From Ruegeria sp. TM1040 (GTDB taxonomy: Bacteria > Pseudomonadota > Alphaproteobacteria > Rhodobacterales > Rhodobacteraceae): a DNA stretch of 64,000 nucleotides. Shown here one piece after another: positions 1-64,000 of this stretch. Under the pieces are notes generated by a model, which saw nothing but the letters and a program-made list of their open reading frames with translations, was not told the origin of the DNA and did no database searches. The position numbers and the translations under genes are program-made. The stretch is taken from NCBI RefSeq assembly GCF_000014065.1, contig NC_008043.1, forward strand, positions 687,001 through 751,000, read 5' to 3'. Each line of letters starts with the position of its first letter. The first letter of the stretch is position 1.

Positions 1-112
1 CTTTCTGGATCATCACCTGATGTCCATGTGCAATAGCCTCGCGCGCGGCGTCCGGCGTCATGCCGACGCGAAATTCTTGCGGCTTAATTTCCGTTGGGCA
101 TCCGATTCTCAT
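1..112 (-). CDS. ald: alanine dehydrogenase, N-terminal part (runs off the window)
   Basis: The reverse strand reads from an ATG at 112 into MRIGCPTEIKPQEFRVG..., the typical start of alanine dehydrogenase, and stays open to base 1. A GGAGG ribosome binding site lies at 120-124, seven bases before the ATG. The family catalyses NAD-dependent reversible oxidative deamination of L-alanine to pyruvate and ammonia in the cytoplasm. Only 37 residues are visible, so the NAD-binding and catalytic parts cannot be checked. It is divergent from an Lrp/AsnC regulator, the arrangement known for ald and aldR in other alphaproteobacteria. Confidence 0.85.
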   Translation of the reverse strand, partial: MRIGCPTEIKPQEFRVGMTPDAAREAIAHGHQVMIQK

Positions 113-151
113 TGGGTTTCCTCCGTTCCCATCTTGCCCGATCCTTACATG

Positions 152-165
152 CATTTGTTCAAATG
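152..165. promoter_or_regulatory. palindrome CATTTG-TT-CAAATG, candidate AldR operator
   Basis: Perfect 6-base arms around a two-base centre sit in the region shared by ald (start 112, minus) and the Lrp-family gene (start about 251, plus). Lrp/AsnC proteins bind short, AT-rich, dyad-symmetric sites in divergent promoters. That this dyad is the binding site is inference from its position and symmetry. Confidence 0.4.
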
Positions 166-250
166 TGCTGCTTTTGTAGGCACAATGAAAACTCGACTTT
201 CGAAGTTTCTTCGACTAAGTACGAATTTCACGCAAGAAAAGGTAAGTTAT

Positions 251-712
251 TTGGCTCTGGATCAGGTGGATCGTCGAATACTCGCGGTGCTACAGAAACA
301 AGGTCGGATCTCCAACAGTGATCTGAGCGAGACCGTAAACCTCTCAGCTTCGGCCTGTCATCGGCGGGTGCAGCGGCTTGAGAGCGAGGGCTATATCCGA
401 AACTATGTCGCGCTGCTCGATGCCCGCAAACTTGGTGTGCCGACAACGGTGTTTGTGGAGATCACGCTTCAGACCCAAGCGGATGAGGTGCTTGATGCCT
501 TTGAAAAGGCTGTGGCGCGCATTCCCGATGTTCTGGAGTGCCATTTGATGGCGGGTACAGCTGACTATATCCTCAAAGTGGTAGCGGAAAACACCGACGA
601 CTTTGCCCGTATCCACCGCCAGCATTTGACACGCCTACCAGGCGTGGCTCAGATGCAATCTAGCTTTGCCCTGCGGACCGTGTTCAAAACGACCGCACTT
701 CCGGTTGGCTAG
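251..712 (+). CDS. aldR: Lrp/AsnC-family regulator, probable activator of ald
   Basis: The protein has an N-terminal AsnC helix-turn-helix (LDQVDRRILAVLQ, then a recognition helix around SASACHRRVQRLE) and a C-terminal RAM ligand-binding domain (LECHLMAGTADYILKV). The reading frame is open from base 20, but that part overlaps the oppositely oriented ald start. I choose TTG 251, nine bases after an AAAAGG ribosome binding site, giving 153 residues, the usual length of the family. ATG 185 is an alternative and adds 22 residues. By position it probably senses alanine and controls ald, as AldR does in rhizobia. The family is clear. The target is inferred from gene order. Confidence 0.85.
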   Translation: MALDQVDRRILAVLQKQGRISNSDLSETVNLSASACHRRVQRLESEGYIRNYVALLDARKLGVPTTVFVEITLQTQADEVLDAFEKAVARIPDVLECHLMAGTADYILKVVAENTDDFARIHRQHLTRLPGVAQMQSSFALRTVFKTTALPVG

Positions 713-918
713 GCGGGAAGGTAGGCGATTTTCGCATGTTAGGGTGAAAAATCCGCTGTTGCCCTTGTGTGCGCCTTTGATCCGGGCACAAATTGGGGTG
801 GCTGACTATTTTTCGTCTAACCGGCTGAATTTGCACCTTCGCGCCGCCATCTGACATCAAAGGATCACATGCCAGCTATATGCATTAGCGAACCCGTATC
901 ATTCAAAGGAGACACAGT

Positions 919-1836
919 GTGAGCAGCGAACAGGACAACACATCTTTCGAGTGGTTGGAAGCCGAGCTGCAGGACACGCTGGACGAGGACTTCGAAATCG
1001 AATTCGCCGAGCCCATGCTGTCCATGGAGCTTCGCAAGATCTATCGCGCCCAGCATCCTGAAATGCTTGATCGCAAAGTCTATTTCCGTAACCTGCTGCG
1101 TCTGCAGGCAGAGCTGATCAAGGTGCAGGATTGGGTGCAGCATACCGGCGCCAAAGTCTGCATCCTTTTTGAGGGACGCGACAGTGCTGGCAAGGGTGGT
1201 GTGATCAAACGCATCACCCAGCGGCTCAATCCGCGAGTTGCGCGTGTGGTGGCCTTGCCAGCGCCGAGCCGCCGTGAGCAGAGCCAATGGTATTTTCAGC
1301 GCTATGTCCCGCATCTGCCGGCTGCGGGCGAGATCGTGCTTTTTGACCGTTCCTGGTACAATCGCGCCGGTGTCGAGCGCGTGATGGGCTTTGCCACAGA
1401 CGATCAGGTTGAACAGTTTTTTCAAGACGTTCCGGAATTTGAACGCATGCTTGTGCGCTCTGGTATCATCTTGCTGAAATACTGGTTCTCGATCACCGAT
1501 GAGGAACAGCAATTGCGATTCCTGATGCGCATTCATGACCCGATGAAGCAGTGGAAGCTTTCGCCCATGGATCTGGAGAGCCGCATTCGCTGGGAGCAGT
1601 ACACCAAGGCCAAAGAGGATATGTTTTTTCGCACCAATATCGACGAGGCACCTTGGTATATCGTCGAAGGCAACGACAAAAAGCGCGAACGCCTGAACTG
1701 CATCGAGCACCTTCTGACCAAAATTCCCTATCACGATGTCCCGAGTGAAAAGGTCAATCTGCCGGATCGAGAGTATAATCCGAGCTATGAGCGCAGGGTC
1801 CTGCCGGACGAACTTTACGTGCCAAAGATCTACTGA
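919..1836 (+). CDS. ppk2: polyphosphate kinase 2 family protein
   Basis: A 305-residue PPK2. The Walker A motif GRDSAGKGG is at residues 86-94 and the second conserved block DRSWYNR at 143-149, followed by GVERVMGF. The family moves phosphate between inorganic polyphosphate and nucleotides in the cytoplasm, in most cases making GTP or ATP from NDP, so it links phosphate storage to energy charge. The start is GTG 919, eight bases after AAAGGA. The acidic N-terminal extension of about 35 residues is poorly conserved in this family. It stands alone, about 200 bases from both neighbours, with no phosphate regulon gene nearby. Which nucleotide it prefers cannot be read from the sequence. Confidence 0.92.
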   Translation: MSSEQDNTSFEWLEAELQDTLDEDFEIEFAEPMLSMELRKIYRAQHPEMLDRKVYFRNLLRLQAELIKVQDWVQHTGAKVCILFEGRDSAGKGGVIKRITQRLNPRVARVVALPAPSRREQSQWYFQRYVPHLPAAGEIVLFDRSWYNRAGVERVMGFATDDQVEQFFQDVPEFERMLVRSGIILLKYWFSITDEEQQLRFLMRIHDPMKQWKLSPMDLESRIRWEQYTKAKEDMFFRTNIDEAPWYIVEGNDKKRERLNCIEHLLTKIPYHDVPSEKVNLPDREYNPSYERRVLPDELYVPKIY

Positions 1837-2021
1837 GGCGAGTCAGGCGCAGGGTGGTCATCTCCTGAGAACTGCCCTTGCGGAAGACCTCGCCCGAGGT
1901 GCCTTGCGGCGGCCTCGGTCCATAGTTTCACGCACTGCGTCTTGCGGCAGAAGTGGCGAAGATCATCCCACGCGCGAATTGTCCCTTCCCGACAGTCGAA
2001 CCAGACTGTAGGAATGCGCTT

Positions 2022-2693
2022 ATGATCTGGAATTTGCCCAATATCCTCACGGTCCTGCGGCTGCTGGCAGCGCCAGCGCTGGCGGTGATGTTTCTGTTTT
2101 TCAGTCGCCCTCATGCGGATTGGTTTGCGCTGGTTTTATTTGTGGGGGCGGCGATCACCGATTGGTTCGACGGTTATCTGGCCCGCAGCTGGAAGCAGGA
2201 AACCAAGATGGGCGCTATGCTCGACCCAATCGCGGACAAGGCGATGGTGGTGATCGCGCTCATGATCCTCGTGGGATACTCGACCTCGCATTGGACGGCC
2301 TGGCTGGTTCTACCCGCCACCGTGATCCTGTTTCGAGAGGTATTTGTGTCCGGCCTCAGGGAGTATCTGGGCGACACGGCAGGCTCTCTCAAAGTCACCA
2401 AACTCGCCAAGTGGAAAACGACGGCGCAGATGATCGCGATTGCAACATTATTTTCACAGGGCATATTTGAGCACCACCTCGGCATGGGTGGGTTTGGCAT
2501 GGATGCGCAGATGGTCAATGATGTGCTCAGCGGGGTCATCGAGGACACGCAGGGGCTCAGGTTCTACTTCGAGGGCATGATTTGGTCGGGCCGTATCGGC
2601 CTGTGGCTGCTCTGGATCGCGGCGGCCCTGACGCTCATCACCGGGTTTGATTATCTGAAAAAGGCTCTGCCATATCTGAAGGAGACGCGCTGA
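2022..2693 (+). CDS. pgsA: CDP-diacylglycerol--glycerol-3-phosphate 3-phosphatidyltransferase
   Basis: This 223-residue inner-membrane enzyme makes phosphatidylglycerophosphate from CDP-diacylglycerol and glycerol-3-phosphate, the committed step to phosphatidylglycerol and cardiolipin. The complete CDP-alcohol phosphotransferase signature is present: D47-x2-D50-G51-x2-A54-R55-x8-G64-x3-D68-x3-D72. Hydrophobic segments flank it. The frame extends upstream to 1953, but ATG 2022 is preceded by AGGA and begins MIWNLPNILTVLR, the usual PgsA start. The stop codon shares its last base with the moaD start, so the genes are translationally linked. A pgsA-moaD-moaE order is common in Rhodobacteraceae. 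Confidence 0.94.
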   Translation: MIWNLPNILTVLRLLAAPALAVMFLFFSRPHADWFALVLFVGAAITDWFDGYLARSWKQETKMGAMLDPIADKAMVVIALMILVGYSTSHWTAWLVLPATVILFREVFVSGLREYLGDTAGSLKVTKLAKWKTTAQMIAIATLFSQGIFEHHLGMGGFGMDAQMVNDVLSGVIEDTQGLRFYFEGMIWSGRIGLWLLWIAAALTLITGFDYLKKALPYLKETR

Positions 2694-2938
2694 TGGATGT
2701 TCTCTATTTTGCATGGGTGCGCGAGCGCATCGGCTTGCCCAAGGAAACGGTCGAGACCTCTGCCGTGACGGTGGCGGAACTGGTCGAAGAGCTGAAGGCG
2801 CGCGAGGAGCGTTATGCTGCAGCCTTTGCGGATCTCTCGGCGTTGCGCGTGGCACTGGATCAGGAGCTTGCGGAGTTTGATGCGCCTCTGGAGGGCGTAC
2901 GCGAGGTGGCGTTCTTTCCGCCGATGACCGGAGGCTGA
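2693..2938 (+). CDS. moaD: molybdopterin synthase sulfur-carrier subunit
   Basis: An 81-residue ubiquitin-fold protein ending in the obligatory Gly-Gly (MTGG). The C-terminal glycine is adenylated by MoeB and thiocarboxylated, and MoaD then gives its sulfur to precursor Z inside the MoaD-MoaE complex. Its start overlaps the pgsA stop, and moaE follows four bases after its own stop. The length and the Gly-Gly end are as expected. Confidence 0.93.
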   Translation: MDVLYFAWVRERIGLPKETVETSAVTVAELVEELKAREERYAAAFADLSALRVALDQELAEFDAPLEGVREVAFFPPMTGG

Positions 2939-2942
2939 GTCG

Positions 2943-3389
2943 ATGCGGGTGGTTGTGCAGGAGGCGCCGTTTGATTTTGCTGCAGAAGCCGAAGCGTTTG
3001 CACAAGGTGCAAAAGGAGCTGGGGCCGTGGTCACTTTCACCGGCGTAGTACGAGAAGCCGACGGTGGTGCCATGGCGGTGATGGAGATTGAGCATTATCC
3101 GGGCATGACCGAAAAAGCGCTGGCCAACATCGCGTCAGACGCTGCCACGCGCTGGGAGCTGACCGATGCGCTGGTAATCCACCGCCACGGTCGCCTGGCG
3201 CCCGGAGATCAGATCATGATGGTCGCGACGGCCGCCCGTCACCGTGTTGCTGCCTTTGAGGCTGCAGAATATCTGATGGACTACCTCAAATCCCGCGCCC
3301 CGTTTTGGAAGAAAGAAATTCTTGAAGACGGCTCTGCGGATTGGGTCGAGGCCAAGAACTCCGATGAATCCGCGCTCTCGCGGTGGTGA
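2943..3389 (+). CDS. moaE: molybdopterin synthase catalytic subunit
   Basis: A 148-residue MoaE that forms the heterotetrameric molybdopterin synthase with MoaD and converts cyclic pyranopterin monophosphate to molybdopterin. Recognisable parts are the GAVVTFTGVVRE strand-loop, the LVIHRHGRLAPGD segment, and the C-terminal APFWKKE with the conserved lysines that contact the MoaD tail. It is last in the pgsA-moaD-moaE string. The molybdate transporter modABC lies in this window at 27-30 kb but is not linked transcriptionally. Confidence 0.94.
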   Translation: MRVVVQEAPFDFAAEAEAFAQGAKGAGAVVTFTGVVREADGGAMAVMEIEHYPGMTEKALANIASDAATRWELTDALVIHRHGRLAPGDQIMMVATAARHRVAAFEAAEYLMDYLKSRAPFWKKEILEDGSADWVEAKNSDESALSRW

Positions 3390-3460
3390 TTTATTCCAAA
3401 ATACAATGTGCAGGGCCTCTCAACTGAGGCTCACTTCGCGTTTGGCAATTTTGAAAAGAA

Positions 3461-3536
3461 TGGTGCCCCCACACGGACTCGAACCGCGGACCTACTGATT
3501 ACAAATCAGTTGCTCTACCAGCTGAGCTATAGGGGC
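3461..3536 (-). tRNA. tRNA-Thr (anticodon UGU)
   Basis: The reverse strand folds into a full 76-base cloverleaf. The acceptor stem GCCCCTA pairs with TGGGGGC. The anticodon stem ACTGA/TCAGT closes a seven-base loop TTTGTAA with anticodon TGT. The T arm is CGCGG-TTCGAGT-CCGTG. The discriminator base is A and the 3' CCA is encoded. It is convergent with moaE and transcribed in the same direction as the LysR gene at 3768-4682. Confidence 0.96.
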
Positions 3537-3767
3537 ACTCTGCACTGCGTGTCTGCAAACTGACGCGCTGGGTTGTACGTCAAATCGCATCCGGTGCTGA
3601 GCGCGAGGACCACATCCTCGCTGTGGGCAGCGTTTATCCTGCGGGATTTGAAAACACAAGATCCATTCTGCGCAATTTCATCGAGTTTTTCACCTGTTCC
3701 CGGAGCGATGCTCCGTCAACGAAGATCCCGGAAGAAATTTGCGATCTGCGGACCGGAGCATGCGAGA

Positions 3768-4682
3768 TCAGGTCTCTGTCATTGCGTAAGGCTCAAGGCT
3801 TTTTTCAAAGAGCCCGAGGAACTCAAGGGTGAGAATTGACGTGGGCGTATGGCGGGGCCAGACCAGAGAAAGCTGGTGCGTGATATTAGCAGAGAAGGGG
3901 CGAAAGCTGACGCCTTTGCCGATGTATTCTTGCGCATCAAGTTCGCTTACGACCGAGACACAGACCCCTTTGGAAACCAGTTCACACGCGCAGGTGAACT
4001 GCCGGGTCTCAATGAAATTGTCCATCGCAATGCCTTCCGCATCAAGGATGTCGCGCAGGCGCAGGTAGAACTCACTCCCAAAGCGATCATGGGCAATGCG
4101 CTCTCCTGCCAGGTCCTCGGGGTGGATAACGGACTTGGCTTCGAGAGGGTGGCCTTCCGGGAAAATGCAAACACATCGAATGGGGATCGTCTTGCTGTCC
4201 AGCGCGTGATGTGAGCGAAATCCATCCGTGATGCCACAGTCATATTGCTCACCGATGACCCAGTCGAGAATCCGCTCGGGGCGGTCCGGTTCGATCGTAA
4301 GGGTGGTTTTGGGGCGCGCCGCCAGGAAATCGGCCACCACACCTGGCAAGTGACTCGTGGAGAATCCGGGCAGGCAGGCGATCTTCAGATGGCCGCTGGT
4401 ACCATCCTGAATGTTCTGGCGCAGGTTTCGGATTTGGCCCATGGCCCCAAAGATCCGCTGAATCTCTGGCAAGAGGTACTGTGCCTCACGTGTGAGCGTG
4501 AGCCGGCGTCCGCTGCGAGAAAAAAGCGGGTATCCAAGTTCTTTGGACAGATCTGACAGCAGCCGACTCACCGCAGGCTGAGAGATGTTCATCGCCTTTG
4601 CGGTCAGGCTCATCGTCCCACTTTCAGCAAGAATATTAAGGGCTTGAAGCTGTCTGATGCGAATCGGTTCGTCCCCAATCAT
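3768..4682 (-). CDS. LysR-family transcriptional regulator
   Basis: The protein has 304 residues. An N-terminal winged helix-turn-helix (about residues 8-67, IRIRQLQALNILAESGTMSLTAKAM...) is followed by a periplasmic-binding-protein-like effector domain with the GHLKIACLPGF start usual in the family. It is divergent from the Pot-like ABC importer operon beginning at 4965, with a 282-base shared region holding two related dyads (4725-4739 and 4754-4768). By position it probably controls that importer in response to its substrate, and its own gene. The effector is unknown. Confidence 0.9.
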   Translation of the reverse strand: MIGDEPIRIRQLQALNILAESGTMSLTAKAMNISQPAVSRLLSDLSKELGYPLFSRSGRRLTLTREAQYLLPEIQRIFGAMGQIRNLRQNIQDGTSGHLKIACLPGFSTSHLPGVVADFLAARPKTTLTIEPDRPERILDWVIGEQYDCGITDGFRSHHALDSKTIPIRCVCIFPEGHPLEAKSVIHPEDLAGERIAHDRFGSEFYLRLRDILDAEGIAMDNFIETRQFTCACELVSKGVCVSVVSELDAQEYIGKGVSFRPFSANITHQLSLVWPRHTPTSILTLEFLGLFEKSLEPYAMTET

Positions 4683-4724
4683 CCCGTTTTCCTCTCACCC
4701 AAAGTCACTTGCCCTGACCCAATC

Positions 4725-4768
4725 ATAATGCAGCATTATATGTAACAGAAATAATAATGTTGAATTAT
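4725..4768. promoter_or_regulatory. two ATAAT...ATTAT dyads, candidate LysR binding region
   Basis: The first dyad is ATAATGC-A-GCATTAT (4725-4739), perfect over seven bases per arm. The second is ATAAT-GTTGA-ATTAT (4754-4768), with five-base arms. They share the outer sequence and start 29 bases apart, close to three helical turns. Two spaced dyads with a T-N11-A core are typical of LysR recognition and activation sites. The link to the LysR protein at 3768-4682 is inferred from position. Confidence 0.5.
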
Positions 4769-4964
4769 ACATTCGACTGCGGCACGCTTCGAAAAAGAGC
4801 GAACAGCCGACTCTGCCGAGGGTCGGCTGGCGTCAACAAGGGAGCGTGCTGCGTTTTGATCTGCCGGAAACAGATGTCAGGGATCTTGACCTGCTTTGCG
4901 GTGCGCTTGGGCCATCAGCGCCTGTGCTTTTGGTCGCCAACGACAACAGAAGGGGAATTTCACC

Positions 4965-6041
4965 ATGACAGATAAGCTTGCGCAATTCAGCCGTATCGCG
5001 GTGGTCACAACCGCGATGGCAACACTACCGATGATGGCAGGGGCGGAAACGCTGCGCCTTCTGACTTGGGGCGGCTACGCGCCCGAAGACGTCATTGCGA
5101 AATTCGAAGAAGAAACCGGCCACACAGTCGAAGTGACCACCTCGAACAACGAAGAGATGATCGCAAAGTTGCGCGCCACCAATGGCGGCGGTTTTGATCT
5201 GGCCCAGCCGAGCCAGGACCGCATCACCAGCGCGCAGGAAGAGTTCGGCATCTACAAGCCGATCGATATGTCCCGCATCAATGCGGATCTGTTCATTCCG
5301 TCGATGCTGAGCGCGACCGCTGCAAACACGACCTTTGAGGGTGAAGTCTACGGCGTACCGCATGTCTGGGGCACCAGCGGTCTTGTGGTGAATACCGAGA
5401 TGGCAGGCAATGTGCAGGACTACAGTGATCTTTGCGACGACTCGGTTGCAGGCAAGGTTTCTTATCGTTTGAAGCGCCCGACTCTGATTGGTTTCGCCTA
5501 TTCCATGGGTCTGGACCCGTTTGCGGCCTATGGCGATAGCGCTGCTTATCAGGGGATCCTCGATCAGGTCGAAGCGAAACTCACCGAGTGTAAAGCCAAC
5601 GTCAAAACCTATTGGGATGGTGGCGACGAGATCAAAAACCTGCTGCGCTCCGGCGAAGTTGTGGCGTCCATGGCCTGGGATACCGGTGGCTGGCAGCTCA
5701 ACGCTGACAACCCCGATATCACCTTTGTTGCACCAAAGTCCGGTGCGCTGGGTTGGATCGACACCTTTGTTCTGCCTGCCCGTGGCCGTGCAGATGATGC
5801 GGCCTATGACTGGATCAACTTTGTGATGCGCCCGGAAATCGCGGCGATGATCACCAACACCGCCGGGAACTTCACTGCAGCGGTTGATGGTGATGCAGCT
5901 GTCGATGCGGACCTCAAAGCGCGCTACCAGAGCAGCTTTGACCAGCAGGCGATCGACAACATCAAGTGGTATCCCCCGGTGCCCGCAGGTCTCGAAGCGA
6001 TGGAAGGGGCAAGCCTCGACCGGATCAACGCGGCCAACTAA
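4965..6041 (+). CDS. ABC transporter substrate-binding protein, PotD-like
   Basis: A 358-residue periplasmic binding protein. A signal peptide of about 27 residues ends in MMAGA, and the mature part begins ETLRLLTWGGYAPEDVIAKFEEETG, the usual opening of spermidine/putrescine-type (PotD/PotF) proteins. ATG 4965 follows AGGGGAA, and the longer in-frame start at 4896 would bury the signal peptide. It is the first gene of a four-gene importer and a hairpin follows it directly. The PotD-like family also binds other small cationic or amino-acid-like compounds, so the substrate is open. Confidence 0.9.
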   Translation: MTDKLAQFSRIAVVTTAMATLPMMAGAETLRLLTWGGYAPEDVIAKFEEETGHTVEVTTSNNEEMIAKLRATNGGGFDLAQPSQDRITSAQEEFGIYKPIDMSRINADLFIPSMLSATAANTTFEGEVYGVPHVWGTSGLVVNTEMAGNVQDYSDLCDDSVAGKVSYRLKRPTLIGFAYSMGLDPFAAYGDSAAYQGILDQVEAKLTECKANVKTYWDGGDEIKNLLRSGEVVASMAWDTGGWQLNADNPDITFVAPKSGALGWIDTFVLPARGRADDAAYDWINFVMRPEIAAMITNTAGNFTAAVDGDAAVDADLKARYQSSFDQQAIDNIKWYPPVPAGLEAMEGASLDRINAAN

Positions 6042-6064
6042 TCGCACCCACAAAATTCAGTGGA

Positions 6065-6090
6065 GGGCACCCGTTGCAGGGTGCCCTTTC
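6065..6090 (+). terminator. hairpin after the binding-protein gene, probable attenuator
   Basis: GGGCACCC (6065-6072) and GGGTGCCC (6079-6086) form an eight-base stem with a six-base loop, followed by TTTCTC. It lies in the 68-base gap between the binding-protein stop and the ATPase start. A partial terminator or mRNA-stabilising hairpin at this place would leave more binding protein than membrane complex. Confidence 0.6.
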
Positions 6091-6109
6091 TCAATCACGA
6101 GGTTACAAC

Positions 6110-7219
6110 TTGACAGACTCTCACCCCGATTTGGAATGCCGCGATCTGGTAAAAGACTTCAGCGATTTCAGAGCTGTAGACCGTGTCAGCTTTGAGGTGC
6201 CGCAGGGCTCCTTTTTTTCCATTCTAGGCCCCTCGGGCTGCGGAAAAACAACGCTGCTGCGGATGATCTCGGGATTTCAATCCCCGAGCAGCGGCGATCT
6301 GCGGATCAAGGGCAAGTCCATGATCGGCGTGGCGCCGAACAAGCGCCCCGTGTCGATGGTGTTTCAACATCTGGCGCTGTTTCCCACCATGAACATTGGT
6401 GACAACGTCGGGTTTGGTCTGCGTCAACGTGGCGTCGGCAAGGCGGAAATCAAGACGCGTGTGGAGCAAGTTCTGGAGCGCGTAGGCCTTCCGGGGGTGT
6501 CTGCGCGTCGTGTCGATCAGCTCTCTGGCGGCCAGAAGCAGCGCGTGGCCATCGCCCGTTGCATGGTGCTAGAGCCAGACGTCCTGTTGCTGGACGAACC
6601 TCTCGGGGCGCTCGATCTCAAGCTTCGGGAACATATGAAGGTGGAGCTGAAGGCGCTGCAGGCCGAGTTCAACACGACCTTTGTCTACATCACTCACGAC
6701 CAATCCGAGGCTCTGGTGATGAGCGACAACATCGCCGTGATGAACAAGGGGCGCTTTGAGCAAATCGGTGCTCCTCATGAGGTCTATCACCATCCCTCGA
6801 CCGCCTTTGTGGCCGGATTTGTGGGGGACGCGAACAAATTTGATGCCAAGCTCAAATCCAAAAATGGAGCGATGCTGACCTTTGAGACCCCGACCGGTGC
6901 GCAGATGCGGGTTGAGGCTGCAAACTCTGATCTGAGCGAAGGCCAGCGCGCGCAGATCTTCCTGCGTCCGGAGGCAATCGCGCTTTCACCCACCACAAAC
7001 GAAGGCGACGATGCCGCGAATGTCAGCCCCGGTGTCGTCGAGACGGTACTCTTCAACGGCGCTAACAGCACGGTGAGCGTGCGCGGTGCGGCGGGTGAGC
7101 TTCTGAAAGTCGCGTTGCCGCAGACTGGCGATTTTGCCACCCTGCAAAAAGGGGACAAGCTGTTCACCCGCTGGCGCCCAATGGATGCGCGTTGTTTTGC
7201 TGCGGTGGAGGCGGGATGA
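6110..7219 (+). CDS. ABC transporter ATP-binding protein, PotA-like
   Basis: A 369-residue cytoplasmic ATPase that powers the importer. Walker A GPSGCGKTT is at residues 40-48, followed by a complete signature (LSGGQKQR), Walker B with the catalytic Glu (LLLDEPLGALD) and the switch His (YITHDQSEAL). A C-terminal TOBE domain of about 110 residues follows. I choose TTG 6110, seven bases after GAGG. The frame is open further upstream but overlaps the binding-protein gene. The stop overlaps the first permease start. Confidence 0.92.
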   Translation: MTDSHPDLECRDLVKDFSDFRAVDRVSFEVPQGSFFSILGPSGCGKTTLLRMISGFQSPSSGDLRIKGKSMIGVAPNKRPVSMVFQHLALFPTMNIGDNVGFGLRQRGVGKAEIKTRVEQVLERVGLPGVSARRVDQLSGGQKQRVAIARCMVLEPDVLLLDEPLGALDLKLREHMKVELKALQAEFNTTFVYITHDQSEALVMSDNIAVMNKGRFEQIGAPHEVYHHPSTAFVAGFVGDANKFDAKLKSKNGAMLTFETPTGAQMRVEAANSDLSEGQRAQIFLRPEAIALSPTTNEGDDAANVSPGVVETVLFNGANSTVSVRGAAGELLKVALPQTGDFATLQKGDKLFTRWRPMDARCFAAVEAG

Positions 7220-8085
7220 TGACCTCCGACGCCTCCCGTTTGGGGTTCTACCTGCTGCTCGCTCCGATCCTGTTGTGGCTGGTGGTGCTGATCATCCTGC
7301 CCCATGTGGGGCTCTTTCTGGTGTCGATCAGCGAGAAAGTGGGCCCGCGCGAGTATGAAACCGGCTTTGGGAATTACGCGGCGTTCTTTACCGAGCCGCT
7401 CTATTGGCGCACCTTTGCTCGCACTGCGATCATGTCGATCCTTGCCACTGCGCTGACCTTGGTACTTGGATTTCCAATCGCCTACTACATTGCCAAGCTT
7501 ACCCGCGGGCGCACTAAAACAGTTCTGTTTCTGATGTGCATGATCCCGTTCTGGGTCTCAGAGCTCGTGCGCACCTTTGGCTGGATGATCCTTTTGCGCG
7601 AAACGGGCGTGTTCTCCAATGCCCTGCAATCTCTTGGTCTCGTGAGTGGCCCGGTCGAGATGCTCTACAATGATGCTGCAATCATGGTGGGTCTCGTCTA
7701 CACGTCGATCCTTTTTATGGTTGTGCCACTTGTGACAACGCTCGACAGCCTCGACGACAGCCTGATCGAAGCGGGATATGATCTGGGGGGCACCAGCACC
7801 TCCATCATGCGCGAGATCGTCATCCCTCACGCGATGCCGGGGATCGTTTCAGGCTGTATCGTTGTGTTCATGCTTTCGCTCGGAAACTATCTCACCCCGA
7901 TCCTGCTGGGCGGGAAAGACAGCCTTTGGTTCACGGGCATGATCTACACGCAGTTCATTACCCGGTTTAACTGGGAGCTCGGTTCGGCCTTCGGCTTCTT
8001 GCTGCTGGCGCTCTCGTCGCTGGTGGTTTTCCTTGGTCTCAAACTCTCGGGCCAGACTCTCTCTAAAACGATGGGGCGCTCATGA
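7216..8085 (+). CDS. ABC transporter permease, PotB-like
   Basis: A 289-residue inner-membrane permease with about six hydrophobic segments. The EAA loop, which docks on the ATPase, is IEAGYDLGGTSTSIMREIVIPHAMPGI. The start is in an ATGA overlap with the ATPase stop. ATG 7219, three bases on, is better spaced from GGAGG at 7207-7211 and may be the true start. The second permease overlaps its stop by four bases. Confidence 0.9.
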   Translation: MMTSDASRLGFYLLLAPILLWLVVLIILPHVGLFLVSISEKVGPREYETGFGNYAAFFTEPLYWRTFARTAIMSILATALTLVLGFPIAYYIAKLTRGRTKTVLFLMCMIPFWVSELVRTFGWMILLRETGVFSNALQSLGLVSGPVEMLYNDAAIMVGLVYTSILFMVVPLVTTLDSLDDSLIEAGYDLGGTSTSIMREIVIPHAMPGIVSGCIVVFMLSLGNYLTPILLGGKDSLWFTGMIYTQFITRFNWELGSAFGFLLLALSSLVVFLGLKLSGQTLSKTMGRS

Positions 8086-8942
8086 TACCTACTGTTCCCC
8101 AGCCTGGGTTTGCCAAATGGTGCTATCGGGCCTACGTCACCGCGTTCTTCATTTATCTTGCGTTGCCACTGACCGTGGTTTGCGTCTTTGCCTTCAACAA
8201 CAGCGTTTTCCCATCGCTGCCGTGGGAAGGTTTCACGCTGGCATGGTTCTTTGGCAATGAGGCGCCATTCATCGGCGTGTTCAACGAACGCTCCATTCTG
8301 CGCTCCATCGGAACGTCTGGTTTCGTCGCGCTCTGGGTCTCCGGGCTCGCGGTGGCGGTTGGCACTTGCAACGCCTTTCTGTTCGTACGTCATGAATTCC
8401 GCGGCAAGGCACTGCTCTACATGCTGATGCTGATGCCGCTGATTATCCCCGGCGTGATCCTCGGGATCTCCATTCTGGTGTTTTCGAGTTCTGCTGCAAA
8501 CGCGCTGGAGGATGCGACAGGCATGTGGTTTGACGGGTTGCGCCCGGGGTTGCCGCTGGTGATCCTTGGTCAGTTCTCCTTTATCACCACCTTCGCAACC
8601 CTGGTAATCACCGCGCGTCTTCAGAAGTTCGACCCGAGCCTTGAGGAAGCCGCCTTGAACCTTGGCGCAAGCAAATGGGGCGCAATACGGCAGATCACAT
8701 TGCCGTTCCTTTTGCCTGCTATCGTGGCATCGGCAGTCGTGTCGATCCTCATGAGCTTTGAGAACTTCAACACCACCTTGATGCTAGTGGGCTCGGACTC
8801 GCCGTTGACCATCACCATGTTTGACAAGCTCAAACAAGGCTCGACGCCGGTTCTGAATGCTGTCTCCTTGCTCCTGATCATAATCTCAGCTGTACTTGGC
8901 CTTCTGTCGCTTCTGTTTCAGAAACAAAAGCCCGGCAGCTGA
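8082..8942 (+). CDS. ABC transporter permease, PotC-like
   Basis: A 286-residue second permease half with about six membrane segments and the EAA loop LEEAALNLGASKWGAIRQITLPFLLPAI. It forms the channel with the preceding permease. Its start overlaps the upstream stop in ATGA. It is the last gene of the LysR-associated importer, and a strong terminator follows. Confidence 0.9.
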   Translation: MIPTVPQPGFAKWCYRAYVTAFFIYLALPLTVVCVFAFNNSVFPSLPWEGFTLAWFFGNEAPFIGVFNERSILRSIGTSGFVALWVSGLAVAVGTCNAFLFVRHEFRGKALLYMLMLMPLIIPGVILGISILVFSSSAANALEDATGMWFDGLRPGLPLVILGQFSFITTFATLVITARLQKFDPSLEEAALNLGASKWGAIRQITLPFLLPAIVASAVVSILMSFENFNTTLMLVGSDSPLTITMFDKLKQGSTPVLNAVSLLLIIISAVLGLLSLLFQKQKPGS

Positions 8943-8960
8943 CCAAAGCGAGAAACAAAG

Positions 8961-8996
8961 AACGCCGGGGTGGATCTTGCCCCGGCGTTTTGCTTT
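8961..8996 (+). terminator. intrinsic terminator after the Pot-like operon
   Basis: A perfect ten-base stem, AACGCCGGGG (8961-8970) with CCCCGGCGTT (8980-8989), has a nine-base loop and is followed by TTGCTTTT. It sits between convergent genes (permease stop 8942, TRAP large subunit stop 9015). The A-rich stretch before it (AAACAAAG) may let it act for the minus strand as well. Confidence 0.85.
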
Positions 8997-9014
8997 TGTC
9001 GTCATGGTTGTTCG

Positions 9015-10565
9015 TCAGAAGATGGCCTCGGGAAGCCATGTGGCCAGACCGGGGATGAACCAGACCAGGATCACTCCAAGCACCTGCAAACCTATGAAGG
9101 GGATGACGCCCTGATAGATATGGCGCGTTGTGATCTCCTTTGGGGCGGCTCCTCGCAGGTAAAACAGCGAAAAGCCGAAGGGTGGTGTCAGGAAGGACGT
9201 CTGAAGGTTGATCGCGATCAAGATCCCGAGCCAGACCGGATCATGTCCCATCAGGATCAAGGTTGGCGTCACCAGTGGCAAGACGATTACGGAGATCTCG
9301 ACAAAGTCGAGAAAGAATCCCAGCACAAATATAAACAACATGGAGAACAAGAGCGCCCCAGAGGGACCGCCGGGTAACTCGCTCAGGATATGCGCAACGC
9401 GGTCCTCTCCTCCAAGGCCAATGAAAACAAGAGAGAACATGCTCGCTGCGAGCATGGTGGCAAAGATCATCGAGGTCATGGTGGCCGTAGAGGTGACCGC
9501 ATCATGCAGGATGCGCTTCTTCAGACCCGCGCGCAGAGACAGGAGCACCGCAATGGCGCCGGCAGCTGCGAGCAGCGCATAAAACAAGCCTATCACCAGA
9601 TCCATGCTGCTCAGATCGTTGCGCTGCAGGCGGACGGGGTGCAGGCCCGACAAGATGCCGAGAGCAATCAGCGCGCCCGCGCCAAGCAAGATGCTGCGAA
9701 GCGGGCCTCCGGTCCTGAGACCGGCCATCAACAACGCGCCGATGGCTCCGACCGAGGCGGCCTCGGTCGGGGTGGCAACGCCACCAAGGATCGCGCCCAG
9801 CACGGCAAAGATCAAAAGGATCGGGGGCACCACCGCCCGCAACACTTCGGTGCGATGAGGTCGCGCAATGCCAGCCGGAGCCGAAGGCATGTCCTCGGGG
9901 CGCAGAAGGCCCCGGATCAGGATATACAGAAGATAAAGTACCACCAGTACAAGCCCTGGGATCAGGGCCGCGGCAAAGAATTGGCCCACTGACAAGGCTT
10001 CGACAGCGAACTTTCCCTGTTCGTATTGGACCTGTTGATAGGCGTTGGACATAACATCGGCGAGGATGATCAGCAGCGTCGAGGGTGGAATGATCTGTCC
10101 CAGCGTGCCCGCCGTGCAGACGATGCCCGAGGCGACTCTTGGGTCATAACCAGCCCGCAGCATCGCCGGCAGCGCGATCATGCCCATTGCGACAACGGTT
10201 GCGCCCACAATGCCGGTGGACGCCGCCAGAAGCGCTCCAACCAATACAACGGAAATTCCGAGACCGCCTTTGAGCTGCCCAAAAAGACGCCCCATCGTGT
10301 CCAGAAGCTCTTCTGCGATACGGCTCTTTTCGAGGATTGCACCCATCAGCACAAACAGCGGAATGGCGATCAGCACCTCATTGCTCAGAAGTCCAAACAC
10401 CCGCTGGCCAAAGGCGCCAAGGAGCGAAATATCCATCACCCCCAGCATCCAGCCCAGATAGGCAAAAAACACAGCGATGCCCGCAATCGAGAAGGCGACC
10501 GGAAATCCCATGAGGATGGCCGCCATCAAGGCGGCAAACATGATCAGGTCGAGGGAGGAAGTCAT
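9015..10565 (-). CDS. TRAP transporter large permease (DctM-type), long form
   Basis: A 516-residue inner-membrane protein of the DctM family, the ion-coupled core of a TRAP importer. Conserved segments are IPLFVLMGAILEKSRIAEELLDTMGRLFG near the N-terminus, a PPSTLLIILADVMS motif, and FFLDFVEISVIVLPLVTP near the C-terminus. Ordinary DctM proteins have about 430 residues. The extra length lies in the middle (from about residue 285, GAGALIALGILSG... to LKKRILHDAV) and contains additional hydrophobic segments. Long large subunits of this type accompany TakP-like binding proteins. The start overlaps the small-subunit stop in ATGA. Confidence 0.92.
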   Translation of the reverse strand: MTSSLDLIMFAALMAAILMGFPVAFSIAGIAVFFAYLGWMLGVMDISLLGAFGQRVFGLLSNEVLIAIPLFVLMGAILEKSRIAEELLDTMGRLFGQLKGGLGISVVLVGALLAASTGIVGATVVAMGMIALPAMLRAGYDPRVASGIVCTAGTLGQIIPPSTLLIILADVMSNAYQQVQYEQGKFAVEALSVGQFFAAALIPGLVLVVLYLLYILIRGLLRPEDMPSAPAGIARPHRTEVLRAVVPPILLIFAVLGAILGGVATPTEAASVGAIGALLMAGLRTGGPLRSILLGAGALIALGILSGLHPVRLQRNDLSSMDLVIGLFYALLAAAGAIAVLLSLRAGLKKRILHDAVTSTATMTSMIFATMLAASMFSLVFIGLGGEDRVAHILSELPGGPSGALLFSMLFIFVLGFFLDFVEISVIVLPLVTPTLILMGHDPVWLGILIAINLQTSFLTPPFGFSLFYLRGAAPKEITTRHIYQGVIPFIGLQVLGVILVWFIPGLATWLPEAIF

Positions 10566-11059
10566 CGGCGATCACTTTCAAAGAGCAGGCGGATCAGTAG
10601 GGAGAGCGATTGAAGCATGACCAGCACGCAAAACGCGGGGATCAGGGATTTCAGCAGAAAAACCGCTTCGATGCCGCCTACTGCGAGCGGTCCTTCAAGG
10701 ATCGACCAGGAATTGCGCACCGACGGCCAGGACCAATAGAGAAGGGCGGTCATGGACGGCATCAGCAGGAACAGGTGCCCAAAGACATCGACGCGGCGTT
10801 GCCCGGCCGGGCTCAGGCCTGCGAAAAACACGTCCACACGCACATGTTGGTCCACGAGCAGCGTGTAACCCGCCGCCAGCATAAAAAGCGCAGAGTGCAT
10901 ATAGAGCACGCTCTCCTGTGCCGCGATAGAGTTCACACCAAAGACATATCGCCCCACGACGATGGCGAATTGAACCAGAACCATCAGCAGCGCCAACCAG
11001 CGGATCACATGCGCAAGCCCGCGATTGATGCCATCCAAAGCATCGGCAACCCGTATCAT
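10562..11059 (-). CDS. TRAP transporter small permease (DctQ-type)
   Basis: A 165-residue DctQ-type subunit with four predicted membrane segments. It packs against the large permease and is needed for transport. A GAGGGGG ribosome binding site precedes ATG 11059. It follows the binding-protein gene after a hairpin with a T run, and its end overlaps the large-subunit gene by four bases. Confidence 0.9.
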   Translation of the reverse strand: MIRVADALDGINRGLAHVIRWLALLMVLVQFAIVVGRYVFGVNSIAAQESVLYMHSALFMLAAGYTLLVDQHVRVDVFFAGLSPAGQRRVDVFGHLFLLMPSMTALLYWSWPSVRNSWSILEGPLAVGGIEAVFLLKSLIPAFCVLVMLQSLSLLIRLLFESDRR

Positions 11060-11073
11060 CCTGCCCCCTCTTT

Positions 11074-11111
11074 CAAGAAAAAGCCGGCGCTCGGTTATTA
11101 TGAGCGCCGGC
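11074..11111 (-). terminator. terminator-like hairpin between TRAP binding protein and permeases
   Basis: On the minus strand a perfect ten-base stem GCCGGCGCTC/GAGCGCCGGC (11102-11111 with 11083-11092, nine-base loop) is followed by TTTTTC (11082-11077). It is 15 bases after the binding-protein stop and upstream of the small permease in the same direction. This has the form of a Rho-independent terminator. Read-through would be needed to express the permeases, so it probably sets binding-protein excess. Confidence 0.75.
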
Positions 11112-11126
11112 AGATTGGTGTCGGTA

Positions 11127-12212
11127 TCAGTAGCCCATAACCGAGGCGCGGGCGTTCATCTGGCCGTTGTCGGCATAGGTCATGTAGCCGCCCACACTGT
11201 CGCGATAGCTGATAAAGCTCTCGGTGATACGGCGCACAAGTTCGTCTTCGTCTTCGCGCAGCTCAGAGATGACTTCTGCTGCTGCGGTGCCCATGGCCTC
11301 GATCACGTCGGACGGGAACATCTTGACCTGAACGCCGTCCTCTTCGACCATTTTCTTCAGCGCCAGTGCGTGCTTGGTGGTGTATTCCGTCCAGACCGGA
11401 TTGTAGAGGCTTTCGCAGGCCAGCGAGACAACCTGTTTGAGATCATCCGGCAGTTCGGCAAAGACGTCAGCGTTTACCCCGCATTCCTCGGCAGAAGAGG
11501 GTTCACCCACGCCGGGCCAGTAGTAGTTCTTGGCGACCTGGTAATAGCCAAGCGCGCTGTCGGTCCAGGGGCCGATGAACTCGCCTGCGTCCAATGCACC
11601 CGTTTGCAGGCCTTGGAACATGGCCGGTCCGCTTGTGGCTTCGGCTGCCATGCCAAGTTTCGACGCCATTTCGGATGCAAGGCCCGTGGTGCGGAACTTC
11701 AACCCCTTCAGGTCTTCGGCGGAATTGATCTCGGTTTTGAACCAGCCGCCCCATTGCGGGCCGGAGTTACCGCAGAGGAAAGGCTTGATGCCAAAGCGGC
11801 CATACATCTCGTCATAGAGCGCCTGACCGCCACCATGGTAGAGCCAGCCAAACTGCTCGTCTGCGCGCAGGCCAAAGGGCTGCGAGCCAAAAAGCAAAAT
11901 GCCCTTGGATTTGGACCCCCAGTAGGCCGGAACCGCATGATAGAGCTCTGCCGTGCCTTCGGAGACCGCATCAAAGACGCCGCGTCCCGGCACAAGCTCG
12001 CCTGCAGCAAAGAGTTTGACCTCAATACGTCCACCCGACAGCGTTGTGATGCGGTTTGCGAGCATCTGTGCGGCGACACCCGGCCCCGGCAGGTTCTTGG
12101 GCCAGGCTGTGACCAGCTTCCATTGCATCTTTCCTTGGGCAATCGCTGGGCTCGCCAAGGCTGTGGCGGCTGCGCCCATGGCACCAGTCTTGAGAAACGC
12201 GCGTCTTTGCAT
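11127..12212 (-). CDS. TRAP transporter substrate-binding protein, TakP-like (DctP family)
   Basis: A 361-residue periplasmic protein with a twin-arginine-type leader (RRAFLKTG, cleavage near ASPAIAQG). The mature part MQWKLVTAWPKNLPGPG and the segments GWFKTEINSAEDLKGLKFRTTG and YYWPGVGEPSS match the subfamily of Rhodobacter TakP, which binds 2-oxoacids such as pyruvate together with sodium. It is first in a three-gene TRAP operon, divergent from a GntR regulator. The oxoacid substrate is inferred from family resemblance and from the long permease. Related proteins serve other carboxylates. Confidence 0.9.
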   Translation of the reverse strand: MQRRAFLKTGAMGAAATALASPAIAQGKMQWKLVTAWPKNLPGPGVAAQMLANRITTLSGGRIEVKLFAAGELVPGRGVFDAVSEGTAELYHAVPAYWGSKSKGILLFGSQPFGLRADEQFGWLYHGGGQALYDEMYGRFGIKPFLCGNSGPQWGGWFKTEINSAEDLKGLKFRTTGLASEMASKLGMAAEATSGPAMFQGLQTGALDAGEFIGPWTDSALGYYQVAKNYYWPGVGEPSSAEECGVNADVFAELPDDLKQVVSLACESLYNPVWTEYTTKHALALKKMVEEDGVQVKMFPSDVIEAMGTAAAEVISELREDEDELVRRITESFISYRDSVGGYMTYADNGQMNARASVMGY

Positions 12213-12277
12213 GTGTCCAGTCCTCTGTCGGTAGGTCTGCGATCTGGCGCGCGCCGGATGCAGACTCGGTTTTGTTT

Positions 12278-12312
12278 TGTAGGTGCTTTACTTTAATATG
12301 TAGGTACATATT
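12278..12312. promoter_or_regulatory. palindrome AATATGTA-GG-TACATATT and direct repeat, candidate GntR operator
   Basis: The perfect dyad with eight-base arms is at 12295-12312. The heptamer TGTAGGT occurs twice, at 12278-12284 and 12299-12305, 21 bases or two helical turns apart. The site lies between the TRAP operon (start 12212, minus) and the GntR gene (start 12414, plus). HutC-type GntR proteins bind short AT-rich dyads, so repression by the adjacent regulator is the simplest reading. Confidence 0.5.
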
Positions 12313-12413
12313 GTTGTCAATCTTCCTCGCACCCTTTGACCAAGGCAATCTGGACAAGCAGGGGCTTGCACAATTATCAGGCAATGGGTGGCGGTTGACC
12401 TTGAGGGTGGTAG

Positions 12414-13115
12414 ATGGTGGAGAAGCGACGACATTCCTGGATGGAGATCCGGGACAGTATTCGCAGCATGATCTTGAACTCGACCTATGGGCCGGGAGAC
12501 AAGCTGCCGCGCGACGAGGAATTCGCCCTGCAATTTGGCTGCGCGCGCTCAACGGTTCATCGGGCAATGCGCGATCTGGCGCAGAGCGGGGTGGTCGAGC
12601 GCAAGCGCCGCGGTGGCACCACCGTCCGGCGGGATCCGGTCACGCGGGCGACCTTGGACATTCCGATCACCCGGCTCGAAGTGGAGCGACGGGGGAGCCA
12701 GTATCGGCACCGTTTGCTACGCAAGTCGGTCCAGCCAACCCCGCCTGCGATCATGGCAAACTTTGATCTCTCTGAACCCCGCAACATGTTGCGGGTCGAG
12801 GCGCTGCATCTGGCGGACAATCGTCCCTATATCTTTGAAGATCGCTGGATCTGCCTAGAGACAGTTCCCGAAATCGCCGACGTGGACCTGACACGGGAGA
12901 ACGCCAATGAATGGCTGGTGCGCAATCGTCCCTACAGCCGCTGCGATCTGCGTCTCTATGCCCGCAAAGCCACCCCGAGCGATCAGGACGTCCTGCAAAG
13001 CCATGACGGCGACGCGTTGTTTGTGATGGAGCGCACAACCTGGATCGGTGCTGCGCCGATTTCCAGTCTGTGCGCCGTGGCTCATCCCGGCTATCAATTG
13101 TTCACCCAAGGATAG
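12414..13115 (+). CDS. GntR-family regulator with UTRA domain (HutC-like)
   Basis: The protein has 233 residues. An N-terminal winged helix-turn-helix (residues about 8-75, with GPGDKLPRDEEFALQFGCARSTVHRAMRDL) is followed by a UTRA effector domain (MLRVEALHLADNRPYIFEDRWI... and the end VAHPGYQLFTQG). The FGCARSTVHRAM recognition helix is typical of the HutC subfamily. No hut genes are present, and its divergent position suggests it controls the TRAP transporter. Nine bases separate it from the Crp/Fnr gene, so the two may share a transcript. Confidence 0.9.
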   Translation: MVEKRRHSWMEIRDSIRSMILNSTYGPGDKLPRDEEFALQFGCARSTVHRAMRDLAQSGVVERKRRGGTTVRRDPVTRATLDIPITRLEVERRGSQYRHRLLRKSVQPTPPAIMANFDLSEPRNMLRVEALHLADNRPYIFEDRWICLETVPEIADVDLTRENANEWLVRNRPYSRCDLRLYARKATPSDQDVLQSHDGDALFVMERTTWIGAAPISSLCAVAHPGYQLFTQG

Positions 13116-13124
13116 AACACGGTT

Positions 13125-13790
13125 ATGCAGATCGCAGATTGGACCGCGCATTTTCAGGGCACCCGGGCCTTGCCCGATGCCACCCGTACCCGCCTCGAAC
13201 AGGTGAGCCATGCGCAGACCTACAAGAAAGGGCAGGAAGTCTTTGGTCCGGCCAACCTGCCGGACAGTCTGCTGTTTCTGCTCAAAGGGACCATCAGGGT
13301 CTCGCAAAGCTCGGACAATGGCCGCGACATCGTGCTCTACCGTGTGGATGCGGGTGAAAGCTGTGTCCTTACAACCGCCTGCATGCTCGCTGAGGAGGCC
13401 TATAACGCCGAGGGCATTGCCGAAACCGATGTGACCGTCATTCAGCTCCCGAAGTCTACTTTTGACCAATTGGTGGCCGAGGAACCCGCATTTCGCTCCT
13501 TTGTGTTTGCAGCCTATTCACGCCGACTCATTGATCTGCTGCGGGTGGTGGATGATGTGGCCTTTGGGCGCATTGATGTGCGCCTTGCCGACCGACTCCT
13601 GACACTCGCGGGCGCAGATAGTGAAATCGCGGCGACGCACCAGCAGATTGCCAGCGAATTGGGAACCGCGCGCGAGGTAATCTCGCGGGTGCTGCACGAC
13701 TTTCAAAAGCGGGAAATGATCAGCCAATCTCGAGGGCGCATCACCATATTGAACCGCGTCGCATTGCGCGCCATGGCCGAGAGCGTCTGA
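13125..13790 (+). CDS. Crp/Fnr-family regulator with a Cys80/Cys86 pair
   Basis: A 221-residue protein with an N-terminal cyclic-nucleotide-like beta-barrel (about 10-125), a dimerisation helix and a C-terminal helix-turn-helix (THQQIASELGTAREVISRVLHDFQ). It lacks the N-terminal cysteine cluster of Fnr, so it is not an oxygen-sensing Fe-S Fnr. Two cysteines, C80 and C86, stand in GESCVLTTACML in the barrel, where classical Crp places its cAMP-binding residues. It precedes a persulfide-handling gene set on the same strand, so thiol-based sensing of sulfur species is a reasonable guess but unproven. Confidence 0.88.
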   Translation: MQIADWTAHFQGTRALPDATRTRLEQVSHAQTYKKGQEVFGPANLPDSLLFLLKGTIRVSQSSDNGRDIVLYRVDAGESCVLTTACMLAEEAYNAEGIAETDVTVIQLPKSTFDQLVAEEPAFRSFVFAAYSRRLIDLLRVVDDVAFGRIDVRLADRLLTLAGADSEIAATHQQIASELGTAREVISRVLHDFQKREMISQSRGRITILNRVALRAMAESV

Positions 13791-13850
13791 GGCTGCAGCC
13801 ACAAAAAACCGCTTGGGTGACAATATCACTGAAGCTGACGCGCCAACCGG

Positions 13851-13873
13851 TTAGATTTTGGTCAACGATCTAA
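13851..13873. promoter_or_regulatory. inverted repeat TTAGAT-N11-ATCTAA before the sulfur genes
   Basis: Perfect six-base arms (13851-13856 and 13868-13873) end just before the ribosome binding site (13876-13879) of the DUF2892 gene. A protein bound here would block or position transcription of the downstream genes. Candidate binders are the Crp/Fnr protein just upstream or a BigR/SqrR-like repressor. It is not a canonical Fnr box (TTGAT-N4-ATCAA). Confidence 0.35.
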
Positions 13874-13885
13874 TTGGAGAATGGC

Positions 13886-14098
13886 ATGGCGATGAATGTC
13901 GGAACACTTGACCGGATCTTGCGCGCGGCACTGGCGCTGGGACTCTTGTATCTTGCGCTGATGAGCGACCTTGCGCTCTTTCAAAGCGCTATCGTGCGAT
14001 ACGGCGCAATCGCGGTTGCTGTGGTAATGCTGGTGGTGGCGATGACGCGGGTCTGTCCCTTCTACACCATCTTTGGTCTCAAAACCTGTCGGAGATAA
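13886..14098 (+). CDS. DUF2892 (YgaP-type transmembrane) small protein
   Basis: A 70-residue membrane protein with two hydrophobic helices and the family ending CPFYTIFGLKTCRR, in which the two cysteines are conserved. In YgaP this segment is fused to a rhodanese. Free-standing copies commonly sit in persulfide dioxygenase operons. ATG 13886 follows GGAG by six bases. Three bases separate its stop from the first transporter half. A role in moving or holding sulfane sulfur at the membrane is inferred from context. Confidence 0.8.
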   Translation: MAMNVGTLDRILRAALALGLLYLALMSDLALFQSAIVRYGAIAVAVVMLVVAMTRVCPFYTIFGLKTCRR

Positions 14099-14100
14099 AA

Positions 14101-14532
14101 ATGCAAACTGACTTTACGCCTGTGTTGTCATTTGGGGGCGGGACCTTGATTGGCTTGGCTGCCGTTCTGCTGATGCTCGGACTGGGCCGCATCTTGGGGG
14201 CAACAGGAATTCTGTCGGGCACAGTCTTTGTGACCTCGCGAGAAGAACTGTCTTGGCGCGTCGCGCTCATACTCGGCATGCTGCTCGCGCCCGGAGCGAT
14301 TTATTTCGCCACCGGCGTGATGCCTGCCATTTCGGTTCCCTCAAGTCCCGCCATGATCGTCATTGGCGGCGTGATTGTTGGCTTCGGCGCAAGCCTTGGC
14401 TCTGGCTGTACATCCGGGCATGGCGTTTGCGGCCTCTCGCGGCTTTCGCTGCGCTCTATCGTAGCGGTCCCCACCTTCATGGCAACCGCGGCCATAACCG
14501 TATTCCTGATCCGTCACGTTTTTGGAGGCTAA
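14101..14532 (+). CDS. YeeE/YedE-family transporter, first half (PmpA-like)
   Basis: A 143-residue membrane protein with about four helices and the family signature SGCTSGHGVCG near residues 100-110. YeeE/YedE proteins carry thiosulfate or related sulfur compounds across the inner membrane, with these cysteines on the path. Here the transporter is split into two adjacent genes, each about half the usual length. The second half starts four bases after this stop. The pairing of halves is known in BigR-type operons. Confidence 0.85.
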   Translation: MQTDFTPVLSFGGGTLIGLAAVLLMLGLGRILGATGILSGTVFVTSREELSWRVALILGMLLAPGAIYFATGVMPAISVPSSPAMIVIGGVIVGFGASLGSGCTSGHGVCGLSRLSLRSIVAVPTFMATAAITVFLIRHVFGG

Positions 14533-14536
14533 CAAG

Positions 14537-14965
14537 ATGCGATTTATCTATACTGTTCTGACCGGCCTTGTCTTTGGCGTCGGGATCGCGCTCTCTGGGA
14601 TGATGAATCCCGCCAAAGTTCTGAATTTCTTTGATATTGCAGGGGGGTGGGATCCAAGTCTTGCCTTTGTGATGGGCGGCGCGCTCACCATCACATTTAT
14701 CGGCTACCGGTTGGTCTGGCGCCGGCAGGCACCGCTTTTTGAGGGGCGCTTTCAGATCCCTTCTTCGACCTTGATCGACTCAAAACTGGTGGGGGGTGCG
14801 GCGCTCTTTGGGGTTGGCTGGGGCATCGCCGGCTTTTGTCCTGGTGCGGCGATCCCGGCCCTGGGCACCGGCCGCTGGGAGGTCGCGCTGTTCCTCCTCG
14901 CAGTCATTGGCGGTTTTTTTCTGCGCCGTCTTCTTTCAAACTTGCCCAGTAACGTCACCTCTTAA
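14537..14965 (+). CDS. YeeE/YedE-family transporter, second half (PmpB-like)
   Basis: A 142-residue membrane protein with about four helices, beginning MRFIYTVLTGLVFGVGIALSGM and carrying the second conserved cysteine motif GFCPGAA near residue 110. GGAGG at 14524-14528 lies eight bases before ATG 14537, which settles the start. With the preceding gene it would form one complete sulfur-compound channel. Confidence 0.85.
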   Translation: MRFIYTVLTGLVFGVGIALSGMMNPAKVLNFFDIAGGWDPSLAFVMGGALTITFIGYRLVWRRQAPLFEGRFQIPSSTLIDSKLVGGAALFGVGWGIAGFCPGAAIPALGTGRWEVALFLLAVIGGFFLRRLLSNLPSNVTS

Positions 14966-14991
14966 TCCACATGCTATCCGGAGCGGATTCT

Positions 14992-15876
14992 ATGGCCCAT
15001 TACCCTGTGAATATGGACGTCAAACCCGAGGTTCAGGCTTTCTTTGACGAGGCCACAAACACGATCAGCTATATCGTAAAGGATCCCGCGTCGTCCGCCT
15101 GCGCCATCATCGACAGCGTGATGGACATCGACTATGCGGCGGGGCGGATCACCTATGAGCATGCCGATGCATTGATCGATCACATCACGTCGCAGGGGCT
15201 ACAGCTGGAGTGGATCATCGAGACCCATGTTCATGCGGATCACCTCTCGGCCGCGCCCTACATCCAAGAGAAGCTGGGCGGTAAGATCGCAATCGGTGCC
15301 AAGATCATGGTGGTGCAGGACACTTTCGGCAAGATCTTCAATGAAGGCACGGAGTTTCAGCGCGATGGCTCCCAGTTCGACCGACTGCTGGAGGACGGCG
15401 ACACCTATATGATCGGCTCGATGCAGGCTTTTGCGATGTATACGCCCGGTCACACGCCCGCCTGTATGGTACATGTGATGGGAAATGCAGCCTTTGTCGG
15501 CGATACGTTGTTTATGCCCGATGGCGGCTCTGCCCGCGCGGATTTCCCCGGCGGTGACGCTGGAACCCTGTATGACAGCATCCAAAAGGTGCTGGCGCTG
15601 CCGGACGAGATGCGGCTGTTCATGTGCCACGACTATGGCCCGAACGGGCGAGACATCGCGTGGGAGACTTCGGTGGGCGACGAAAAGGCCCATAATATCC
15701 ACGTTGGCGGCGGCATCTCGAAGGAGGAGTTTGTCAAATTCCGCACCCAGCGGGACGCGCAGCTTGATATGCCGAAGCTCATCATTCCATCCCTGCAGGT
15801 CAACATGCGGGCAGGCGAGGTGCCCACCGACAAAGACGGGCATCCTATGCTCAAGGTGCCTCTGAATGGTCTCTGA
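14992..15876 (+). CDS. persulfide dioxygenase, MBL fold (ETHE1/Blh-like)
   Basis: A 294-residue metallo-beta-lactamase-fold protein. The metal motif H79-V-H81-A-D83-H84 is present, followed by a second set (TPGHTPACMV, GDTLF and CHDYGP). Such enzymes oxidise glutathione persulfide to sulfite and glutathione in the cytoplasm with one non-haem iron. The segment FMPDGGSARADFPGGDAGTLYDSI matches the Blh/PDO subgroup rather than glyoxalase II. ATG 14992 is eight bases after GGAG, so it is preferred over ATG 14971. The context of DUF2892, split YeeE/YedE and SulP genes supports a sulfide-detoxification role. Confidence 0.9.
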   Translation: MAHYPVNMDVKPEVQAFFDEATNTISYIVKDPASSACAIIDSVMDIDYAAGRITYEHADALIDHITSQGLQLEWIIETHVHADHLSAAPYIQEKLGGKIAIGAKIMVVQDTFGKIFNEGTEFQRDGSQFDRLLEDGDTYMIGSMQAFAMYTPGHTPACMVHVMGNAAFVGDTLFMPDGGSARADFPGGDAGTLYDSIQKVLALPDEMRLFMCHDYGPNGRDIAWETSVGDEKAHNIHVGGGISKEEFVKFRTQRDAQLDMPKLIIPSLQVNMRAGEVPTDKDGHPMLKVPLNGL

Positions 15877-15945
15877 TCTTCGCATCACCATCGCGTAGCG
15901 GGCCCTGCCCGGGCGCGATTGGCTGCATAAGGAACCCCAATAAGA

Positions 15946-17712
15946 ATGCCGAGCTTTCGCCAATATTTCCCCATCCTCGTATGGGGCCGGGACTACGACA
16001 AATCCGCCCTGTCGAATGATCTCATAGCGGCGGTGATCGTAACGATCATGTTGATCCCGCAGTCGTTGGCCTATGCCCTTTTGGCGGGATTGCCGCCCGA
16101 AGCGGGGATCTATGCCTCCATCGCGCCTATCCTGCTCTATGCGGTTTTTGGCACCAGCCGGGCGCTTGCGGTTGGTCCGGTTGCGGTGGTGTCGCTGTTG
16201 ACAGCATCTGCTGTGGGGCAAGTGGCCGAACAGGGCACGGCGGGGTATGTCGTCGCGACCCTCACGCTGGCCTTCTTGTCGGGGAGCTTTCTGGTTCTGA
16301 TGGGGGTGCTCAAACTTGGCTTCATTGCCAATTTTCTGAGCCACCCGGTCATAGCGGGTTTTATCACCGCATCGGGTATTCTAATCGCGACAAGCCAGAT
16401 CAAACATATCCTCGGCATTCGTGCCGAAGGTCATACCTTGCCGGAGATGCTCTATTCGATCGCGCTGCGTCTGGGCGAGGTAAACTGGATCACCTTGTTG
16501 ATCGGAGCCAGCGCGACAGGCTTTCTATTCTGGGCTCGCAAACACCTGAAGCAGACACTGCATGGCATGGGGACGCCGCCGCTCTTGGCGGATATTCTGA
16601 ACAAGGCGGGGCCAGTGGCGGCCGTCGTCACCACGACTGTGGTTGTCTGGGGATTTGACCTTGCTGAGAAGGGCGTCAAAATCGTGGGTGAAGTACCCCA
16701 AGGCTTACCACCGCTCACGATGCCGGGCTTTGCTCCCGATCTGATCGGAGCGCTTCTGGTGCCCGCGATCCTGATTTCCATCATCGGTTTTGTTGAGTCT
16801 GTTTCCGTGGCGCAAACTCTTGCCGCCAAGCGACGCCAGCGCATTGACCCGGATCAGGAGTTGATCGGCCTCGGCGCGGCCAATTTAGGGGCCGCCTTTA
16901 CCGGTGGCTACCCGGTGACAGGCGGCTTTGCACGGTCGGTTGTGAACTTTGACGCTGGCGCCGAGACGCCGGCTGCTGGGGCCTTCACGGCCATCGGGTT
17001 GGCCCTTGCCGCCGTGGCCCTCACCCCGTTGGTTTATTACCTGCCGATCGCGACACTAGCGGCGACCATCATCGTGGCTGTGCTGAGCCTCGTCGACCTG
17101 TCGATCCTCAAAAAAACCTGGACCTATTCGCATGCCGACTTCATCGCTGTTGCGGCCACCATTCTTTTGACCCTGGGACTCGGTGTCGAAATCGGTGTCG
17201 CTTCCGGCGTCATCCTCTCTGTGGTCTTGCACCTCTACAAGACCTCTCGCCCCCATGTGGCGGAGGTTGGGCTGGTGCCCGGCACCCAGCATTTTCGCAA
17301 CATCGATCGTCACAACGTCCAAACGGACCCCCGTTTGGTGTCGCTGCGCGTCGATGAAAGTCTCTACTTCGTCAACGCCCGATTTCTCGAGGACCTGATC
17401 CAGAAACGCGTCACCGAAGGCTGCGCGATCAAACATGTGGTGCTTATGTTTTCGGCGGTGAACATGGTGGACTATTCTGCGCTCGAGAGCCTCGAAGCCA
17501 TCAATCACCGCCTAAAGGACATGGGCGTTGGTCTCCACCTTTCCGAGGTCAAAGGGCCCGTGATGGATCGCCTTCAAAGATCTGATTTCATTGACGAAAT
17601 GAACGGAAAGATCTTCCTTTCTCAATATGAGGCCTGGGCCAATCTGACCGCGGGGGCGCAACAGGGCGCTGCGGACACAGGGCAGGGCGACCAGCTGCGC
17701 TGCGGCGCATGA
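15946..17712 (+). CDS. SulP-family anion permease with STAS domain
   Basis: A 588-residue inner-membrane protein. The first 420 residues have about ten to twelve helices with the SulP start LSNDLIAAVIVTIMLIPQSLAYALLAGLPPEAGIYAS. A C-terminal STAS domain (about 440-560, VSLRVDESLYFVNARFLED...VDYSALESLE) follows. SulP proteins move sulfate, bicarbonate or other anions. Downstream of a persulfide dioxygenase, export of sulfite or sulfate is plausible, but uptake or another anion cannot be excluded. Its start is 69 bases after the dioxygenase stop. Confidence 0.9.
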   Translation: MPSFRQYFPILVWGRDYDKSALSNDLIAAVIVTIMLIPQSLAYALLAGLPPEAGIYASIAPILLYAVFGTSRALAVGPVAVVSLLTASAVGQVAEQGTAGYVVATLTLAFLSGSFLVLMGVLKLGFIANFLSHPVIAGFITASGILIATSQIKHILGIRAEGHTLPEMLYSIALRLGEVNWITLLIGASATGFLFWARKHLKQTLHGMGTPPLLADILNKAGPVAAVVTTTVVVWGFDLAEKGVKIVGEVPQGLPPLTMPGFAPDLIGALLVPAILISIIGFVESVSVAQTLAAKRRQRIDPDQELIGLGAANLGAAFTGGYPVTGGFARSVVNFDAGAETPAAGAFTAIGLALAAVALTPLVYYLPIATLAATIIVAVLSLVDLSILKKTWTYSHADFIAVAATILLTLGLGVEIGVASGVILSVVLHLYKTSRPHVAEVGLVPGTQHFRNIDRHNVQTDPRLVSLRVDESLYFVNARFLEDLIQKRVTEGCAIKHVVLMFSAVNMVDYSALESLEAINHRLKDMGVGLHLSEVKGPVMDRLQRSDFIDEMNGKIFLSQYEAWANLTAGAQQGAADTGQGDQLRCGA

Positions 17713-17769
17713 GCCTATCTTGTTACAAGAGATCGTTGCACATAACGCGCGCCATGAGAGCGGGTGCGT

Positions 17770-17798
17770 TTGACTTCACGCGACACAGTTGCTAGCTG
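17770..17798 (+). promoter_or_regulatory. possible sigma-70-type promoter of the thiamine operon
   Basis: TTGACT (17770-17775) and TAGCTG (17793-17798) are 17 bases apart and would start transcription just before the riboswitch. The -10 match is weak, so this is a suggestion only. Confidence 0.35.
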
Positions 17799-17804
17799 AA
17801 CAGC

Positions 17805-17894
17805 GAACCGTTGGGGTGCCTCCTGGAGGCTGAGAGGCGTGCATGCGCTAACCCATCGAACCTGATCCGGGCAATACCGGCGTAGGGAACGGTC
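17805..17894 (+). promoter_or_regulatory. TPP riboswitch (THI element)
   Basis: The conserved THI core is present in order: GGGGTGCC (17813-17820), GGCTGAGA, ACCC, GAACCTGATCCGGG, and CCGGCGTAGGGAA. The closing stem ACCGTT (17807-17812) pairs with AACGGT (17888-17893). The element binds thiamine pyrophosphate and lowers expression of the genes that follow. It lies 55 bases before the thiD start, so control may be at translation or by a terminator in the short leader. Confidence 0.95.
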
Positions 17895-17948
17895 TACTGA
17901 TGTGCGGACTCTCTCTTTGCCGGTGCCCCTATTTATGGGAGCATTGTA

Positions 17949-18752
17949 GTGGCGCATATCGCATTGACCATCGCAGGATCTGACAGTGGCGGCGGCGCCG
18001 GTATTCAGGCGGACCTCAAGGCCATGTCCGCGCTTGGCGTTTACGGTGCCAGCGTGGTTACGGCCATCACCGCCCAGAACACCCGCGCCGTAACGGCGGT
18101 GCATTCAATCCCGCTAGAGGTCATCTCGGCTCAGATTGAGGCTGTTCTGAGCGATCTTGATGTGCGCGCGATCAAGATTGGAATGCTCGCTACCCCGGGC
18201 ATAATCGGCTGTGTCCATGAGGCGCTCGGCGCATTTTCGGGGGAAATCGTCCTTGATCCGGTGATGATTGCCAAATCCGGTGATGCGCTGCTTGCTGCGG
18301 ATGCGGTCGACAGCCTTCGAAAGGAGCTTGTGCCAGGCGCCACTGTTCTGACCCCGAACCTGCCCGAGGCGGCGTGCCTGTTGGATCAACCGGTTGCGCA
18401 GTCGACTGATGAGATGATCTCGCAAGGTCTCGCACTTTGCGAGCTGGGGGCACAGGCTGTACTCATGAAAGGCGGCCATGGGGCAGGGGAGATCTGCGAA
18501 GATATTCTTGTTTCGGGGGGCGAGGTCCGCGCATGTTTCCGTGCGCAGCGCCAGCACACAAAAAACACCCATGGCACCGGCTGCACCCTTTCCTCTGCCA
18601 TTGCCGCTGGCCTCTCCAAAGGCCTGACGCTTCCAGAGGCCGTGCAGGAGGCGCATGAGTACCTTCAAGGCGCAATTGCCCAAGCGGATGCGCTGGCCGT
18701 GGGTCATGGTCACGGCCCTGTCCATCACTTCCACGCCTTCTGGTCCGCATGA
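17949..18752 (+). CDS. thiD: hydroxymethylpyrimidine/phosphomethylpyrimidine kinase
   Basis: A 267-residue ribokinase-family enzyme that phosphorylates HMP twice to give HMP-PP for thiamine synthesis. The start HIALTIAGSDSGGGAGIQADLKA and the C-terminal anion-hole motif HGTGCTLSSAIAAGL are diagnostic. GTG 17949 is seven bases after GGGAG. It is the first gene after the TPP riboswitch, and its end overlaps thiO. Confidence 0.95.
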   Translation: MAHIALTIAGSDSGGGAGIQADLKAMSALGVYGASVVTAITAQNTRAVTAVHSIPLEVISAQIEAVLSDLDVRAIKIGMLATPGIIGCVHEALGAFSGEIVLDPVMIAKSGDALLAADAVDSLRKELVPGATVLTPNLPEAACLLDQPVAQSTDEMISQGLALCELGAQAVLMKGGHGAGEICEDILVSGGEVRACFRAQRQHTKNTHGTGCTLSSAIAAGLSKGLTLPEAVQEAHEYLQGAIAQADALAVGHGHGPVHHFHAFWSA

Positions 18753-19723
18753 TGCTCTATTCTGTCATCGGAGCGGGTGTCGCTGGGCTCGCAGTTGCCA
18801 CGGAACTGGTAGCGCGCGGCGCAAGGGTGCAGGTCTTTGACCCCGCCGGTCCGCCCGGCGCCCATGGGTGCTCGTGGTGGGCAGGGGGCATGCTTGCCCC
18901 TTGGTGCGAATACGAAAACGCCGAAGAGCCGGTCTTGCGGCTGGGGCAAGAGGCAATCCAGTGGTGGCAGGACAGAACCCAAGTCACCCATCGCGGCACT
19001 TTGGTGGTGGCCGGGCGGCGCGACATTCCGGATCTGCGCCGCTTTGCTCGCCGCACCGAAGGGTTTCGTCAGATCGACCACGACATCACGGAACTGGAAC
19101 CCGATCTCGTTGGCTTTTCGCAGGCCCTCTTTTTTGAAGAAGAGGCTCATCTGGACCCGCGCCGGGCGCTTGCGGATCTCTATCAGAGGCTAATGCAAGA
19201 GGGCGTGGTGTTTCATGCTGAGTGCGCGCCGGACAATCTTGAAAATGTGATTGATTGCAGAGGTTTGCAGGCGCGCGATTGCCTGAAGGATCTACGCGGT
19301 GTTAAGGGTGAAATGCTGGTCATCCGCTGCCCGGATGTGACGCTGACGCGACCTGTGCGACTGCTGCACCCGCGGATGCCTCTCTACGTTGTGCCGCGTG
19401 GAGACGGCCTCTATATGCTCGGCGCAACCATGATCGAGAGCGAAGACCGCGCCCGGATTACCGCGCGCTCGATGCTTGAGTTGCTCAGCGCTGCCTATGC
19501 GCTGAACCCGGGCTTTGGCGAGGCGGAGATCCTCGAGATCGGCGTCGATCTGCGCCCTGCATTTCCCGACAACCTGCCACGGATCCGCCGGTTGAAGGGG
19601 CGGATCTATGCCAATGGGCTTTATCGGCACGGGTATCTTCTTGCGCCCGCGTTGGCGCGTGGCGTGGCGGATCTGGTGCTCAACAACATACATTCGGAGA
19701 TGGTTGATGAAGATCACTGTTAA
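18749..19723 (+). CDS. thiO: glycine oxidase ThiO
   Basis: A 324-residue FAD-dependent amine oxidase with the dinucleotide-binding start VIGAGVAGLAVATELVARGARVQVFD. It oxidises glycine to the imine used for the thiazole ring, replacing the ThiH route of anaerobic bacteria. The C-terminal DLRPAFPDNLPRIRR...YANGLYRHGYLLAP block is typical of ThiO. The start overlaps thiD, and thiS begins within its last codons. Confidence 0.92.
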   Translation: MMLYSVIGAGVAGLAVATELVARGARVQVFDPAGPPGAHGCSWWAGGMLAPWCEYENAEEPVLRLGQEAIQWWQDRTQVTHRGTLVVAGRRDIPDLRRFARRTEGFRQIDHDITELEPDLVGFSQALFFEEEAHLDPRRALADLYQRLMQEGVVFHAECAPDNLENVIDCRGLQARDCLKDLRGVKGEMLVIRCPDVTLTRPVRLLHPRMPLYVVPRGDGLYMLGATMIESEDRARITARSMLELLSAAYALNPGFGEAEILEIGVDLRPAFPDNLPRIRRLKGRIYANGLYRHGYLLAPALARGVADLVLNNIHSEMVDEDHC

Positions 19724-19901
19724 CGGCGCGGCGGTGGAGGTCACGGCCACCACGCTCGCGGCGCTGCTGGAAGAACGCGGATTTTCGGGACGGGTCGCAA
19801 CGGCAGTCAATGAAACCTTTGTCCCGGCAACTCAGCGCGCGACGCAGCCCCTGAGCGATGGCGACCGGATCGAAATCCTCGCACCGATGCAGGGGGGCTG
19901 A
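19707..19901 (+). CDS. thiS: sulfur carrier protein ThiS
   Basis: A 64-residue ubiquitin-fold sulfur carrier ending in Gly-Gly (APMQGG). Its C-terminus is adenylated by ThiF, made a thiocarboxylate, and gives sulfur to the thiazole. The start at ATG 19707 ([12 protein letters not shown]) follows GGAGA at 19696-19700. The frame extends upstream only as overlap with thiO. Confidence 0.94.
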
Positions 19902-19903
19902 GC

Positions 19904-20674
19904 ATGAAGAGCTTTTACGGCGTTGAGCTGCCCAATCCTCTGATGCTGGGCACCGCCCAATATCCAAGCCCTGCGGTTCTGGAACAGGCCTTTCGCCAAA
20001 GCGGAGCCGGGGTGGCGACAGTTTCGTTGCGCCGCGAAGGGGCCGGGGGGGCGGGTGCGTCCTTTTGGAAGCTGATTGCGGATCTTGGCGTGCATATTCT
20101 ACCCAATACCGCCGGATGCCACACCATCAAAGAAGCTGTGACCACAGCGCATATGGCGCGCGAGGTTTTTGACACGAACTGGATCAAGCTTGAACTGATT
20201 GGCCATACCGACAGCCTGCAACCGGATGTGTTTCAACTGGTGGAAGCCGCAAAGATCCTGACCGGGGAGGGCTTCAAAGTCTTTCCTTACACCACCGAGG
20301 ACCTGATCGTTGCCGAGCGTCTTTTGTCGGCAGGTTGCGATGTGCTCATGCCATGGGGCGCGCCGATCGGGTCCGGCAGGGGGCTGAACAACCCTTATGC
20401 CCTGCGCGCGATGCGTGCGGAGTTTCCCGAGGTTCCCTTGGTGATCGATGCGGGCATTGGCCTGCCGAGCCACGCCGCGCAGGCGATGGAAATGGGCTTT
20501 GACGCGGTGCTGCTGAACACGGCCGTTGCGCGTGCCGGTGATCCTCCGATGATGGCACGCGCGATGATGGCAGCAATTGAAGCCGGACAACTGGCGCATG
20601 CGGCTGATCCGATCGAGGCGCGCGATATGGCCGAAGCCTCGACACCTGTGATTGGAAAGGCGTTTTTGTCATGA
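19904..20674 (+). CDS. thiG: thiazole synthase
   Basis: A 256-residue TIM-barrel enzyme that condenses deoxyxylulose phosphate, dehydroglycine and ThiS thiocarboxylate into the thiazole phosphate. The Schiff-base lysine is K95 in NWIKLELIG. Phosphate-binding loops are seen in [14 protein letters not shown] and [29 protein letters not shown]. The start is two bases after the thiS stop and the end overlaps thiE by four bases. Confidence 0.95.
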
Positions 20675-21267
20675 CGCTCGATCGTTTCTATCCGATTTTT
20701 GACGACGCCAATTGGCTGCAGAGGATGCTGCCATTAGGCGTCAAGCTGGTGCAATTGCGCATCAAGGATCAGCCCATCGACGTGGTTCAGCAGCAAATCA
20801 CACGGTCCCGCGGTCTCTGTCGTCAGCATGGCGCGGTTCTTGTTGTGAACGATTACTGGCAGCTTGCAATCGAGCTGGGCTGCGATTGGGTTCACCTTGG
20901 CCAGGAGGATCTCGACGATGCAGATCTGAAAGCCATCCGCGCTGCCGGTCTCAAACTGGGTGTCTCCACCCACGATGAGGATGAGCTTGATCGCGTGCTT
21001 GCACTGTCACCGGAGTATGTGGCTCTGGGACCGGTCTACCCGACCATCCTGAAGCATATGAAATGGCACGAGCAGGGGCTGCCGCGGGTGCGCGAATGGA
21101 AAACCCGGATCGGCTCTATCCCGTTGGTCGGCATCGGCGGCATGTCTGTCGAGCGCGCGCCCGGGGTATTTGAGGCCGGCGCCGACATCGTTTCTGTGGT
21201 CACCGATATCACCCTCAACTCAGATCCCGAAGCGCGGGTGCGGCAATGGGTCGAGGCCACGCGATGA
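20671..21267 (+). CDS. thiE: thiamine phosphate synthase
   Basis: A 198-residue TIM-barrel enzyme joining HMP-PP and thiazole phosphate. Family landmarks are [65 protein letters not shown] and the phosphate loop [25 protein letters not shown]. It is slightly shorter than the usual 205-215 residues but has every block. Confidence 0.93.
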
Positions 21268-22220
21268 GCCGCTATGCTCGCCAGATGATGCTGCCCGAGG
21301 TGGGGGCTGTAGGGCAGGCGCGTCTCAGCACTGCGCGCGTTCTGGTTGTAGGGGCAGGGGGTCTCGCTGCGCCGGTTCTGCCGCTCTTAGCGGGGGCCGG
21401 GATCGGACATATCACCCTGATCGACGGCGATGTTGTGAGCCTGTCCAATCTGCATCGCCAGACCTTGTTTCAAGAAACCGACTGTGGCCGTCCCAAAGCC
21501 GAAGTCGCCGCGCAGCGCTGCAGCGCCCTCAACAGTGAAATTGAGATCGTCGCGGTTGCACATGCGCTCACTCCAGCCAATGCGCCGCTCGTTCTTGCAG
21601 ATGTGGATCTCGTGCTCGATTGTGCGGACAGCTATGCCGTGAGCTACCTCCTGAGCGATCTCTGCCATGCCCAGAAGACTCCGCTTATCAGCGCTTCGGT
21701 GCTGGGGTCAGGCGGATATGTTGGCGGTTTTTGCGGTGGGGCGCCTTCCTTGCGGGCGGTGTTCCCCGATGCCCCCGACAACAGTGCCAGCTGTGAGACG
21801 GCAGGTGTCTATGGCCCTGTGGTTGGAATGATTGGCGCGTTGCAGGCTCAGATGGCGCTCAATATTCTCTTGGAACATGTGCCCTCGCCTCTGGGCCAAA
21901 TGGTACAGCTGGATTGTCGCAGCTATCGCTCGACGACCTTTCGTTTCGACCATGCGCCCGAACCCGAGGTGAGCTTTCCGTTTGTAGCCATCGAAGAGCT
22001 ACAGGCAGATGATCACATCATCGAGTTGCGCGCAGATGCGCCACTGCTTCACCCAAAGGCCAGGCGATCGGACGCAGAGATGCTGTTGCAGACCCTGCCC
22101 AATCCCCAAAAACGTTTGGTGCTGTGCTGCGCCACGGGTCTGCGGGCCTGGCGCACGGCAGAAAGAATTCACCCCATCTGGCCGGGCGAGATCGTTCTCG
22201 TCGCGGCCTCCGCATCCTAA
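21264..22220 (+). CDS. thiF: ThiF-like adenylyltransferase with C-terminal rhodanese-like segment
   Basis: A 318-residue E1-like enzyme that activates the ThiS C-terminus with ATP. The nucleotide loop is VLVVGAGGLAAPVLPLL and the catalytic cysteine lies in NSASCETAGVYGP. Two features are odd. The zinc-binding CxxC pairs of E. coli ThiF/MoeB are absent: the first is replaced by GAPSLRAVFP and no second pair is seen. The last 80 residues resemble a short rhodanese, with an active-site loop C-A-T-G-L-R (CxxGxR) in LVLCCATGLRAWRTAERI. The fusion suggests the protein receives persulfide sulfur itself. It may also serve MoaD, since no moeB is seen here. Confidence 0.88.
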   Translation: MSRYARQMMLPEVGAVGQARLSTARVLVVGAGGLAAPVLPLLAGAGIGHITLIDGDVVSLSNLHRQTLFQETDCGRPKAEVAAQRCSALNSEIEIVAVAHALTPANAPLVLADVDLVLDCADSYAVSYLLSDLCHAQKTPLISASVLGSGGYVGGFCGGAPSLRAVFPDAPDNSASCETAGVYGPVVGMIGALQAQMALNILLEHVPSPLGQMVQLDCRSYRSTTFRFDHAPEPEVSFPFVAIEELQADDHIIELRADAPLLHPKARRSDAEMLLQTLPNPQKRLVLCCATGLRAWRTAERIHPIWPGEIVLVAASAS

Positions 22221-22240
22221 GGACAGGAAGGACGCTTACT

Positions 22241-23176
22241 ATGAAGACGCTCATCGCAGCGCTGGCCATGCTGGCCGCCACCCCGGCCATGGCGCAGGAT
22301 AGAATGACACTGCTCTTGGATTGGTTCGTCAATCCCGACCATGGCCCGATCATTATTGCCGAGGAAAACGGCTATTTCGCCGAACAGGGCCTCGAGGTCG
22401 AGGTTGTCGCTCCCGCAGACCCATCGGCCCCCCCAAGGCTCGTGGCTGCGGGTCAGGCGGATCTGGCCGTTTCTTATCAACCGCAACTTCACCTTCAGAT
22501 CCACGAAGGCCTGCCTCTGAAACGCGTCGGCACCTTGGTTGCAACACCTCTGAACTGTCTTCTGGTGCTAAAGGATGGCCCAATTCAGGATCTTTCAGAC
22601 CTCGCCGGCAAGAAAATCGGCTTCTCCGTGGCCGGTGTCGAAGAGGCCGTGCTGCAAGCGATGCTGGGCCAGCATGGTGTCTCCTCTGACGACATTGAGA
22701 TGATTAATGTGAACTTCTCTTTGTCGCCCTCTCTGATGTCGGGGCAGGTTGACGCAGTCATCGGTGCTTTTCGGAACTTTGAGCTGAACCAGATGGAGAT
22801 CGAAGGCGTCGAGGGGCGGTGTTTCTACGTCGAAGAGGAAGGTGTGCCTTCTTATGATGAGCTGATTTATGTCGCCAATCCAGAGCGGATGGACACGGAC
22901 AAAATCGCGCGTTTCCTCGCAGCAACGGAAAAGGCGACCCAGTACATTGTGAACAACCCCGAGAAAAGCTGGGAAATCTTTGCGGCCACCTCGACCGAGC
23001 TGCAGGACGAATTGAATGCACGCGCATGGGTCGACACGCTGCCTCGCTTTGCGCTGCGCCCGGCCGGGTTTGATGCGGGCCGCTACACACGGTTTGAGGC
23101 CTTTCTCAAAGACAGCGGCATGATTGACAGCTTGAACCCGGTGGACGCCATCGCAATCGACGTGACTGCCCCATGA
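22241..23176 (+). CDS. thiY: ABC transporter binding protein for thiamine pyrimidine precursors (ThiY/NMT1-type)
   Basis: A 311-residue periplasmic binding protein. A signal peptide (MKTLIAALAMLAATPAMAQ) is followed by DRMTLLLDWFVNPDHGPIIIAEENGYFAEQGL, the ThiY/Thi5 start in which the WxxN segment contacts the pyrimidine. ThiY binds N-formyl-4-amino-5-aminomethyl-2-methylpyrimidine. ATG 22241 follows AGGAAGG. It begins the salvage half of the operon, followed by tenA, thiZ and thiX. Confidence 0.9.
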   Translation: MKTLIAALAMLAATPAMAQDRMTLLLDWFVNPDHGPIIIAEENGYFAEQGLEVEVVAPADPSAPPRLVAAGQADLAVSYQPQLHLQIHEGLPLKRVGTLVATPLNCLLVLKDGPIQDLSDLAGKKIGFSVAGVEEAVLQAMLGQHGVSSDDIEMINVNFSLSPSLMSGQVDAVIGAFRNFELNQMEIEGVEGRCFYVEEEGVPSYDELIYVANPERMDTDKIARFLAATEKATQYIVNNPEKSWEIFAATSTELQDELNARAWVDTLPRFALRPAGFDAGRYTRFEAFLKDSGMIDSLNPVDAIAIDVTAP

Positions 23177-23850
23177 GCGAACCCTATGGCAAGGCTTTCT
23201 CCTTGATGCGCGCAGAGGCAGAACCGGCGTGGCGGGCGTATACTCACCATGCCTTTGTCGAGGGGCTCAAAGCCGGAACCCTGCCGCGAGAGGCGTTTCT
23301 GCATTATTTGCAGCAGGACTATGTGTTCTTGATCCACTTTTCACGCGCTTGGGCGCTTGCGGTCGTCAAATCTGAAACCCACAGCGAGATGCTGGCGGCC
23401 GTTGGCACAGTGAATGCGTTGGTCGCTGAGGAGATGCAGCTCCATATCGGCATATGCGAGGCTTCAGGTATTTCGCAGGAAGCGCTGTTCGCCACTCGCG
23501 AGCGGGCCGAGAACCTCGCCTACACGCGCTTTGTGCTGGAGGCGGGATACAGTGGGGATCTGCTCGATCTGCTTGCGGCGTTGGCGCCTTGCGTGATGGG
23601 TTATGGCGAGATCGGAAAGCGTCTGACCGCCGAGGCGACCTCGACGCTCTACGGGGACTGGATCGACACCTATGGCGGTGACGACTATCAGGCCGCCTGC
23701 AAAGCGGTCGGAACTTTGCTTGACGACGCACTCGAGCGCCGGTTGGGTGCAGAGTTCACCTCGTCGCCGAGATGGTCCCGCCTGTGTCAGACGTTCCACA
23801 CTGCAACAGAGCTTGAAGTCGGCTTCTGGCAAATGGGACTCACGCCATGA
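23173..23850 (+). CDS. tenA: aminopyrimidine aminohydrolase / thiaminase II
   Basis: A 225-residue all-helical TenA protein. The catalytic Cys is C140 in LAPCVMGYGEIG and the partner Glu is E215 in TELEVGFW, so this is the cysteine (TenA_C) type. It converts aminomethylpyrimidine from degraded thiamine to HMP, which ThiD phosphorylates. The start overlaps thiY and the end overlaps thiZ by four bases. Confidence 0.94.
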   Translation: MSEPYGKAFSLMRAEAEPAWRAYTHHAFVEGLKAGTLPREAFLHYLQQDYVFLIHFSRAWALAVVKSETHSEMLAAVGTVNALVAEEMQLHIGICEASGISQEALFATRERAENLAYTRFVLEAGYSGDLLDLLAALAPCVMGYGEIGKRLTAEATSTLYGDWIDTYGGDDYQAACKAVGTLLDDALERRLGAEFTSSPRWSRLCQTFHTATELEVGFWQMGLTP

Positions 23851-24575
23851 GCCTTGCGCCCAGCATCACGATCAAGGGATCGGCGTCGATTGACGGCACG
23901 GCTCTGTTTGCGCCGGTGTCGCTCACGTTGGATGCTGGGCGCTGGACCTGCCTTTTGGGCGGGTCAGGCGTTGGAAAATCAACGATCTTGCGGCTGGTCT
24001 GTGGTCTGCCAACCGGTGCGGAATTTCATGGCACCATAACGGCCAGCGACGGGGGCGCACTCCCGTCGCGGGTGGCTTACATGGCCCAGGACGACCTGTT
24101 GCTGCCATGGGCAACAATCCGCGAAAACGTCCAACTGGGTGCGCGCCTTCGCGCGGAACCGACGGACCGTCTGGACCTTGACGAGATCCTGGCGCGGGTC
24201 GGGCTGTCTGATCACGCCACCAAGCACCCCGCGGAGCTGTCCGGCGGCCAGCGGCAGCGGGCGGCCTTGGCGCGCACTTTGGTAGAAGACAAGCCCGTTG
24301 TCCTCTTGGATGAGCCGTTTTCGGCGCTGGACGCCCAGACCAGGGCCTTGATGCAAGAGCTGGCGGTCGAGGTGCTGCAGGACAAGACTGTTTTGATCGT
24401 GACCCATGACCCATCTGAGGCTGCGCGGCTCGGGCACCAGATCGCCATCATGACACCGAACAAACTGATGACATGCCCGCCGCCCGCCACTTCTGTTCCC
24501 AGACCGGTGGAGGCGTTGGAAACGCTCAAATGCCAGGCAGCCTTGATGAGGCTTTTGCGGGGGCAGGGCGCATGA
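23847..24575 (+). CDS. thiZ: thiamine-precursor ABC transporter ATPase
   Basis: A 242-residue ATPase with Walker A GGSGVGKST, signature LSGGQRQR, Walker B VVLLDEPFSALD and switch His in VTHDPSEA. The Q-loop region AYMAQDDLLLPWATIRENVQLG is typical of nitrate/taurine/HMP-type importers. It powers uptake with ThiY and ThiX, and its stop overlaps the thiX start. Confidence 0.92.
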   Translation: MSLAPSITIKGSASIDGTALFAPVSLTLDAGRWTCLLGGSGVGKSTILRLVCGLPTGAEFHGTITASDGGALPSRVAYMAQDDLLLPWATIRENVQLGARLRAEPTDRLDLDEILARVGLSDHATKHPAELSGGQRQRAALARTLVEDKPVVLLDEPFSALDAQTRALMQELAVEVLQDKTVLIVTHDPSEAARLGHQIAIMTPNKLMTCPPPATSVPRPVEALETLKCQAALMRLLRGQGA

Positions 24576-25309
24576 AGCCATGGCCTGTTCTTGCTGCAAC
24601 CGTTTTTGCTCTGTTCTTGTGGCAGGCCATCGTGAGCCTGACGGGTTTGCCCAAATTCATTTTGCCCGGACCAGTGATTGTCGCACAGGCGTGGTGGGAC
24701 AATCTCGCAGTCATTGCCGAAAACACACTTGTCACCGCAGCGGAGGTGCTGATCGGGCTGGTGATCGGTGTGGCGCTCGGCGTCCTGACCGCGCTCCATC
24801 TGGCGACATCGCGCACTGCGCGTCTGCTCGTGCAACCAATCCTTGTTTTCACCCAAGCGTTACCTGTTTTTGCGCTGGCGCCGATCCTCACGCTCTGGCT
24901 CGGCTTTGGCCTGTGGTCGAAAATTGCGATGGCGGTACTGATTATCTATTTTCCGGTCACGGCCTCGTTTTTCGATGGTTTGATGCGGACGCCGCAAGGG
25001 TATCTTGATCTGGCGCGCACGATGCAGGCCACGCCCTTGCGCGTTCTGTGGCATATCCGCGTGCCTGCGGCCTTGCCATCACTGGCATCGGGCATTCGGC
25101 TCGCCGCGGTCTATGCGCCCATCGGAGCCGTCATCGGCGAATGGGTCGGTGCGTCTCGTGGACTGGGGTATCTGATGCTCTTGGCCAATGGACGGGCCAA
25201 GACGGATTTGATGTTTGCCGCTATGCTTACGCTGGGCGTGTTTTCAGTCCTGCTACATCTGGTCGTGCGCAGGCTCACCCGAGATCTAGGACGTCATGTT
25301 CGGTCATAA
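24572..25309 (+). CDS. thiX: thiamine-precursor ABC transporter permease
   Basis: A 245-residue permease with about six helices and the EAA loop YLDLARTMQATPLRVLWHIRVPAALPSLASG. The frame is open from 24473, but ATG 24572 gives the normal MKPWPVLAATVFALFLWQ start and an ATGA overlap with thiZ. It ends the ten-gene operon. I see no clear terminator in the 107 bases that follow. Confidence 0.9.
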   Translation: MKPWPVLAATVFALFLWQAIVSLTGLPKFILPGPVIVAQAWWDNLAVIAENTLVTAAEVLIGLVIGVALGVLTALHLATSRTARLLVQPILVFTQALPVFALAPILTLWLGFGLWSKIAMAVLIIYFPVTASFFDGLMRTPQGYLDLARTMQATPLRVLWHIRVPAALPSLASGIRLAAVYAPIGAVIGEWVGASRGLGYLMLLANGRAKTDLMFAAMLTLGVFSVLLHLVVRRLTRDLGRHVRS

Positions 25310-25416
25310 GAACGCTGTAGTTCTGAGTTAACATAACTACCATTATGGGATTTCGTGCATCTCAAATGCGATCATAGCTATCGCGCCCGCGGGTAAGCCC
25401 CTCAGGCGCGCATTGT

Positions 25417-25956
25417 TCAGAGATGCGGCATCGCTTTGCGGACTTCGCGTGCGATCAAAACAGTGAGCACTGCTTTGATGAGGTCTCCGGGCACAAATGC
25501 AAGTGATCCGGCAAGAGCCTGTGAAAGCGAGATTTCTGCCACCTGTGCGAGCCACGGGACACCCAGCAGGTAGATCACTCCGACGCCACCGATCAGGACA
25601 TAGATCAGCGATGGCACAAACCCCGGCTGGCCCGTGTGTCTGTCAAAGAGAAAGCCGATCATAAAGGCACCGATGGGGAAACCGATCAAGAAGCCACCGG
25701 AGGCACCAAAGAACACGCCCGCGCCACCTCGGCCCCCCGACAGAAGCGGCAGACCCACGGCCACCAAAACGAGAAACAACACCACGGCCAAGCCGCCACG
25801 TTTGGCACCCAAGAGCGCCCCGGCGAGCATGACGCCCATGGACTGCGCGGTGATTGGTACTCCGCCAGCCATCGGGATGGTGATCTGAGGCACAACGCCG
25901 AGGGCAGCAATGAGCGCCGCAAAGAGCGCGATCAGGACGATATCTTTGGTGGCCAT
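25417..25956 (-). CDS. bioY: biotin transporter substrate-capture (S) component
   Basis: A 179-residue membrane protein of the BioY family, the high-affinity biotin binder of an ECF transporter. Typical segments are PITAQSMGVMLAGALLGAKRGGLAV and LPLLSGGRGGAGVFFGASGGFLIGFPIGAF. GGAG lies eight bases before ATG 25956. It is third in a bioM-bioN-bioY string on the minus strand, 40 bases after bioN. Confidence 0.94.
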   Translation of the reverse strand: MATKDIVLIALFAALIAALGVVPQITIPMAGGVPITAQSMGVMLAGALLGAKRGGLAVVLFLVLVAVGLPLLSGGRGGAGVFFGASGGFLIGFPIGAFMIGFLFDRHTGQPGFVPSLIYVLIGGVGVIYLLGVPWLAQVAEISLSQALAGSLAFVPGDLIKAVLTVLIAREVRKAMPHL

Positions 25957-25995
25957 TTGAAAGGCTCCTTTATGTCGGTGTGACAGTGTTTTGCT

Positions 25996-26586
25996 TTAGA
26001 ACCCGCGCGCGTCGATGGCGTCTGAAATCTCTTCGGACATGCGCAGCGTGCGAATAATCGAGGGAATGGCGATGGCAAAGAGACTGCGATCTAGGCCGCG
26101 GGCACTCTGGGCCTCGCGGACGTCCTGAACCACAGTTGTGAGCACGGGAATGAACCGCAGCGTGAGCGAGATCGCGAGGCTAATGCCTTTGGTCCGAAGG
26201 CCTAGTCTCTGAAGCGGCCTGAGTCCCGCTTCGATGCCATCTATCATATCGCTGGATCTGGTCGTCAGCGTCAAAAGCCCTGCCATCATCAACAGAACCG
26301 CAAGCCGTATGACCACGAACAGTCCCAGTTGCCAGCTATTGAACAGGATCTGCGCCAGAAAGATGAGCGCAAAAATCCAGAGCGCCGGACGGATTTGTTG
26401 CCACGCCCGAGAGAGCGGCAGGCCCGCCACAAGGTAGAGCGCAAGTGTGAGGCATAACCAGCCGAGCGTGAGCAGAATATGATCCACAGCGAAGAGCAAG
26501 GTGCCCGAAACTGCCAGCGCGAGGATCTTCCAACCTGGCCCCAACCGGTGCAAAACGGAGCGCCCATCGACATAGAGGTCAAGCAT
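25996..26586 (-). CDS. bioN: energy-coupling factor transmembrane protein BioN
   Basis: A 196-residue EcfT-type membrane protein with several helices. It holds an Ala-Arg-Gly type coupling motif in [36 protein letters not shown], through which it docks on the ATPase. The start [15 protein letters not shown] at 26586 overlaps the bioM end. Alternative in-frame starts upstream lie within bioM. Confidence 0.9.
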
Positions 26587-27259
26587 CGCGCATCGCCTCC
26601 ACGTAGCGTTCGAGTGCTGCATTCGGCACGTCGTCCGCAAAGACCCGGCCCTGTTCAAAGACGATCACGCGGTCAAACTCCCGAATGAGGTCAAGGTCAT
26701 GAGTCACCATGATTGCGGTTTGCTCGAGTGCGCTGATTGCCTGCGAAACTCGCAGCGTGTTGCGCAGATCAAGCAGCGTCGTCGGTTCGTCGAGCACCAC
26801 ATACTCAGGCTCCATCACAAGCACGCCCGCAATCGCTAGAAGCTGCTTCTGCCCTCCGCTCAATGTATGCGCGGGCTGTTTGCGCATCTCTTGCAAGCCA
26901 TAGCGCTCGAGCACAGCAGTGACCCTCGCGTCACGTTCTTTTGGGGGGACACCAAGGTTTTTGAGGCCAAAGGCCACGTCTTCCTCGACGATGGGAAACA
27001 CGATCTGATTATCGGGGTTTTGAAACACGAACCCCACGCGACGGCGCAGTTTGCGGCCTTCTGTGCGGGTGTCTTGGCCATCCACGCACACCCTACCCGA
27101 GCTCGGCAAGCGCAAACCGTTCAGCAAACGTACAAAGCTGCTTTTGCCACTGCCATTGCTTCCCACGATGGCAATTCGCTTTTCGCGCAGCGTGAGGTTG
27201 ATGTCGCGCAGGATCGGCCGATCATCCAGTGTCAGGCTGACATCTTGAACTTCGATCAT
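26579..27259 (-). CDS. bioM: energy-coupling factor ATPase BioM
   Basis: A 226-residue ECF ATPase. Walker [10 protein letters not shown] is at residues 33-41, the Q loop is in [24 protein letters not shown] (the Q-P-D-x-Q pattern of ECF ATPases), the signature is LSGGQKQ, and Walker [12 protein letters not shown] is intact. It drives biotin uptake with BioN and BioY. An exact BioR-type site lies about 85 bases before its start. Confidence 0.93.
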
Positions 27260-27340
27260 AGGTTTCGATCCCGTTATTCCGCGCTACCCCAAGGAGCCTT
27301 GGCTAGCGCTATACGAGATCTCCGGCGACTTGAAAAGAAT

Positions 27341-27356
27341 ATATTATCTATAATAT
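27341..27356. promoter_or_regulatory. BioR-type operator (TTATCTATAA core)
   Basis: The decamer TTATCTATAA (27344-27353) matches the published alphaproteobacterial BioR consensus TTATMKATAA exactly. It is embedded in the longer perfect dyad ATATTAT-CT-ATAATAT (27341-27356). It lies between modC (stop 27370) and bioM (start 27259), in the promoter region of bioMNY. BioR is a GntR-family repressor of biotin genes. No bioR gene is in the window. Confidence 0.8.
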
Positions 27357-27369
27357 CGCGCTGGTGGCG

Positions 27370-28461
27370 CTAAAGCCCATCTGTACCAATGTCTTGCGGT
27401 GCGATGGCCACGGATTTCATGATCGCATAGATGGCTTTGCCGACCTTCAGATCCAGCGTTGCAACCGACCTCTGGGTGACGCGGGCCAGCATCGGGCCCC
27501 CGGCAGTTTCAAGTGTCACCAAGGCCCCTGGCCCCTCGCCCGCGCGGATCGCCGTGATGGTTCCGGGCAGAATATTCAGGGCCGAAAGCCCTTCGGGTCT
27601 GGTGTTGCTAAGGATAATGTCATGCGCGGCAACGCGCAGGCGCATCACGGTCCCAATCGGGCGTTCAATCCGGGGCACAAACAGCTCTAGCCCATTGATG
27701 CGCAATTCGCTGAGCCCATCGGAGTGCTGCAAAAACAGCTCTGCGGTGAGTACAGAGCCCACGTTGCGCACGCCGGTTGGGACAATCGCAGGATCCGAGA
27801 GCACCCCGCTGGCGGACCCGACCTGTGTGACGCGTCCGTGATCCAGAACAACAACATGGCTCGCTAGACGGGCCACTTCGCTGGCAGCGTGGCTGACATA
27901 TAGGACCGGCACTTTGAGCTCGTCTCTGATGCGCTCGAAATACGGCAGGATTTCAAGCTTTCGGGCCTCATCAAGCGCGGTCAACGGCTCATCCGCTAGA
28001 AGCAGTTCCGGGGCGGCGAGAAGCGCGCGCCCAATCGCAACGCGCTGTTTTTCCCCTCCCGAAAGCTGCGCAGGACGGCGCTGCAACAGCGCGCCCAGCC
28101 CCAACAGGTCCACGATCCGATCGGGGTCAGCGGTGCGGCTGGATCGGGGGAGAAAGCGATGCGCATAAAGGAGGTTCTGTTGAACACTGAGATGAGGAAA
28201 GAGCCGCGAGTCCTGAAAGATATAGCCAAGGCGTCGTTTGTGGGCGGGCAGCGCGACCCCCCTGCCCGAGTCATAAAGCACCCGCTGGCCGATCTGGATA
28301 CGGCCGCGCTCTGGCGCAATCAGCCCTGCGACCGCATTGATCAGGGTGGTCTTGCCTGATCCGGATCTGCCGAACAAAACCGTCAGCCCACCCGGCACGG
28401 AGAACTGTGCATCCAGGCGAAACTGGCCTTGGGACAGGGCAATATCCACGTCAAAACTCAT
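27370..28461 (-). CDS. modC: molybdate ABC transporter ATPase
   Basis: The protein has 363 residues. Walker A GRSGSGKTT is at residues 31-39, with signature LSGGEKQR, Walker B LLLADEPLTALD and switch His YVSHAASEV. The C-terminal third is a Mop/TOBE domain that binds molybdate and can feed back on transport. ATG 28461 (MSFDVDIAL) overlaps the modB stop. The frame is open further upstream but lies inside modB. Confidence 0.93.
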   Translation of the reverse strand: MSFDVDIALSQGQFRLDAQFSVPGGLTVLFGRSGSGKTTLINAVAGLIAPERGRIQIGQRVLYDSGRGVALPAHKRRLGYIFQDSRLFPHLSVQQNLLYAHRFLPRSSRTADPDRIVDLLGLGALLQRRPAQLSGGEKQRVAIGRALLAAPELLLADEPLTALDEARKLEILPYFERIRDELKVPVLYVSHAASEVARLASHVVVLDHGRVTQVGSASGVLSDPAIVPTGVRNVGSVLTAELFLQHSDGLSELRINGLELFVPRIERPIGTVMRLRVAAHDIILSNTRPEGLSALNILPGTITAIRAGEGPGALVTLETAGGPMLARVTQRSVATLDLKVGKAIYAIMKSVAIAPQDIGTDGL

Positions 28462-29165
28462 GTGGTGGCCAGCCTCTTTGCGAGACGTCGGTTCAATGCC
28501 TCCGAGAGCAGCAAGGCAGCAAAGGAGATCAGCACCGAGATGATCACGAGCCGGATCGCCGCTGTTTCGGCACCGGGCACCTGTAGGAAGGCGTAGATCG
28601 CCGAAGGCAGGGTCTGCGTCTCTCCGGGAATATTTGCCACAAACGTGATTGTTGCGCCGAACTCTCCTATGGCTTTGGCAAAGGCCAGCACCATGCCCGC
28701 AATGACCCCGGGCAAGGCCAGCGGCAGTGTCACCGTGCAGAATACCCAAAACGGAGAGGCGCCAAGAGTTGAGGCTGCACGCTCCAGCTTGGGGTCGATC
28801 AGTTCAAATGACAGCCGCAAGGCGCGCACCAGCAGCGGAAAGCCCATGATCGCTGCCGCAAGCACTGCGCCGGTCCATTTGAACGCGACCGAGATACCGA
28901 AGTTGGCCAGGAGCCGTCCCATTGGCCCCGCTGGCCCAAAGAGCAGCAGCAGCAGATACCCTGTCACCACCGGCGGCAAGATCAAAGGCAGGTGAACCAG
29001 CCCATTCAAAAGCGATTTGCCGGGGAAATTCCAACGGGCCAGCGCATAGGCTGTTAAAATGCCGAGCGGCAGGCTCAGGGTCATGGCCCAAAAGCCCACC
29101 TTGACGGAGAGCAGGATGGCTTGGATCTCGTCCGGTCCATAGCCTAGCATGCCCTGCCCGCTCAC
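28458..29165 (-). CDS. modB: molybdate ABC transporter permease
   Basis: A 235-residue permease with about five helices. The start DEIQAILLSVKVGFWAMTLSLPLGILTAYALAR and the EAA loop LERAASTLGASPFWVFCTVTLPLALPGVIAG are typical ModB. Starts and stops overlap modA and modC by four bases, so the three genes form one operon. Confidence 0.94.
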   Translation of the reverse strand: MSGQGMLGYGPDEIQAILLSVKVGFWAMTLSLPLGILTAYALARWNFPGKSLLNGLVHLPLILPPVVTGYLLLLLFGPAGPMGRLLANFGISVAFKWTGAVLAAAIMGFPLLVRALRLSFELIDPKLERAASTLGASPFWVFCTVTLPLALPGVIAGMVLAFAKAIGEFGATITFVANIPGETQTLPSAIYAFLQVPGAETAAIRLVIISVLISFAALLLSEALNRRLAKRLATT

Positions 29166-29938
29166 GGGGCACCCATCGGAACAAACCCCTGAGATCGAAA
29201 GAGGCTCTGCGCGGGGGTAGACTGTAAGTGGTCAAGAAATACGGGGCTTAGGCCGTTGTCAGAGACTGCTGCCGCTGGATAGACGATTGGGGGATGCAGA
29301 TCCTCGGGAATGTTGAAGACGACAGAGACCCGCGCGTCGGCGGTGGCGTCCGTGAGATAGACGATCCCATAAGGCGTCGCGCCAGTCGCCACGAGCGCGA
29401 GCGCTGCCCGCACGTTATCGGTTTGCGCAACATGCCTCGTAAGCGCGGGCCAGACCCCTGCCTTTTCAAGTGCCGCCTTGCCATAGAGCCCGGCGGGGAC
29501 TGCGTTGATCTGTGCCATCGCAAGGCGCCCATCTGCCAGCTTCTCCGGCAGCGCGTTCAGTCCGCTGAGGGGGGCGGCGCCTTTGGCGGCGATCACAACA
29601 AGTCGATTGCCAAGTAGATCTCTGCGACTGTCCACGCGGACATGGCCCTGTTCTTCGAGAACATCCATCCAGGCCCCATTTGCCGAGATGAAGGCATCCG
29701 CCGGCGCCCCCAATCCGATCTGGCGCGCCAGTGCGGAGGAGCCTGCATAAGACACAGACACCTCCGTGTCATGGAGCTCTGAGAAGTTTTGGGCGATTTC
29801 ATCAAGGGCGGTTTTCAGGCTTGCGGCGGCAAAGATGCGCAGAGGATCTGCCGCAACTGATGCGGTGGCGAAACACGAGGTCAATGCCGCCACGAACAAC
29901 GCAATAAGGCTCCACTTCCTGAACTGCCGGGATTTCAT
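29162..29938 (-). CDS. modA: molybdate-binding periplasmic protein
   Basis: A 258-residue binding protein with a signal peptide ending near ASVAA, then DPLRIFAAASLKTALDEIAQNF. The motif AGSSALARQIGLGAPADAFISAN and the later Y of TPYGIVYLTDA contribute oxyanion contacts in ModA. ATG 29938 is preceded by GGAAG at good spacing and is preferred over in-frame ATGs at 29965 and 29986. The lysine-lipidation Cys in LTSCFA is not in a convincing lipobox. Confidence 0.93.
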   Translation of the reverse strand: MKSRQFRKWSLIALFVAALTSCFATASVAADPLRIFAAASLKTALDEIAQNFSELHDTEVSVSYAGSSALARQIGLGAPADAFISANGAWMDVLEEQGHVRVDSRRDLLGNRLVVIAAKGAAPLSGLNALPEKLADGRLAMAQINAVPAGLYGKAALEKAGVWPALTRHVAQTDNVRAALALVATGATPYGIVYLTDATADARVSVVFNIPEDLHPPIVYPAAAVSDNGLSPVFLDHLQSTPAQSLFRSQGFVPMGAP

Positions 29939-30408
29939 GAAACACTTCCAGAGCTGATGCGACATTGGAGAAACTATGTCGTCCATCCCAGGCGCGCAAG
30001 CGGGGGTGCAAAACTCTGTCTGAGGTCCTGTTTGTGGCGCCTGGCTGTCGCCCCTGTCGCATGAGGTGAGCGACGATAGACAACTAATTTACATCCAATG
30101 TCAGCAAATATGACGGGAAATTTACAGAATATTTTCTGATACGCGCCTAATGCGCGCAGGAATCAAACACTGTCATTAAGGTAAGCCCAAAAATGTCTCA
30201 GACCGGCTGCACGGAGGGATTGAGAGAAGTTTTGACAGCATACCGGTGGCAATTCGTCCGAGCGCTGGGGGCACCCCCAAGCCAAGGAGGAGAGGCGAAA
30301 GCCCAGTGGGCACCTCGGACTTTGGGCCTGCATTGAGCCGTCCGCGCGACGCCTAAATGCCCCTGCCACCACCTACGTATTCGACGTGATAAAAGTGGAG
30401 GACGCACC
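29939..30408. other. 470-base intergenic region between modA and the symporter operon
   Basis: No convincing gene is present on either strand. Short open frames at 30163-30410 lack recognisable content. The part near 30060-30180 is AT-rich and holds CAGAA-TATT-TTCTG (30125-30138), a small dyad that could be an operator. The part from 30230 to 30370 is GC-rich and could form RNA structure. It must contain two divergent promoters, for modABC and for the symporter genes. I recognise neither a ModE box nor a molybdenum cofactor riboswitch. Confidence 0.6.
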
Positions 30409-30669
30409 ATGAGTGCAAACGAAGACAGTAACGCCTATTGGGCCGCGAATGTGCGGCTCATCCTGATCAGCCTTGTTATCTGGGCCTTGGTCTCCTTTGG
30501 GTTCGGGATCATCCTGCGCCCCCTGCTCTCCGGGATTTCGGTCGGCGGCACCGATCTTGGGTTCTGGTTCGCACAGCAGGGTTCAATCCTCGTCTTTCTG
30601 GCGCTGATCTTCTTCTACGCCTGGCGGATGAACCAACTCGATAAAGAACACGGCGTGGACGAGGAATAA
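30409..30669 (+). CDS. DUF4212 small subunit of a sodium:solute symporter
   Basis: An 86-residue protein with two membrane helices, beginning with a short polar segment (YWAANVRLILISLVIWALVSFGFGIILRP) and ending in the usual RMNQLDKEHGVDEE. DUF4212 proteins are encoded directly before SSS-family symporters and are taken as their small subunits. A GGAGG ribosome binding site precedes the ATG, and the large subunit starts five bases after its stop. Confidence 0.9.
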   Translation: MSANEDSNAYWAANVRLILISLVIWALVSFGFGIILRPLLSGISVGGTDLGFWFAQQGSILVFLALIFFYAWRMNQLDKEHGVDEE

Positions 30670-30674
30670 TCAGG

Positions 30675-32459
<1,785 letters not shown>

Positions 32460-32507
32460 GACCGTCGCTGGCATCGCCCCCTGGGCGTTGCCCCGTATTT
32501 ACAGATG

Positions 32508-32535
32508 GTCCTGCCCGCTTCAACGTGGGCAGGAC
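32508..32535 (+). terminator. hairpin between symporter and DUF294 gene
   Basis: GTCCTGCCC (32508-32516) pairs with GGGCAGGAC (32527-32535) over nine bases with a ten-base loop. There is only a weak T run after it (ATTTG). It probably attenuates transcription into the regulatory genes or protects the symporter mRNA end. Confidence 0.5.
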
Positions 32536-32556
32536 ATTTGACCGAAGGTTTGAGAC

Positions 32557-34377
32557 ATGCCCCTACCGGCCGCCCTCACCCAGTTTCTCGCATCCGTGCA
32601 CCCCTACGACAGCCTGCCCGATCCGGTGCTGGCGCATGTGGCGCAGCAATGTGCGTTACACAATGTAGCTGTGGATGAGCGGCTCTTCTCTCTCGGCGAT
32701 ACGGTGTCTTCTCTTTATATTATCGTCTCGGGCGAGATCGAGATCACCGACGAAGCCGGGGTGCAACTGTCGATCCTTGGCTCACGCAATTCCTTTGGCG
32801 AACGCGCGCTCCTGCGCGGAGAGCGTGCAAGCCGCAGCGCGAGGGCGACCTCTGCGAGCGAGGTGATCGCCCTCCCCGCCGAGGTGTTTCACCAGCTTAT
32901 CGACCAGCATGAATCGGTCGCGCGCTTCTTCGACCGCCGCCGACCACCTCCGCGCACGGGCAACAGCCTTGCCAGTCTCACGGTGGAGCAGTTGATGACG
33001 CGCGCGCCTGTCACCTGTACGCCTGAGACGCCCATTCGCGACGCTGCCGCGCTGATGCACCGCCATCACATCTCCTCGATCTGTATCTGTGATCCGGATG
33101 GGTTCCACGGGATCGTGACCCTGCGCGATCTGAACAGCAAAGTGATCGTGGGTGGCATAGATCCGCTCGAGCCGATCTCCGGGATCATGACGGAGGATGT
33201 GCTGACGTTGGCGCCACAGGCGTTGGTCACGGATGTCCTGCATCTGATGGTGGAGCGTAACATCCACCATGTTCCGATTGTGAACGAGAGAGGCCTGTTG
33301 GGCATCGTCACGCAAACCGATCTCACTCGAGCGCAGGCGCTCTCTTCCGCCGATCTGGTCGGCCGTATTGCGCGGGCCGAGGACGCCTCCGAGATGGCGC
33401 GGGCCACGGCGCAGATCCCGCAACTCCTGGTGCAGCTCGTTGAAGCGGGCAATCGGCATGAGGTGATCACGCGTCTGATCACCGACATTGCTGACATCGC
33501 TACTCGACGGCTCCTCTCTCTGGCAGAAGCACAGCTTGGTCCGCCGCCCGTACCTTATCTTTGGCTCGCGTGTGGCTCGCAGGGACGTCAGGAACAGACC
33601 GGGGTTTCCGATCAGGACAATTGCCTGATCCTGTCTGATGACTTGACTGATGCGCAAATGCCCTACTTTGCGAAGCTGGCCCGATTTGTCAGTGATGGGC
33701 TTGATCGCTGTGGCTATTTCTACTGTCCGGGCGACATGATGGCGACCAACCCACGCTGGTGTCAGCCCTTGCGAGTCTGGCGCGGGTATTTCCAGACTTG
33801 GATCGCCAAACCCGATCCCGAAGCGCAGATGCTTGCCTCGGTCATGTTCGACCTGCGCCCGATCGGCGGGGACAAGAGCCTCTTTGATCACCTTCAGAGC
33901 GACACGCTTGAGGCTGCCGCAAAGAATTCGATCTTTACCGCGCATATGATCTCCAATTCGCTCAAGCATCAGCCGCCTCTCGGCCTGTTGCGCGGATTGG
34001 CAACCATCCGCTCTGGCGATCACCGGGATGAGCTTGATCTGAAACACAACGGCGTCGTGCCGGTGGTGGATCTGGGCCGGATATATACGCTGCAGGGGCG
34101 GCTGCGGCCGGTGAACACCCGCGCGCGGCTTGAAGCGGCCCTTGCTGCGGGGCTTCTGTCTGCGTCCGGGGGGGCCGATCTCTTGGATGCCTATGATCTC
34201 ATTGCATCCATGCGGCTTGAATTGCAGACCAAACAGATCAAAGCGGGCCAGGCTGCGGGCAACTATCTCAACCCATCTTCGCTGTCGGATTTTGAACGCA
34301 GCCATTTGCGCAATGCCTTTGTGGTCGTGAAGACCATGCAATCTGCCGTTGGCTCGGGCACAGGAACCTTAGGATGA
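32557..34377 (+). CDS. cNMP-binding / CBS-pair / DUF294 nucleotidyltransferase-like protein
   Basis: A 606-residue multidomain cytoplasmic protein. Residues about 20-125 form a cyclic-nucleotide-binding barrel (LYIIVSGEIEI, FGERALLRGERASRSA). Residues about 145-265 hold two CBS domains (VEQLMTRAPVTCTPETPIRDAAALM and ISGIMTEDVLTLAPQALVTDVLHLM), which commonly bind adenine nucleotides. From about 280 follow DUF294 and its C-terminal partner, with the nucleotidyltransferase motif GSQGRQEQTGVSDQDN, where S-D-Q-D supplies metal ligands. This resembles the N-terminal part of GlnD uridylyltransferase. The position behind a symporter suggests it senses energy state and modifies a partner by nucleotidylation. 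The target is unknown. Confidence 0.88.
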   Translation: MPLPAALTQFLASVHPYDSLPDPVLAHVAQQCALHNVAVDERLFSLGDTVSSLYIIVSGEIEITDEAGVQLSILGSRNSFGERALLRGERASRSARATSASEVIALPAEVFHQLIDQHESVARFFDRRRPPPRTGNSLASLTVEQLMTRAPVTCTPETPIRDAAALMHRHHISSICICDPDGFHGIVTLRDLNSKVIVGGIDPLEPISGIMTEDVLTLAPQALVTDVLHLMVERNIHHVPIVNERGLLGIVTQTDLTRAQALSSADLVGRIARAEDASEMARATAQIPQLLVQLVEAGNRHEVITRLITDIADIATRRLLSLAEAQLGPPPVPYLWLACGSQGRQEQTGVSDQDNCLILSDDLTDAQMPYFAKLARFVSDGLDRCGYFYCPGDMMATNPRWCQPLRVWRGYFQTWIAKPDPEAQMLASVMFDLRPIGGDKSLFDHLQSDTLEAAAKNSIFTAHMISNSLKHQPPLGLLRGLATIRSGDHRDELDLKHNGVVPVVDLGRIYTLQGRLRPVNTRARLEAALAAGLLSASGGADLLDAYDLIASMRLELQTKQIKAGQAAGNYLNPSSLSDFERSHLRNAFVVVKTMQSAVGSGTGTLG

Positions 34378-34381
34378 TTTC

Positions 34382-34900
34382 ATGTTTGTAGAATTGATCG
34401 CAACCATCGTCGCGGGCATTGCCTGTGCTGGCCTCGTGATGCTTCTGAACATCTTGACGGGACGCCGCCTGCCCAAGTGGATGATGCCTGTGGCAGCGGG
34501 GCTTGGTATGATCGGCATGACGATTTCCAACGAATATACCTGGTATGCGCGCACCACCGAGAGCCTGCCCAAAGGGCTTGAAGTCGCGATGACCGTTGAA
34601 GAACAGGGCTGGCTGCGCCCCTGGACGCAGATCTGGCCCTACACGAAACGTTTTGTTGCAGTGGATGTGGCGACCGCGCGCACGCATCAGGATCTGCCGG
34701 ATCAAAAGCTGCTGGATCTCTATTTCTTTGGGCGCTGGTCGCCGGTCAATCAGGCACCGATGCTCTTTGACTGCGCCGAGGCCCGCTCTGCTCTCTTGAT
34801 TGATGGCGCCGAGTTCGGCGCCGATGGGACGGTTGCAGATGCCGATTGGCGAGCCATGCCCAAAGATGATCCAATCCTGGCCAAAGTCTGCACCGCATAG
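34382..34900 (+). CDS. small membrane protein of the symporter module, function unknown
   Basis: A 172-residue protein with two N-terminal membrane helices (VELIATIVAGIACAGLVMLLNIL and WMMPVAAGLGMIGMTISNEY) and a soluble C-terminal domain of about 110 residues, probably periplasmic. I know no functional assignment. It is tightly packed between the DUF294 gene (four bases) and the exonuclease gene (two bases), which says it belongs to the same unit. Confidence 0.8.
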   Translation: MFVELIATIVAGIACAGLVMLLNILTGRRLPKWMMPVAAGLGMIGMTISNEYTWYARTTESLPKGLEVAMTVEEQGWLRPWTQIWPYTKRFVAVDVATARTHQDLPDQKLLDLYFFGRWSPVNQAPMLFDCAEARSALLIDGAEFGADGTVADADWRAMPKDDPILAKVCTA

Positions 34901-34902
34901 AC

Positions 34903-36342
34903 ATGCTTAGATCCCTGTCCCTTCGCCTGCGCATCTTCCTGTTCTTCTGCCTCCTGGCTGTGGGAGCAATCGCGCTGGCTGCGGTGGCGTTGGGTTTTGT
35001 CTGGACCCGCTCTGATTCAGAGTGGACGGCTTCAGAACTCACCACGGTGATCCTGTTGTTCGGGTTTTTGAATACAGGTCTGGTGCTGGGGATCTGGCTG
35101 CTGTTTGACGAAAACGTCGCGCGCCCGATCGAGGGGCTTTCGACCAGTCTGCGCCTGCGTGCCCACTCCGGAATTGAGGACAGCATCAAAGCACAGGCAG
35201 CGCAATACCTCGGCGATCTGGCCCCGGCGGCACGCGCGCTGTCGGATGCGCTTGCGGCTTCTGGAGATCAGCCACCAGAACAGACCCAGCGCCTGCTTCA
35301 GGAACGGGAGCGGCTGACTGCGTTGCTCAGCGAAATTCCCATTGCGACGATCCTTGTAAACGCAGCAGGTGAGATTGCACTCTATGACGCGCAGGCCGGG
35401 GCCATCCTCTCCCGCATCGCCGCACCGCGCCTTGGGGCGCCACTCTCGAACTATTTCGATCTGACGCCCGCAATCGGCGCCTGTGCCCGAGCAGACCGGC
35501 GCCTCGTAGCGGGGCATGTGACCGTCCCAGACTGCAATCATGCCGAAACGTTCAATCTGCAGATAAAATCGCTCGGTGCGGAGGGCGATGTGATCTTCCT
35601 TGAAGCCGATACGCGGGCGGAGCGCGACACGCTGTCCCCTCCTTTGGTCTTTGATTTTGACCTTCTGGATCAGAAACTTGAGGGGACGATAACGGCCAGA
35701 CGCCTCTCGGAGCTGAACTTCGTGGTCTTTGACACCGAGACGACCGGGTTGTCGGTTACCAAGGATGCCATCGTGGAACTCGCCGCTGCCCGTGTGCTGA
35801 ACGGGCGCATCCTCGACGGCGAGGTCTTTGAAACCTATGTCGATCCAGGCCGACCGATCCCCGCAGCGTCCACCAAGATACATGGCGTACGCGATGCGGA
35901 TGTGGCGCAGTCACCCCGGATCGAAGCGGTGATCCCGGCGTTTCATGACTTTGCACAGAGCGCCGTTCTGGTTGCCCATAACGCCCCCTTTGACATCGGG
36001 CTATTGCGTCAACAAGAGGTTCAGACCGGGTGCAGTTGGGACCATCCGGTTGTCGATACAGTGCTGTTGTCGGCCTTAGTGTTTGGGATTTCAGCGGATC
36101 ATTCGCTGGATGCTTTGTGCAGCCGTCTTTCGATCGAAATCCCCGCCCGGCACCGCCATACGGCCAAGGGAGATGCGCGCGCTACGGCAGAAGCGCTCAT
36201 ACGCCTTCTGCCGCTCTTGCAGGGCAAGGGGATCGAGACCTTTGGTCAACTCCTAAAGGAAACCTCCAAATTTGGCCGACTGCTGCGGGACATCAACTCT
36301 GACCACGTCCGAAACGCGCCCGAGATGAGCGACAGCCCCTAG
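34903..36342 (+). CDS. membrane-anchored PAS-like/DEDDh 3'-5' exonuclease
   Basis: A 479-residue protein with an unusual build. Two membrane helices (about 8-34 and 46-69) are followed by a HAMP-like linker (NVARPIEGLSTSLRLRAHSG), a coiled stretch, and a PAS-like domain (about 135-240, ERLTALLSEIPIATILVNAAGEIALYD). From about 270 comes a DnaQ-type exonuclease: ExoI FDTETTG 276-282, ExoII HNAPFD 359-364, and ExoIII with H419 and D424. All DEDDh catalytic residues are present, so it should be active. The front half looks like a sensor kinase with the kinase replaced by a nuclease. Membrane location near the symporter is predicted, but the nucleic-acid or nucleotide substrate is unknown. Confidence 0.88.
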   Translation: MLRSLSLRLRIFLFFCLLAVGAIALAAVALGFVWTRSDSEWTASELTTVILLFGFLNTGLVLGIWLLFDENVARPIEGLSTSLRLRAHSGIEDSIKAQAAQYLGDLAPAARALSDALAASGDQPPEQTQRLLQERERLTALLSEIPIATILVNAAGEIALYDAQAGAILSRIAAPRLGAPLSNYFDLTPAIGACARADRRLVAGHVTVPDCNHAETFNLQIKSLGAEGDVIFLEADTRAERDTLSPPLVFDFDLLDQKLEGTITARRLSELNFVVFDTETTGLSVTKDAIVELAAARVLNGRILDGEVFETYVDPGRPIPAASTKIHGVRDADVAQSPRIEAVIPAFHDFAQSAVLVAHNAPFDIGLLRQQEVQTGCSWDHPVVDTVLLSALVFGISADHSLDALCSRLSIEIPARHRHTAKGDARATAEALIRLLPLLQGKGIETFGQLLKETSKFGRLLRDINSDHVRNAPEMSDSP

Positions 36343-36350
36343 CCCGTTCG

Positions 36351-37298
36351 CTATCCCGCATGGTCTTGGGCTTTGAGCCACTCAAGCATGACCTGCGTCG
36401 TCTCTTCGGGCCGCTCTTGTTGGATCCAGTGGCCGCAGTCGAGGCTGCGGATCGCCACATTGGGTACAAACTCGCTGAGGTTCTCAGACGGCGGGATCGG
36501 GTCTTGCAGGCCGTAGATCATCAGCGCCGGGTGGCGGATGACAGGGTCGATCTCTGCCAGAATATGCCAGTTTCGATCCATGTTCCGATACCAGTTGATC
36601 CCCGGTGTAAAGCCGCTGGCCTTGAAGGCTGAGACAAAAACCTCCAGGTCCTCCGCGCTGATCAGAGGATCACCCAGAGGCGTCTCGGCGCGGGCGAGGT
36701 TGATCATCATCATGCCGGGCTCTGACGGAACCATCGTCAGGTTCTTGCGAAACAGATTGCGCAGGAATTGATCTGCGTTCTGGTCAAGGATCGCATCCGC
36801 CACGCCAAATTGCCGATTAAAATGAACAAAGTAGTGATCCGCCCCAAAGAGAGCCTCGATAAACTCGATCCAGGGTGTCGGGGTGCGGGTTTGATAGGGC
36901 AGCGCCAGATTGATGAGCCGCACAACCCTTTCTGGATGCAGCAACGCCATGCTCCAGACGACATTTGCACCCCAGTCGTGACCGACAAATGTCGCGGCCT
37001 CATAGCCAAAATGTTCAAGCAACGCCGCGAGATCCCCAGTGAGACGGGTGATGTCATAGTCTGTCACATCGGCAGGCCGCGACGATGCCCCAAACCCACG
37101 CTGGTTTGGGGCCAGGACGTGATAGCCGGCCGCCACCAGCGCAGGGATCTGGGCGCGCCAGGAATAGGCAAGCTCGGGCCAGCCGTGGCACAGGACAATC
37201 GGATTGCCCCTGTTGTGCGACCCGGCTTCGAATACTTCGAGCGTAATTCCATTCAGTTTAATCCTCTGGGGGGCTGGAAAATCGGAGTTAATGGGCAT
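36351..37298 (-). CDS. alpha/beta hydrolase, epoxide-hydrolase-like
   Basis: A 315-residue cytoplasmic hydrolase. The oxyanion motif HGWP is at residues 39-42, the nucleophile is D108 in GHDWGA, and the catalytic base is H290 in DCGHWIQQERPEE. The Asp nucleophile and HGWP point to epoxide hydrolase or haloalkane dehalogenase families. Tyr residues in the cap (for example in PYQTRTPTPW or INWYRNMDRNW) favour epoxide hydrolase. It is convergent with the exonuclease gene and divergent from the WYL regulator. Confidence 0.87.
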   Translation of the reverse strand: MPINSDFPAPQRIKLNGITLEVFEAGSHNRGNPIVLCHGWPELAYSWRAQIPALVAAGYHVLAPNQRGFGASSRPADVTDYDITRLTGDLAALLEHFGYEAATFVGHDWGANVVWSMALLHPERVVRLINLALPYQTRTPTPWIEFIEALFGADHYFVHFNRQFGVADAILDQNADQFLRNLFRKNLTMVPSEPGMMMINLARAETPLGDPLISAEDLEVFVSAFKASGFTPGINWYRNMDRNWHILAEIDPVIRHPALMIYGLQDPIPPSENLSEFVPNVAIRSLDCGHWIQQERPEETTQVMLEWLKAQDHAG

Positions 37299-37366
37299 GG
37301 GTTGGCCTCGCTGGAAAACATGTCTGCGATCGCCTAACCAAAAAAGGTCTCAAAAACTGACACCTT

Positions 37367-37377
37367 TGTATGATACA
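37367..37377. promoter_or_regulatory. palindrome TGTAT-G-ATACA before the WYL regulator
   Basis: A perfect 11-base dyad ends nine bases before the ATG at 37386, between the hydrolase and the WYL regulator. The position fits an autoregulatory operator for a DeoR/WYL-type repressor that could also control the divergent hydrolase gene. Confidence 0.35.
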
Positions 37378-37385
37378 CCACAGGC

Positions 37386-38099
37386 ATGAAGCAGCGCGCC
37401 CGCCAAGATGCCATTGTCCGCACTCTGCGTCGTCGCGGGTCCACCACTCTTGCGGCGTTGGGGGAAGAGGTTGATGCCTCGCGCAGCACGGTCTTGCGCG
37501 ACCTCTCGGCGCTGCGCGATGCGGGATATGTCATCCATGCCGAACAGGGGCGCGGCGGTGGCGTGTCCCTTGATCCGAGCTCGGTTCAGACCACAGCCAG
37601 ACTGTCAGTTGCAGAGGTGTTTGCGCTCATCATGGGTGTTGCCTCCATGCGGGCTGCAGGTGTGATCCCATTCTCGAGCCTCGCGGACAGCGGCGTGGCG
37701 AAGATCGAAAAAGCGCTGCCGCCCGACAAGCTGCGGGAATTGCGCCGAATGCTCGACCGGCTCTATGTCGGCCCGCTCGCCTCACAAGTGGATATTTCTG
37801 ACCTGAAGGAGATGGTGCCCGAGTTGCTGCCAGCCTTTGAAGCCGCCTTTCTTGGCCAGAGACGGCTGCGATTTCAGTACTGCGACGCCAAGGGCGCGTG
37901 GACGTCACGAGAGATCGAACCTCAGGCGATGCTGGTCCTGCCGCCTCTGTGGTATCTGGTTGCCTGGGATCCAAGCCGAAATGACTTTCGCCATTTTCGC
38001 GCCGACAGGATCAGCGCACCCGAAGTGATCGAGACGACGCGATTTCGACCCCGGAACGTCACGTTTGCCGCCGGTGTCCGCCCGATCCGCTATGCTTGA
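37386..38099 (+). CDS. HTH/WYL-domain transcriptional regulator (YafY-like)
   Basis: A 237-residue protein with an N-terminal DeoR-type helix-turn-helix (QDAIVRTLRRRGSTTLAALGEEVDASRSTVLRDLSALRDAGY) and a C-terminal WYL domain (LRFQYCDAKGAWTSREIEPQAMLVLPPLWYLVAWDPSRNDFRHFRADRI, including the eponymous W-Y-L). WYL domains bind nucleotides or small ligands. Its neighbours are a divergent hydrolase and a downstream alcohol dehydrogenase. It lies beside neither a CRISPR nor a defence system, where other WYL proteins are found. Confidence 0.88.
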   Translation: MKQRARQDAIVRTLRRRGSTTLAALGEEVDASRSTVLRDLSALRDAGYVIHAEQGRGGGVSLDPSSVQTTARLSVAEVFALIMGVASMRAAGVIPFSSLADSGVAKIEKALPPDKLRELRRMLDRLYVGPLASQVDISDLKEMVPELLPAFEAAFLGQRRLRFQYCDAKGAWTSREIEPQAMLVLPPLWYLVAWDPSRNDFRHFRADRISAPEVIETTRFRPRNVTFAAGVRPIRYA

Positions 38100-38232
38100 G
38101 CTCGGGGTGCACAGCAGATGCACCCGATGATGACCCGACGGATGTCTCATAAATGCGACCAGACCGCGCCGTTTTTCGCATTGCACACCGGGCTGGCTCT
38201 CGTCACGGTGGGGTCATCGAGGGAGACAGCCG

Positions 38233-39333
38233 ATGCAGACAATCAAGGCCGCCGTGTGCCATAGCTTTGGAAGCGCGCTCGAAATCGAAGACGTGGTGCT
38301 TGCGTCGCCCGGGCCGGGCGAGGTTGAAGTCACGCTGGATGCGGTCGCTATCTGTCACAGCGATATCTCCTTTGCCGAAGGCGCATGGGGCGGGCCGCTG
38401 CCGGCGGTCTACGGACATGAGGCGGCTGGTCGTGTCTCGGCGCTGGGGCGTGATGTCGATGGTTTCAACATCGGCGATGATGTGCTGGTGACCCTCATCC
38501 GCGCCTGCCGCCACTGTTCCGCGTGCACATCAGGACAGCCAGTCTACTGCGCGACACCCTATGACGGGTTGCAAGGCCCGCTCAGCACCCCATCCGGCGC
38601 GCCACTCTATCAGGCGATGGCCTGTGGCGCTTTCGCCGAAAAAGTGGTGGTCTCTGGCAGCCAGATTGTGGCCATTCCGGCTGATATGCCCAAAGACGTT
38701 GCCGCACTTGTCTCGTGCGGGGTCATCACGGGCGTCGGCGGTGCCGTACACTCTGCGAAGTTGCGGGCAGGCGAAGATGTGGTTGTCATTGGCGCGGGCG
38801 GTGTCGGTCTCAACGCGATCCAGGGCGCTCGCATCGCCGGTGCGCGCCGCATCGTTGCCGTCGATCTGAGCGCTGAAAAGCTCGATGTAGCGCGCGACTT
38901 TGGCGCGACGGACACGGTGCTGGCCTCCGATCTCAAACCGTGGCGCGCCGCTATCGACGCCCTTGGCGGCAAGGGCGCAGAGGTGGTGCTGATCACTGTG
39001 GGTGCGATCCCCGCTTATGCCCAGGCTCCGCGCTATCTGGCGCCGGGCGGGCGCGCGGTGATGATCGGTATGCCGCATTCCGGTGATACTGCGCCCTACG
39101 AGCCTGTGGTCATGGCCGCTTTGGGGCAAGGTCTGCAAGGCTCAAAGATGGGCGATGTCGTGCTTCAACGTGATGTGCCATGGATCATCGACCTCTACCA
39201 GCAAGGTCGTCTGAAACTCGACGAGCTGATCTCTGGTCGCTGGTCCTTGCTTCAAATCAATGAGGCGATTGCAGATACCAAGACTGGGTCTGCACGTCGC
39301 AATGTTATCCTCTTTGATCACGATCACCCCTGA
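38233..39333 (+). CDS. zinc-dependent alcohol dehydrogenase, class III-like
   Basis: A 366-residue medium-chain dehydrogenase. Catalytic zinc ligands C41 (AICHSD) and H62-E63 (YGHEAAG) are seen, and a structural zinc site C92-x2-C95-x2-C98-x7-C106. The Rossmann motif GAGGVGLNAIQGAR precedes VDLSAEKL, so NAD is preferred over NADP. It resembles the FrmA/NDMA-dependent group that oxidises alcohols or S-hydroxymethyl thiols. It stands 134 bases after the WYL regulator on the same strand and is followed by strong hairpins. Confidence 0.9.
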   Translation: MQTIKAAVCHSFGSALEIEDVVLASPGPGEVEVTLDAVAICHSDISFAEGAWGGPLPAVYGHEAAGRVSALGRDVDGFNIGDDVLVTLIRACRHCSACTSGQPVYCATPYDGLQGPLSTPSGAPLYQAMACGAFAEKVVVSGSQIVAIPADMPKDVAALVSCGVITGVGGAVHSAKLRAGEDVVVIGAGGVGLNAIQGARIAGARRIVAVDLSAEKLDVARDFGATDTVLASDLKPWRAAIDALGGKGAEVVLITVGAIPAYAQAPRYLAPGGRAVMIGMPHSGDTAPYEPVVMAALGQGLQGSKMGDVVLQRDVPWIIDLYQQGRLKLDELISGRWSLLQINEAIADTKTGSARRNVILFDHDHP

Positions 39334-39392
39334 TATCGCCCTCATGCAACGCCATCCGCTCTGGGTCTGTTCGGTTCGCCTAGCCGATGGGA

Positions 39393-39450
39393 TCCGGGCC
39401 TTTTGGCCCGGACCCGCGCGCGCCGGAGCCTCGCGGGCTCCGGCGCGCGC
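39393..39450. other. two GC-rich hairpins between dehydrogenase and enolase-family gene
   Basis: Hairpin one is TCCGGGCC/GGCCCGGA (39393-39400, 39405-39412) with a four-base loop. Hairpin two has a perfect 15-base stem (39416-39430 with 39436-39450) and a five-base loop. Neither is followed by a T run. They could act as an mRNA-end structure or a Rho-assisted terminator after the dehydrogenase, or be a dispersed repeat. Confidence 0.65.
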
Positions 39451-39496
39451 TCCCTCCTCCTCCATTCGATCTGCAGAAAACAAAGGACCGTGAAAT

Positions 39497-40729
39497 TTGA
39501 AACTTCAGGACCTCGACATCATCATCACTGCGCCCCCTGCCCCGGGTTGGGGTGGGCGCTACTGGACTCTCGTGAAGCTCACAACCGATACAGGAGTTGT
39601 CGGCTGGGGAGAGTGCTATGCCTCGACCGTGGGGCCGACTGCGATGCGCGCCGTTATCGAAGACGTGTTCGCCCGCCACATGCAGGGTGAAAACCCCGAA
39701 AATATTGAACTCATGTTCCGGCGCGCCTATTCCTCGGGCTTTACGCAACGCCCAGATCCGACGGTGATTGGTGCTTTTTCAGGGCTTGAAATCGCGTGCT
39801 GGGACATTCTCGGCAAGGATCGGAACCGTCCTGTCCACGCCCTTCTTGGCGGGCGCATGAATGATCGCATTCGCGCCTACACCTATCTCTATCCGTTACC
39901 GGATCACGACATCAGCGCGTTCTGGAACTCTCCGGAAATGGCAGCCGAGTCCGCCGAAGACGCCGTGAACCGGGGCTATACCGCAGTCAAATTCGACCCG
40001 GCAGGCCCCTACACCATGCGCGGCGGCCATATGCCGGCAATGTCCGACGTCAGCCGGTCCGTCGCCTTCTGCAAGGCCATCCGGGAGGCGGTTGGCGACA
40101 AGGCGGATCTTCTCTTTGGCACACATGGCCAGTTCACACCTGCAGGCGCGATCCGTCTGGGGCAAGCGCTCGAACCCTATAGCCCGCTCTGGTACGAAGA
40201 GCCGACCCCCCCGGATTCCGTGGGCGACATGGCGCGCGTGGCGAAAAATGTCCGCATTCCCGTGGCGACCGGAGAGCGGCTCTGCACGAAGGCCGAATTC
40301 GCTGCCGTCCTCCAGGCCGGAGCCGCCGAGATCCTGCAGCCTGCATTGGGGCGTGCAGGCGGTATCTGGGAGATGAAGAAAACCGCCGCCATCGCCGAAG
40401 TGTTTGGCGCACAGGTTGCCCCACACCTCTATGCGGGTCCGGTGGAATGGGCGGCCAATATTCATCTTGCGGCCTCCCTGCCAAACATCCTGATGGCAGA
40501 GACCATCGAGACAGCGTTTCATGACCGCCTGATCAAGGGATCGATCCGCGTTGAGGAGGGCTTTGTGACGCCACCGCAAAGCCCTGGCCTAGGCATTGAG
40601 GTGGATGAAGAGCTTGCGCGCCAGCATCCGTTTAAGGGCGACGATCTGCATCTCAACATGCAGGAAACGCCCTGTGATTATGCCAATGGCAATGCGTTTG
40701 AGGGCGGCGCGCCACCTATCGAGGGTTGA
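39497..40729 (+). CDS. mandelate racemase/muconate lactonizing enzyme family protein
   Basis: A 410-residue enolase-superfamily enzyme with an N-terminal capping domain and a C-terminal barrel. K165 in VKFDP fits the position of a catalytic base and H310 in APHLYAGP the opposite one. Metal ligands would be E234 (WYEEP) and E260 (TGERL), but the first ligand, normally an Asp, appears to be G208 in LFGTHGQ. The family dehydrates sugar acids or racemises and cycloisomerises acids. TTG 39497 is nine bases after AAAGGA, and no better start is available. I cannot name the substrate. It is not obviously linked to the upstream dehydrogenase. Confidence 0.88.
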   Translation: MKLQDLDIIITAPPAPGWGGRYWTLVKLTTDTGVVGWGECYASTVGPTAMRAVIEDVFARHMQGENPENIELMFRRAYSSGFTQRPDPTVIGAFSGLEIACWDILGKDRNRPVHALLGGRMNDRIRAYTYLYPLPDHDISAFWNSPEMAAESAEDAVNRGYTAVKFDPAGPYTMRGGHMPAMSDVSRSVAFCKAIREAVGDKADLLFGTHGQFTPAGAIRLGQALEPYSPLWYEEPTPPDSVGDMARVAKNVRIPVATGERLCTKAEFAAVLQAGAAEILQPALGRAGGIWEMKKTAAIAEVFGAQVAPHLYAGPVEWAANIHLAASLPNILMAETIETAFHDRLIKGSIRVEEGFVTPPQSPGLGIEVDEELARQHPFKGDDLHLNMQETPCDYANGNAFEGGAPPIEG

Positions 40730-40780
40730 GTCGCACGCCTTGCCTCACCAGATGTTGCGAGGTCTACCAGCAAAAATATG

Positions 40781-40813
40781 AGCAAAGGTTTGCTAAAAAG
40801 AATAAATCTTTAT
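40781..40813. promoter_or_regulatory. two small palindromes before the SqrR-like gene
   Basis: AGCAAA-GG-TTTGCT (40781-40794) and ATAAA-TC-TTTAT (40802-40813) lie side by side in an AT-rich stretch about 120 bases before the ArsR-family gene. The two-base centres are too short for stable RNA loops, so protein binding is more likely. The adjacent ArsR-family repressor is a natural candidate. Confidence 0.35.
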
Positions 40814-40934
40814 CAAAACTCTTGCGGGTAGATAGGCATCCATGGCTTTACTCTATTTAGCGTCAGTCTTGCGTTGGCGCTTCTGAGTTTGCCATGGGCC
40901 AAAGTTGCGGCCCTCCAGAGAAGATCTGAGTAGA

Positions 40935-41249
40935 ATGACTGTAACATTGGACAGGCCCGCAAATTCCATGATGGGCAATGCATCCGACGCGGCTGCATTG
41001 CTCAAGGCTCTCGCCCATGAGGGACGGTTGATGATCCTCTGTTATCTCGCTGCCGAGGGTGAGCTTTCTGTTGGTGCGCTAGAGGAACTCTTGGGCAAGC
41101 GCCAGGCCGCTGTGAGCCAGCTTCTGTCGCGTCTGCGCGAAGACAGGCTTGTGATTGCTCGGCGTGACGGCAAGACCGTTTATTACTCGCTCGCCGATGG
41201 TCCCGCCACAGAGGTTCTGGAAACCCTGCACAACATCTATTGTAGCTGA
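40935..41249 (+). CDS. ArsR-family repressor, SqrR/BigR-like persulfide sensor
   Basis: A 104-residue winged-helix protein (LLKALAHEGRLMILCYLAAEGELSVGALEELLGKRQAAVSQLLSRLREDRLV). It lacks the metal-binding ELCVCDL motif of ArsR. Instead it has just two cysteines, C36 in LMILCYL and C103 at the C-terminus (IYCS), 67 residues apart. SqrR and BigR have two sensing cysteines at equivalent places that form a tetrasulfide bridge with persulfides. ATG 40935 is preferred, with 40968 possible. No sulfide gene is adjacent. The nearest is the module at 13-17.7 kb. Confidence 0.85.
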   Translation: MTVTLDRPANSMMGNASDAAALLKALAHEGRLMILCYLAAEGELSVGALEELLGKRQAAVSQLLSRLREDRLVIARRDGKTVYYSLADGPATEVLETLHNIYCS

Positions 41250-41271
41250 GGCCCCGACCACACGGGGCCTC
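41248..41271. terminator. bidirectional terminator between SqrR-like gene and FAH hydrolase
   Basis: GAGGCCCCG (41248-41256) pairs perfectly with CGGGGCCTC (41263-41271) around a six-base loop. It begins inside the stop codon of the ArsR-family gene and ends 15 bases before the stop of the convergent hydrolase. The T run is weak (ATATTTTAT). Confidence 0.65.
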
Positions 41272-41285
41272 GCACATATTTTATG

Positions 41286-42134
41286 TTAGTCGTCAGCGCG
41301 TACGACCTGACGTTGCTTTCCAAGTCCTTGAATTTCAAGCTCCATTACATCGCCATCCTTCAGGTATACGGGCTCGGGTTTCTGCCCCATGCCAACGCCG
41401 GGCGGCGTGCCGGTTGCAATGATGTCTCCAGGGTGCAGGGTCATCAGTTGGCTCAGATGACTAATCACCTCAGCAACAGAAAAGATCATCTTGTTGGTGT
41501 TGCCGGTCTGCATGCGGGTGCCGTTCACATCACATGACAGCGCCAGATCCTGCGGGTCGCTTACCTCGTCTGCGGTAACGAGCCATGGGCCAATCGGGCC
41601 AAAGGTGTCGCAGCTCTTGCCCTTGGTCCACTGGCCGGTCAGGTGCAGCTGATAGTCCCGCTCGGAGACATCATTGACGATGCAATACCCCGCAACATGA
41701 TCGAGCGCCTCTTCGACCGAGACATATTTTGCCGCCTTGCCGATCACCACACCCAACTCGACTTCCCAGTCTGAGGCCTTGGAACCTCGGGGGAGGCGCA
41801 CGTCGTCATTGGCCCCGACAATCGCTGAATTTGCTTTCATGAAAAGAATGGGGTGCTCGGGTGGTGTCGCGCCGACCTCTTCAGCATGATCGGAATAGTT
41901 GAGTCCGATGCAGAGGAATTTGCCGATCGCACCGACGCAGGGAGCGTAATCAATCGGGCCTGTCAGCTCTGGCAACGCGCTCTGATCTACCGACTGAAGC
42001 GTCTCCAGCACAGAGGCGCCCAGTGTCTCGGATGTCACATCCGCAACATGCCCCGACAGGTCCCGCGCCACGCCCTGCGCGTCGATCAGGCCCGGACGTA
42101 CGCCCTCTGGCGTGCGGTAGCGAAACAGTTTCAT
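41286..42134 (-). CDS. fumarylacetoacetate hydrolase family protein
   Basis: A 282-residue FAH-fold protein. The landmarks are FLCIGLNYSDHAEE, the metal-binding acidic set in DWEVELGVVIGKAAKYVS, GYCIVNDVSERDYQ and ATGTPPGVGMGQKP. Members hydrolyse or decarboxylate acylpyruvates, oxaloacetate or 2-hydroxyhepta-2,4-diene-dioates. The sequence type with RPGLIDAQGVARDLSGHVADV is common in sugar-acid and aromatic catabolism. It stands alone, downstream of the large ABC-like gene, with 59 bases between. Confidence 0.9.
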   Translation of the reverse strand: MKLFRYRTPEGVRPGLIDAQGVARDLSGHVADVTSETLGASVLETLQSVDQSALPELTGPIDYAPCVGAIGKFLCIGLNYSDHAEEVGATPPEHPILFMKANSAIVGANDDVRLPRGSKASDWEVELGVVIGKAAKYVSVEEALDHVAGYCIVNDVSERDYQLHLTGQWTKGKSCDTFGPIGPWLVTADEVSDPQDLALSCDVNGTRMQTGNTNKMIFSVAEVISHLSQLMTLHPGDIIATGTPPGVGMGQKPEPVYLKDGDVMELEIQGLGKQRQVVRADD

Positions 42135-42193
42135 GGCAGTCTCTCCCTTGGTATGTCCTGTGCCGCAGGGTGAGCGGCACCTCAGGACAAGAC

Positions 42194-45100
42194 CTAGCTG
42201 GAGACGTAGCCCGCCACAACCTGTAGCAATTTGAAGGCGGTGTTGGCGTCGTTCTCCACCACCGCGAGGAACTCTTCTTCACCGATGCGAAGACAGGTGA
42301 GATCGCTCTCGGCGATCATCGACAACGCACGCGGTTCTTTACGGATCAGCCCCAGTTCGCCTACCAGACGTCCGGGTCCGACTTTGGCGATCAACTGGCT
42401 CTTGGTACCGGGATCTTCCGCGGGGAGGTAGAGCCCTGCCTCGCCTTCGATGATCATATACGCCCCGTCGGTGGCAGCATCATCCTTATGGAAGACGGCG
42501 GTGCCCGGCGTGGCCTCATACCAGCGCGCACTAAAGGCAAGAAGGCGCAGCTGACGGCGGTTGAGCCCGGAGAAAAGCTCCGTGCTCTCCAGTGCCCGCA
42601 ATTTGCGCGACAGATCCGCAGCAGAGGCGCTGTCTTCGTCTGCGGCTCCCCGCTCGGCCGCGCGCTCATCTTTCAGCCGGCCCTGGCGCATCTCGAAATA
42701 ATGATCAAAGCGGTCCGGGTCCTTGAACGCAGGCTCAAGGAAAATCAGTGTCGATTGCGGCAGGAGGTCCCGCAGATTGTCCTGCATGGCGCGTCGCGTG
42801 GCGCGGTCAAAACTCGCCAGCGCGCCATCTAGGATCAGGATGTCAGGACGTTTGATCGACGCACGGCAGAAGGCCAGCGGTTCCGCAAAACTCTGCCCGA
42901 GCCCCTGCCCGCCCACCGATACCGGCAGATCAAAGATGAGCTCCACCACCATTTCGCGCACACCGGCCGCGTCGATGACTTCGGCCACGGTCTTGCGCAG
43001 ATCCTCCGCCCGCGCCCCTGCGTTGTCAGAGATCTTACCGAAGATTGCATTCTCAAGCACGGTGAAGCCGGGGGCAAAACGATCCTTGTTGAGCGGTACA
43101 AAGAGGTCATCCAGCGTCTCAAGAAGCTCTCGTCCGTGGCTGTCGCGCAAGCTCAGGATCCGGTTTTCGATTTCGGAGCTGAATGCCGGACCAAGGGCTT
43201 CGGCAGAGATCGAGAATGGCACGATCATCATCTGCGCGAGTTCTTCAGGCTCCAAAGCTTCGGTCCCTCTGGATTTCACCTTCTGCAGAAGTTGTAGCGC
43301 GGCCTCGTAATCGCTGGCCTCAAGCCCCAGTTTGCGGAACAACGGGTGGACGGTGCCATCCATGCCAAAGATCTGGCGCAGCATCTCGAGCACATCCTGT
43401 GCTAGCGCCACCAAGTCCTTGTCGAGCCCGATGCGCCGCAGGGTCTGCAGGAATTCTGTCTGCTCGCGCAGCAGTTCATAGGTGATGGGCACGGATCGGG
43501 TGGCATAGAGGAGGTTTTCCACCACCGGCAGCGCGGGATTGTAATGCGCGGGATTGTTGAAACGCGCAAAAGCATCCAGTCCTGCGTCCATCAGCGCACG
43601 TTGCACACGAGGGCGCAGATCGATCAGCGCTTGCGCCAGCTTGGGGTGTTCCTCCCGGTCAAAGACCTGATCCATGCCACGGCGCAGCAAGGCGGTATCG
43701 GATCCGATCCCCTCGACGATGCGCAGCCACCAGTCCCGCAGCTCCTCGGGTTTTTCGAACCCGGCGATTTTGGGGTCGACCCAGTTCACCCCAAAGGGAT
43801 CAGGGCTGTTGCCTGCACGGATTGCATCACGCACCGCCCGTGCGTCGCTGGGATCTTCGAGCGGGCGCACGCGCAGGGGCATCAGAACGTTTTCACCAAA
43901 GGACCCTTTGAAGAGCGCCGGGCGCGAGGTGGCATGCCCGATACGGGTTGCGAGCACCATCTGGTGCAACTCGCGAATGTCATGTCCGGCCAGCGTGACG
44001 GTGCCGGACGCGGGCAAAACCTCGCGCGTCAGCACTTCGGCCAATGCGCGACGATCCTCCTCGGATGGGGCTGCGATGCCGATCAATTCGCCCTTGGGGA
44101 AGGTGGCAGAGAGTTCCTCGAGGATCAGGTTGCCATCGGCGTCGCGCACGCTCACGTCCTTGAGCACGATGTCTCCGTCCAGATGCGGCAGTTCCTCTGG
44201 TTCGCCCTCCATCAGGCGCTCGTCGACCATGTCCGGCGGCGCAAAGCGTTCCAGGATCACCTCCCAGCGCAGCGACATATCCTGTGTCTGGTTGTAGTAG
44301 GTGAGCAACTCCTTCCACGGGGACGCCAAATCCTTGTAGGCCGCAAGAGCTGCCACCAGCGCCCCGAGCGAGACCTTGCCCTCCAGCACCAAGTAGCCGC
44401 CCACCGCGTAGAAAAAGAACGGTGTCAGCTGGGTGATGAAGTTGTTGAGGAACTTCATGAAGAATTTTTTCTGGTAGATCTCGAAGCGGATCTCGTAGAG
44501 CCGCCCCAGCCGATCCGTCACCCGCGCCATCCGGTAGCGCCAGCCCCCATTGACCCGCAGCGTCGAGGCCCCGGCCGCACTTTCCCCGATTTCCGATGCC
44601 AGCGCCCGCACTTGCTGGATGCGTTTCTTATTGAGGAGGTTGATCCGGCGTTGCAGCAGCGGGATGAGCCAGCCCTGCAAGGGGATCAGAGCCACCGCAG
44701 CCAAGCCGAACCAGAAATTCTGCGCGAATAGAAAATAGAGGATGGTGAGCATCTGCCCGGCTTGCAGCACCGGTTGACTGACCGCATCGCCCATCAATCC
44801 GCCCATGGGCTCTGATTCGGAGGTGATCATGGAGACCAACTCGCCCTGGCTGGTGCGCTCGAAATAGGGTTGCGGGAAACGCAGAACACGCGCGATCAGA
44901 CTATACCGAAATCGGCGCAGCATCCGTTCGGCCAACACACCTTTCATGGTGTTGATCCGCATTTTTGTCAGCCCATGTGCGAGCACGGCCAGAAGAAAAG
45001 CACCGCACAGGATCCACAGATAGGTCAGCTGATCGACCTGCTGCCCCAGTACCTCGATGGTCGAACTCTGCGCCCCGATCGCGTCGTTGATGATGCGCTT

Positions 45101-45325
45101 GGGCAGCTCAAGGGTCAGATAAAGCAGGGGAAACAGGCAAGCGGTCACAACCAGCAAAACCAACTGGTCGCGCTTGGAGTATTTCCAGATGAATTGGAAT
45201 AGCGAGCGTTCTATGGGGCGGCTCCGCGGTTCGAGCGTCAGGGTGAGATCTCTGTCATCGAACGATGACAGAAGGGTTTTGACATGGGTAGCGCGGTTTG
45301 TCCTCTTCAGGCAATGATGCAGCAT
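42194..45325 (-). CDS. ABC-exporter-like protein with degenerate, interrupted NBD and C-terminal cNMP-binding domain
   Basis: A 1043-residue protein. Residues about 45-345 form a type-IV ABC exporter membrane domain with six helices (KYSKRDQLVLLVVTACLFPLLY...). An NBD starts near 384, but every catalytic motif is altered. The Walker A position reads A419-P-S-E-E-D-R425-R426 in place of GPSGxGKS/T. The signature position reads LGQSF. Walker B keeps D833 but has G834 for the catalytic Glu. The switch His region reads FLEPA. About 270 mostly helical residues (about 485-745) separate the Q-loop part (LFKGSFGENV) from the signature part. Residues about 905-1035 are a cNMP-binding barrel (VGELGLIRKEPRAL). 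The start has a weak ribosome site. It probably does not hydrolyse ATP and may be a cNMP-regulated membrane scaffold or channel. Function unknown. Confidence 0.9.
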   Translation of the reverse strand: MLHHCLKRTNRATHVKTLLSSFDDRDLTLTLEPRSRPIERSLFQFIWKYSKRDQLVLLVVTACLFPLLYLTLELPKRIINDAIGAQSSTIEVLGQQVDQLTYLWILCGAFLLAVLAHGLTKMRINTMKGVLAERMLRRFRYSLIARVLRFPQPYFERTSQGELVSMITSESEPMGGLMGDAVSQPVLQAGQMLTILYFLFAQNFWFGLAAVALIPLQGWLIPLLQRRINLLNKKRIQQVRALASEIGESAAGASTLRVNGGWRYRMARVTDRLGRLYEIRFEIYQKKFFMKFLNNFITQLTPFFFYAVGGYLVLEGKVSLGALVAALAAYKDLASPWKELLTYYNQTQDMSLRWEVILERFAPPDMVDERLMEGEPEELPHLDGDIVLKDVSVRDADGNLILEELSATFPKGELIGIAAPSEEDRRALAEVLTREVLPASGTVTLAGHDIRELHQMVLATRIGHATSRPALFKGSFGENVLMPLRVRPLEDPSDARAVRDAIRAGNSPDPFGVNWVDPKIAGFEKPEELRDWWLRIVEGIGSDTALLRRGMDQVFDREEHPKLAQALIDLRPRVQRALMDAGLDAFARFNNPAHYNPALPVVENLLYATRSVPITYELLREQTEFLQTLRRIGLDKDLVALAQDVLEMLRQIFGMDGTVHPLFRKLGLEASDYEAALQLLQKVKSRGTEALEPEELAQMMIVPFSISAEALGPAFSSEIENRILSLRDSHGRELLETLDDLFVPLNKDRFAPGFTVLENAIFGKISDNAGARAEDLRKTVAEVIDAAGVREMVVELIFDLPVSVGGQGLGQSFAEPLAFCRASIKRPDILILDGALASFDRATRRAMQDNLRDLLPQSTLIFLEPAFKDPDRFDHYFEMRQGRLKDERAAERGAADEDSASAADLSRKLRALESTELFSGLNRRQLRLLAFSARWYEATPGTAVFHKDDAATDGAYMIIEGEAGLYLPAEDPGTKSQLIAKVGPGRLVGELGLIRKEPRALSMIAESDLTCLRIGEEEFLAVVENDANTAFKLLQVVAGYVSS

Positions 45326-45363
45326 GCAAACTCTGCATCTGTCTAAAAAGATGGCGCGTCGCG

Positions 45364-45385
45364 GTCTGTGAGCTAAGTCACAGAC
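45364..45385. promoter_or_regulatory. perfect CRP-type site GTCTGTGA-N6-TCACAGAC
   Basis: The core TGTGA-N6-TCACA is identical to the classical cAMP-CRP consensus, extended by three matching bases on each side to perfect eight-base arms. It is 38 bases before the ATG of the ABC/cNMP gene and 94 bases before the DUF3307 gene, so it can serve either. In alphaproteobacteria several Crp/Fnr paralogues exist, so the binder may be a CRP-like protein rather than CRP itself. Confidence 0.7.
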
Positions 45386-45394
45386 AGTTGAATG

Positions 45395-45411
45395 CCGTAT
45401 TTGCGATACGG
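45395..45411. promoter_or_regulatory. inverted repeat CCGTAT-N5-ATACGG
   Basis: Perfect six-base arms and a five-base centre lie 10 bases beyond the CRP-type site in the same divergent intergenic region. It could be a second operator or the stem of a small leader hairpin for the DUF3307 transcript. Confidence 0.35.
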
Positions 45412-45479
45412 GTAAAACACCGTAATGTCCGACGGATATTTACGCCACTGCTTGACGCCACTGCCAGAGGAAGCCTGCC

Positions 45480-45869
45480 TTGCCAGAACATGTCGGTACA
45501 GTCCTGCTGCTGATCTGCCTGTTTGAAGTCAAACATATGTTTGCGGACTTCTACTTGCAGACCAAGAAGATGCTGTCGGGCAGGTGCCAGTATTTTCATC
45601 CCGGACGCGCCCAGCATGCGGGGGTACATGCATTGGCTTCGGTGGTGGTCCTGTTTGTCATGGGCAGCCCGGCCTGGTTCATCGCGCTGATCTGCGCAGT
45701 GGAGTGGTTTATCCATTTCAATATCGACTTCTGGAAGGCGCATCACACGGAGTGCAACAAGCTCGATCCCACCCAGGGTGCCTTCTGGCGTGCGATGGGA
45801 ACCGATCAACTGCTGCACCATCTGACCTATGTCGGCATGACCGCCGCCTGGGCCGCGGTCTGCCTCTAA
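45480..45869 (+). CDS. DUF3307 membrane protein
   Basis: A 129-residue protein with about four hydrophobic segments. The family pattern is visible: an N-terminal helix then H-M-F-A-D-F-Y-L-Q (EVKHMFADFYLQTKK), HAGVHALASVVVLF, and a C-terminal TDQLLHHLTYVGM, so the conserved His and Asp residues are kept. TTG 45480 is preceded by AGAGGA. The function of DUF3307 is not established. It shares a promoter region with the ABC/cNMP protein. Confidence 0.82.
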   Translation: MPEHVGTVLLLICLFEVKHMFADFYLQTKKMLSGRCQYFHPGRAQHAGVHALASVVVLFVMGSPAWFIALICAVEWFIHFNIDFWKAHHTECNKLDPTQGAFWRAMGTDQLLHHLTYVGMTAAWAAVCL

Positions 45870-45932
45870 GGCCCCTTCACGCCTGTCTGCGGATGTGACG
45901 CGCCGAGGCACGGGGGTGCTCCCGCCCGTCTC

Positions 45933-45986
45933 GGGGCATTAAGATGCCCCTCCACAGTTGGACCCGGCGCCGCGCTTTCGCGCGGC
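45933..45986. terminator. two hairpins between convergent genes
   Basis: GGGGCAT/ATGCCCC (45933-45939, 45944-45950, four-base loop) and GCCGCGC/GCGCGGC (45969-45975, 45980-45986, loop TTTC) lie between the DUF3307 stop and the DJ-1 gene stop. They probably end both transcripts, although T runs are short. Confidence 0.6.
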
Positions 45987-45993
45987 GGGGGCG

Positions 45994-46584
45994 TCAGACG
46001 CTTCGGGCTTGCGTGCCAATGTGTTCAGCGCCCAGCATGGACTTCAGTTGCTGAACCGTCTCAAGGGGCACATCAAGCGCTGTCATGATCTCTGCAGCAA
46101 AGCTCACCGGGGCGGTGCCTGCTGCTGTCACGACTTTTCCGTCACGCACCGCTTTGGGCTGATCCACATATAGTGCAGCACCCGCATAGCCCGCCGCATG
46201 CAGGCCGAGGAAGCTTGCATCATTTGAGGTATGGCGCAGCGTATTGAGTACCCCGGCCCGCGCCAGCGCCAATGTGCCGCCACATATGCCGGCCAGTACC
46301 GCACCGCGGGCCTGAGCACCTTCGAGCAGGCCGGAGAGGTCCGGTGCGTCTGGGTGCTCCCAAAGAGTGCCGCCAATGACCACCACTGCATCGGGCTCCC
46401 AAGAATCGAGCAGCTCAAACCCGTCGGACACCCGCGCCACCAGACCACCCATGGAGATCACATCCCCCGGCACCGGCGTCACAAAGCGGACATCAAGGCC
46501 AAAATAGGCCCGGCCCAGCCCGCACAGCACCCCGTATTCCCAATCCGCAAATCCCTGTGTCAAAATCACCGCTAATCTGGGCAT
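45994..46584 (-). CDS. DJ-1/PfpI-family protein
   Basis: A 196-residue protein of the glutamine-amidotransferase-like fold. The nucleophile-elbow cysteine is C101 in LAGICGGTLALARAG, and the family Glu is in the first helix (DWEYGVL). Members include glyoxalase III-like, isonitrile hydratase-like and putative protease proteins, so the activity is open. ATG 46584 (MPRLAVILTQGFADWE) is the normal start of the fold. The frame extends 16 residues upstream without a good ribosome site. Confidence 0.85.
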   Translation of the reverse strand: MPRLAVILTQGFADWEYGVLCGLGRAYFGLDVRFVTPVPGDVISMGGLVARVSDGFELLDSWEPDAVVVIGGTLWEHPDAPDLSGLLEGAQARGAVLAGICGGTLALARAGVLNTLRHTSNDASFLGLHAAGYAGAALYVDQPKAVRDGKVVTAAGTAPVSFAAEIMTALDVPLETVQQLKSMLGAEHIGTQARSV

Positions 46585-46683
46585 TTGTCCAATCCTGATC
46601 TCTTGAAGTGAATAAGAACATAAAGTGAACATTGTGGGCTCGCAACCCGGAATCGCGCTGCCTGCGCCAAGATTGAAGCTCCG

Positions 46684-47142
46684 TCAGGGCACCACCGGGG
46701 TATCGCGTTTGACGGTTTTCAAGATCACATGGGTCTGCGCGCTTGCAACCCCCGCCAATTGGAACAGGAACTGTTCCAGAAACTGATTATAGGCCTCAAG
46801 GTCGGGCGCGAGAATCCGCAGGTGGTAATCCGCCTGCCCCGTAGTTGCGTAACATTCCACCACATGCGGATTACCCTCGACGGCACGGATGAACTCCTGC
46901 AGGTGCTCAGGCGCATGGCGGGTCAGATTTACCTGAACCAGTGCTTCGAAATTGAGCCCCATTGCTTGCGGCACCACCACTGCGCCATAGCGTTTGATGA
47001 CTCCCGCCTCCTCGAGGCTGCGCACGCGTCGCCACAGGGCCGAGGCTGACATGCCGACGGATTCGGCAAGATCGGCATTGGACATGCGGCTGTCTTCTTG
47101 CAGCAAGGTCAGGATACGCCGGTCTCGATCATCGAGTCTCAT
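46684..47142 (-). CDS. Lrp/AsnC-family regulator
   Basis: A 152-residue regulator with an AsnC helix-turn-helix (LDDRDRRILTLLQEDSRMSNADLAESVGMSASALWRRVRSLEEAGVI) and a RAM ligand-binding domain. It is divergent from the indolepyruvate oxidoreductase gene (153 bases between starts) and probably controls it in response to an aromatic or branched amino acid. Such pairs are common next to this oxidoreductase in alphaproteobacteria. Confidence 0.9.
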   Translation of the reverse strand: MRLDDRDRRILTLLQEDSRMSNADLAESVGMSASALWRRVRSLEEAGVIKRYGAVVVPQAMGLNFEALVQVNLTRHAPEHLQEFIRAVEGNPHVVECYATTGQADYHLRILAPDLEAYNQFLEQFLFQLAGVASAQTHVILKTVKRDTPVVP

Positions 47143-47146
47143 ATTT

Positions 47147-47208
47147 GCAAAACCCTTTCGAAGTGTGGCTGCTTGGCGGATTAGTTATCCTGATATGTGG
47201 GGTTTTGC
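47147..47208. promoter_or_regulatory. separated inverted repeat GCAAAACCC...GGGTTTTGC
   Basis: Perfect nine-base arms at 47147-47155 and 47200-47208 have centres 53 bases apart, about five helical turns, in the Lrp/oxidoreductase divergent region. Spaced half-sites on one face of the helix suit an Lrp octamer that wraps or loops DNA. This is inference from geometry. Confidence 0.4.
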
Positions 47209-47295
47209 GCGCAATCTGGCAAGTTTTTTCATGCATCTAGGTTTATCCTTTCGGCGCCAACCAACTTCTCGCCCGATAGCCAGACTGGAGCCAAC

Positions 47296-50200
47296 ATGAC
47301 CGAGCTGTCCCACGCCTTTGAGACTTACCAGCTTGAGGATCGCTATGCCCGCACCAAGGGGCGGGTGTTCCTAACCGGCACGCAGGCTCTGGCGCGGATC
47401 ATGCTGGATCAGGCCCGGCGCGACCGTGCGGCGGGGTTGAATACCGCAGGCTTTGTCTCTGGCTATCGCGGCTCGCCGCTGGGCGGCGTGGATCTTGAAT
47501 TTTGGCGCGCCCGTGCCCGCATGGAGGAGGCTGGAATCACCTTCATGCCTGCCGTCAACGAAGACCTCGGCGCAACGGCGGTTCTGGGCGCGCAGCAAGC
47601 TGTTCTGGACCCCGATTGCGAGGTCGAGGGCGTGTTTTCCATGTGGTACGGCAAGGGGCCCGGCGTGGACCGCTCTGGCGATGCGCTGAAACATGGCAAT
47701 GCCTATGGCTCCTCCGCCAAGGGCGGCGTGTTGGTCGTCGCGGGCGACGATCATGGCTGCGTGTCCTCGTCGATGCCGCATCAATCCGATGTGGCCTTCA
47801 TGTCTTGGTTCATGCCGGTGCTGAACCCGGCCGACGTGGGAGAGTTCCTGTCCTTCGGTGAATATGGCATCGCGCTTTCGCGCTATTCCGGCACCTGGGT
47901 GGGCTTCAAGGCGGTTTCCGAAACCGTGGAAAGCGGCCGTTCGGTCGAACTGCCCGAGGATCGTGACTTTATCCGGCCTGAATTGCCGGACTATCCCGGC
48001 GGGCTGCACATCCGGTCTTCTGACCTTCCAAGCCCCGAGATCGAGACCCGTATTCGCGCTAAACTTCAGGCCGTGCGGGCCTTTGCCGAGGCCAACCCGA
48101 TCGACCGGCGCATCTATGATCTGCCAGAGGCCCGCTTTGGCATCGTCACCACCGGCAAGGGCTATCTCGACCTGATGGAGGCGCTGCGTCTACTGGACCT
48201 GAACGAGGACACTTGCCGCCGTTTGGGCATCGACATCTACAAGGTTGGCATGGTCTGGCCCCTCGCCCGCGCCGAGGCGCTGCGCTTTGTGAAGGGCAAA
48301 GAAGAGGTGCTGGTGATCGAGGAAAAACGCGGCATCATCGAGAGCCAATTCAAGGAGTATTTCTACGACTGGCCCGGTGACAAGCCCAAGAAAATGGTAG
48401 GCAAATACCACGCCGCGGGCGAGCCGCTGATCCCATGGGTGGGCGAGTTGAGCCCCCTTATGCTGGTGCCGGTGGTGGCAGAGCGTCTTGATCGTTTCTT
48501 CCCAGAGCTGAAGCTGCGCGACAAGGCCCGCGCCCTGACCGAGCAACCGCCCAACCTGCTCAATATCCCCGGCGCCACGCGCACGCCCTATTTCTGCTCG
48601 GGTTGTCCGCACAACACCTCGACCAAAGTCCCCGAGGGCTCCACTGCCAACTCCGGTATTGGCTGTCATGTCATGGCCTCGTGGATGGGCCGCAACACCG
48701 CAGGCTATGCGCAGATGGGCGGCGAAGGTGTGCCGCATGTGGTCGCGTCGAAATACAACGGCGGCAAACATGTGTTCCAGAACCTTGGCGAAGGCACATG
48801 GTATCACTCCGGCTCGCTCGCGATCCGTCAGGCGGTGGCCTCAGGGGCGAATATCACCTTCAAGGTGCTCTATAATGACGCAGTGGCCATGACTGGCGGT
48901 CAACCCGTGGACGGACCGGTTTCCGTTGCAGGCATCGCGCAGGCCGGTCGCGCCGAAGGCGTGGAGCGCATCGCGCTGATCTCTGATGATATCGCCAAAT
49001 TCACCCGCAGCGACTTCCCGGCGGGCACGTCTTTTCACGATCGTGCCGACCTCGATCTGGTCCAGCGCGAGCTGCGCGAAATCAAGGGCGTCACCCTCCT
49101 GATATACGAACAGACCTGCGCCACCGAGAAACGCCGCCGCCGCAAACGCGGCAAGATGGAAGACCCCAAGCGCTTTGCCTATATCAACGACCTGGTCTGC
49201 GAAGGCTGTGGGGATTGCTCTGTCGAGAGCAACTGCCTCAGCGTCGAACCCAAAGACACGCCCTTTGGCCGCAAGCGCAAAATCAACCTCTCCAGCTGCA
49301 ACAAGGATTTTTCCTGCCTCAACGGGTTTTGCCCCAGCTTTGTGACAGTAGAGGGCGCAACCCGGCGGAAACGGGAATTGAAGGATCTCGATCCGGCAGC
49401 GCTCACGGTGGATTTGCCAGCACCCGACCTGCCCGCTCTTGGCAAACCCTTTGATCTTTTGGTGACGGGTGTCGGCGGCACGGGGGTTGTCACCGTTGGG
49501 GCGCTGATCACCATGGCGGCCCACCTTGAGGGCAAAGGATCATCGGTGCTGGACTTTACCGGCTTTGCGCAGAAATTCGGCACCGTCCTGAGCTATATCC
49601 GCCTCGCCAAATCGCCCGAGGAGGTCCATCAGGTGCGCACAGATCTTTGTGCCGCCGATGCGGTCATCGCCTGCGACGCGGTGGTCTCCTCCGCCCCAAA
49701 AGCCTCGGCGCATTATCGCGAGGGCAGCCGCGTGGCGCTGAACCTTGCGGAAATGCCCACCGGCGATATCGTTTTGCGCCGTGATGCGTCGCTCGACATT
49801 CCGGCCCGCGCCCGGGCAGTGGCCTCGGTGGTGGGCGCAGGGAATGTCACGGCTCTGAACGCCAATGCGATCGCCGAGACGCTGCTTGGCGATGCGGTTC
49901 TGGCGAATGTCATCATGCTTGGGTTCTCTTGGCAGCAGGGGCTTGTCCCCGTCAGCCTCACCGCACTACAGCAGGCGATCGTTCTCAATGGCGTTGCGAT
50001 TGAGAAAAACCAACTCGCCTTCGCCATCGGGCGTGCGATGGCCGCCGCGCCAGAGCGCCTCGCCGCGCACTACAGCGAAACTGAAGCGACAGAAGAGTCG
50101 CTTCAGGACCTGATCAAGCGTCGCGTCTCGTTCCTCACCGCTTATCAGAACGAGGACTATGCCGGGATCTATTCGGACCTCCTGCAGCGCCTGCACCGTG

Positions 50201-50715
50201 CACTTCCCGCGAACCACGCAGATCGGCTCACCGCGTCGGCGGCCCGCAGCCTCTTCAAGCTGATGGCCTACAAGGATGAATTCGAGGTGGCGCGCCTGAT
50301 GAGCGGCAAGAGCTTTCGCGATGAACTCGACCGCACCTTTGCGGGTGACTTCAAGGTCAACTACCACTTGGCGCCACCGCTCTTGAACATCAAAACGGAT
50401 GCCCGTGGCCGTCCCGCCAAACGTGCCTTCGGTCAATGGATGACGCCGGTTCTGTCGCTTCTCTCCAAGGGGAAAGCCCTGAGAGAGACACCCTTCAACC
50501 CGTTCGGCTATCACTCTGAGGCGCGTATGCACCGCGAACTTCGGGATTGGTTCCAGAATATGCTGGAGGACATCATCTCCCACCCCACGGCGCTTGCTCC
50601 GGATATGCTGGACACAACTCTAAAAGCGCCGATGGACATTCGCGGCTACGGCCCCGTGCGCGAGGCGGCAGCGCAAAAAGTCAAACAGGAGGTCGATGCT
50701 CTGCGTCTGACCTGA
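47296..50715 (+). CDS. indolepyruvate ferredoxin oxidoreductase family protein (fused alpha-beta)
   Basis: A 1139-residue single-chain 2-oxoacid:ferredoxin oxidoreductase that decarboxylates aryl or branched 2-oxoacids to acyl-CoA with TPP. From the N-terminus come a pyrimidine-binding domain (TAGFVSGYRGSPLGGVDLE), a transketolase C-like part, the TPP-binding domain (FCSGCPHNTSTKVPEGSTANSGIGCH), one Fe-S motif C635-x2-C638-x2-C641-x5-C647, and a gamma-type domain (VTGVGGTGVVTVGALI). ATG 47296 follows GGAG. Indole- and phenylpyruvate are the usual substrates. It may serve phenylacetate or auxin-like metabolism. Confidence 0.92.
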   Translation: MTELSHAFETYQLEDRYARTKGRVFLTGTQALARIMLDQARRDRAAGLNTAGFVSGYRGSPLGGVDLEFWRARARMEEAGITFMPAVNEDLGATAVLGAQQAVLDPDCEVEGVFSMWYGKGPGVDRSGDALKHGNAYGSSAKGGVLVVAGDDHGCVSSSMPHQSDVAFMSWFMPVLNPADVGEFLSFGEYGIALSRYSGTWVGFKAVSETVESGRSVELPEDRDFIRPELPDYPGGLHIRSSDLPSPEIETRIRAKLQAVRAFAEANPIDRRIYDLPEARFGIVTTGKGYLDLMEALRLLDLNEDTCRRLGIDIYKVGMVWPLARAEALRFVKGKEEVLVIEEKRGIIESQFKEYFYDWPGDKPKKMVGKYHAAGEPLIPWVGELSPLMLVPVVAERLDRFFPELKLRDKARALTEQPPNLLNIPGATRTPYFCSGCPHNTSTKVPEGSTANSGIGCHVMASWMGRNTAGYAQMGGEGVPHVVASKYNGGKHVFQNLGEGTWYHSGSLAIRQAVASGANITFKVLYNDAVAMTGGQPVDGPVSVAGIAQAGRAEGVERIALISDDIAKFTRSDFPAGTSFHDRADLDLVQRELREIKGVTLLIYEQTCATEKRRRRKRGKMEDPKRFAYINDLVCEGCGDCSVESNCLSVEPKDTPFGRKRKINLSSCNKDFSCLNGFCPSFVTVEGATRRKRELKDLDPAALTVDLPAPDLPALGKPFDLLVTGVGGTGVVTVGALITMAAHLEGKGSSVLDFTGFAQKFGTVLSYIRLAKSPEEVHQVRTDLCAADAVIACDAVVSSAPKASAHYREGSRVALNLAEMPTGDIVLRRDASLDIPARARAVASVVGAGNVTALNANAIAETLLGDAVLANVIMLGFSWQQGLVPVSLTALQQAIVLNGVAIEKNQLAFAIGRAMAAAPERLAAHYSETEATEESLQDLIKRRVSFLTAYQNEDYAGIYSDLLQRLHRALPANHADRLTASAARSLFKLMAYKDEFEVARLMSGKSFRDELDRTFAGDFKVNYHLAPPLLNIKTDARGRPAKRAFGQWMTPVLSLLSKGKALRETPFNPFGYHSEARMHRELRDWFQNMLEDIISHPTALAPDMLDTTLKAPMDIRGYGPVREAAAQKVKQEVDALRLT

Positions 50716-50750
50716 GGGCTGGCGCCTATCGGTAAACCTCGGGTAGGAGC

Positions 50751-50786
50751 CGCGCCTCATCTCGTCAACAGGCGGCGTGAGGCGCG
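50751..50786. terminator. hairpin between oxidoreductase and TetR gene
   Basis: CGCGCCTCA (50751-50759) pairs with TGAGGCGCG (50778-50786), nine bases, with an 18-base loop. It lies between convergent genes and probably marks both transcript ends. There is no clear T run. Confidence 0.45.
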
Positions 50787-50811
50787 TCATATTTCGGGGG
50801 CGTGGCAAGAC

Positions 50812-51486
50812 TCATGGTGATACATCGCGCCAGAATTGGCGGCTGTAGTCTTCGAACTCCCGCAGCTCCGCCTCGGTCGGGGTCTGCCCGGTAAAGACCT
50901 TGAGATACTCCGGTGTCATCGACAGACGGTACGCATAGCTTTCTTCTGGCTCAGCCATGTCATAGCCAAGTTGCATGTAATACAGCACCTTAGCCCGCGT
51001 GATCGCCTCCATTTCCGCGCAGCCATAGCGCGCAAACATCATCGTCAGGGCCGCAACACGCGCATCGTCCCCCGCCCGCATCCGCGCCCGCACCGGTTCC
51101 GAGCGACGGGCCCAATCGCGAATGGCAAAGTCGAGCGCGGTGTCAAAGAGGTTGGGGTTTGCGATGCAGCGAAACACATTGAGCACCGCGCCTGTGATCC
51201 GTTCCGCAGGCGCGTTGGCCTGACGGATCAACCCCGCCGTGTTGGTCTCTTCCCAGCACGTGAGCAAAGCGTCCAACAGGTCCTGGCGAGACTTGAAATA
51301 CCAATAAAACGACGAGCGTGAGACCCCCATTGCCTCCGCCAGGGCAAGGACTTTCACCCGCTCCTCGCCATCACGGATCAGCACGTCCAGCCCCATCTTG
51401 AGCCAGTCCTCACGCGTCACTTTGATATTGCCAATCAAGGGTTCGGCATCGGGGTTGTCACGATGTAACACGGGCTTTGGCGGCAT
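50812..51486 (-). CDS. TetR-family regulator of the adjacent importer operon
   Basis: A 224-residue regulator. The N-terminal helix-turn-helix (about residues 24-70, REDWLKMGLDVLIRDGEERVKVLALAEAMGVSRSSFYWYFKSRQDLLDALL) is clear, followed by a helical ligand domain. The long C-terminal domain with YMQLGYDMAEPEESYAYRLSMTPEYL recurs in regulators near amino-acid-like catabolism. It is divergent from the peptide-type ABC/CoA-transferase operon, with a 17-base palindrome between. Confidence 0.88.
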   Translation of the reverse strand: MPPKPVLHRDNPDAEPLIGNIKVTREDWLKMGLDVLIRDGEERVKVLALAEAMGVSRSSFYWYFKSRQDLLDALLTCWEETNTAGLIRQANAPAERITGAVLNVFRCIANPNLFDTALDFAIRDWARRSEPVRARMRAGDDARVAALTMMFARYGCAEMEAITRAKVLYYMQLGYDMAEPEESYAYRLSMTPEYLKVFTGQTPTEAELREFEDYSRQFWRDVSP

Positions 51487-51876
51487 TGATGTCTCTGGTT
51501 CTGGGCCGCCCTCTCAGGGGCGCAATCCCAGCACAGTGCCTTGTGCGTCCAGCCAGATCAAGCCACCCTGCCGGTGCGGGGACGCAACCTCTTCGATGCG
51601 CGGCGCAGAAGCAGTAAGTAGTGCTCGCGACTTCCTGGTCCTGCCAGTGCAGTAATGGATGCTGTCGCATGGCTGTTGCATGCCCGCTCTATGAGCGCCT
51701 CAAACGCTGCGGGCTACGCCAAACAATGACTGAAGGAACACAATTTCCCGATCACGGGGTATCGCGGTCAAATGGCATTTGACTACAAGGGCCTGACCGC
51801 GCGAAGGTAAGGCAAAAATCAGGGAGAACTCTCATCTTCATACCTGCGCAGCGACGACGTGGCTGGGCCATCTGAC
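51487..51876. other. 390-base intergenic region, TetR gene to ABC operon
   Basis: No convincing gene is seen. On the minus strand a frame ends with a plausible protein tail at about 51516 (PHRQGGLIWLDAQGTVLGLRP then stop) but has no start or recognisable domain, so at most it is a remnant. The half near the ABC operon holds the 51768-51784 palindrome. The start of the ABC ATPase has no strong ribosome site, so the leader may matter for its expression. Confidence 0.5.
51768..51784. promoter_or_regulatory. palindrome GTCAAATG-G-CATTTGAC, candidate TetR operator
   Basis: A perfect 17-base dyad, the size and symmetry usual for TetR-family operators, is 92 bases before the ATPase start and 282 bases before the TetR gene start. 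A second GGTCA/TGACC pair (51767-51771 and about 51793) widens the symmetry. Binding by the adjacent TetR protein is inferred. Confidence 0.55.
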
Positions 51877-53649
51877 ATGCGCCCCCTTTTGTCGGTCGAA
51901 AATCTCAGCATTGGCTTTGGTCGCGATGCACCTGTGGTGCAGAACGTGAATTTCGAAGTGAATCCGGGTGAAACACTGGCGCTGGTCGGTGAAAGTGGCT
52001 CTGGTAAGACCATCAGCTGCCGCGCGGTGCTGCGCATTCTGCCGCGCACTGCACGCCTGCATTCGGGTCGCATGATCCTGCGCGGCGACCAGGATGAGCT
52101 GGATCTGGCCCGCATCAGCGAGCGACAAATGCGCCATGATGTGCGCGGAAACCGCATTGCGATGATCTTTCAGGAGCCGATGCGCTCTTTGTCTCCGCTG
52201 CATCGGATCGGCAATCAGGTGGTGGAGATCATCCATCTTCACAGAAGCGTCTCTGAAGAAGCGGCCAAACGCGAGGTGCTGGAGTGTTTCGAGCGCGTTG
52301 GGTTCCCCGATCCCGAGCGCACCTGGCGCTCCTATCCGTTCGAGCTTTCGGGCGGCATGCGCCAGCGCGCAATGATCGCCATGGCCATGGTTGCCAAGCC
52401 GGATCTGCTGATCGCGGATGAACCCACAACTGCGCTTGATGTGACCACTCAGGCACAGGTTCTGGGGCTGATGAAGGATCTGCAGCGCGAGACCGGCATG
52501 GCCATGGTCCTCGTCACCCATGATCTTGGCGTGGTGGCCAATATGGCCGAGCAGGTGGTGGTGATGCACAAGGGTCGTGTCATGGAGGCAGGCCCAGCCG
52601 AACCTATCCTGCGCGCGCCCGCCCATCCCTACACCAAGGATCTTTTTGAGGCGGCGCCCAAGATCCCGCCGGCGATTTCCCCAGCGCCACAGGAGCAGCA
52701 GGATCTGATCCTCGAGCTGCGCAATGTCACCAAGACCTTTACCATGCGCTCGGGCAAAAGCTGGAGCAAGCCGACCCTCGTGCGTGCCTGTGACAGCGTT
52801 GATCTGCGACTGCCGCGGGGCAAGACCTTGGCAATTGTTGGCGAAAGCGGTTCAGGCAAGACCACAGCTGCACGCATTGCGCTCGGCGCGGAAACGGTGG
52901 ATGCGGGCGGCGAGGTGCTCTTTCGCCACGCCGCGGGGGCAGAGGCACTCGAGGTGCATGATATGGATCGCGACGCTCGCCGCGCGTTCCAGCGGCAGGC
53001 GCAGATGGTGTTTCAAGACCCCTATTCCTCGCTCAGTCCGCGCCAGCGGATCTTTGACACGCTGGCAGAGCCGCTCGAAATCCACGGCATCGGCGCGCGC
53101 GCCGATCACAAGGCCCGTGCAGCCGAGATGCTGCGCCTTGTTGGGCTGCCCGGCGATATGCTCAGCCGGTATCCGCATGCGTTTTCCGGCGGTCAGCGCC
53201 AGCGCCTCTCTATAGCCCGAGCGCTGATGCTCGACCCGGCTCTTCTGGTATGTGACGAGCCGACCTCGGCGCTGGATGTCTCGGTGCAGGAACAGATCCT
53301 GACCCTGCTGGAAGAAATCCGCGACGCGCGCCAGCTTTCCTATCTCTTTATCAGCCACGACCTTGCGGTGGTGGCCCGGATCGCCGATGAGGTCGCGGTG
53401 ATGCGGCGTGGCCTCATTGTGGAACAGGGCCCGCCCGAAGTGCTGTTTCACAACCCCAAACACCCCTACACCAAGGCACTTATTGCTGCCCAGCCGGTCC
53501 CCGATGTGGATCGCCCCATCAATCTCAAACTTGTGGCACAGGGCGCAGGCGCGCCCGAAAGCTGGCCGGAGGCCTTCCGCTTTGCCGGAGAGAATGCCCC
53601 GCCGTTGGTGCCACTGGATCCCGGACATAAGGTACGCTGTCATGTCTAA
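51877..53649 (+). CDS. ABC transporter ATPase, fused DppD-DppF type (YejF-like)
   Basis: A 590-residue protein with two complete ATPase units in one chain. The first Walker A GESGSGKT is at 38-45 and the second near 322-329. Both have intact signatures (LSGGMRQR and FSGGQRQR), Walker B with Glu ([20 protein letters not shown]) and switch His. Each ends in the oligopeptide-transporter C-terminal motif ([20 protein letters not shown]). YejF and Dpp/Opp systems import peptides or peptide-like compounds. GTG 51859, six codons upstream, is another possible start, and neither has a clear ribosome site. Its stop overlaps the binding-protein gene by eight bases. Confidence 0.9.
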
Positions 53650-55561
53650 CGCCCGTCCCCTGCTTTCCTTCACCAGTGCCCTTGCCTTTCTGCTGCTGCC
53701 GCTTGCGACGGTTGCTCAACCCACCGTGCAAGAAAGCGCCTTCTGGAGCCATGAGGTCAGCGCAGGCGATCTGCCGCCCGCCGCTGAACGCATCCCCGCA
53801 GAGCCGCTGGTGGTGAACCTCGCCGCCAAGGGGCGCAGTCCGGGCATTCCCGGCGGCACGCTCAATACGATGGTCACGCGCTCCAAGGACATCCGCCAGA
53901 TGGTTGTCTACGGCTATGCGCGCCTTGTGGGATACAACGAGAACTACGAGCTCGTGCCCGATGTGCTACAAAGCTTTGAAAGCGAGGGCGATCGCAAATT
54001 CACCCTGCACCTCCGCGAGGGGCATAAATGGTCCTCTGGCGATCCTTTCACCTCGGCGGATTTTGAATACTGGTGGACACACATTGCCAACAACCGCGAG
54101 CTCAATCCCACCGGCCCGCCGGATTTTGTGCGCGTCGAGGGCGAGTTGCCGGAGGTCACTTTTCCGGATGACACCACTGTGGTTTTTGAGTGGAGCACCC
54201 CCAACCCCAGCTTCCTTCAGGTGCTGGCGCAGGCGGTGCCACCCTTCATCTACCGTCCCTCCGCCTATCTGAAACAGTTCCACAAGGACTTTGCCGACCC
54301 CGAAGCCTTGGAAGAGGAAATCGACTACGCCCGCGTCAAGAGCTGGGCCGCGCTGCACAACAAGCGCGACAATATGGACAAGTTCGACAATCCTGACCTG
54401 CCGACGCTACAGCCTTGGATCAACGCCACCGCAGGCAAGAAGATCCGCCATCAATTTGTGCGCAATCCGTACTATCATCGCATCGATGAGAACGGCGTGC
54501 AGCTCCCTTATATCGACACGGTCGAAATGGAGATTGTGTCGGGCGGGTTGGTCGCGGCAAAATCCAACGCGGGCGAGGCCGACCTGCAGGCACGTGGGCT
54601 TGATTTCAGAGACATTCCGATCTTGCGCAAAGGCGAGGCAAATGGTGACTATCGCACCGAGCTATGGTCCTCGGGCACTGCCTCGCAGATTGCGATTTAT
54701 CCGAACCTGAACGCGGCGGATGAAGTCTGGCGCGCGACCCTGCGCGATGTGCGTGTGCGCCGCGCCCTTTCGGTGGCGATCAACCGAGCAGCCATCAATA
54801 AATCGCTCTATTTCAAGCTGGCAAAGCCCGGCGCGATGACGGTTCTGGAGAAAAGCCCCTTCTTTGAGCAAGAGTTGCGGGACGCGTGGGCCCAGTATGA
54901 TCCCGATCTCGCCAACACGCTGCTGGATGAGGCAGGCCTCACGGAACGTGACGGCTACGGCATCCGCCGCCTGCCCGACGGGCGCCCGATGGAATTGGTG
55001 GTGGAAACCGCAGGCGAGCGGCAAGAGGTAGAAAATGCGCTGCAGATCATCACAGATGACTGGCGCGATGTGGGTGTAAAGCTGGTGATGCGCCCGCTCG
55101 ATCGCGACATCCTGCGCAATCGTGTGTTCTCGGGCACCACCATGGCCTCGGTCTGGTACGGCTGGGACAATGGCCTCCCACAGAGCTACACCTCCCCGGC
55201 CTATCTTGCGCCCACGGATCAGGTGTTTTTGTCCTGGCCCAAATGGGGTCAGTATTATCAAACCAGCGGCGCGGTGGGCGAAGCGCCAGATATGGCACCG
55301 GCGCAGCGTCTGATGGAGCTTCTGGACGACTGGAACAAGGCACCAGATGCCAACAAACGGGCCGAAGCCTGGCATGAGATGCTTGAAATTCACGCCGAAA
55401 ATGTCTTTGCAATTGGTCTGGTGGCAGCCGCGCCGCAGCCCGTTGTGGTCTCAAACCGTCTGCGCAATGTGCCCAAGACGGCGATCTGGGCCTGGGATCC
55501 CGGCGCACATTTTGGCGTGCACCGGATGGATGAGTTCTACTTTGAGGATGGCGAAGGCTGA
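53642..55561 (+). CDS. ABC transporter substrate-binding protein, family 5 (DppA/YejA-like)
   Basis: A 639-residue periplasmic protein with a signal peptide (LLSFTSALAFLLLPLATVAQ). It is longer than ordinary DppA (about 530) and close to YejA in length. Typical features are GGTLNTMVTRSKDIRQMVVYGYARLVGYNENYELVPDVLQSFE, YNYR-like LREGHKW and DVRVRRALSVAINRAAINK. The substrate could be peptides, opines, glycosylated or acylated compounds. The coupled CoA-transferase hints at a carboxylic acid. Confidence 0.9.
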   Translation: MSNARPLLSFTSALAFLLLPLATVAQPTVQESAFWSHEVSAGDLPPAAERIPAEPLVVNLAAKGRSPGIPGGTLNTMVTRSKDIRQMVVYGYARLVGYNENYELVPDVLQSFESEGDRKFTLHLREGHKWSSGDPFTSADFEYWWTHIANNRELNPTGPPDFVRVEGELPEVTFPDDTTVVFEWSTPNPSFLQVLAQAVPPFIYRPSAYLKQFHKDFADPEALEEEIDYARVKSWAALHNKRDNMDKFDNPDLPTLQPWINATAGKKIRHQFVRNPYYHRIDENGVQLPYIDTVEMEIVSGGLVAAKSNAGEADLQARGLDFRDIPILRKGEANGDYRTELWSSGTASQIAIYPNLNAADEVWRATLRDVRVRRALSVAINRAAINKSLYFKLAKPGAMTVLEKSPFFEQELRDAWAQYDPDLANTLLDEAGLTERDGYGIRRLPDGRPMELVVETAGERQEVENALQIITDDWRDVGVKLVMRPLDRDILRNRVFSGTTMASVWYGWDNGLPQSYTSPAYLAPTDQVFLSWPKWGQYYQTSGAVGEAPDMAPAQRLMELLDDWNKAPDANKRAEAWHEMLEIHAENVFAIGLVAAAPQPVVVSNRLRNVPKTAIWAWDPGAHFGVHRMDEFYFEDGEG

Positions 55562-56589
55562 TGGAAATTCTGCGCTACGCGCTCTATCGCTTTGGCACCA
55601 TGCTGCTGACACTCCTACTGGTGTCGGTGCTGATCTTCTGGATCATCAACTTGCCGCCTGGCGACTTCCTGTCGAACCAGATTGCTGAGCTGCGCGCCAC
55701 GGGTCAGGAGGCCGGTGTCGCCAAGGCTGAGTTCCTGCGCAAGGAATATGCGCTCGACCGCTCCCTCGCGGAGCAATATCTGATCTGGATGGGCTTCTGG
55801 CCCGGCCCTCACGGGTTTTCCGGCATGCTGCAGGGCAATTTTGGCTGGTCCTTTGAATTTGACCGCCCCGTGGCAGAGATCGTGGGCGACAGCCTTTGGC
55901 TCACGGTTCTGGTGAACCTCGCAGCGGTGCTGTTTGTCTATATCGTCGCCCTGCCCCTTGGCGTTCTGGCCGCCGCCAAGTCGCGCACGATGATCGATTA
56001 TACAGCAGCTTTTATTGGCTATTTGGGGCTTGCCACGCCGAACTTCCTGCTTGCCCTGATCCTGTTTTACTATGGGCATCAATACCTCAACCTGCCCATC
56101 GGCGGCCTGATGGCGCCAGAGTTTGAGGGCGAGCCGATGTCTTGGGAAAAGGTCAAATCCATCCTCATTCACCTGATCGTGCCCACCTTTGTGATCGGCA
56201 CCTCGGGAGCCTCCGCGATGATGCAGCGCCTGCGTGCCAACATGCTGGACGAGCTGGGCAAACCCTATGTGGAAACCGCTGTGGCCAAGGGTATGCGCCC
56301 GTCTCGAATGTTGGCAAAATATCCGCTGCGGGTGGCGTTTAACCCCTTTGTGGCCGACATCGGCAATCTGCTCCCGGCAATGGTCTCCGGCTCGGTTCTG
56401 GTCTCTGTCGTGCTGGGCCTGCAAACCATCGGGCCGGTCCTGCTGCAGGCGCTCAAGTCGCAGGACATGTTCCTGTCGGGATTCGTTTTGATGTTTGTCG
56501 CGCTTTTGACCCTCATCGGCACCATGATCTCCGACGTGCTCTTGGTGCTGCTTGATCCGCGCATCCGCTATGAGGGGCGCAAATCATGA
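55561..56589 (+). CDS. ABC transporter permease, DppB-type
   Basis: A 342-residue permease with about six helices and the EAA loop VETAVAKGMRPSRMLAKYPLRVAFNPFVADIGNLLPAM. A periplasmic stretch after the first helix contains LRKEYALDRSLAEQYLIWMGFWPGPHGFSGMLQGNFGWSF, the usual DppB pattern. Its start shares a base with the binding-protein stop. Confidence 0.92.
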   Translation: MEILRYALYRFGTMLLTLLLVSVLIFWIINLPPGDFLSNQIAELRATGQEAGVAKAEFLRKEYALDRSLAEQYLIWMGFWPGPHGFSGMLQGNFGWSFEFDRPVAEIVGDSLWLTVLVNLAAVLFVYIVALPLGVLAAAKSRTMIDYTAAFIGYLGLATPNFLLALILFYYGHQYLNLPIGGLMAPEFEGEPMSWEKVKSILIHLIVPTFVIGTSGASAMMQRLRANMLDELGKPYVETAVAKGMRPSRMLAKYPLRVAFNPFVADIGNLLPAMVSGSVLVSVVLGLQTIGPVLLQALKSQDMFLSGFVLMFVALLTLIGTMISDVLLVLLDPRIRYEGRKS

Positions 56590-57743
56590 GCGAAAAACAC
56601 CCCGACGGCCGTTTTGTGGATGATGCGCCCTATGACCCGCAGGCCTCGATCCGCGAACTGGAGCGCAAGGATCTCGACGCGCCGAACTGGGTGCTGATCT
56701 GGCGCAAGTTCAAGACCCACCGCCTGGGGTTGATCTCGGGCATATTCCTGCTGTTTTGCTATGTGATGCTGCCGTTTGTAGGCTTCATCGCGCCCTATGG
56801 CCCCAACGAGCGCAACGCCGAGCATCTCTATTCGCCACCGCAGTCCGTGAACTTCTTTCACGAGGGCGAATTCCTGGGCCCGTTTATCTATCCGCTGACT
56901 TCAGAGGCCGATCTTGAGACATTTCAATGGGTGGTGAAGCCTGATTACGACAACCCGCAACAGATCCGTTTCTTTTGCGAGGGGGCCGAATATCGACTGG
57001 CGGGTCTGATCCCTGCCAACACCCATCTCTTTTGCGCGCCCGAAGGGGCGACATTGTTTCTCTGGGGGTCAGATCGCCTGGGACGTGACATCTTCAGCCG
57101 CATTCTCTTTGGCGCGCAGCTCTCGCTCACCGTGGGTCTGATCGGCATCACGGTATCTTTTGTTCTCGGGATCTTTTTTGGCTCTGTTGCGGGGTATTTC
57201 GGCGGCAAGATCGACTGGGTCATCAACCGCGCCATCGAAATCCTGCGCAGCCTGCCCGAGCTGCCGCTCTGGCTGGCGCTTTCAGCAGCGGTCCCCTCCA
57301 CATGGTCGCCGGTGGCAGTGTTTTTCATCATTTCCATCATCCTCGGCATCCTCGACTGGCCGGGTCTTGCGCGTTCCGTCAGGGCCAAGTTCCTGAGCCT
57401 GCGCGAAGAGGAATACGTCCGCGCCGCCGAAATGATGGGCGCATCTTCAGGGCGCGTGATCAAGAAACACCTGCTGCCCAACTTCATGAGCCATCTTATC
57501 GCCTCGGCCACATTGTCGATCCCGGCAATGATCTTGGGAGAGACGGCGCTCTCGTTCCTTGGGCTCGGTCTGCGCGCCCCGGCAGTGAGCTGGGGGGTGA
57601 TGCTCAATGACGCGCAGAACCTTGCCAATATCGAGATCTACCCCTGGACCGCGATCCCAATGCTGCCGATCATCGTGGTCGTTCTGGCGTTCAACTTTCT
57701 GGGCGACGGTCTGCGCGATAGTCTGGATCCCTATCAGCAATGA
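56586..57743 (+). CDS. ABC transporter permease, DppC/YejE-type
   Basis: A 385-residue permease, longer than DppC (about 300). The extra part is a periplasmic insert of about 90 residues after the first helix (NERNAEHLYSPPQSVNFFHEGEF...GATLFLWGSDRLGRDIF), as in YejE-like proteins. The EAA loop is YVRAAEMMGASSGRVIKKHLLPNFMSHLIA. It overlaps both neighbours by four bases. Confidence 0.92.
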   Translation: MSEKHPDGRFVDDAPYDPQASIRELERKDLDAPNWVLIWRKFKTHRLGLISGIFLLFCYVMLPFVGFIAPYGPNERNAEHLYSPPQSVNFFHEGEFLGPFIYPLTSEADLETFQWVVKPDYDNPQQIRFFCEGAEYRLAGLIPANTHLFCAPEGATLFLWGSDRLGRDIFSRILFGAQLSLTVGLIGITVSFVLGIFFGSVAGYFGGKIDWVINRAIEILRSLPELPLWLALSAAVPSTWSPVAVFFIISIILGILDWPGLARSVRAKFLSLREEEYVRAAEMMGASSGRVIKKHLLPNFMSHLIASATLSIPAMILGETALSFLGLGLRAPAVSWGVMLNDAQNLANIEIYPWTAIPMLPIIVVVLAFNFLGDGLRDSLDPYQQ

Positions 57744-59095
57744 GTATGTTTGACGCCCTGCCCCCTCTGGACGCCTATCACGTCGTAGGCGAGGGTCAGC
57801 GTCCAAGCGTCTATGCGGTCTCGGAGCTTGCCAACGACTGCCTCGGCGCGGTTGGACTGGAAATGGCAAAGCTGATCGAGGTACTGGGGTTGGCCCCCGG
57901 CGCGCCCGACGTCACGGTGGACCAGCGCCTTGCCTCGCTCTGGTTTGGCTATTCCTTTCGCCCCGTGGGTTGGGAGATGCCTTCGCTTTGGGATCCGATC
58001 GCGGGGGATTATCCCTGCGCAGATGGCTGGATCCGCCTGCACACCAACCTGCCACATCACCGCGCGGCGGCCCTGTCGGTGCTCGGCTGTAATGCGGATC
58101 GCGAAGGCGTCGCCAAGGCGGTGCTGACCTGGCAGGGCGACGCGCTGGAGGCAGCGGTTGTGGGCGCAGGTGGTGTCGCGGCCGCGATGCGCAGCCGTGA
58201 AGAATGGCTGGCGCATCCACAGGGCGCGGCGGTCTGCCAAGAGCCTCTGGTGGATTGGATCAAGCCGCGCCGCGTGGTGCTGCGCGCGCGCCCGGAGGCC
58301 AGCGCAGCGCGACCTCTGATGGGGGTGCGGGTGCTCGATCTGACGCGCGTGTTGGCCGGACCGGTCAGCACCCGCACGCTGGCCGGGTTCGGGGCCGAGG
58401 TGCTGCGGATCGACCCGCCCGATTGGGACGAGCCGGGCGTGTTGCAGGACATCTCGCTGGGCAAACGCATGGCAAGGCTCAATCTGCGCACAGAGGCCGG
58501 CCGCGCCCACCTGCGCGCACTTCTGGCCGAGGCAGATGTGTTGGTGCATGGCTTCAGACCAGGCGCGCTCGACAATCTGGGGCTGGATTTGGCTACACGC
58601 GACGCGATTGCGCCCAACCGGATCGAGGTCACACTCAACGCCTATGGCTGGACTGGCCCCTGGGCAAATCGGCGCGGGTTTGACAGCCTTGTTCAGATGA
58701 GCGCCGGGATCGCTGATGCGGGGCGGGACTGGGCGGGCGCACAAAAGCCGACCCCCTTGCCGGTGCAGGCCCTCGATCACGCAACCGGCTACCTGATGGC
58801 CGCGGCGGTTTTGTCTGCGCTCTCGGCGGCAGCACGGCAAGAGCCGGTCGGGGTTGCACGCTTGTCGCTTGCCCGCACGGCAGAAGCGCTGGTCGCGATC
58901 CCGAAACGGCTATCAGGGCCGGAGATTTCAACTGCCGAGCCCTGCGACTTTGCCACGTGTGAGGAGGCGAGCGGCTGGGGGGCTGGGTTGCGTCTGAGCC
59001 CGGCGGTGAAGATCAACGGCTGCGAGATGGGTTGGGATATGCCGGCACAGCCAAGCGGCACGCATCCTCCGCAATGGAACGAGCCGCAAACCTGA
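57740..59095 (+). CDS. class III CoA-transferase family protein, circularly permuted
   Basis: A 451-residue CaiB/BaiF-family protein that would move CoA between carboxylic acids. The catalytic Asp is D315 in RRGFDSLVQMSAGI. The canonical N-terminal Rossmann block (GVRVLDLTRVLAGPVSTRTLAGFGAEVLRIDPP) begins only at residue 195, while the first 170 residues (ADGWIRLHTN... to SREEWLAHPQGAAV) correspond to the usual C-terminal part. The order is therefore permuted. It is last in the importer operon with an ATGA overlap, so the imported compound is probably activated as a CoA thioester. The donor is unknown. Confidence 0.88.
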   Translation: MSMFDALPPLDAYHVVGEGQRPSVYAVSELANDCLGAVGLEMAKLIEVLGLAPGAPDVTVDQRLASLWFGYSFRPVGWEMPSLWDPIAGDYPCADGWIRLHTNLPHHRAAALSVLGCNADREGVAKAVLTWQGDALEAAVVGAGGVAAAMRSREEWLAHPQGAAVCQEPLVDWIKPRRVVLRARPEASAARPLMGVRVLDLTRVLAGPVSTRTLAGFGAEVLRIDPPDWDEPGVLQDISLGKRMARLNLRTEAGRAHLRALLAEADVLVHGFRPGALDNLGLDLATRDAIAPNRIEVTLNAYGWTGPWANRRGFDSLVQMSAGIADAGRDWAGAQKPTPLPVQALDHATGYLMAAAVLSALSAAARQEPVGVARLSLARTAEALVAIPKRLSGPEISTAEPCDFATCEEASGWGAGLRLSPAVKINGCEMGWDMPAQPSGTHPPQWNEPQT

Positions 59096-59122
59096 CCCTA
59101 TCGTATCTGGTCTGATTGCTCT

Positions 59123-59153
59123 GGATCGTCTCAGGTCATACCCCGGACGATCC
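59123..59153. terminator. hairpin between CoA-transferase and MscS genes
   Basis: GGATCGTC (59123-59130) pairs with GACGATCC (59146-59153), with a 15-base loop, between two convergent genes. T runs are absent, so it is a moderate candidate. Confidence 0.5.
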
Positions 59154-59167
59154 AATCCCACGTCCGA

Positions 59168-61522
59168 TCAGCGGTCATCGCCGCCGTCGTTCGAATCCAT
59201 CAGATCATCCTCGATAGCCGCCTGCGCCGCGCCAAGGGCGGCGTCGCGCTTAGCCTCGGGGACTTTTTCGCCGGTGTCATCCACAACGCGCACGGTGACC
59301 TCGCGGTGGGCAAACTTGATACCCTCGCGTTCGAAGAGATCCCGGATTTCCTGAAAAACCTTCTTGCGCACCAGCCACTGATCGCCGGGCTTGGTCATGA
59401 ACTTCACACGGATGATCATTGCGGAATCCTGCATCTCGATCACGCCCTGCGATTTCAGAGGCTGAATGAAGTTGTGACCGATTACCGGATCGTTCAGCAA
59501 CTCCTTGCCGAGGGTCTTGATCAGCTTGCGCACCTTTTCGACATCCGTGTCATAGGTCACGCGCAGCGGCAGCTTCATGATCACCCAGTCGCGCGAATAG
59601 TTTGTCAGCACCTGGATTTCGCCAAAGGGAATGGTGTGCAGCGCCCCAAGGTGATGGCGCAGCTGAAACGACCGCACGGAGATCTTCTCGACCGTGCCCT
59701 TCACACTGCCGATGTCGATGTATTCGCCCCGGCGAAAGGCATCGTCGATCAGGAAAAACGCGCCCGAGAATATATCGCGCACCAGGGTCTGTGAGCCAAA
59801 TCCAACCGCCAGGCCCACGACACCGGCACCGGCAAACAGCGGGCTCACATTGATGCCGATCTCCATCAGCACGATGAGAATGATCGTGACCACAACCACC
59901 GCCAGAATTGCGCCACGGAACAGAGGCAGGAGCGTGGCCAGGCGGCTGGCACTGCTGCCCCCGCCTTCGTCGCCCAACTCGCCATCCGGCTGATCTTGCG
60001 TTTCTTCTTCGATTTTGCTGTCAATCCAGATCCGGGCGATATGGAAAACCAGATATCCGATGAAGAGGATCACCAGCACATCGATTGCCCGATCGAGCCA
60101 GGGCGCATCCTCCATTGCAAACTCGGGGTTCCAGATGAATATCAGCGAAACGGCACCGACGAGAAAGGCCAGGATGCCCGCTGCGCGACGAGCCAGATCC
60201 TTGTAGGTCGCAATCGGGTGGCGCGCCGTGGTCTTTTCTTGAGCGTCTTCGCTGTTTTCGTCGTCGCTTTGCGTCGTGTCATCTGTGGTCTCGATGATCC
60301 GGCGGCGCGAGGTGAATTGTTCGATCACGTAGTTGATCAGACCATAGACCACCAGGATCGAGGTCAGCACCGCAAAGAGACCCATATTCGGCGGCAGCGC
60401 GCTTGGGTTCTCAAGCACGAGGTCAAACGTCAGAGCCAACCAGCCAAAGGCGATGTAGAGGATTACGATGGGTGCCCAGACCCACGACAGCAGACGGTTT
60501 GGCCAGGCCACCACGTGTGCATCGCCCACATGGCGGATCGCACCGGAAATGGCCCGCGCGTTGAACAGCACGAGCAGGATTGCCAGCAGCGAAGAGGCCA
60601 GCATCAGCAACGAATAGGTCAGCGCATAGATATTGTAGTTGAGACCAAAATCCTGCACCCAGGTCGAAACCATAACGGCGACAAAATCAAAGGTCGCAAG
60701 TCCCGAGAGCCAGAAGTAGAGCCGCTTTGCATCCCTGTCCGAAAGCGACGGGATGCGATACTGGCTGAGGTAGGGCGAGAGCACCATGCGCCACAGATCA
60801 GAGATCGTGCGTGCCACAAAAAACGTTAGATAGACCGCAAGCGACGTGAACTCGATCGAGACATCCCCCGAGGGGCCAAACACCAGCAGCGTCACGATCA
60901 GCGCAAAGATCATTGCAAAAAGCGTACCGCCCAGACCGGCAGCAAACCGGATGAACAGGAATGGCATCTTCCCGGCATAGCCTTCGGGCTTTTCCTCGAT
61001 ACGGCTCACGACATAGCTTTTGATAAGCCGCTTGCCGTATATCTCGGTCGAGAGCCAGCGTCCGATCAACAGCAGGACGGTCGTAATCAGCACCACTTTG
61101 ACATAAGTGATGATGCGGCCGTCGGGGCTGGTCGCGCGCAGGATGTAGGCCATCTCGATATAGGAGCTGGGGAGCGACTTCAGCCGTTCGTTGAGCTTGC
61201 TGCGAAAATCGCGCAGCTCGCTTTGTGCCTTCATCATTGATGAGGCGCCGCCCATGACGCCCGGTTCCTCTTCCATCGCGGACCCGGCCTGCGCCACAAC
61301 TTCGGCACCACTGAGCGCGCGGCCGCTGCTGTCGACGATCACGACGCCCACACCTGCCTCTGCGGCCTGTCGGATCGCATCAGCAAGATCGCTCTGAGAA
61401 CGCGCTTCCTCGGAGGTTCCCTGGGACACCAGCGTCGATTGCGCATCAGCAGGCACACTGCCAAGCAGGCCGATCGTAGCTGCGATCAGCCACAGGCGGA
61501 GCAAAGCGGTCAATCTCGACAT
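59168..61522 (-). CDS. mechanosensitive ion channel, MscS family (large, multi-helix)
   Basis: A 784-residue inner-membrane protein. A signal peptide ends near PADAQ, followed by a periplasmic domain of about 100 residues with a coiled stretch and then roughly nine to eleven helices. The MscS core, with the pore helix GVVGLAVGFGSQTLVRDIFSGAFFLIDDAFRRGEYIDIG, lies near residues 560-600, followed by the beta domain and alpha-beta C-terminus. It opens under membrane tension to release solutes on osmotic downshock. ATG 61522 is six bases after AAGGAAG. A charged loop rich in D and E (TTDDTTQSDDENSEDAQEK) lies between helices. The length is nearer to MscM/YbdG-like long forms than to MscS (286). 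Confidence 0.9.
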   Translation of the reverse strand: MSRLTALLRLWLIAATIGLLGSVPADAQSTLVSQGTSEEARSQSDLADAIRQAAEAGVGVVIVDSSGRALSGAEVVAQAGSAMEEEPGVMGGASSMMKAQSELRDFRSKLNERLKSLPSSYIEMAYILRATSPDGRIITYVKVVLITTVLLLIGRWLSTEIYGKRLIKSYVVSRIEEKPEGYAGKMPFLFIRFAAGLGGTLFAMIFALIVTLLVFGPSGDVSIEFTSLAVYLTFFVARTISDLWRMVLSPYLSQYRIPSLSDRDAKRLYFWLSGLATFDFVAVMVSTWVQDFGLNYNIYALTYSLLMLASSLLAILLVLFNARAISGAIRHVGDAHVVAWPNRLLSWVWAPIVILYIAFGWLALTFDLVLENPSALPPNMGLFAVLTSILVVYGLINYVIEQFTSRRRIIETTDDTTQSDDENSEDAQEKTTARHPIATYKDLARRAAGILAFLVGAVSLIFIWNPEFAMEDAPWLDRAIDVLVILFIGYLVFHIARIWIDSKIEEETQDQPDGELGDEGGGSSASRLATLLPLFRGAILAVVVVTIILIVLMEIGINVSPLFAGAGVVGLAVGFGSQTLVRDIFSGAFFLIDDAFRRGEYIDIGSVKGTVEKISVRSFQLRHHLGALHTIPFGEIQVLTNYSRDWVIMKLPLRVTYDTDVEKVRKLIKTLGKELLNDPVIGHNFIQPLKSQGVIEMQDSAMIIRVKFMTKPGDQWLVRKKVFQEIRDLFEREGIKFAHREVTVRVVDDTGEKVPEAKRDAALGAAQAAIEDDLMDSNDGGDDR

Positions 61523-61945
61523 GGTGTTCTTCCTTTTCGCTCGCGGGGCGATTTGACTGCTGAAAAGCCGCAAACAAGCCACGATTTTCGATTTTGCACC
61601 GCCAATCGTCCCTAGATCTCATAGGCTTGATTGCACGATGGCTTAACGCAAGCTATACCACGCGTGTTTCAAAGGTCGGGTTATTGTTTTGGCGTGTTCC
61701 TGCAGCCATATCCATTCCCGCGATACGCATGAGAAAATCGGTCGCGCCACAGATTGCCACGGGCGCGTTCAAAGCACGTTGGGGCGGAATATGGCCAAAA
61801 CGCAACGCGCCACCCAGACGAGGTGCTGCACATCGCCCGCCATACGGCCCTGCGCCGTCTTTTCTTGTGTGCTCAAGCGACCGAGTCCGCGCTTGCGCCT
61901 GATGAAACCCGCCCGTCCGATCATATCCTGCAAGCGAGTCGCGCC
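61523..61945. other. 423-base intergenic region, MscS to glycosyltransferase
   Basis: It must hold divergent promoters for the channel and for the sugar-transferase genes. The part from about 61820 is open in frame with the glycosyltransferase (DEVLHIARHTALRRLFLCAQATES...), so the true start of that gene may be upstream. A 52-codon frame from 61793 overlapping the start at 61946 in ATGA looks like a possible leader, but I cannot support it as a gene. Confidence 0.45.
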
Positions 61946-63166
61946 ATGAGTGCCAGCCCCCTTCCCCGTTTCGGCCCTTCGGACCGTGGCCCCCGCATCC
62001 TGTTTTACAGTCACGACACGTTTGGCCTTGGTCACTTGCGGCGCTCGCGCGCCCTGGCAGCGGCGATCACTTCGGCGGACCCCAAAGCCTCTGCAATGAT
62101 CCTGACCGGCTCGCCAGTGGCGGGGCGATTTGCCTTTCCCAATCGCGTGGACCACATGCGCCTGCCCGGTGTGATCAAGCGCGCTGACGGCTCATATGCC
62201 AGCCGCACAATGGGTATGAGCATCGAAGAGACCACGGAGCTGCGCGCGGGCCTCATCCGCTCCACCGCCGAGCAGTTTGCGCCCGATATACTGGTGGTCG
62301 ACAAGGAACCCACCGGATTTCGCGGCGAGTTGATCCCCACGCTTGATCTCTTGCAGGAACGCGGCCAGGCGCGCCTTGTGCTGGGTTTGCGCGATGTTCT
62401 GGACGAACCAGAAGTGCTGCGCGCCGAATGGGAGCGCAAATCCGCGCTCGAGGCGGCAGAGACCTACTATGATGAAATCTGGATCTACGGTTTGCATGAC
62501 GTCTATGATCCGACCGCAGGCCTGCCCCTGAGCAAAGAGACACAGGCGCGCATGCACTGGACGGGCTATCTGCGCCGCGATCTCGGCGAAGTGGGCGAGC
62601 CTCCAGAGCAGCCTTATGTTCTGATTACCGCCGGCGGTGGCGGCGATGGCGCGATGATGGTGGATCTTGCGATTTCCGCCTATGAACGCGATCCCACTCT
62701 CACGCCACGCGCGATGCTGGTCTACGGCCCGTTCCTGTCCGGTGACACCCGCGCCGCATTTGAGGATCGGGTCGCCGCCCTTGACGGGCGGGTCAGCGCC
62801 GTCGGCTTTGAGAGCCAGATCGAGACGCTGTTTGCCGGAGCGCAGGGCGTCATCTGCATGGGCGGTTACAACACGTTCTGCGAGGTGCTTTCGTTTGACA
62901 AACCGGCCGTGATTGTGCCGCGTACCACGCCCCGGCTGGAGCAGTGGATCCGGGCCAGCCGTGCCGAGGAACTGGGCCTCGTGACCATGCTCGACGAAAC
63001 CCGCGATGGCTGGACGCCCGAGGCGATGATCGGTGCGATCCGCGCGCTGGAGCGCCAGCCTAACCCCTCAAAAGCGATCTCTGACGGGCTACTTGACGGA
63101 CTCGACTATGTGACCGAACGGGTCAATGCACTGTTGCAACAACTCCCGCGTGAGGTCAGCGCATGA
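61946..63166 (+). CDS. glycosyltransferase family protein (MurG-like fold)
   Basis: A 406-residue protein with a GT-B fold. The N-terminal loop GPRILFYSHDTFGLGHLRRSRALAAAI resembles the glycine-rich loop of MurG-type transferases. The nucleotide-sugar-binding C-terminal part has VLITAGGGGDGAMMV and VICMGGYNTFCEVLSFDKPAVIVPRT. It should transfer a sugar from a nucleotide donor for polysaccharide or glycolipid synthesis. ATG 61946 has a weak ribosome site, and in-frame upstream extensions are possible. The next glycosyltransferase overlaps in ATGA, so the two act in one pathway. Confidence 0.86.
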   Translation: MSASPLPRFGPSDRGPRILFYSHDTFGLGHLRRSRALAAAITSADPKASAMILTGSPVAGRFAFPNRVDHMRLPGVIKRADGSYASRTMGMSIEETTELRAGLIRSTAEQFAPDILVVDKEPTGFRGELIPTLDLLQERGQARLVLGLRDVLDEPEVLRAEWERKSALEAAETYYDEIWIYGLHDVYDPTAGLPLSKETQARMHWTGYLRRDLGEVGEPPEQPYVLITAGGGGDGAMMVDLAISAYERDPTLTPRAMLVYGPFLSGDTRAAFEDRVAALDGRVSAVGFESQIETLFAGAQGVICMGGYNTFCEVLSFDKPAVIVPRTTPRLEQWIRASRAEELGLVTMLDETRDGWTPEAMIGAIRALERQPNPSKAISDGLLDGLDYVTERVNALLQQLPREVSA

Positions 63167-64000
63167 CTGGAAAACGCCCCGCGCTTGCTGTGTTGGTCAA
63201 AGGCTGGCCGCGCCTTTCCGAGACCTTTATCGCGCAGGAACTTGTCGCTCTTGAGGCGGCGGGGCAGCCTTTTGAGATTTGGTCGCTGCGTCACCCCACC
63301 GACACCAAAACTCACCCGCTTCATGATCGCCTCCAGGCACCGGTGCATTACCTGCCGGAGTATCTCTATGATGCGCCCGCTCGGGTGGCCGAGGCTCGCA
63401 CTCGGGCGCAGACGCTGCCGGGCTACGCGGCGGCCTACGAAGTCTGGCGCGCTGATCTGCGCCGCGACCCGACGCACAACCGCATTCGCCGCTTTGGTCA
63501 GGCCTGTGTCCTGGCGGCGGAACTGCCGCCCGAGGTGCGCGGCCTTTATGCCCATTTCCTGCATACGCCCGCTTCGGTGGCGCGCTATGCCGCAATCATG
63601 CGGGGCCTGCCGTGGAGCTTTTCGGCCCATGCAAAAGACATCTGGACCTCGCCCGAATGGGAGTTGCGCGAAAAGCTCTCGGCGGCCAGCCATGGCGCGG
63701 CCTTTGGGGCCACCTGCACAGGGTTTGGCGCGAAGCATCTACAAGAGCTCTCTGACGGCACGCCTGTGGATCTGATCTATCACGGGCTTGATCTGTCGCG
63801 GTTCCCCGCCCCCCCTGCGCGTGTACTGCGCAGCCCGAATGCGCCGTTTCACATGATGTCGGTGGGGCGGCTGGTGGAGAAGAAAGGCTTTGACCGCTTG
63901 ATCGCCGCGCTTGCGCTCCTGCCTCGGGATCTTGACTGGCACTGGACCCATATCGGTGGTGGCGGACTTGGGGATCTGTTGCAGGGCATGGCCGAAGACG
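63163..64000 (+). CDS. glycosyltransferase family 4 protein, C-terminally cut by the window
   Basis: An open frame from ATG 63163 to the last base (279 codons). It begins MTGKRPALAVLVKGWPRLSETFIAQELVALEAAG, the pattern of WcaL/AmsK-like group 1 transferases, and reaches the donor-binding domain start (FHMMSVGRLVEKKGFDRLIAALALLPRDLDWHWTHIGGG). The family uses nucleotide sugars for exopolysaccharide repeat units. The E-x7-E motif lies beyond the window. It is translationally coupled to the preceding glycosyltransferase. Confidence 0.88.
   Translation, partial: MTGKRPALAVLVKGWPRLSETFIAQELVALEAAGQPFEIWSLRHPTDTKTHPLHDRLQAPVHYLPEYLYDAPARVAEARTRAQTLPGYAAAYEVWRADLRRDPTHNRIRRFGQACVLAAELPPEVRGLYAHFLHTPASVARYAAIMRGLPWSFSAHAKDIWTSPEWELREKLSAASHGAAFGATCTGFGAKHLQELSDGTPVDLIYHGLDLSRFPAPPARVLRSPNAPFHMMSVGRLVEKKGFDRLIAALALLPRDLDWHWTHIGGGGLGDLLQGMAED

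Follow-up and report, generated by a model that had tools for sequence, protein, structure and literature searches.

The minus-strand frame at 42194..45325 of the window (the whole stretch of Ruegeria sp. TM1040 DNA analysed here, 64,000 nucleotides long) encodes a 1043-aa protein, here named P0001, in which an ABC-exporter-like pseudo-ATPase is fused to a cNMP-binding (CNB) domain, as judged from the open frame, Pfam matches, orthologues and an AF2 model. Comparison of related sequences gives good support to two statements, that P0001 is a pseudo-ATPase kept under selection and that its gene belongs with a set of glycosyltransferase genes as a module. We tentatively favour, at a little below an even chance, a reading in which P0001 would be an ATPase-dead permease for a glycan or glycolipid, or a regulator of glycan synthesis, serving as membrane and signalling subunit and gated by cAMP or cGMP.

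The frame runs for 1043 codons without a stop in the ORF translation, as a preliminary description of this DNA had said without naming the strand. That description had also recognised a normal type-IV exporter membrane domain and a C-terminal cNMP-binding domain, and both are borne out by the domain searches. The transmembrane domain (TMD) occupies residues 40-365 (44231..45208, minus strand, as are all coordinates given for P0001) and matches ABC_membrane (PF00664) over residues 88-327 with an E of 1e-19; its model aligns to TmrAB, PCAT1 and TM287 chains. The NBD comes in two halves. The first (residues 380-485, 43871..44188) was placed by a weak PF00005 match and by structure fit, the ABC_tran match at residues 402-492 being found only below the curated cut-off, and the second (residues 787-890, 42656..42967) was recognised from an LGQSF signature, an LILDG Walker B and the lack of a switch His. 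Without the sequence that separates these halves, the modelled NBD fits the TAP1 NBD (4k8o) with Z 21.6 and rmsd 2.7 over 232 residues, and with the PDB sequence and structure matches this gives P0001 the type-IV TMD and, in the model, the NBD fold of the ABC exporter superfamily. The CNB domain covers residues 900-1043 (42197..42628), with a cNMP_binding match (PF00027) at residues 939-1026 (E 1e-14) and a fit by structure. The AF2 model of the whole chain, computed from an alignment of close orthologues only, has a pLDDT of 77. In NCBIfam, P0001 comes closest to the MsbA model, far under its cut-off, and Pfam gave no match to a peptidase domain in P0001. Since the first ~35 residues are unconserved and modelled at pLDDT ~30, the true start of the protein is uncertain. 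A divergently oriented gene for a DUF3307 membrane protein (45480..45869, plus strand; PF11750) lies next to it, and tblastn of loci placed this gene beside the P0001 orthologue in 79 of 80 Roseobacter loci, including those whose other neighbours vary; it was not found beside the paralogue group.

The ATP-site motifs of P0001 are lost, each at the position that the preliminary description had given. In place of the Walker A consensus GxxxxGK[ST], motif reading and family alignments show APSEEDRR at residues 419-426 (44048..44071), conserved in the clade; the LSGGQ signature has become LGQSF (LPAVF or LAASF in orthologues); Asp833 of Walker B is retained, the catalytic Glu is replaced by Gly834 and the switch His by Glu. 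The replacement residues are themselves fixed: D424 and R425 are invariant among 43 aligned orthologues, the APSEEDRR block is found throughout a 101-sequence family alignment, and replacement of the P-loop is common to the Roseobacter orthologues. Column by column, conservation in the same 101-sequence alignment is highest in the TMD. Every domain showed a dN/dS of 0.01-0.25 in four ortholog pairs, ratios that are rough because most of these comparisons had a dS close to or beyond saturation. A second copy in the genome has 50% identity to P0001 and identical motif losses. The earlier view of a maintained pseudo-ATPase rather than a decayed gene thus finds support in the fixed replacement residues, the strong purifying selection and the equally dead paralogue. 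A sequencing artefact or pseudogene was ruled out by the open frames of close orthologues, except L109, and by the low dN/dS.

Some observations were made on individual copies. The L109 orthologue is split over two frames and the paralogue match at G005:C7:83256-86264 has one in-frame TAG, each of which may reflect decay or an assembly error, and the L178 member (G034:C62) matches in two pieces inside a single long frame. The paralogue at L002:1447-4554 (50% identity) is followed by a CAAX-protease-like gene, and a related copy on a Ruegeria plasmid record (L203) precedes a CAAX-protease gene and accD. The closest plasmid-record relatives of P0001 are those of Tritonibacter mobilis, at 93%.

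The preliminary description had called the overall NBD order readable, which is too simple; it had overlooked ~300 extra residues that split the NBD, as it had the wider family, the CNB partner gene and the glycosyltransferase/Yej cluster described below. This insert (residues 486-786, 42968..43870), delimited by the family alignment A1, repeat profiles and the AF2 model, is without counterpart in normal NBDs and carries two extra copies of an ENxxFG/helical segment, which makes three copies in total. The FxGTxxENVLM motif that ends the Q-loop region recurs twice, as YNPALPVVENLLYA and FAPGFTVLENAIFGK. By profile comparison, repeat 1 is the original Q-loop/ENV segment (residues 462-560, 43646..43942), repeat 2 holds YNPALPVVENLLYA (residues 585-690, 43256..43573) and repeat 3 holds FAPGFTVLENAIFGK (residues 738-820, 42866..43114). 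The profiles match each other with an E of 3e-15 for repeats 2 and 3, 1.6e-7 for repeats 1 and 2 and 9e-7 for repeats 1 and 3, values that are pairwise and come from segments picked after the motif had been noticed. In the whole-chain AF2 model the insert is looped out of the NBD, and a separate model of residues 486-806 reached pLDDT 84. Searching with the insert alone, Foldseek returned nothing under E 0.8, and further structure comparison stayed at Z <= 3.5 with no clear known fold; helical segments of ABC NBDs (MsbA, ABCD1, MRP3 and TAP) match about the second repeat at Z 2.1-2.3, too weak to count by itself.

The CNB domain would likely bind a cyclic nucleotide, given that both key contact residues are conserved and that its model resembles PKA and PKG. 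Its phosphate-binding cassette, GELGLIRKEPRA (residues 989-1000, 42326..42361), was read from the 101-sequence alignment, where 89 sequences have E990 and 98 have R999; the paralogue group has Asp at position 990. The modelled domain fits a PKA regulatory domain with bound cAMP (5j3u; Z 20.4, rmsd 2.2 over 138 residues) and also the CNB-B of PKG II with cGMP, so that the fold and a cassette with both Glu and Arg are present together. Among family members that are not fused, 106 of 117 have a CNB gene of their own immediately downstream and in the same orientation, and 100 of these 106 genes encode the Glu..Arg cassette, which supports a CNB partner as nearly obligate for the family. The class III cyclase domain has seven matches in the genome. 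A role as a defence system was also considered and rejected, the PADLOC result being only a weak match of a TIR-effector model to the CNB region (E 5e-4).

We defined the family by a match to the ~330-aa insert profile A1, which P0001 also matches and which has matches in 131 genomes of a class-wide sample of 385 from Alphaproteobacteria. In a phylum-wide sample, 31 of 398 genomes had a match, every one within Alphaproteobacteria, a result limited by the unestablished class make-up of that sample. Most members were assigned taxonomically by kinship code; the named plasmid-record members that were looked up (Rhizobium, Sinorhizobium, Phyllobacterium, Azospirillum and Roseobacteraceae) are all Alphaproteobacteria. 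Decay of the ATP site is common in the family and not universal. Of the 158 members aligned after near copies in the Roseobacter group had been thinned, 65 have the P-loop Lys, 13 the adjacent S/T, 42 the Walker B Asp and 66 the catalytic Glu. Member L225 has the full set (GDGNSGKT, LSGAQ, VLDEAT and His), and L161, L163 and L164, which have a fused CNB domain, combine SDSGKS-type P-loops (GSSDSGKS-type in L161 and L163) with VVDE. The preliminary description's claim of a dead NBD therefore stands for the Roseobacter-type clade but not for these four homologues, and because they keep their motifs the architecture as such is not ATPase-dead. Partly intact ATP sites in relatives also indicate that the ancestral function used ATP.

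On a midpoint-rooted tree of 105 rows, built from TMD and insert columns by a quick method, CNB-fused members fall on one side of a branch with an SH-aLRT of 97, and the fusion is placed as having had a single origin, while no fewer than 17 changes are required to account for the state of the P-loop Lys. Because L161 and L163, with the P-loops and VVDE given above, branch early within the fused group on this midpoint-rooted tree, the fusion probably preceded the full motif loss seen in Roseobacters. E/D stands in place of the Walker A S/T in 100 of the 158 members; of these 100, 89 also lack the Walker B Asp, which is lost in 3 of the 13 members with a Walker A S/T. This pattern could be a swap of the metal-ligand acid between sites. 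As an alternative Mg site the swap was rejected: the raw association is strong, but on the tree it is not significant (sign test, median p 0.25).

Relatives that consist of the TMD only also exist. They are 352-489 aa long, share ~37-43% identity with the P0001 TMD and lack an NBD; they are found within the same genus as well as on Phaeobacter, Pseudosulfitobacter and Azospirillum plasmids. Among seven of them (L174, L175, L176, L177, L200, L201 and L202), six are in copper/metal-resistance clusters, several on plasmids, and their usual neighbours are multicopper oxidase, plastocyanin-like and metal-efflux genes. Most to nearly all of the conserved TMD charges of P0001, acidic residues among them, are kept in these NBD-less proteins, and their coupling regions are shortened and divergent, which, together with the copper context, suggests that they may act differently. 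Their existence establishes that this type of TMD occurs without an NBD and says nothing of the role of P0001 itself.

The gene neighbourhood places P0001 with a putative glycan module. Within the same window, 6-20 kb from its gene and all on the plus strand, are genes for a YejF-like peptide-importer ATPase (51859..53649; two PF00005 matches, with the YejF model as best NCBIfam match under its cut-off), a YejA-like substrate-binding protein (53642..55561; PF00496; the ORF opens at 53408 and the start at ~53642 is estimated), YejB- and YejE-like permeases (55561-56589 and 56586-57743; PF00528), a glycosyltransferase, GT1 (61754..63166; PF04101), to which homologues align from about residue 75, and GT2, of GT4 type (63164..64000), which runs past the window end. 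L204 carries the continuation of the cluster, which adds two further glycosyltransferases and a 252-aa protein. Between the yej-like genes and GT1, the minus strand at 59168-61582 appears by eye to encode a large MscS-type channel-like protein.

GT1 was found in 127 and the pseudo-ABC gene in 131 of the 385 genomes, with both in 124 and either in 134; the Fisher p of ~7e-88 treats genomes as independent and is thus overstated. The two genes lie no more than 6 kb apart in 84 of 119 genomes compared, and no more than 20 kb apart in 14 of 17 genomes of the same genus, the other three having them on different contigs of drafts; the Ruegeria loci examined showed no glycan cluster within 8 kb of the gene. 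The Rhizobium etli genes are arranged as cyclase, yejF-A-B-E-like importer, three glycosyltransferases, pseudo-ABC and CNB, and a Sinorhizobium meliloti cluster resembles it, cyclase gene included. In at least 11 other genera the pseudo-ABC and CNB genes adjoin GT1-GT2-GT3, often divergently, and many of these loci have a yejF-like gene. The capsule genes smb20804/smb20805 (PMC5539429) and SMb20813, an 'msbA homologue' (PMC10945364), may or may not be located in or near the S. meliloti cluster (L199, L224; pSymB copy). The glycan link of P0001 is a putative one, by co-occurrence and neighbourhood alone. The cluster parts read contained no dedicated flippase or Wzx/Wzy, which makes an export role possible, and the clusters read showed no canonical half-exporter partner.

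MsbA, PCAT1, TmrAB and TAP have the TMD and NBD fold in common with P0001, which differs in having no catalytic motifs, a ~300-aa insert with two extra repeats and a C-terminal CNB domain. CFTR and SUR resemble it as ABC proteins that have become a channel or regulator controlled by nucleotides or the cAMP pathway, but they are eukaryotic, unrelated in detail and keep their ATP sites at least in part. In the heterodimers TM287/288, TAP and TmrAB (PMC7756269) a degenerate site is kept as a structural element, as in P0001, yet they retain one working site, whereas P0001 has lost its motifs and has no canonical partner linked to it. SbmA/BacA (SLiPT family), in which a type-IV ABC TMD works without ATP (PMC13316013), is comparable to the TMD-only relatives; it has a glutamate ladder and neither NBD nor coupling helices, whereas P0001 keeps NBD, insert and CNB domain. 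The preliminary description knew of no described function for the architecture. We likewise found no published account of the family (its architecture, pseudo-ATPase exporters or the S. meliloti locus) in the open-access literature searched, but a described exporter joined to a CNB domain does exist, namely HetC of Nostoc, a PCAT exporter whose CNB domain binds ppGpp and is required in vivo (PMC10986499). HetC shares with P0001 an exporter TMD and NBD joined to a CNB domain; unlike P0001 it is cyanobacterial, with a C39 peptidase, an N-terminal CNB domain and an essential ATPase residue (PMC10986499).

Under the favoured reading, P0001 would have descended from an MsbA-like homodimeric exporter whose NBD fold was retained and enlarged by the two additional helical-segment copies. 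In its clade the NBD would no longer bind or hydrolyse ATP normally and would probably act as a dimerisation and coupling scaffold, through which the fused CNB domain, on binding cAMP or cGMP, could switch the TMD. Movement of a glycan or anionic glycolipid, presumably the product of the linked glycosyltransferases, or the activity of its synthesis, would then track the cyclic-nucleotide level and not ATP turnover; if P0001 transports, the energy might come from the substrate or from a proton gradient, as in SbmA/BacA. Against this reading stand the relatives with partly intact ATP sites and the NBD-less relatives whose copper context may mean that they do something else, and the conservation of the NBD might reflect an unusual nucleotide site and not a scaffold. 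Its main rival, which we consider rather unlikely, is that P0001 moves no substrate and is an exporter-derived sensor or scaffold that reads the cyclic-nucleotide level and holds or regulates glycosyltransferases at the inner membrane. Loss of the ATPase with retention of NBD and CNB fits such a role, as do the close co-occurrence with a glycosyltransferase and the cyclase in rhizobial clusters, but the conservation of the TMD above the other domains, and its many invariant charges common to NBD-less copies, suggest a substrate or ion path.

The motif loss could also mislead, P0001 being driven by ATP or another nucleotide, either bound at a rebuilt site or used in partnership with a canonical half-transporter. 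The tie between the Walker A S/T to E/D change and loss of the Walker B Asp (89/100 versus 3/13) points this way, together with the members that retain Lys, Glu and switch His, complete in L225. We nevertheless judge it unlikely, as the acid swap loses significance on the tree and P0001 lacks both P-loop Lys and catalytic Glu; a heterodimer would have two composite sites with one dead partner in each, and the clusters read offer no half-exporter for it. A proton-coupled secondary transporter of SbmA/BacA type, with the NBD as a relic, draws on the TMD-only relatives and on the precedent of SbmA for a type-IV TMD that can run on protons (PMC13316013). Purifying selection on NBD and insert and the nearly obligate CNB partner argue that NBD, insert and CNB domain are not relics, and we regard this reading as improbable. 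That P0001 is a non-functional remnant, as the loss of every catalytic motif might suggest, is very improbable beside a frame intact across Roseobacter genera, low dN/dS and two paralogues retained in one genome.

In conclusion, P0001 may stand for a class of ABC-exporter-derived proteins in which ATP turnover gave way to cyclic-nucleotide gating, an ATP-independent surface-glycan permease with a triplicated NBD helical segment, although we consider this wider proposal doubtful. The family provides, on one tree, a natural series of ATP sites that range from nearly complete to wholly erased, beside a cyclic-nucleotide sensor that is almost obligate, so that the conversion of an ABC exporter scaffold to ligand gating becomes directly testable. 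The gene module, apparently a widespread and undescribed one for a surface sugar polymer, occurs in roughly one in three of the sampled alphaproteobacterial genomes, among them those of legume symbionts and marine Roseobacters, with an apparent tie to cyclic-nucleotide signalling.
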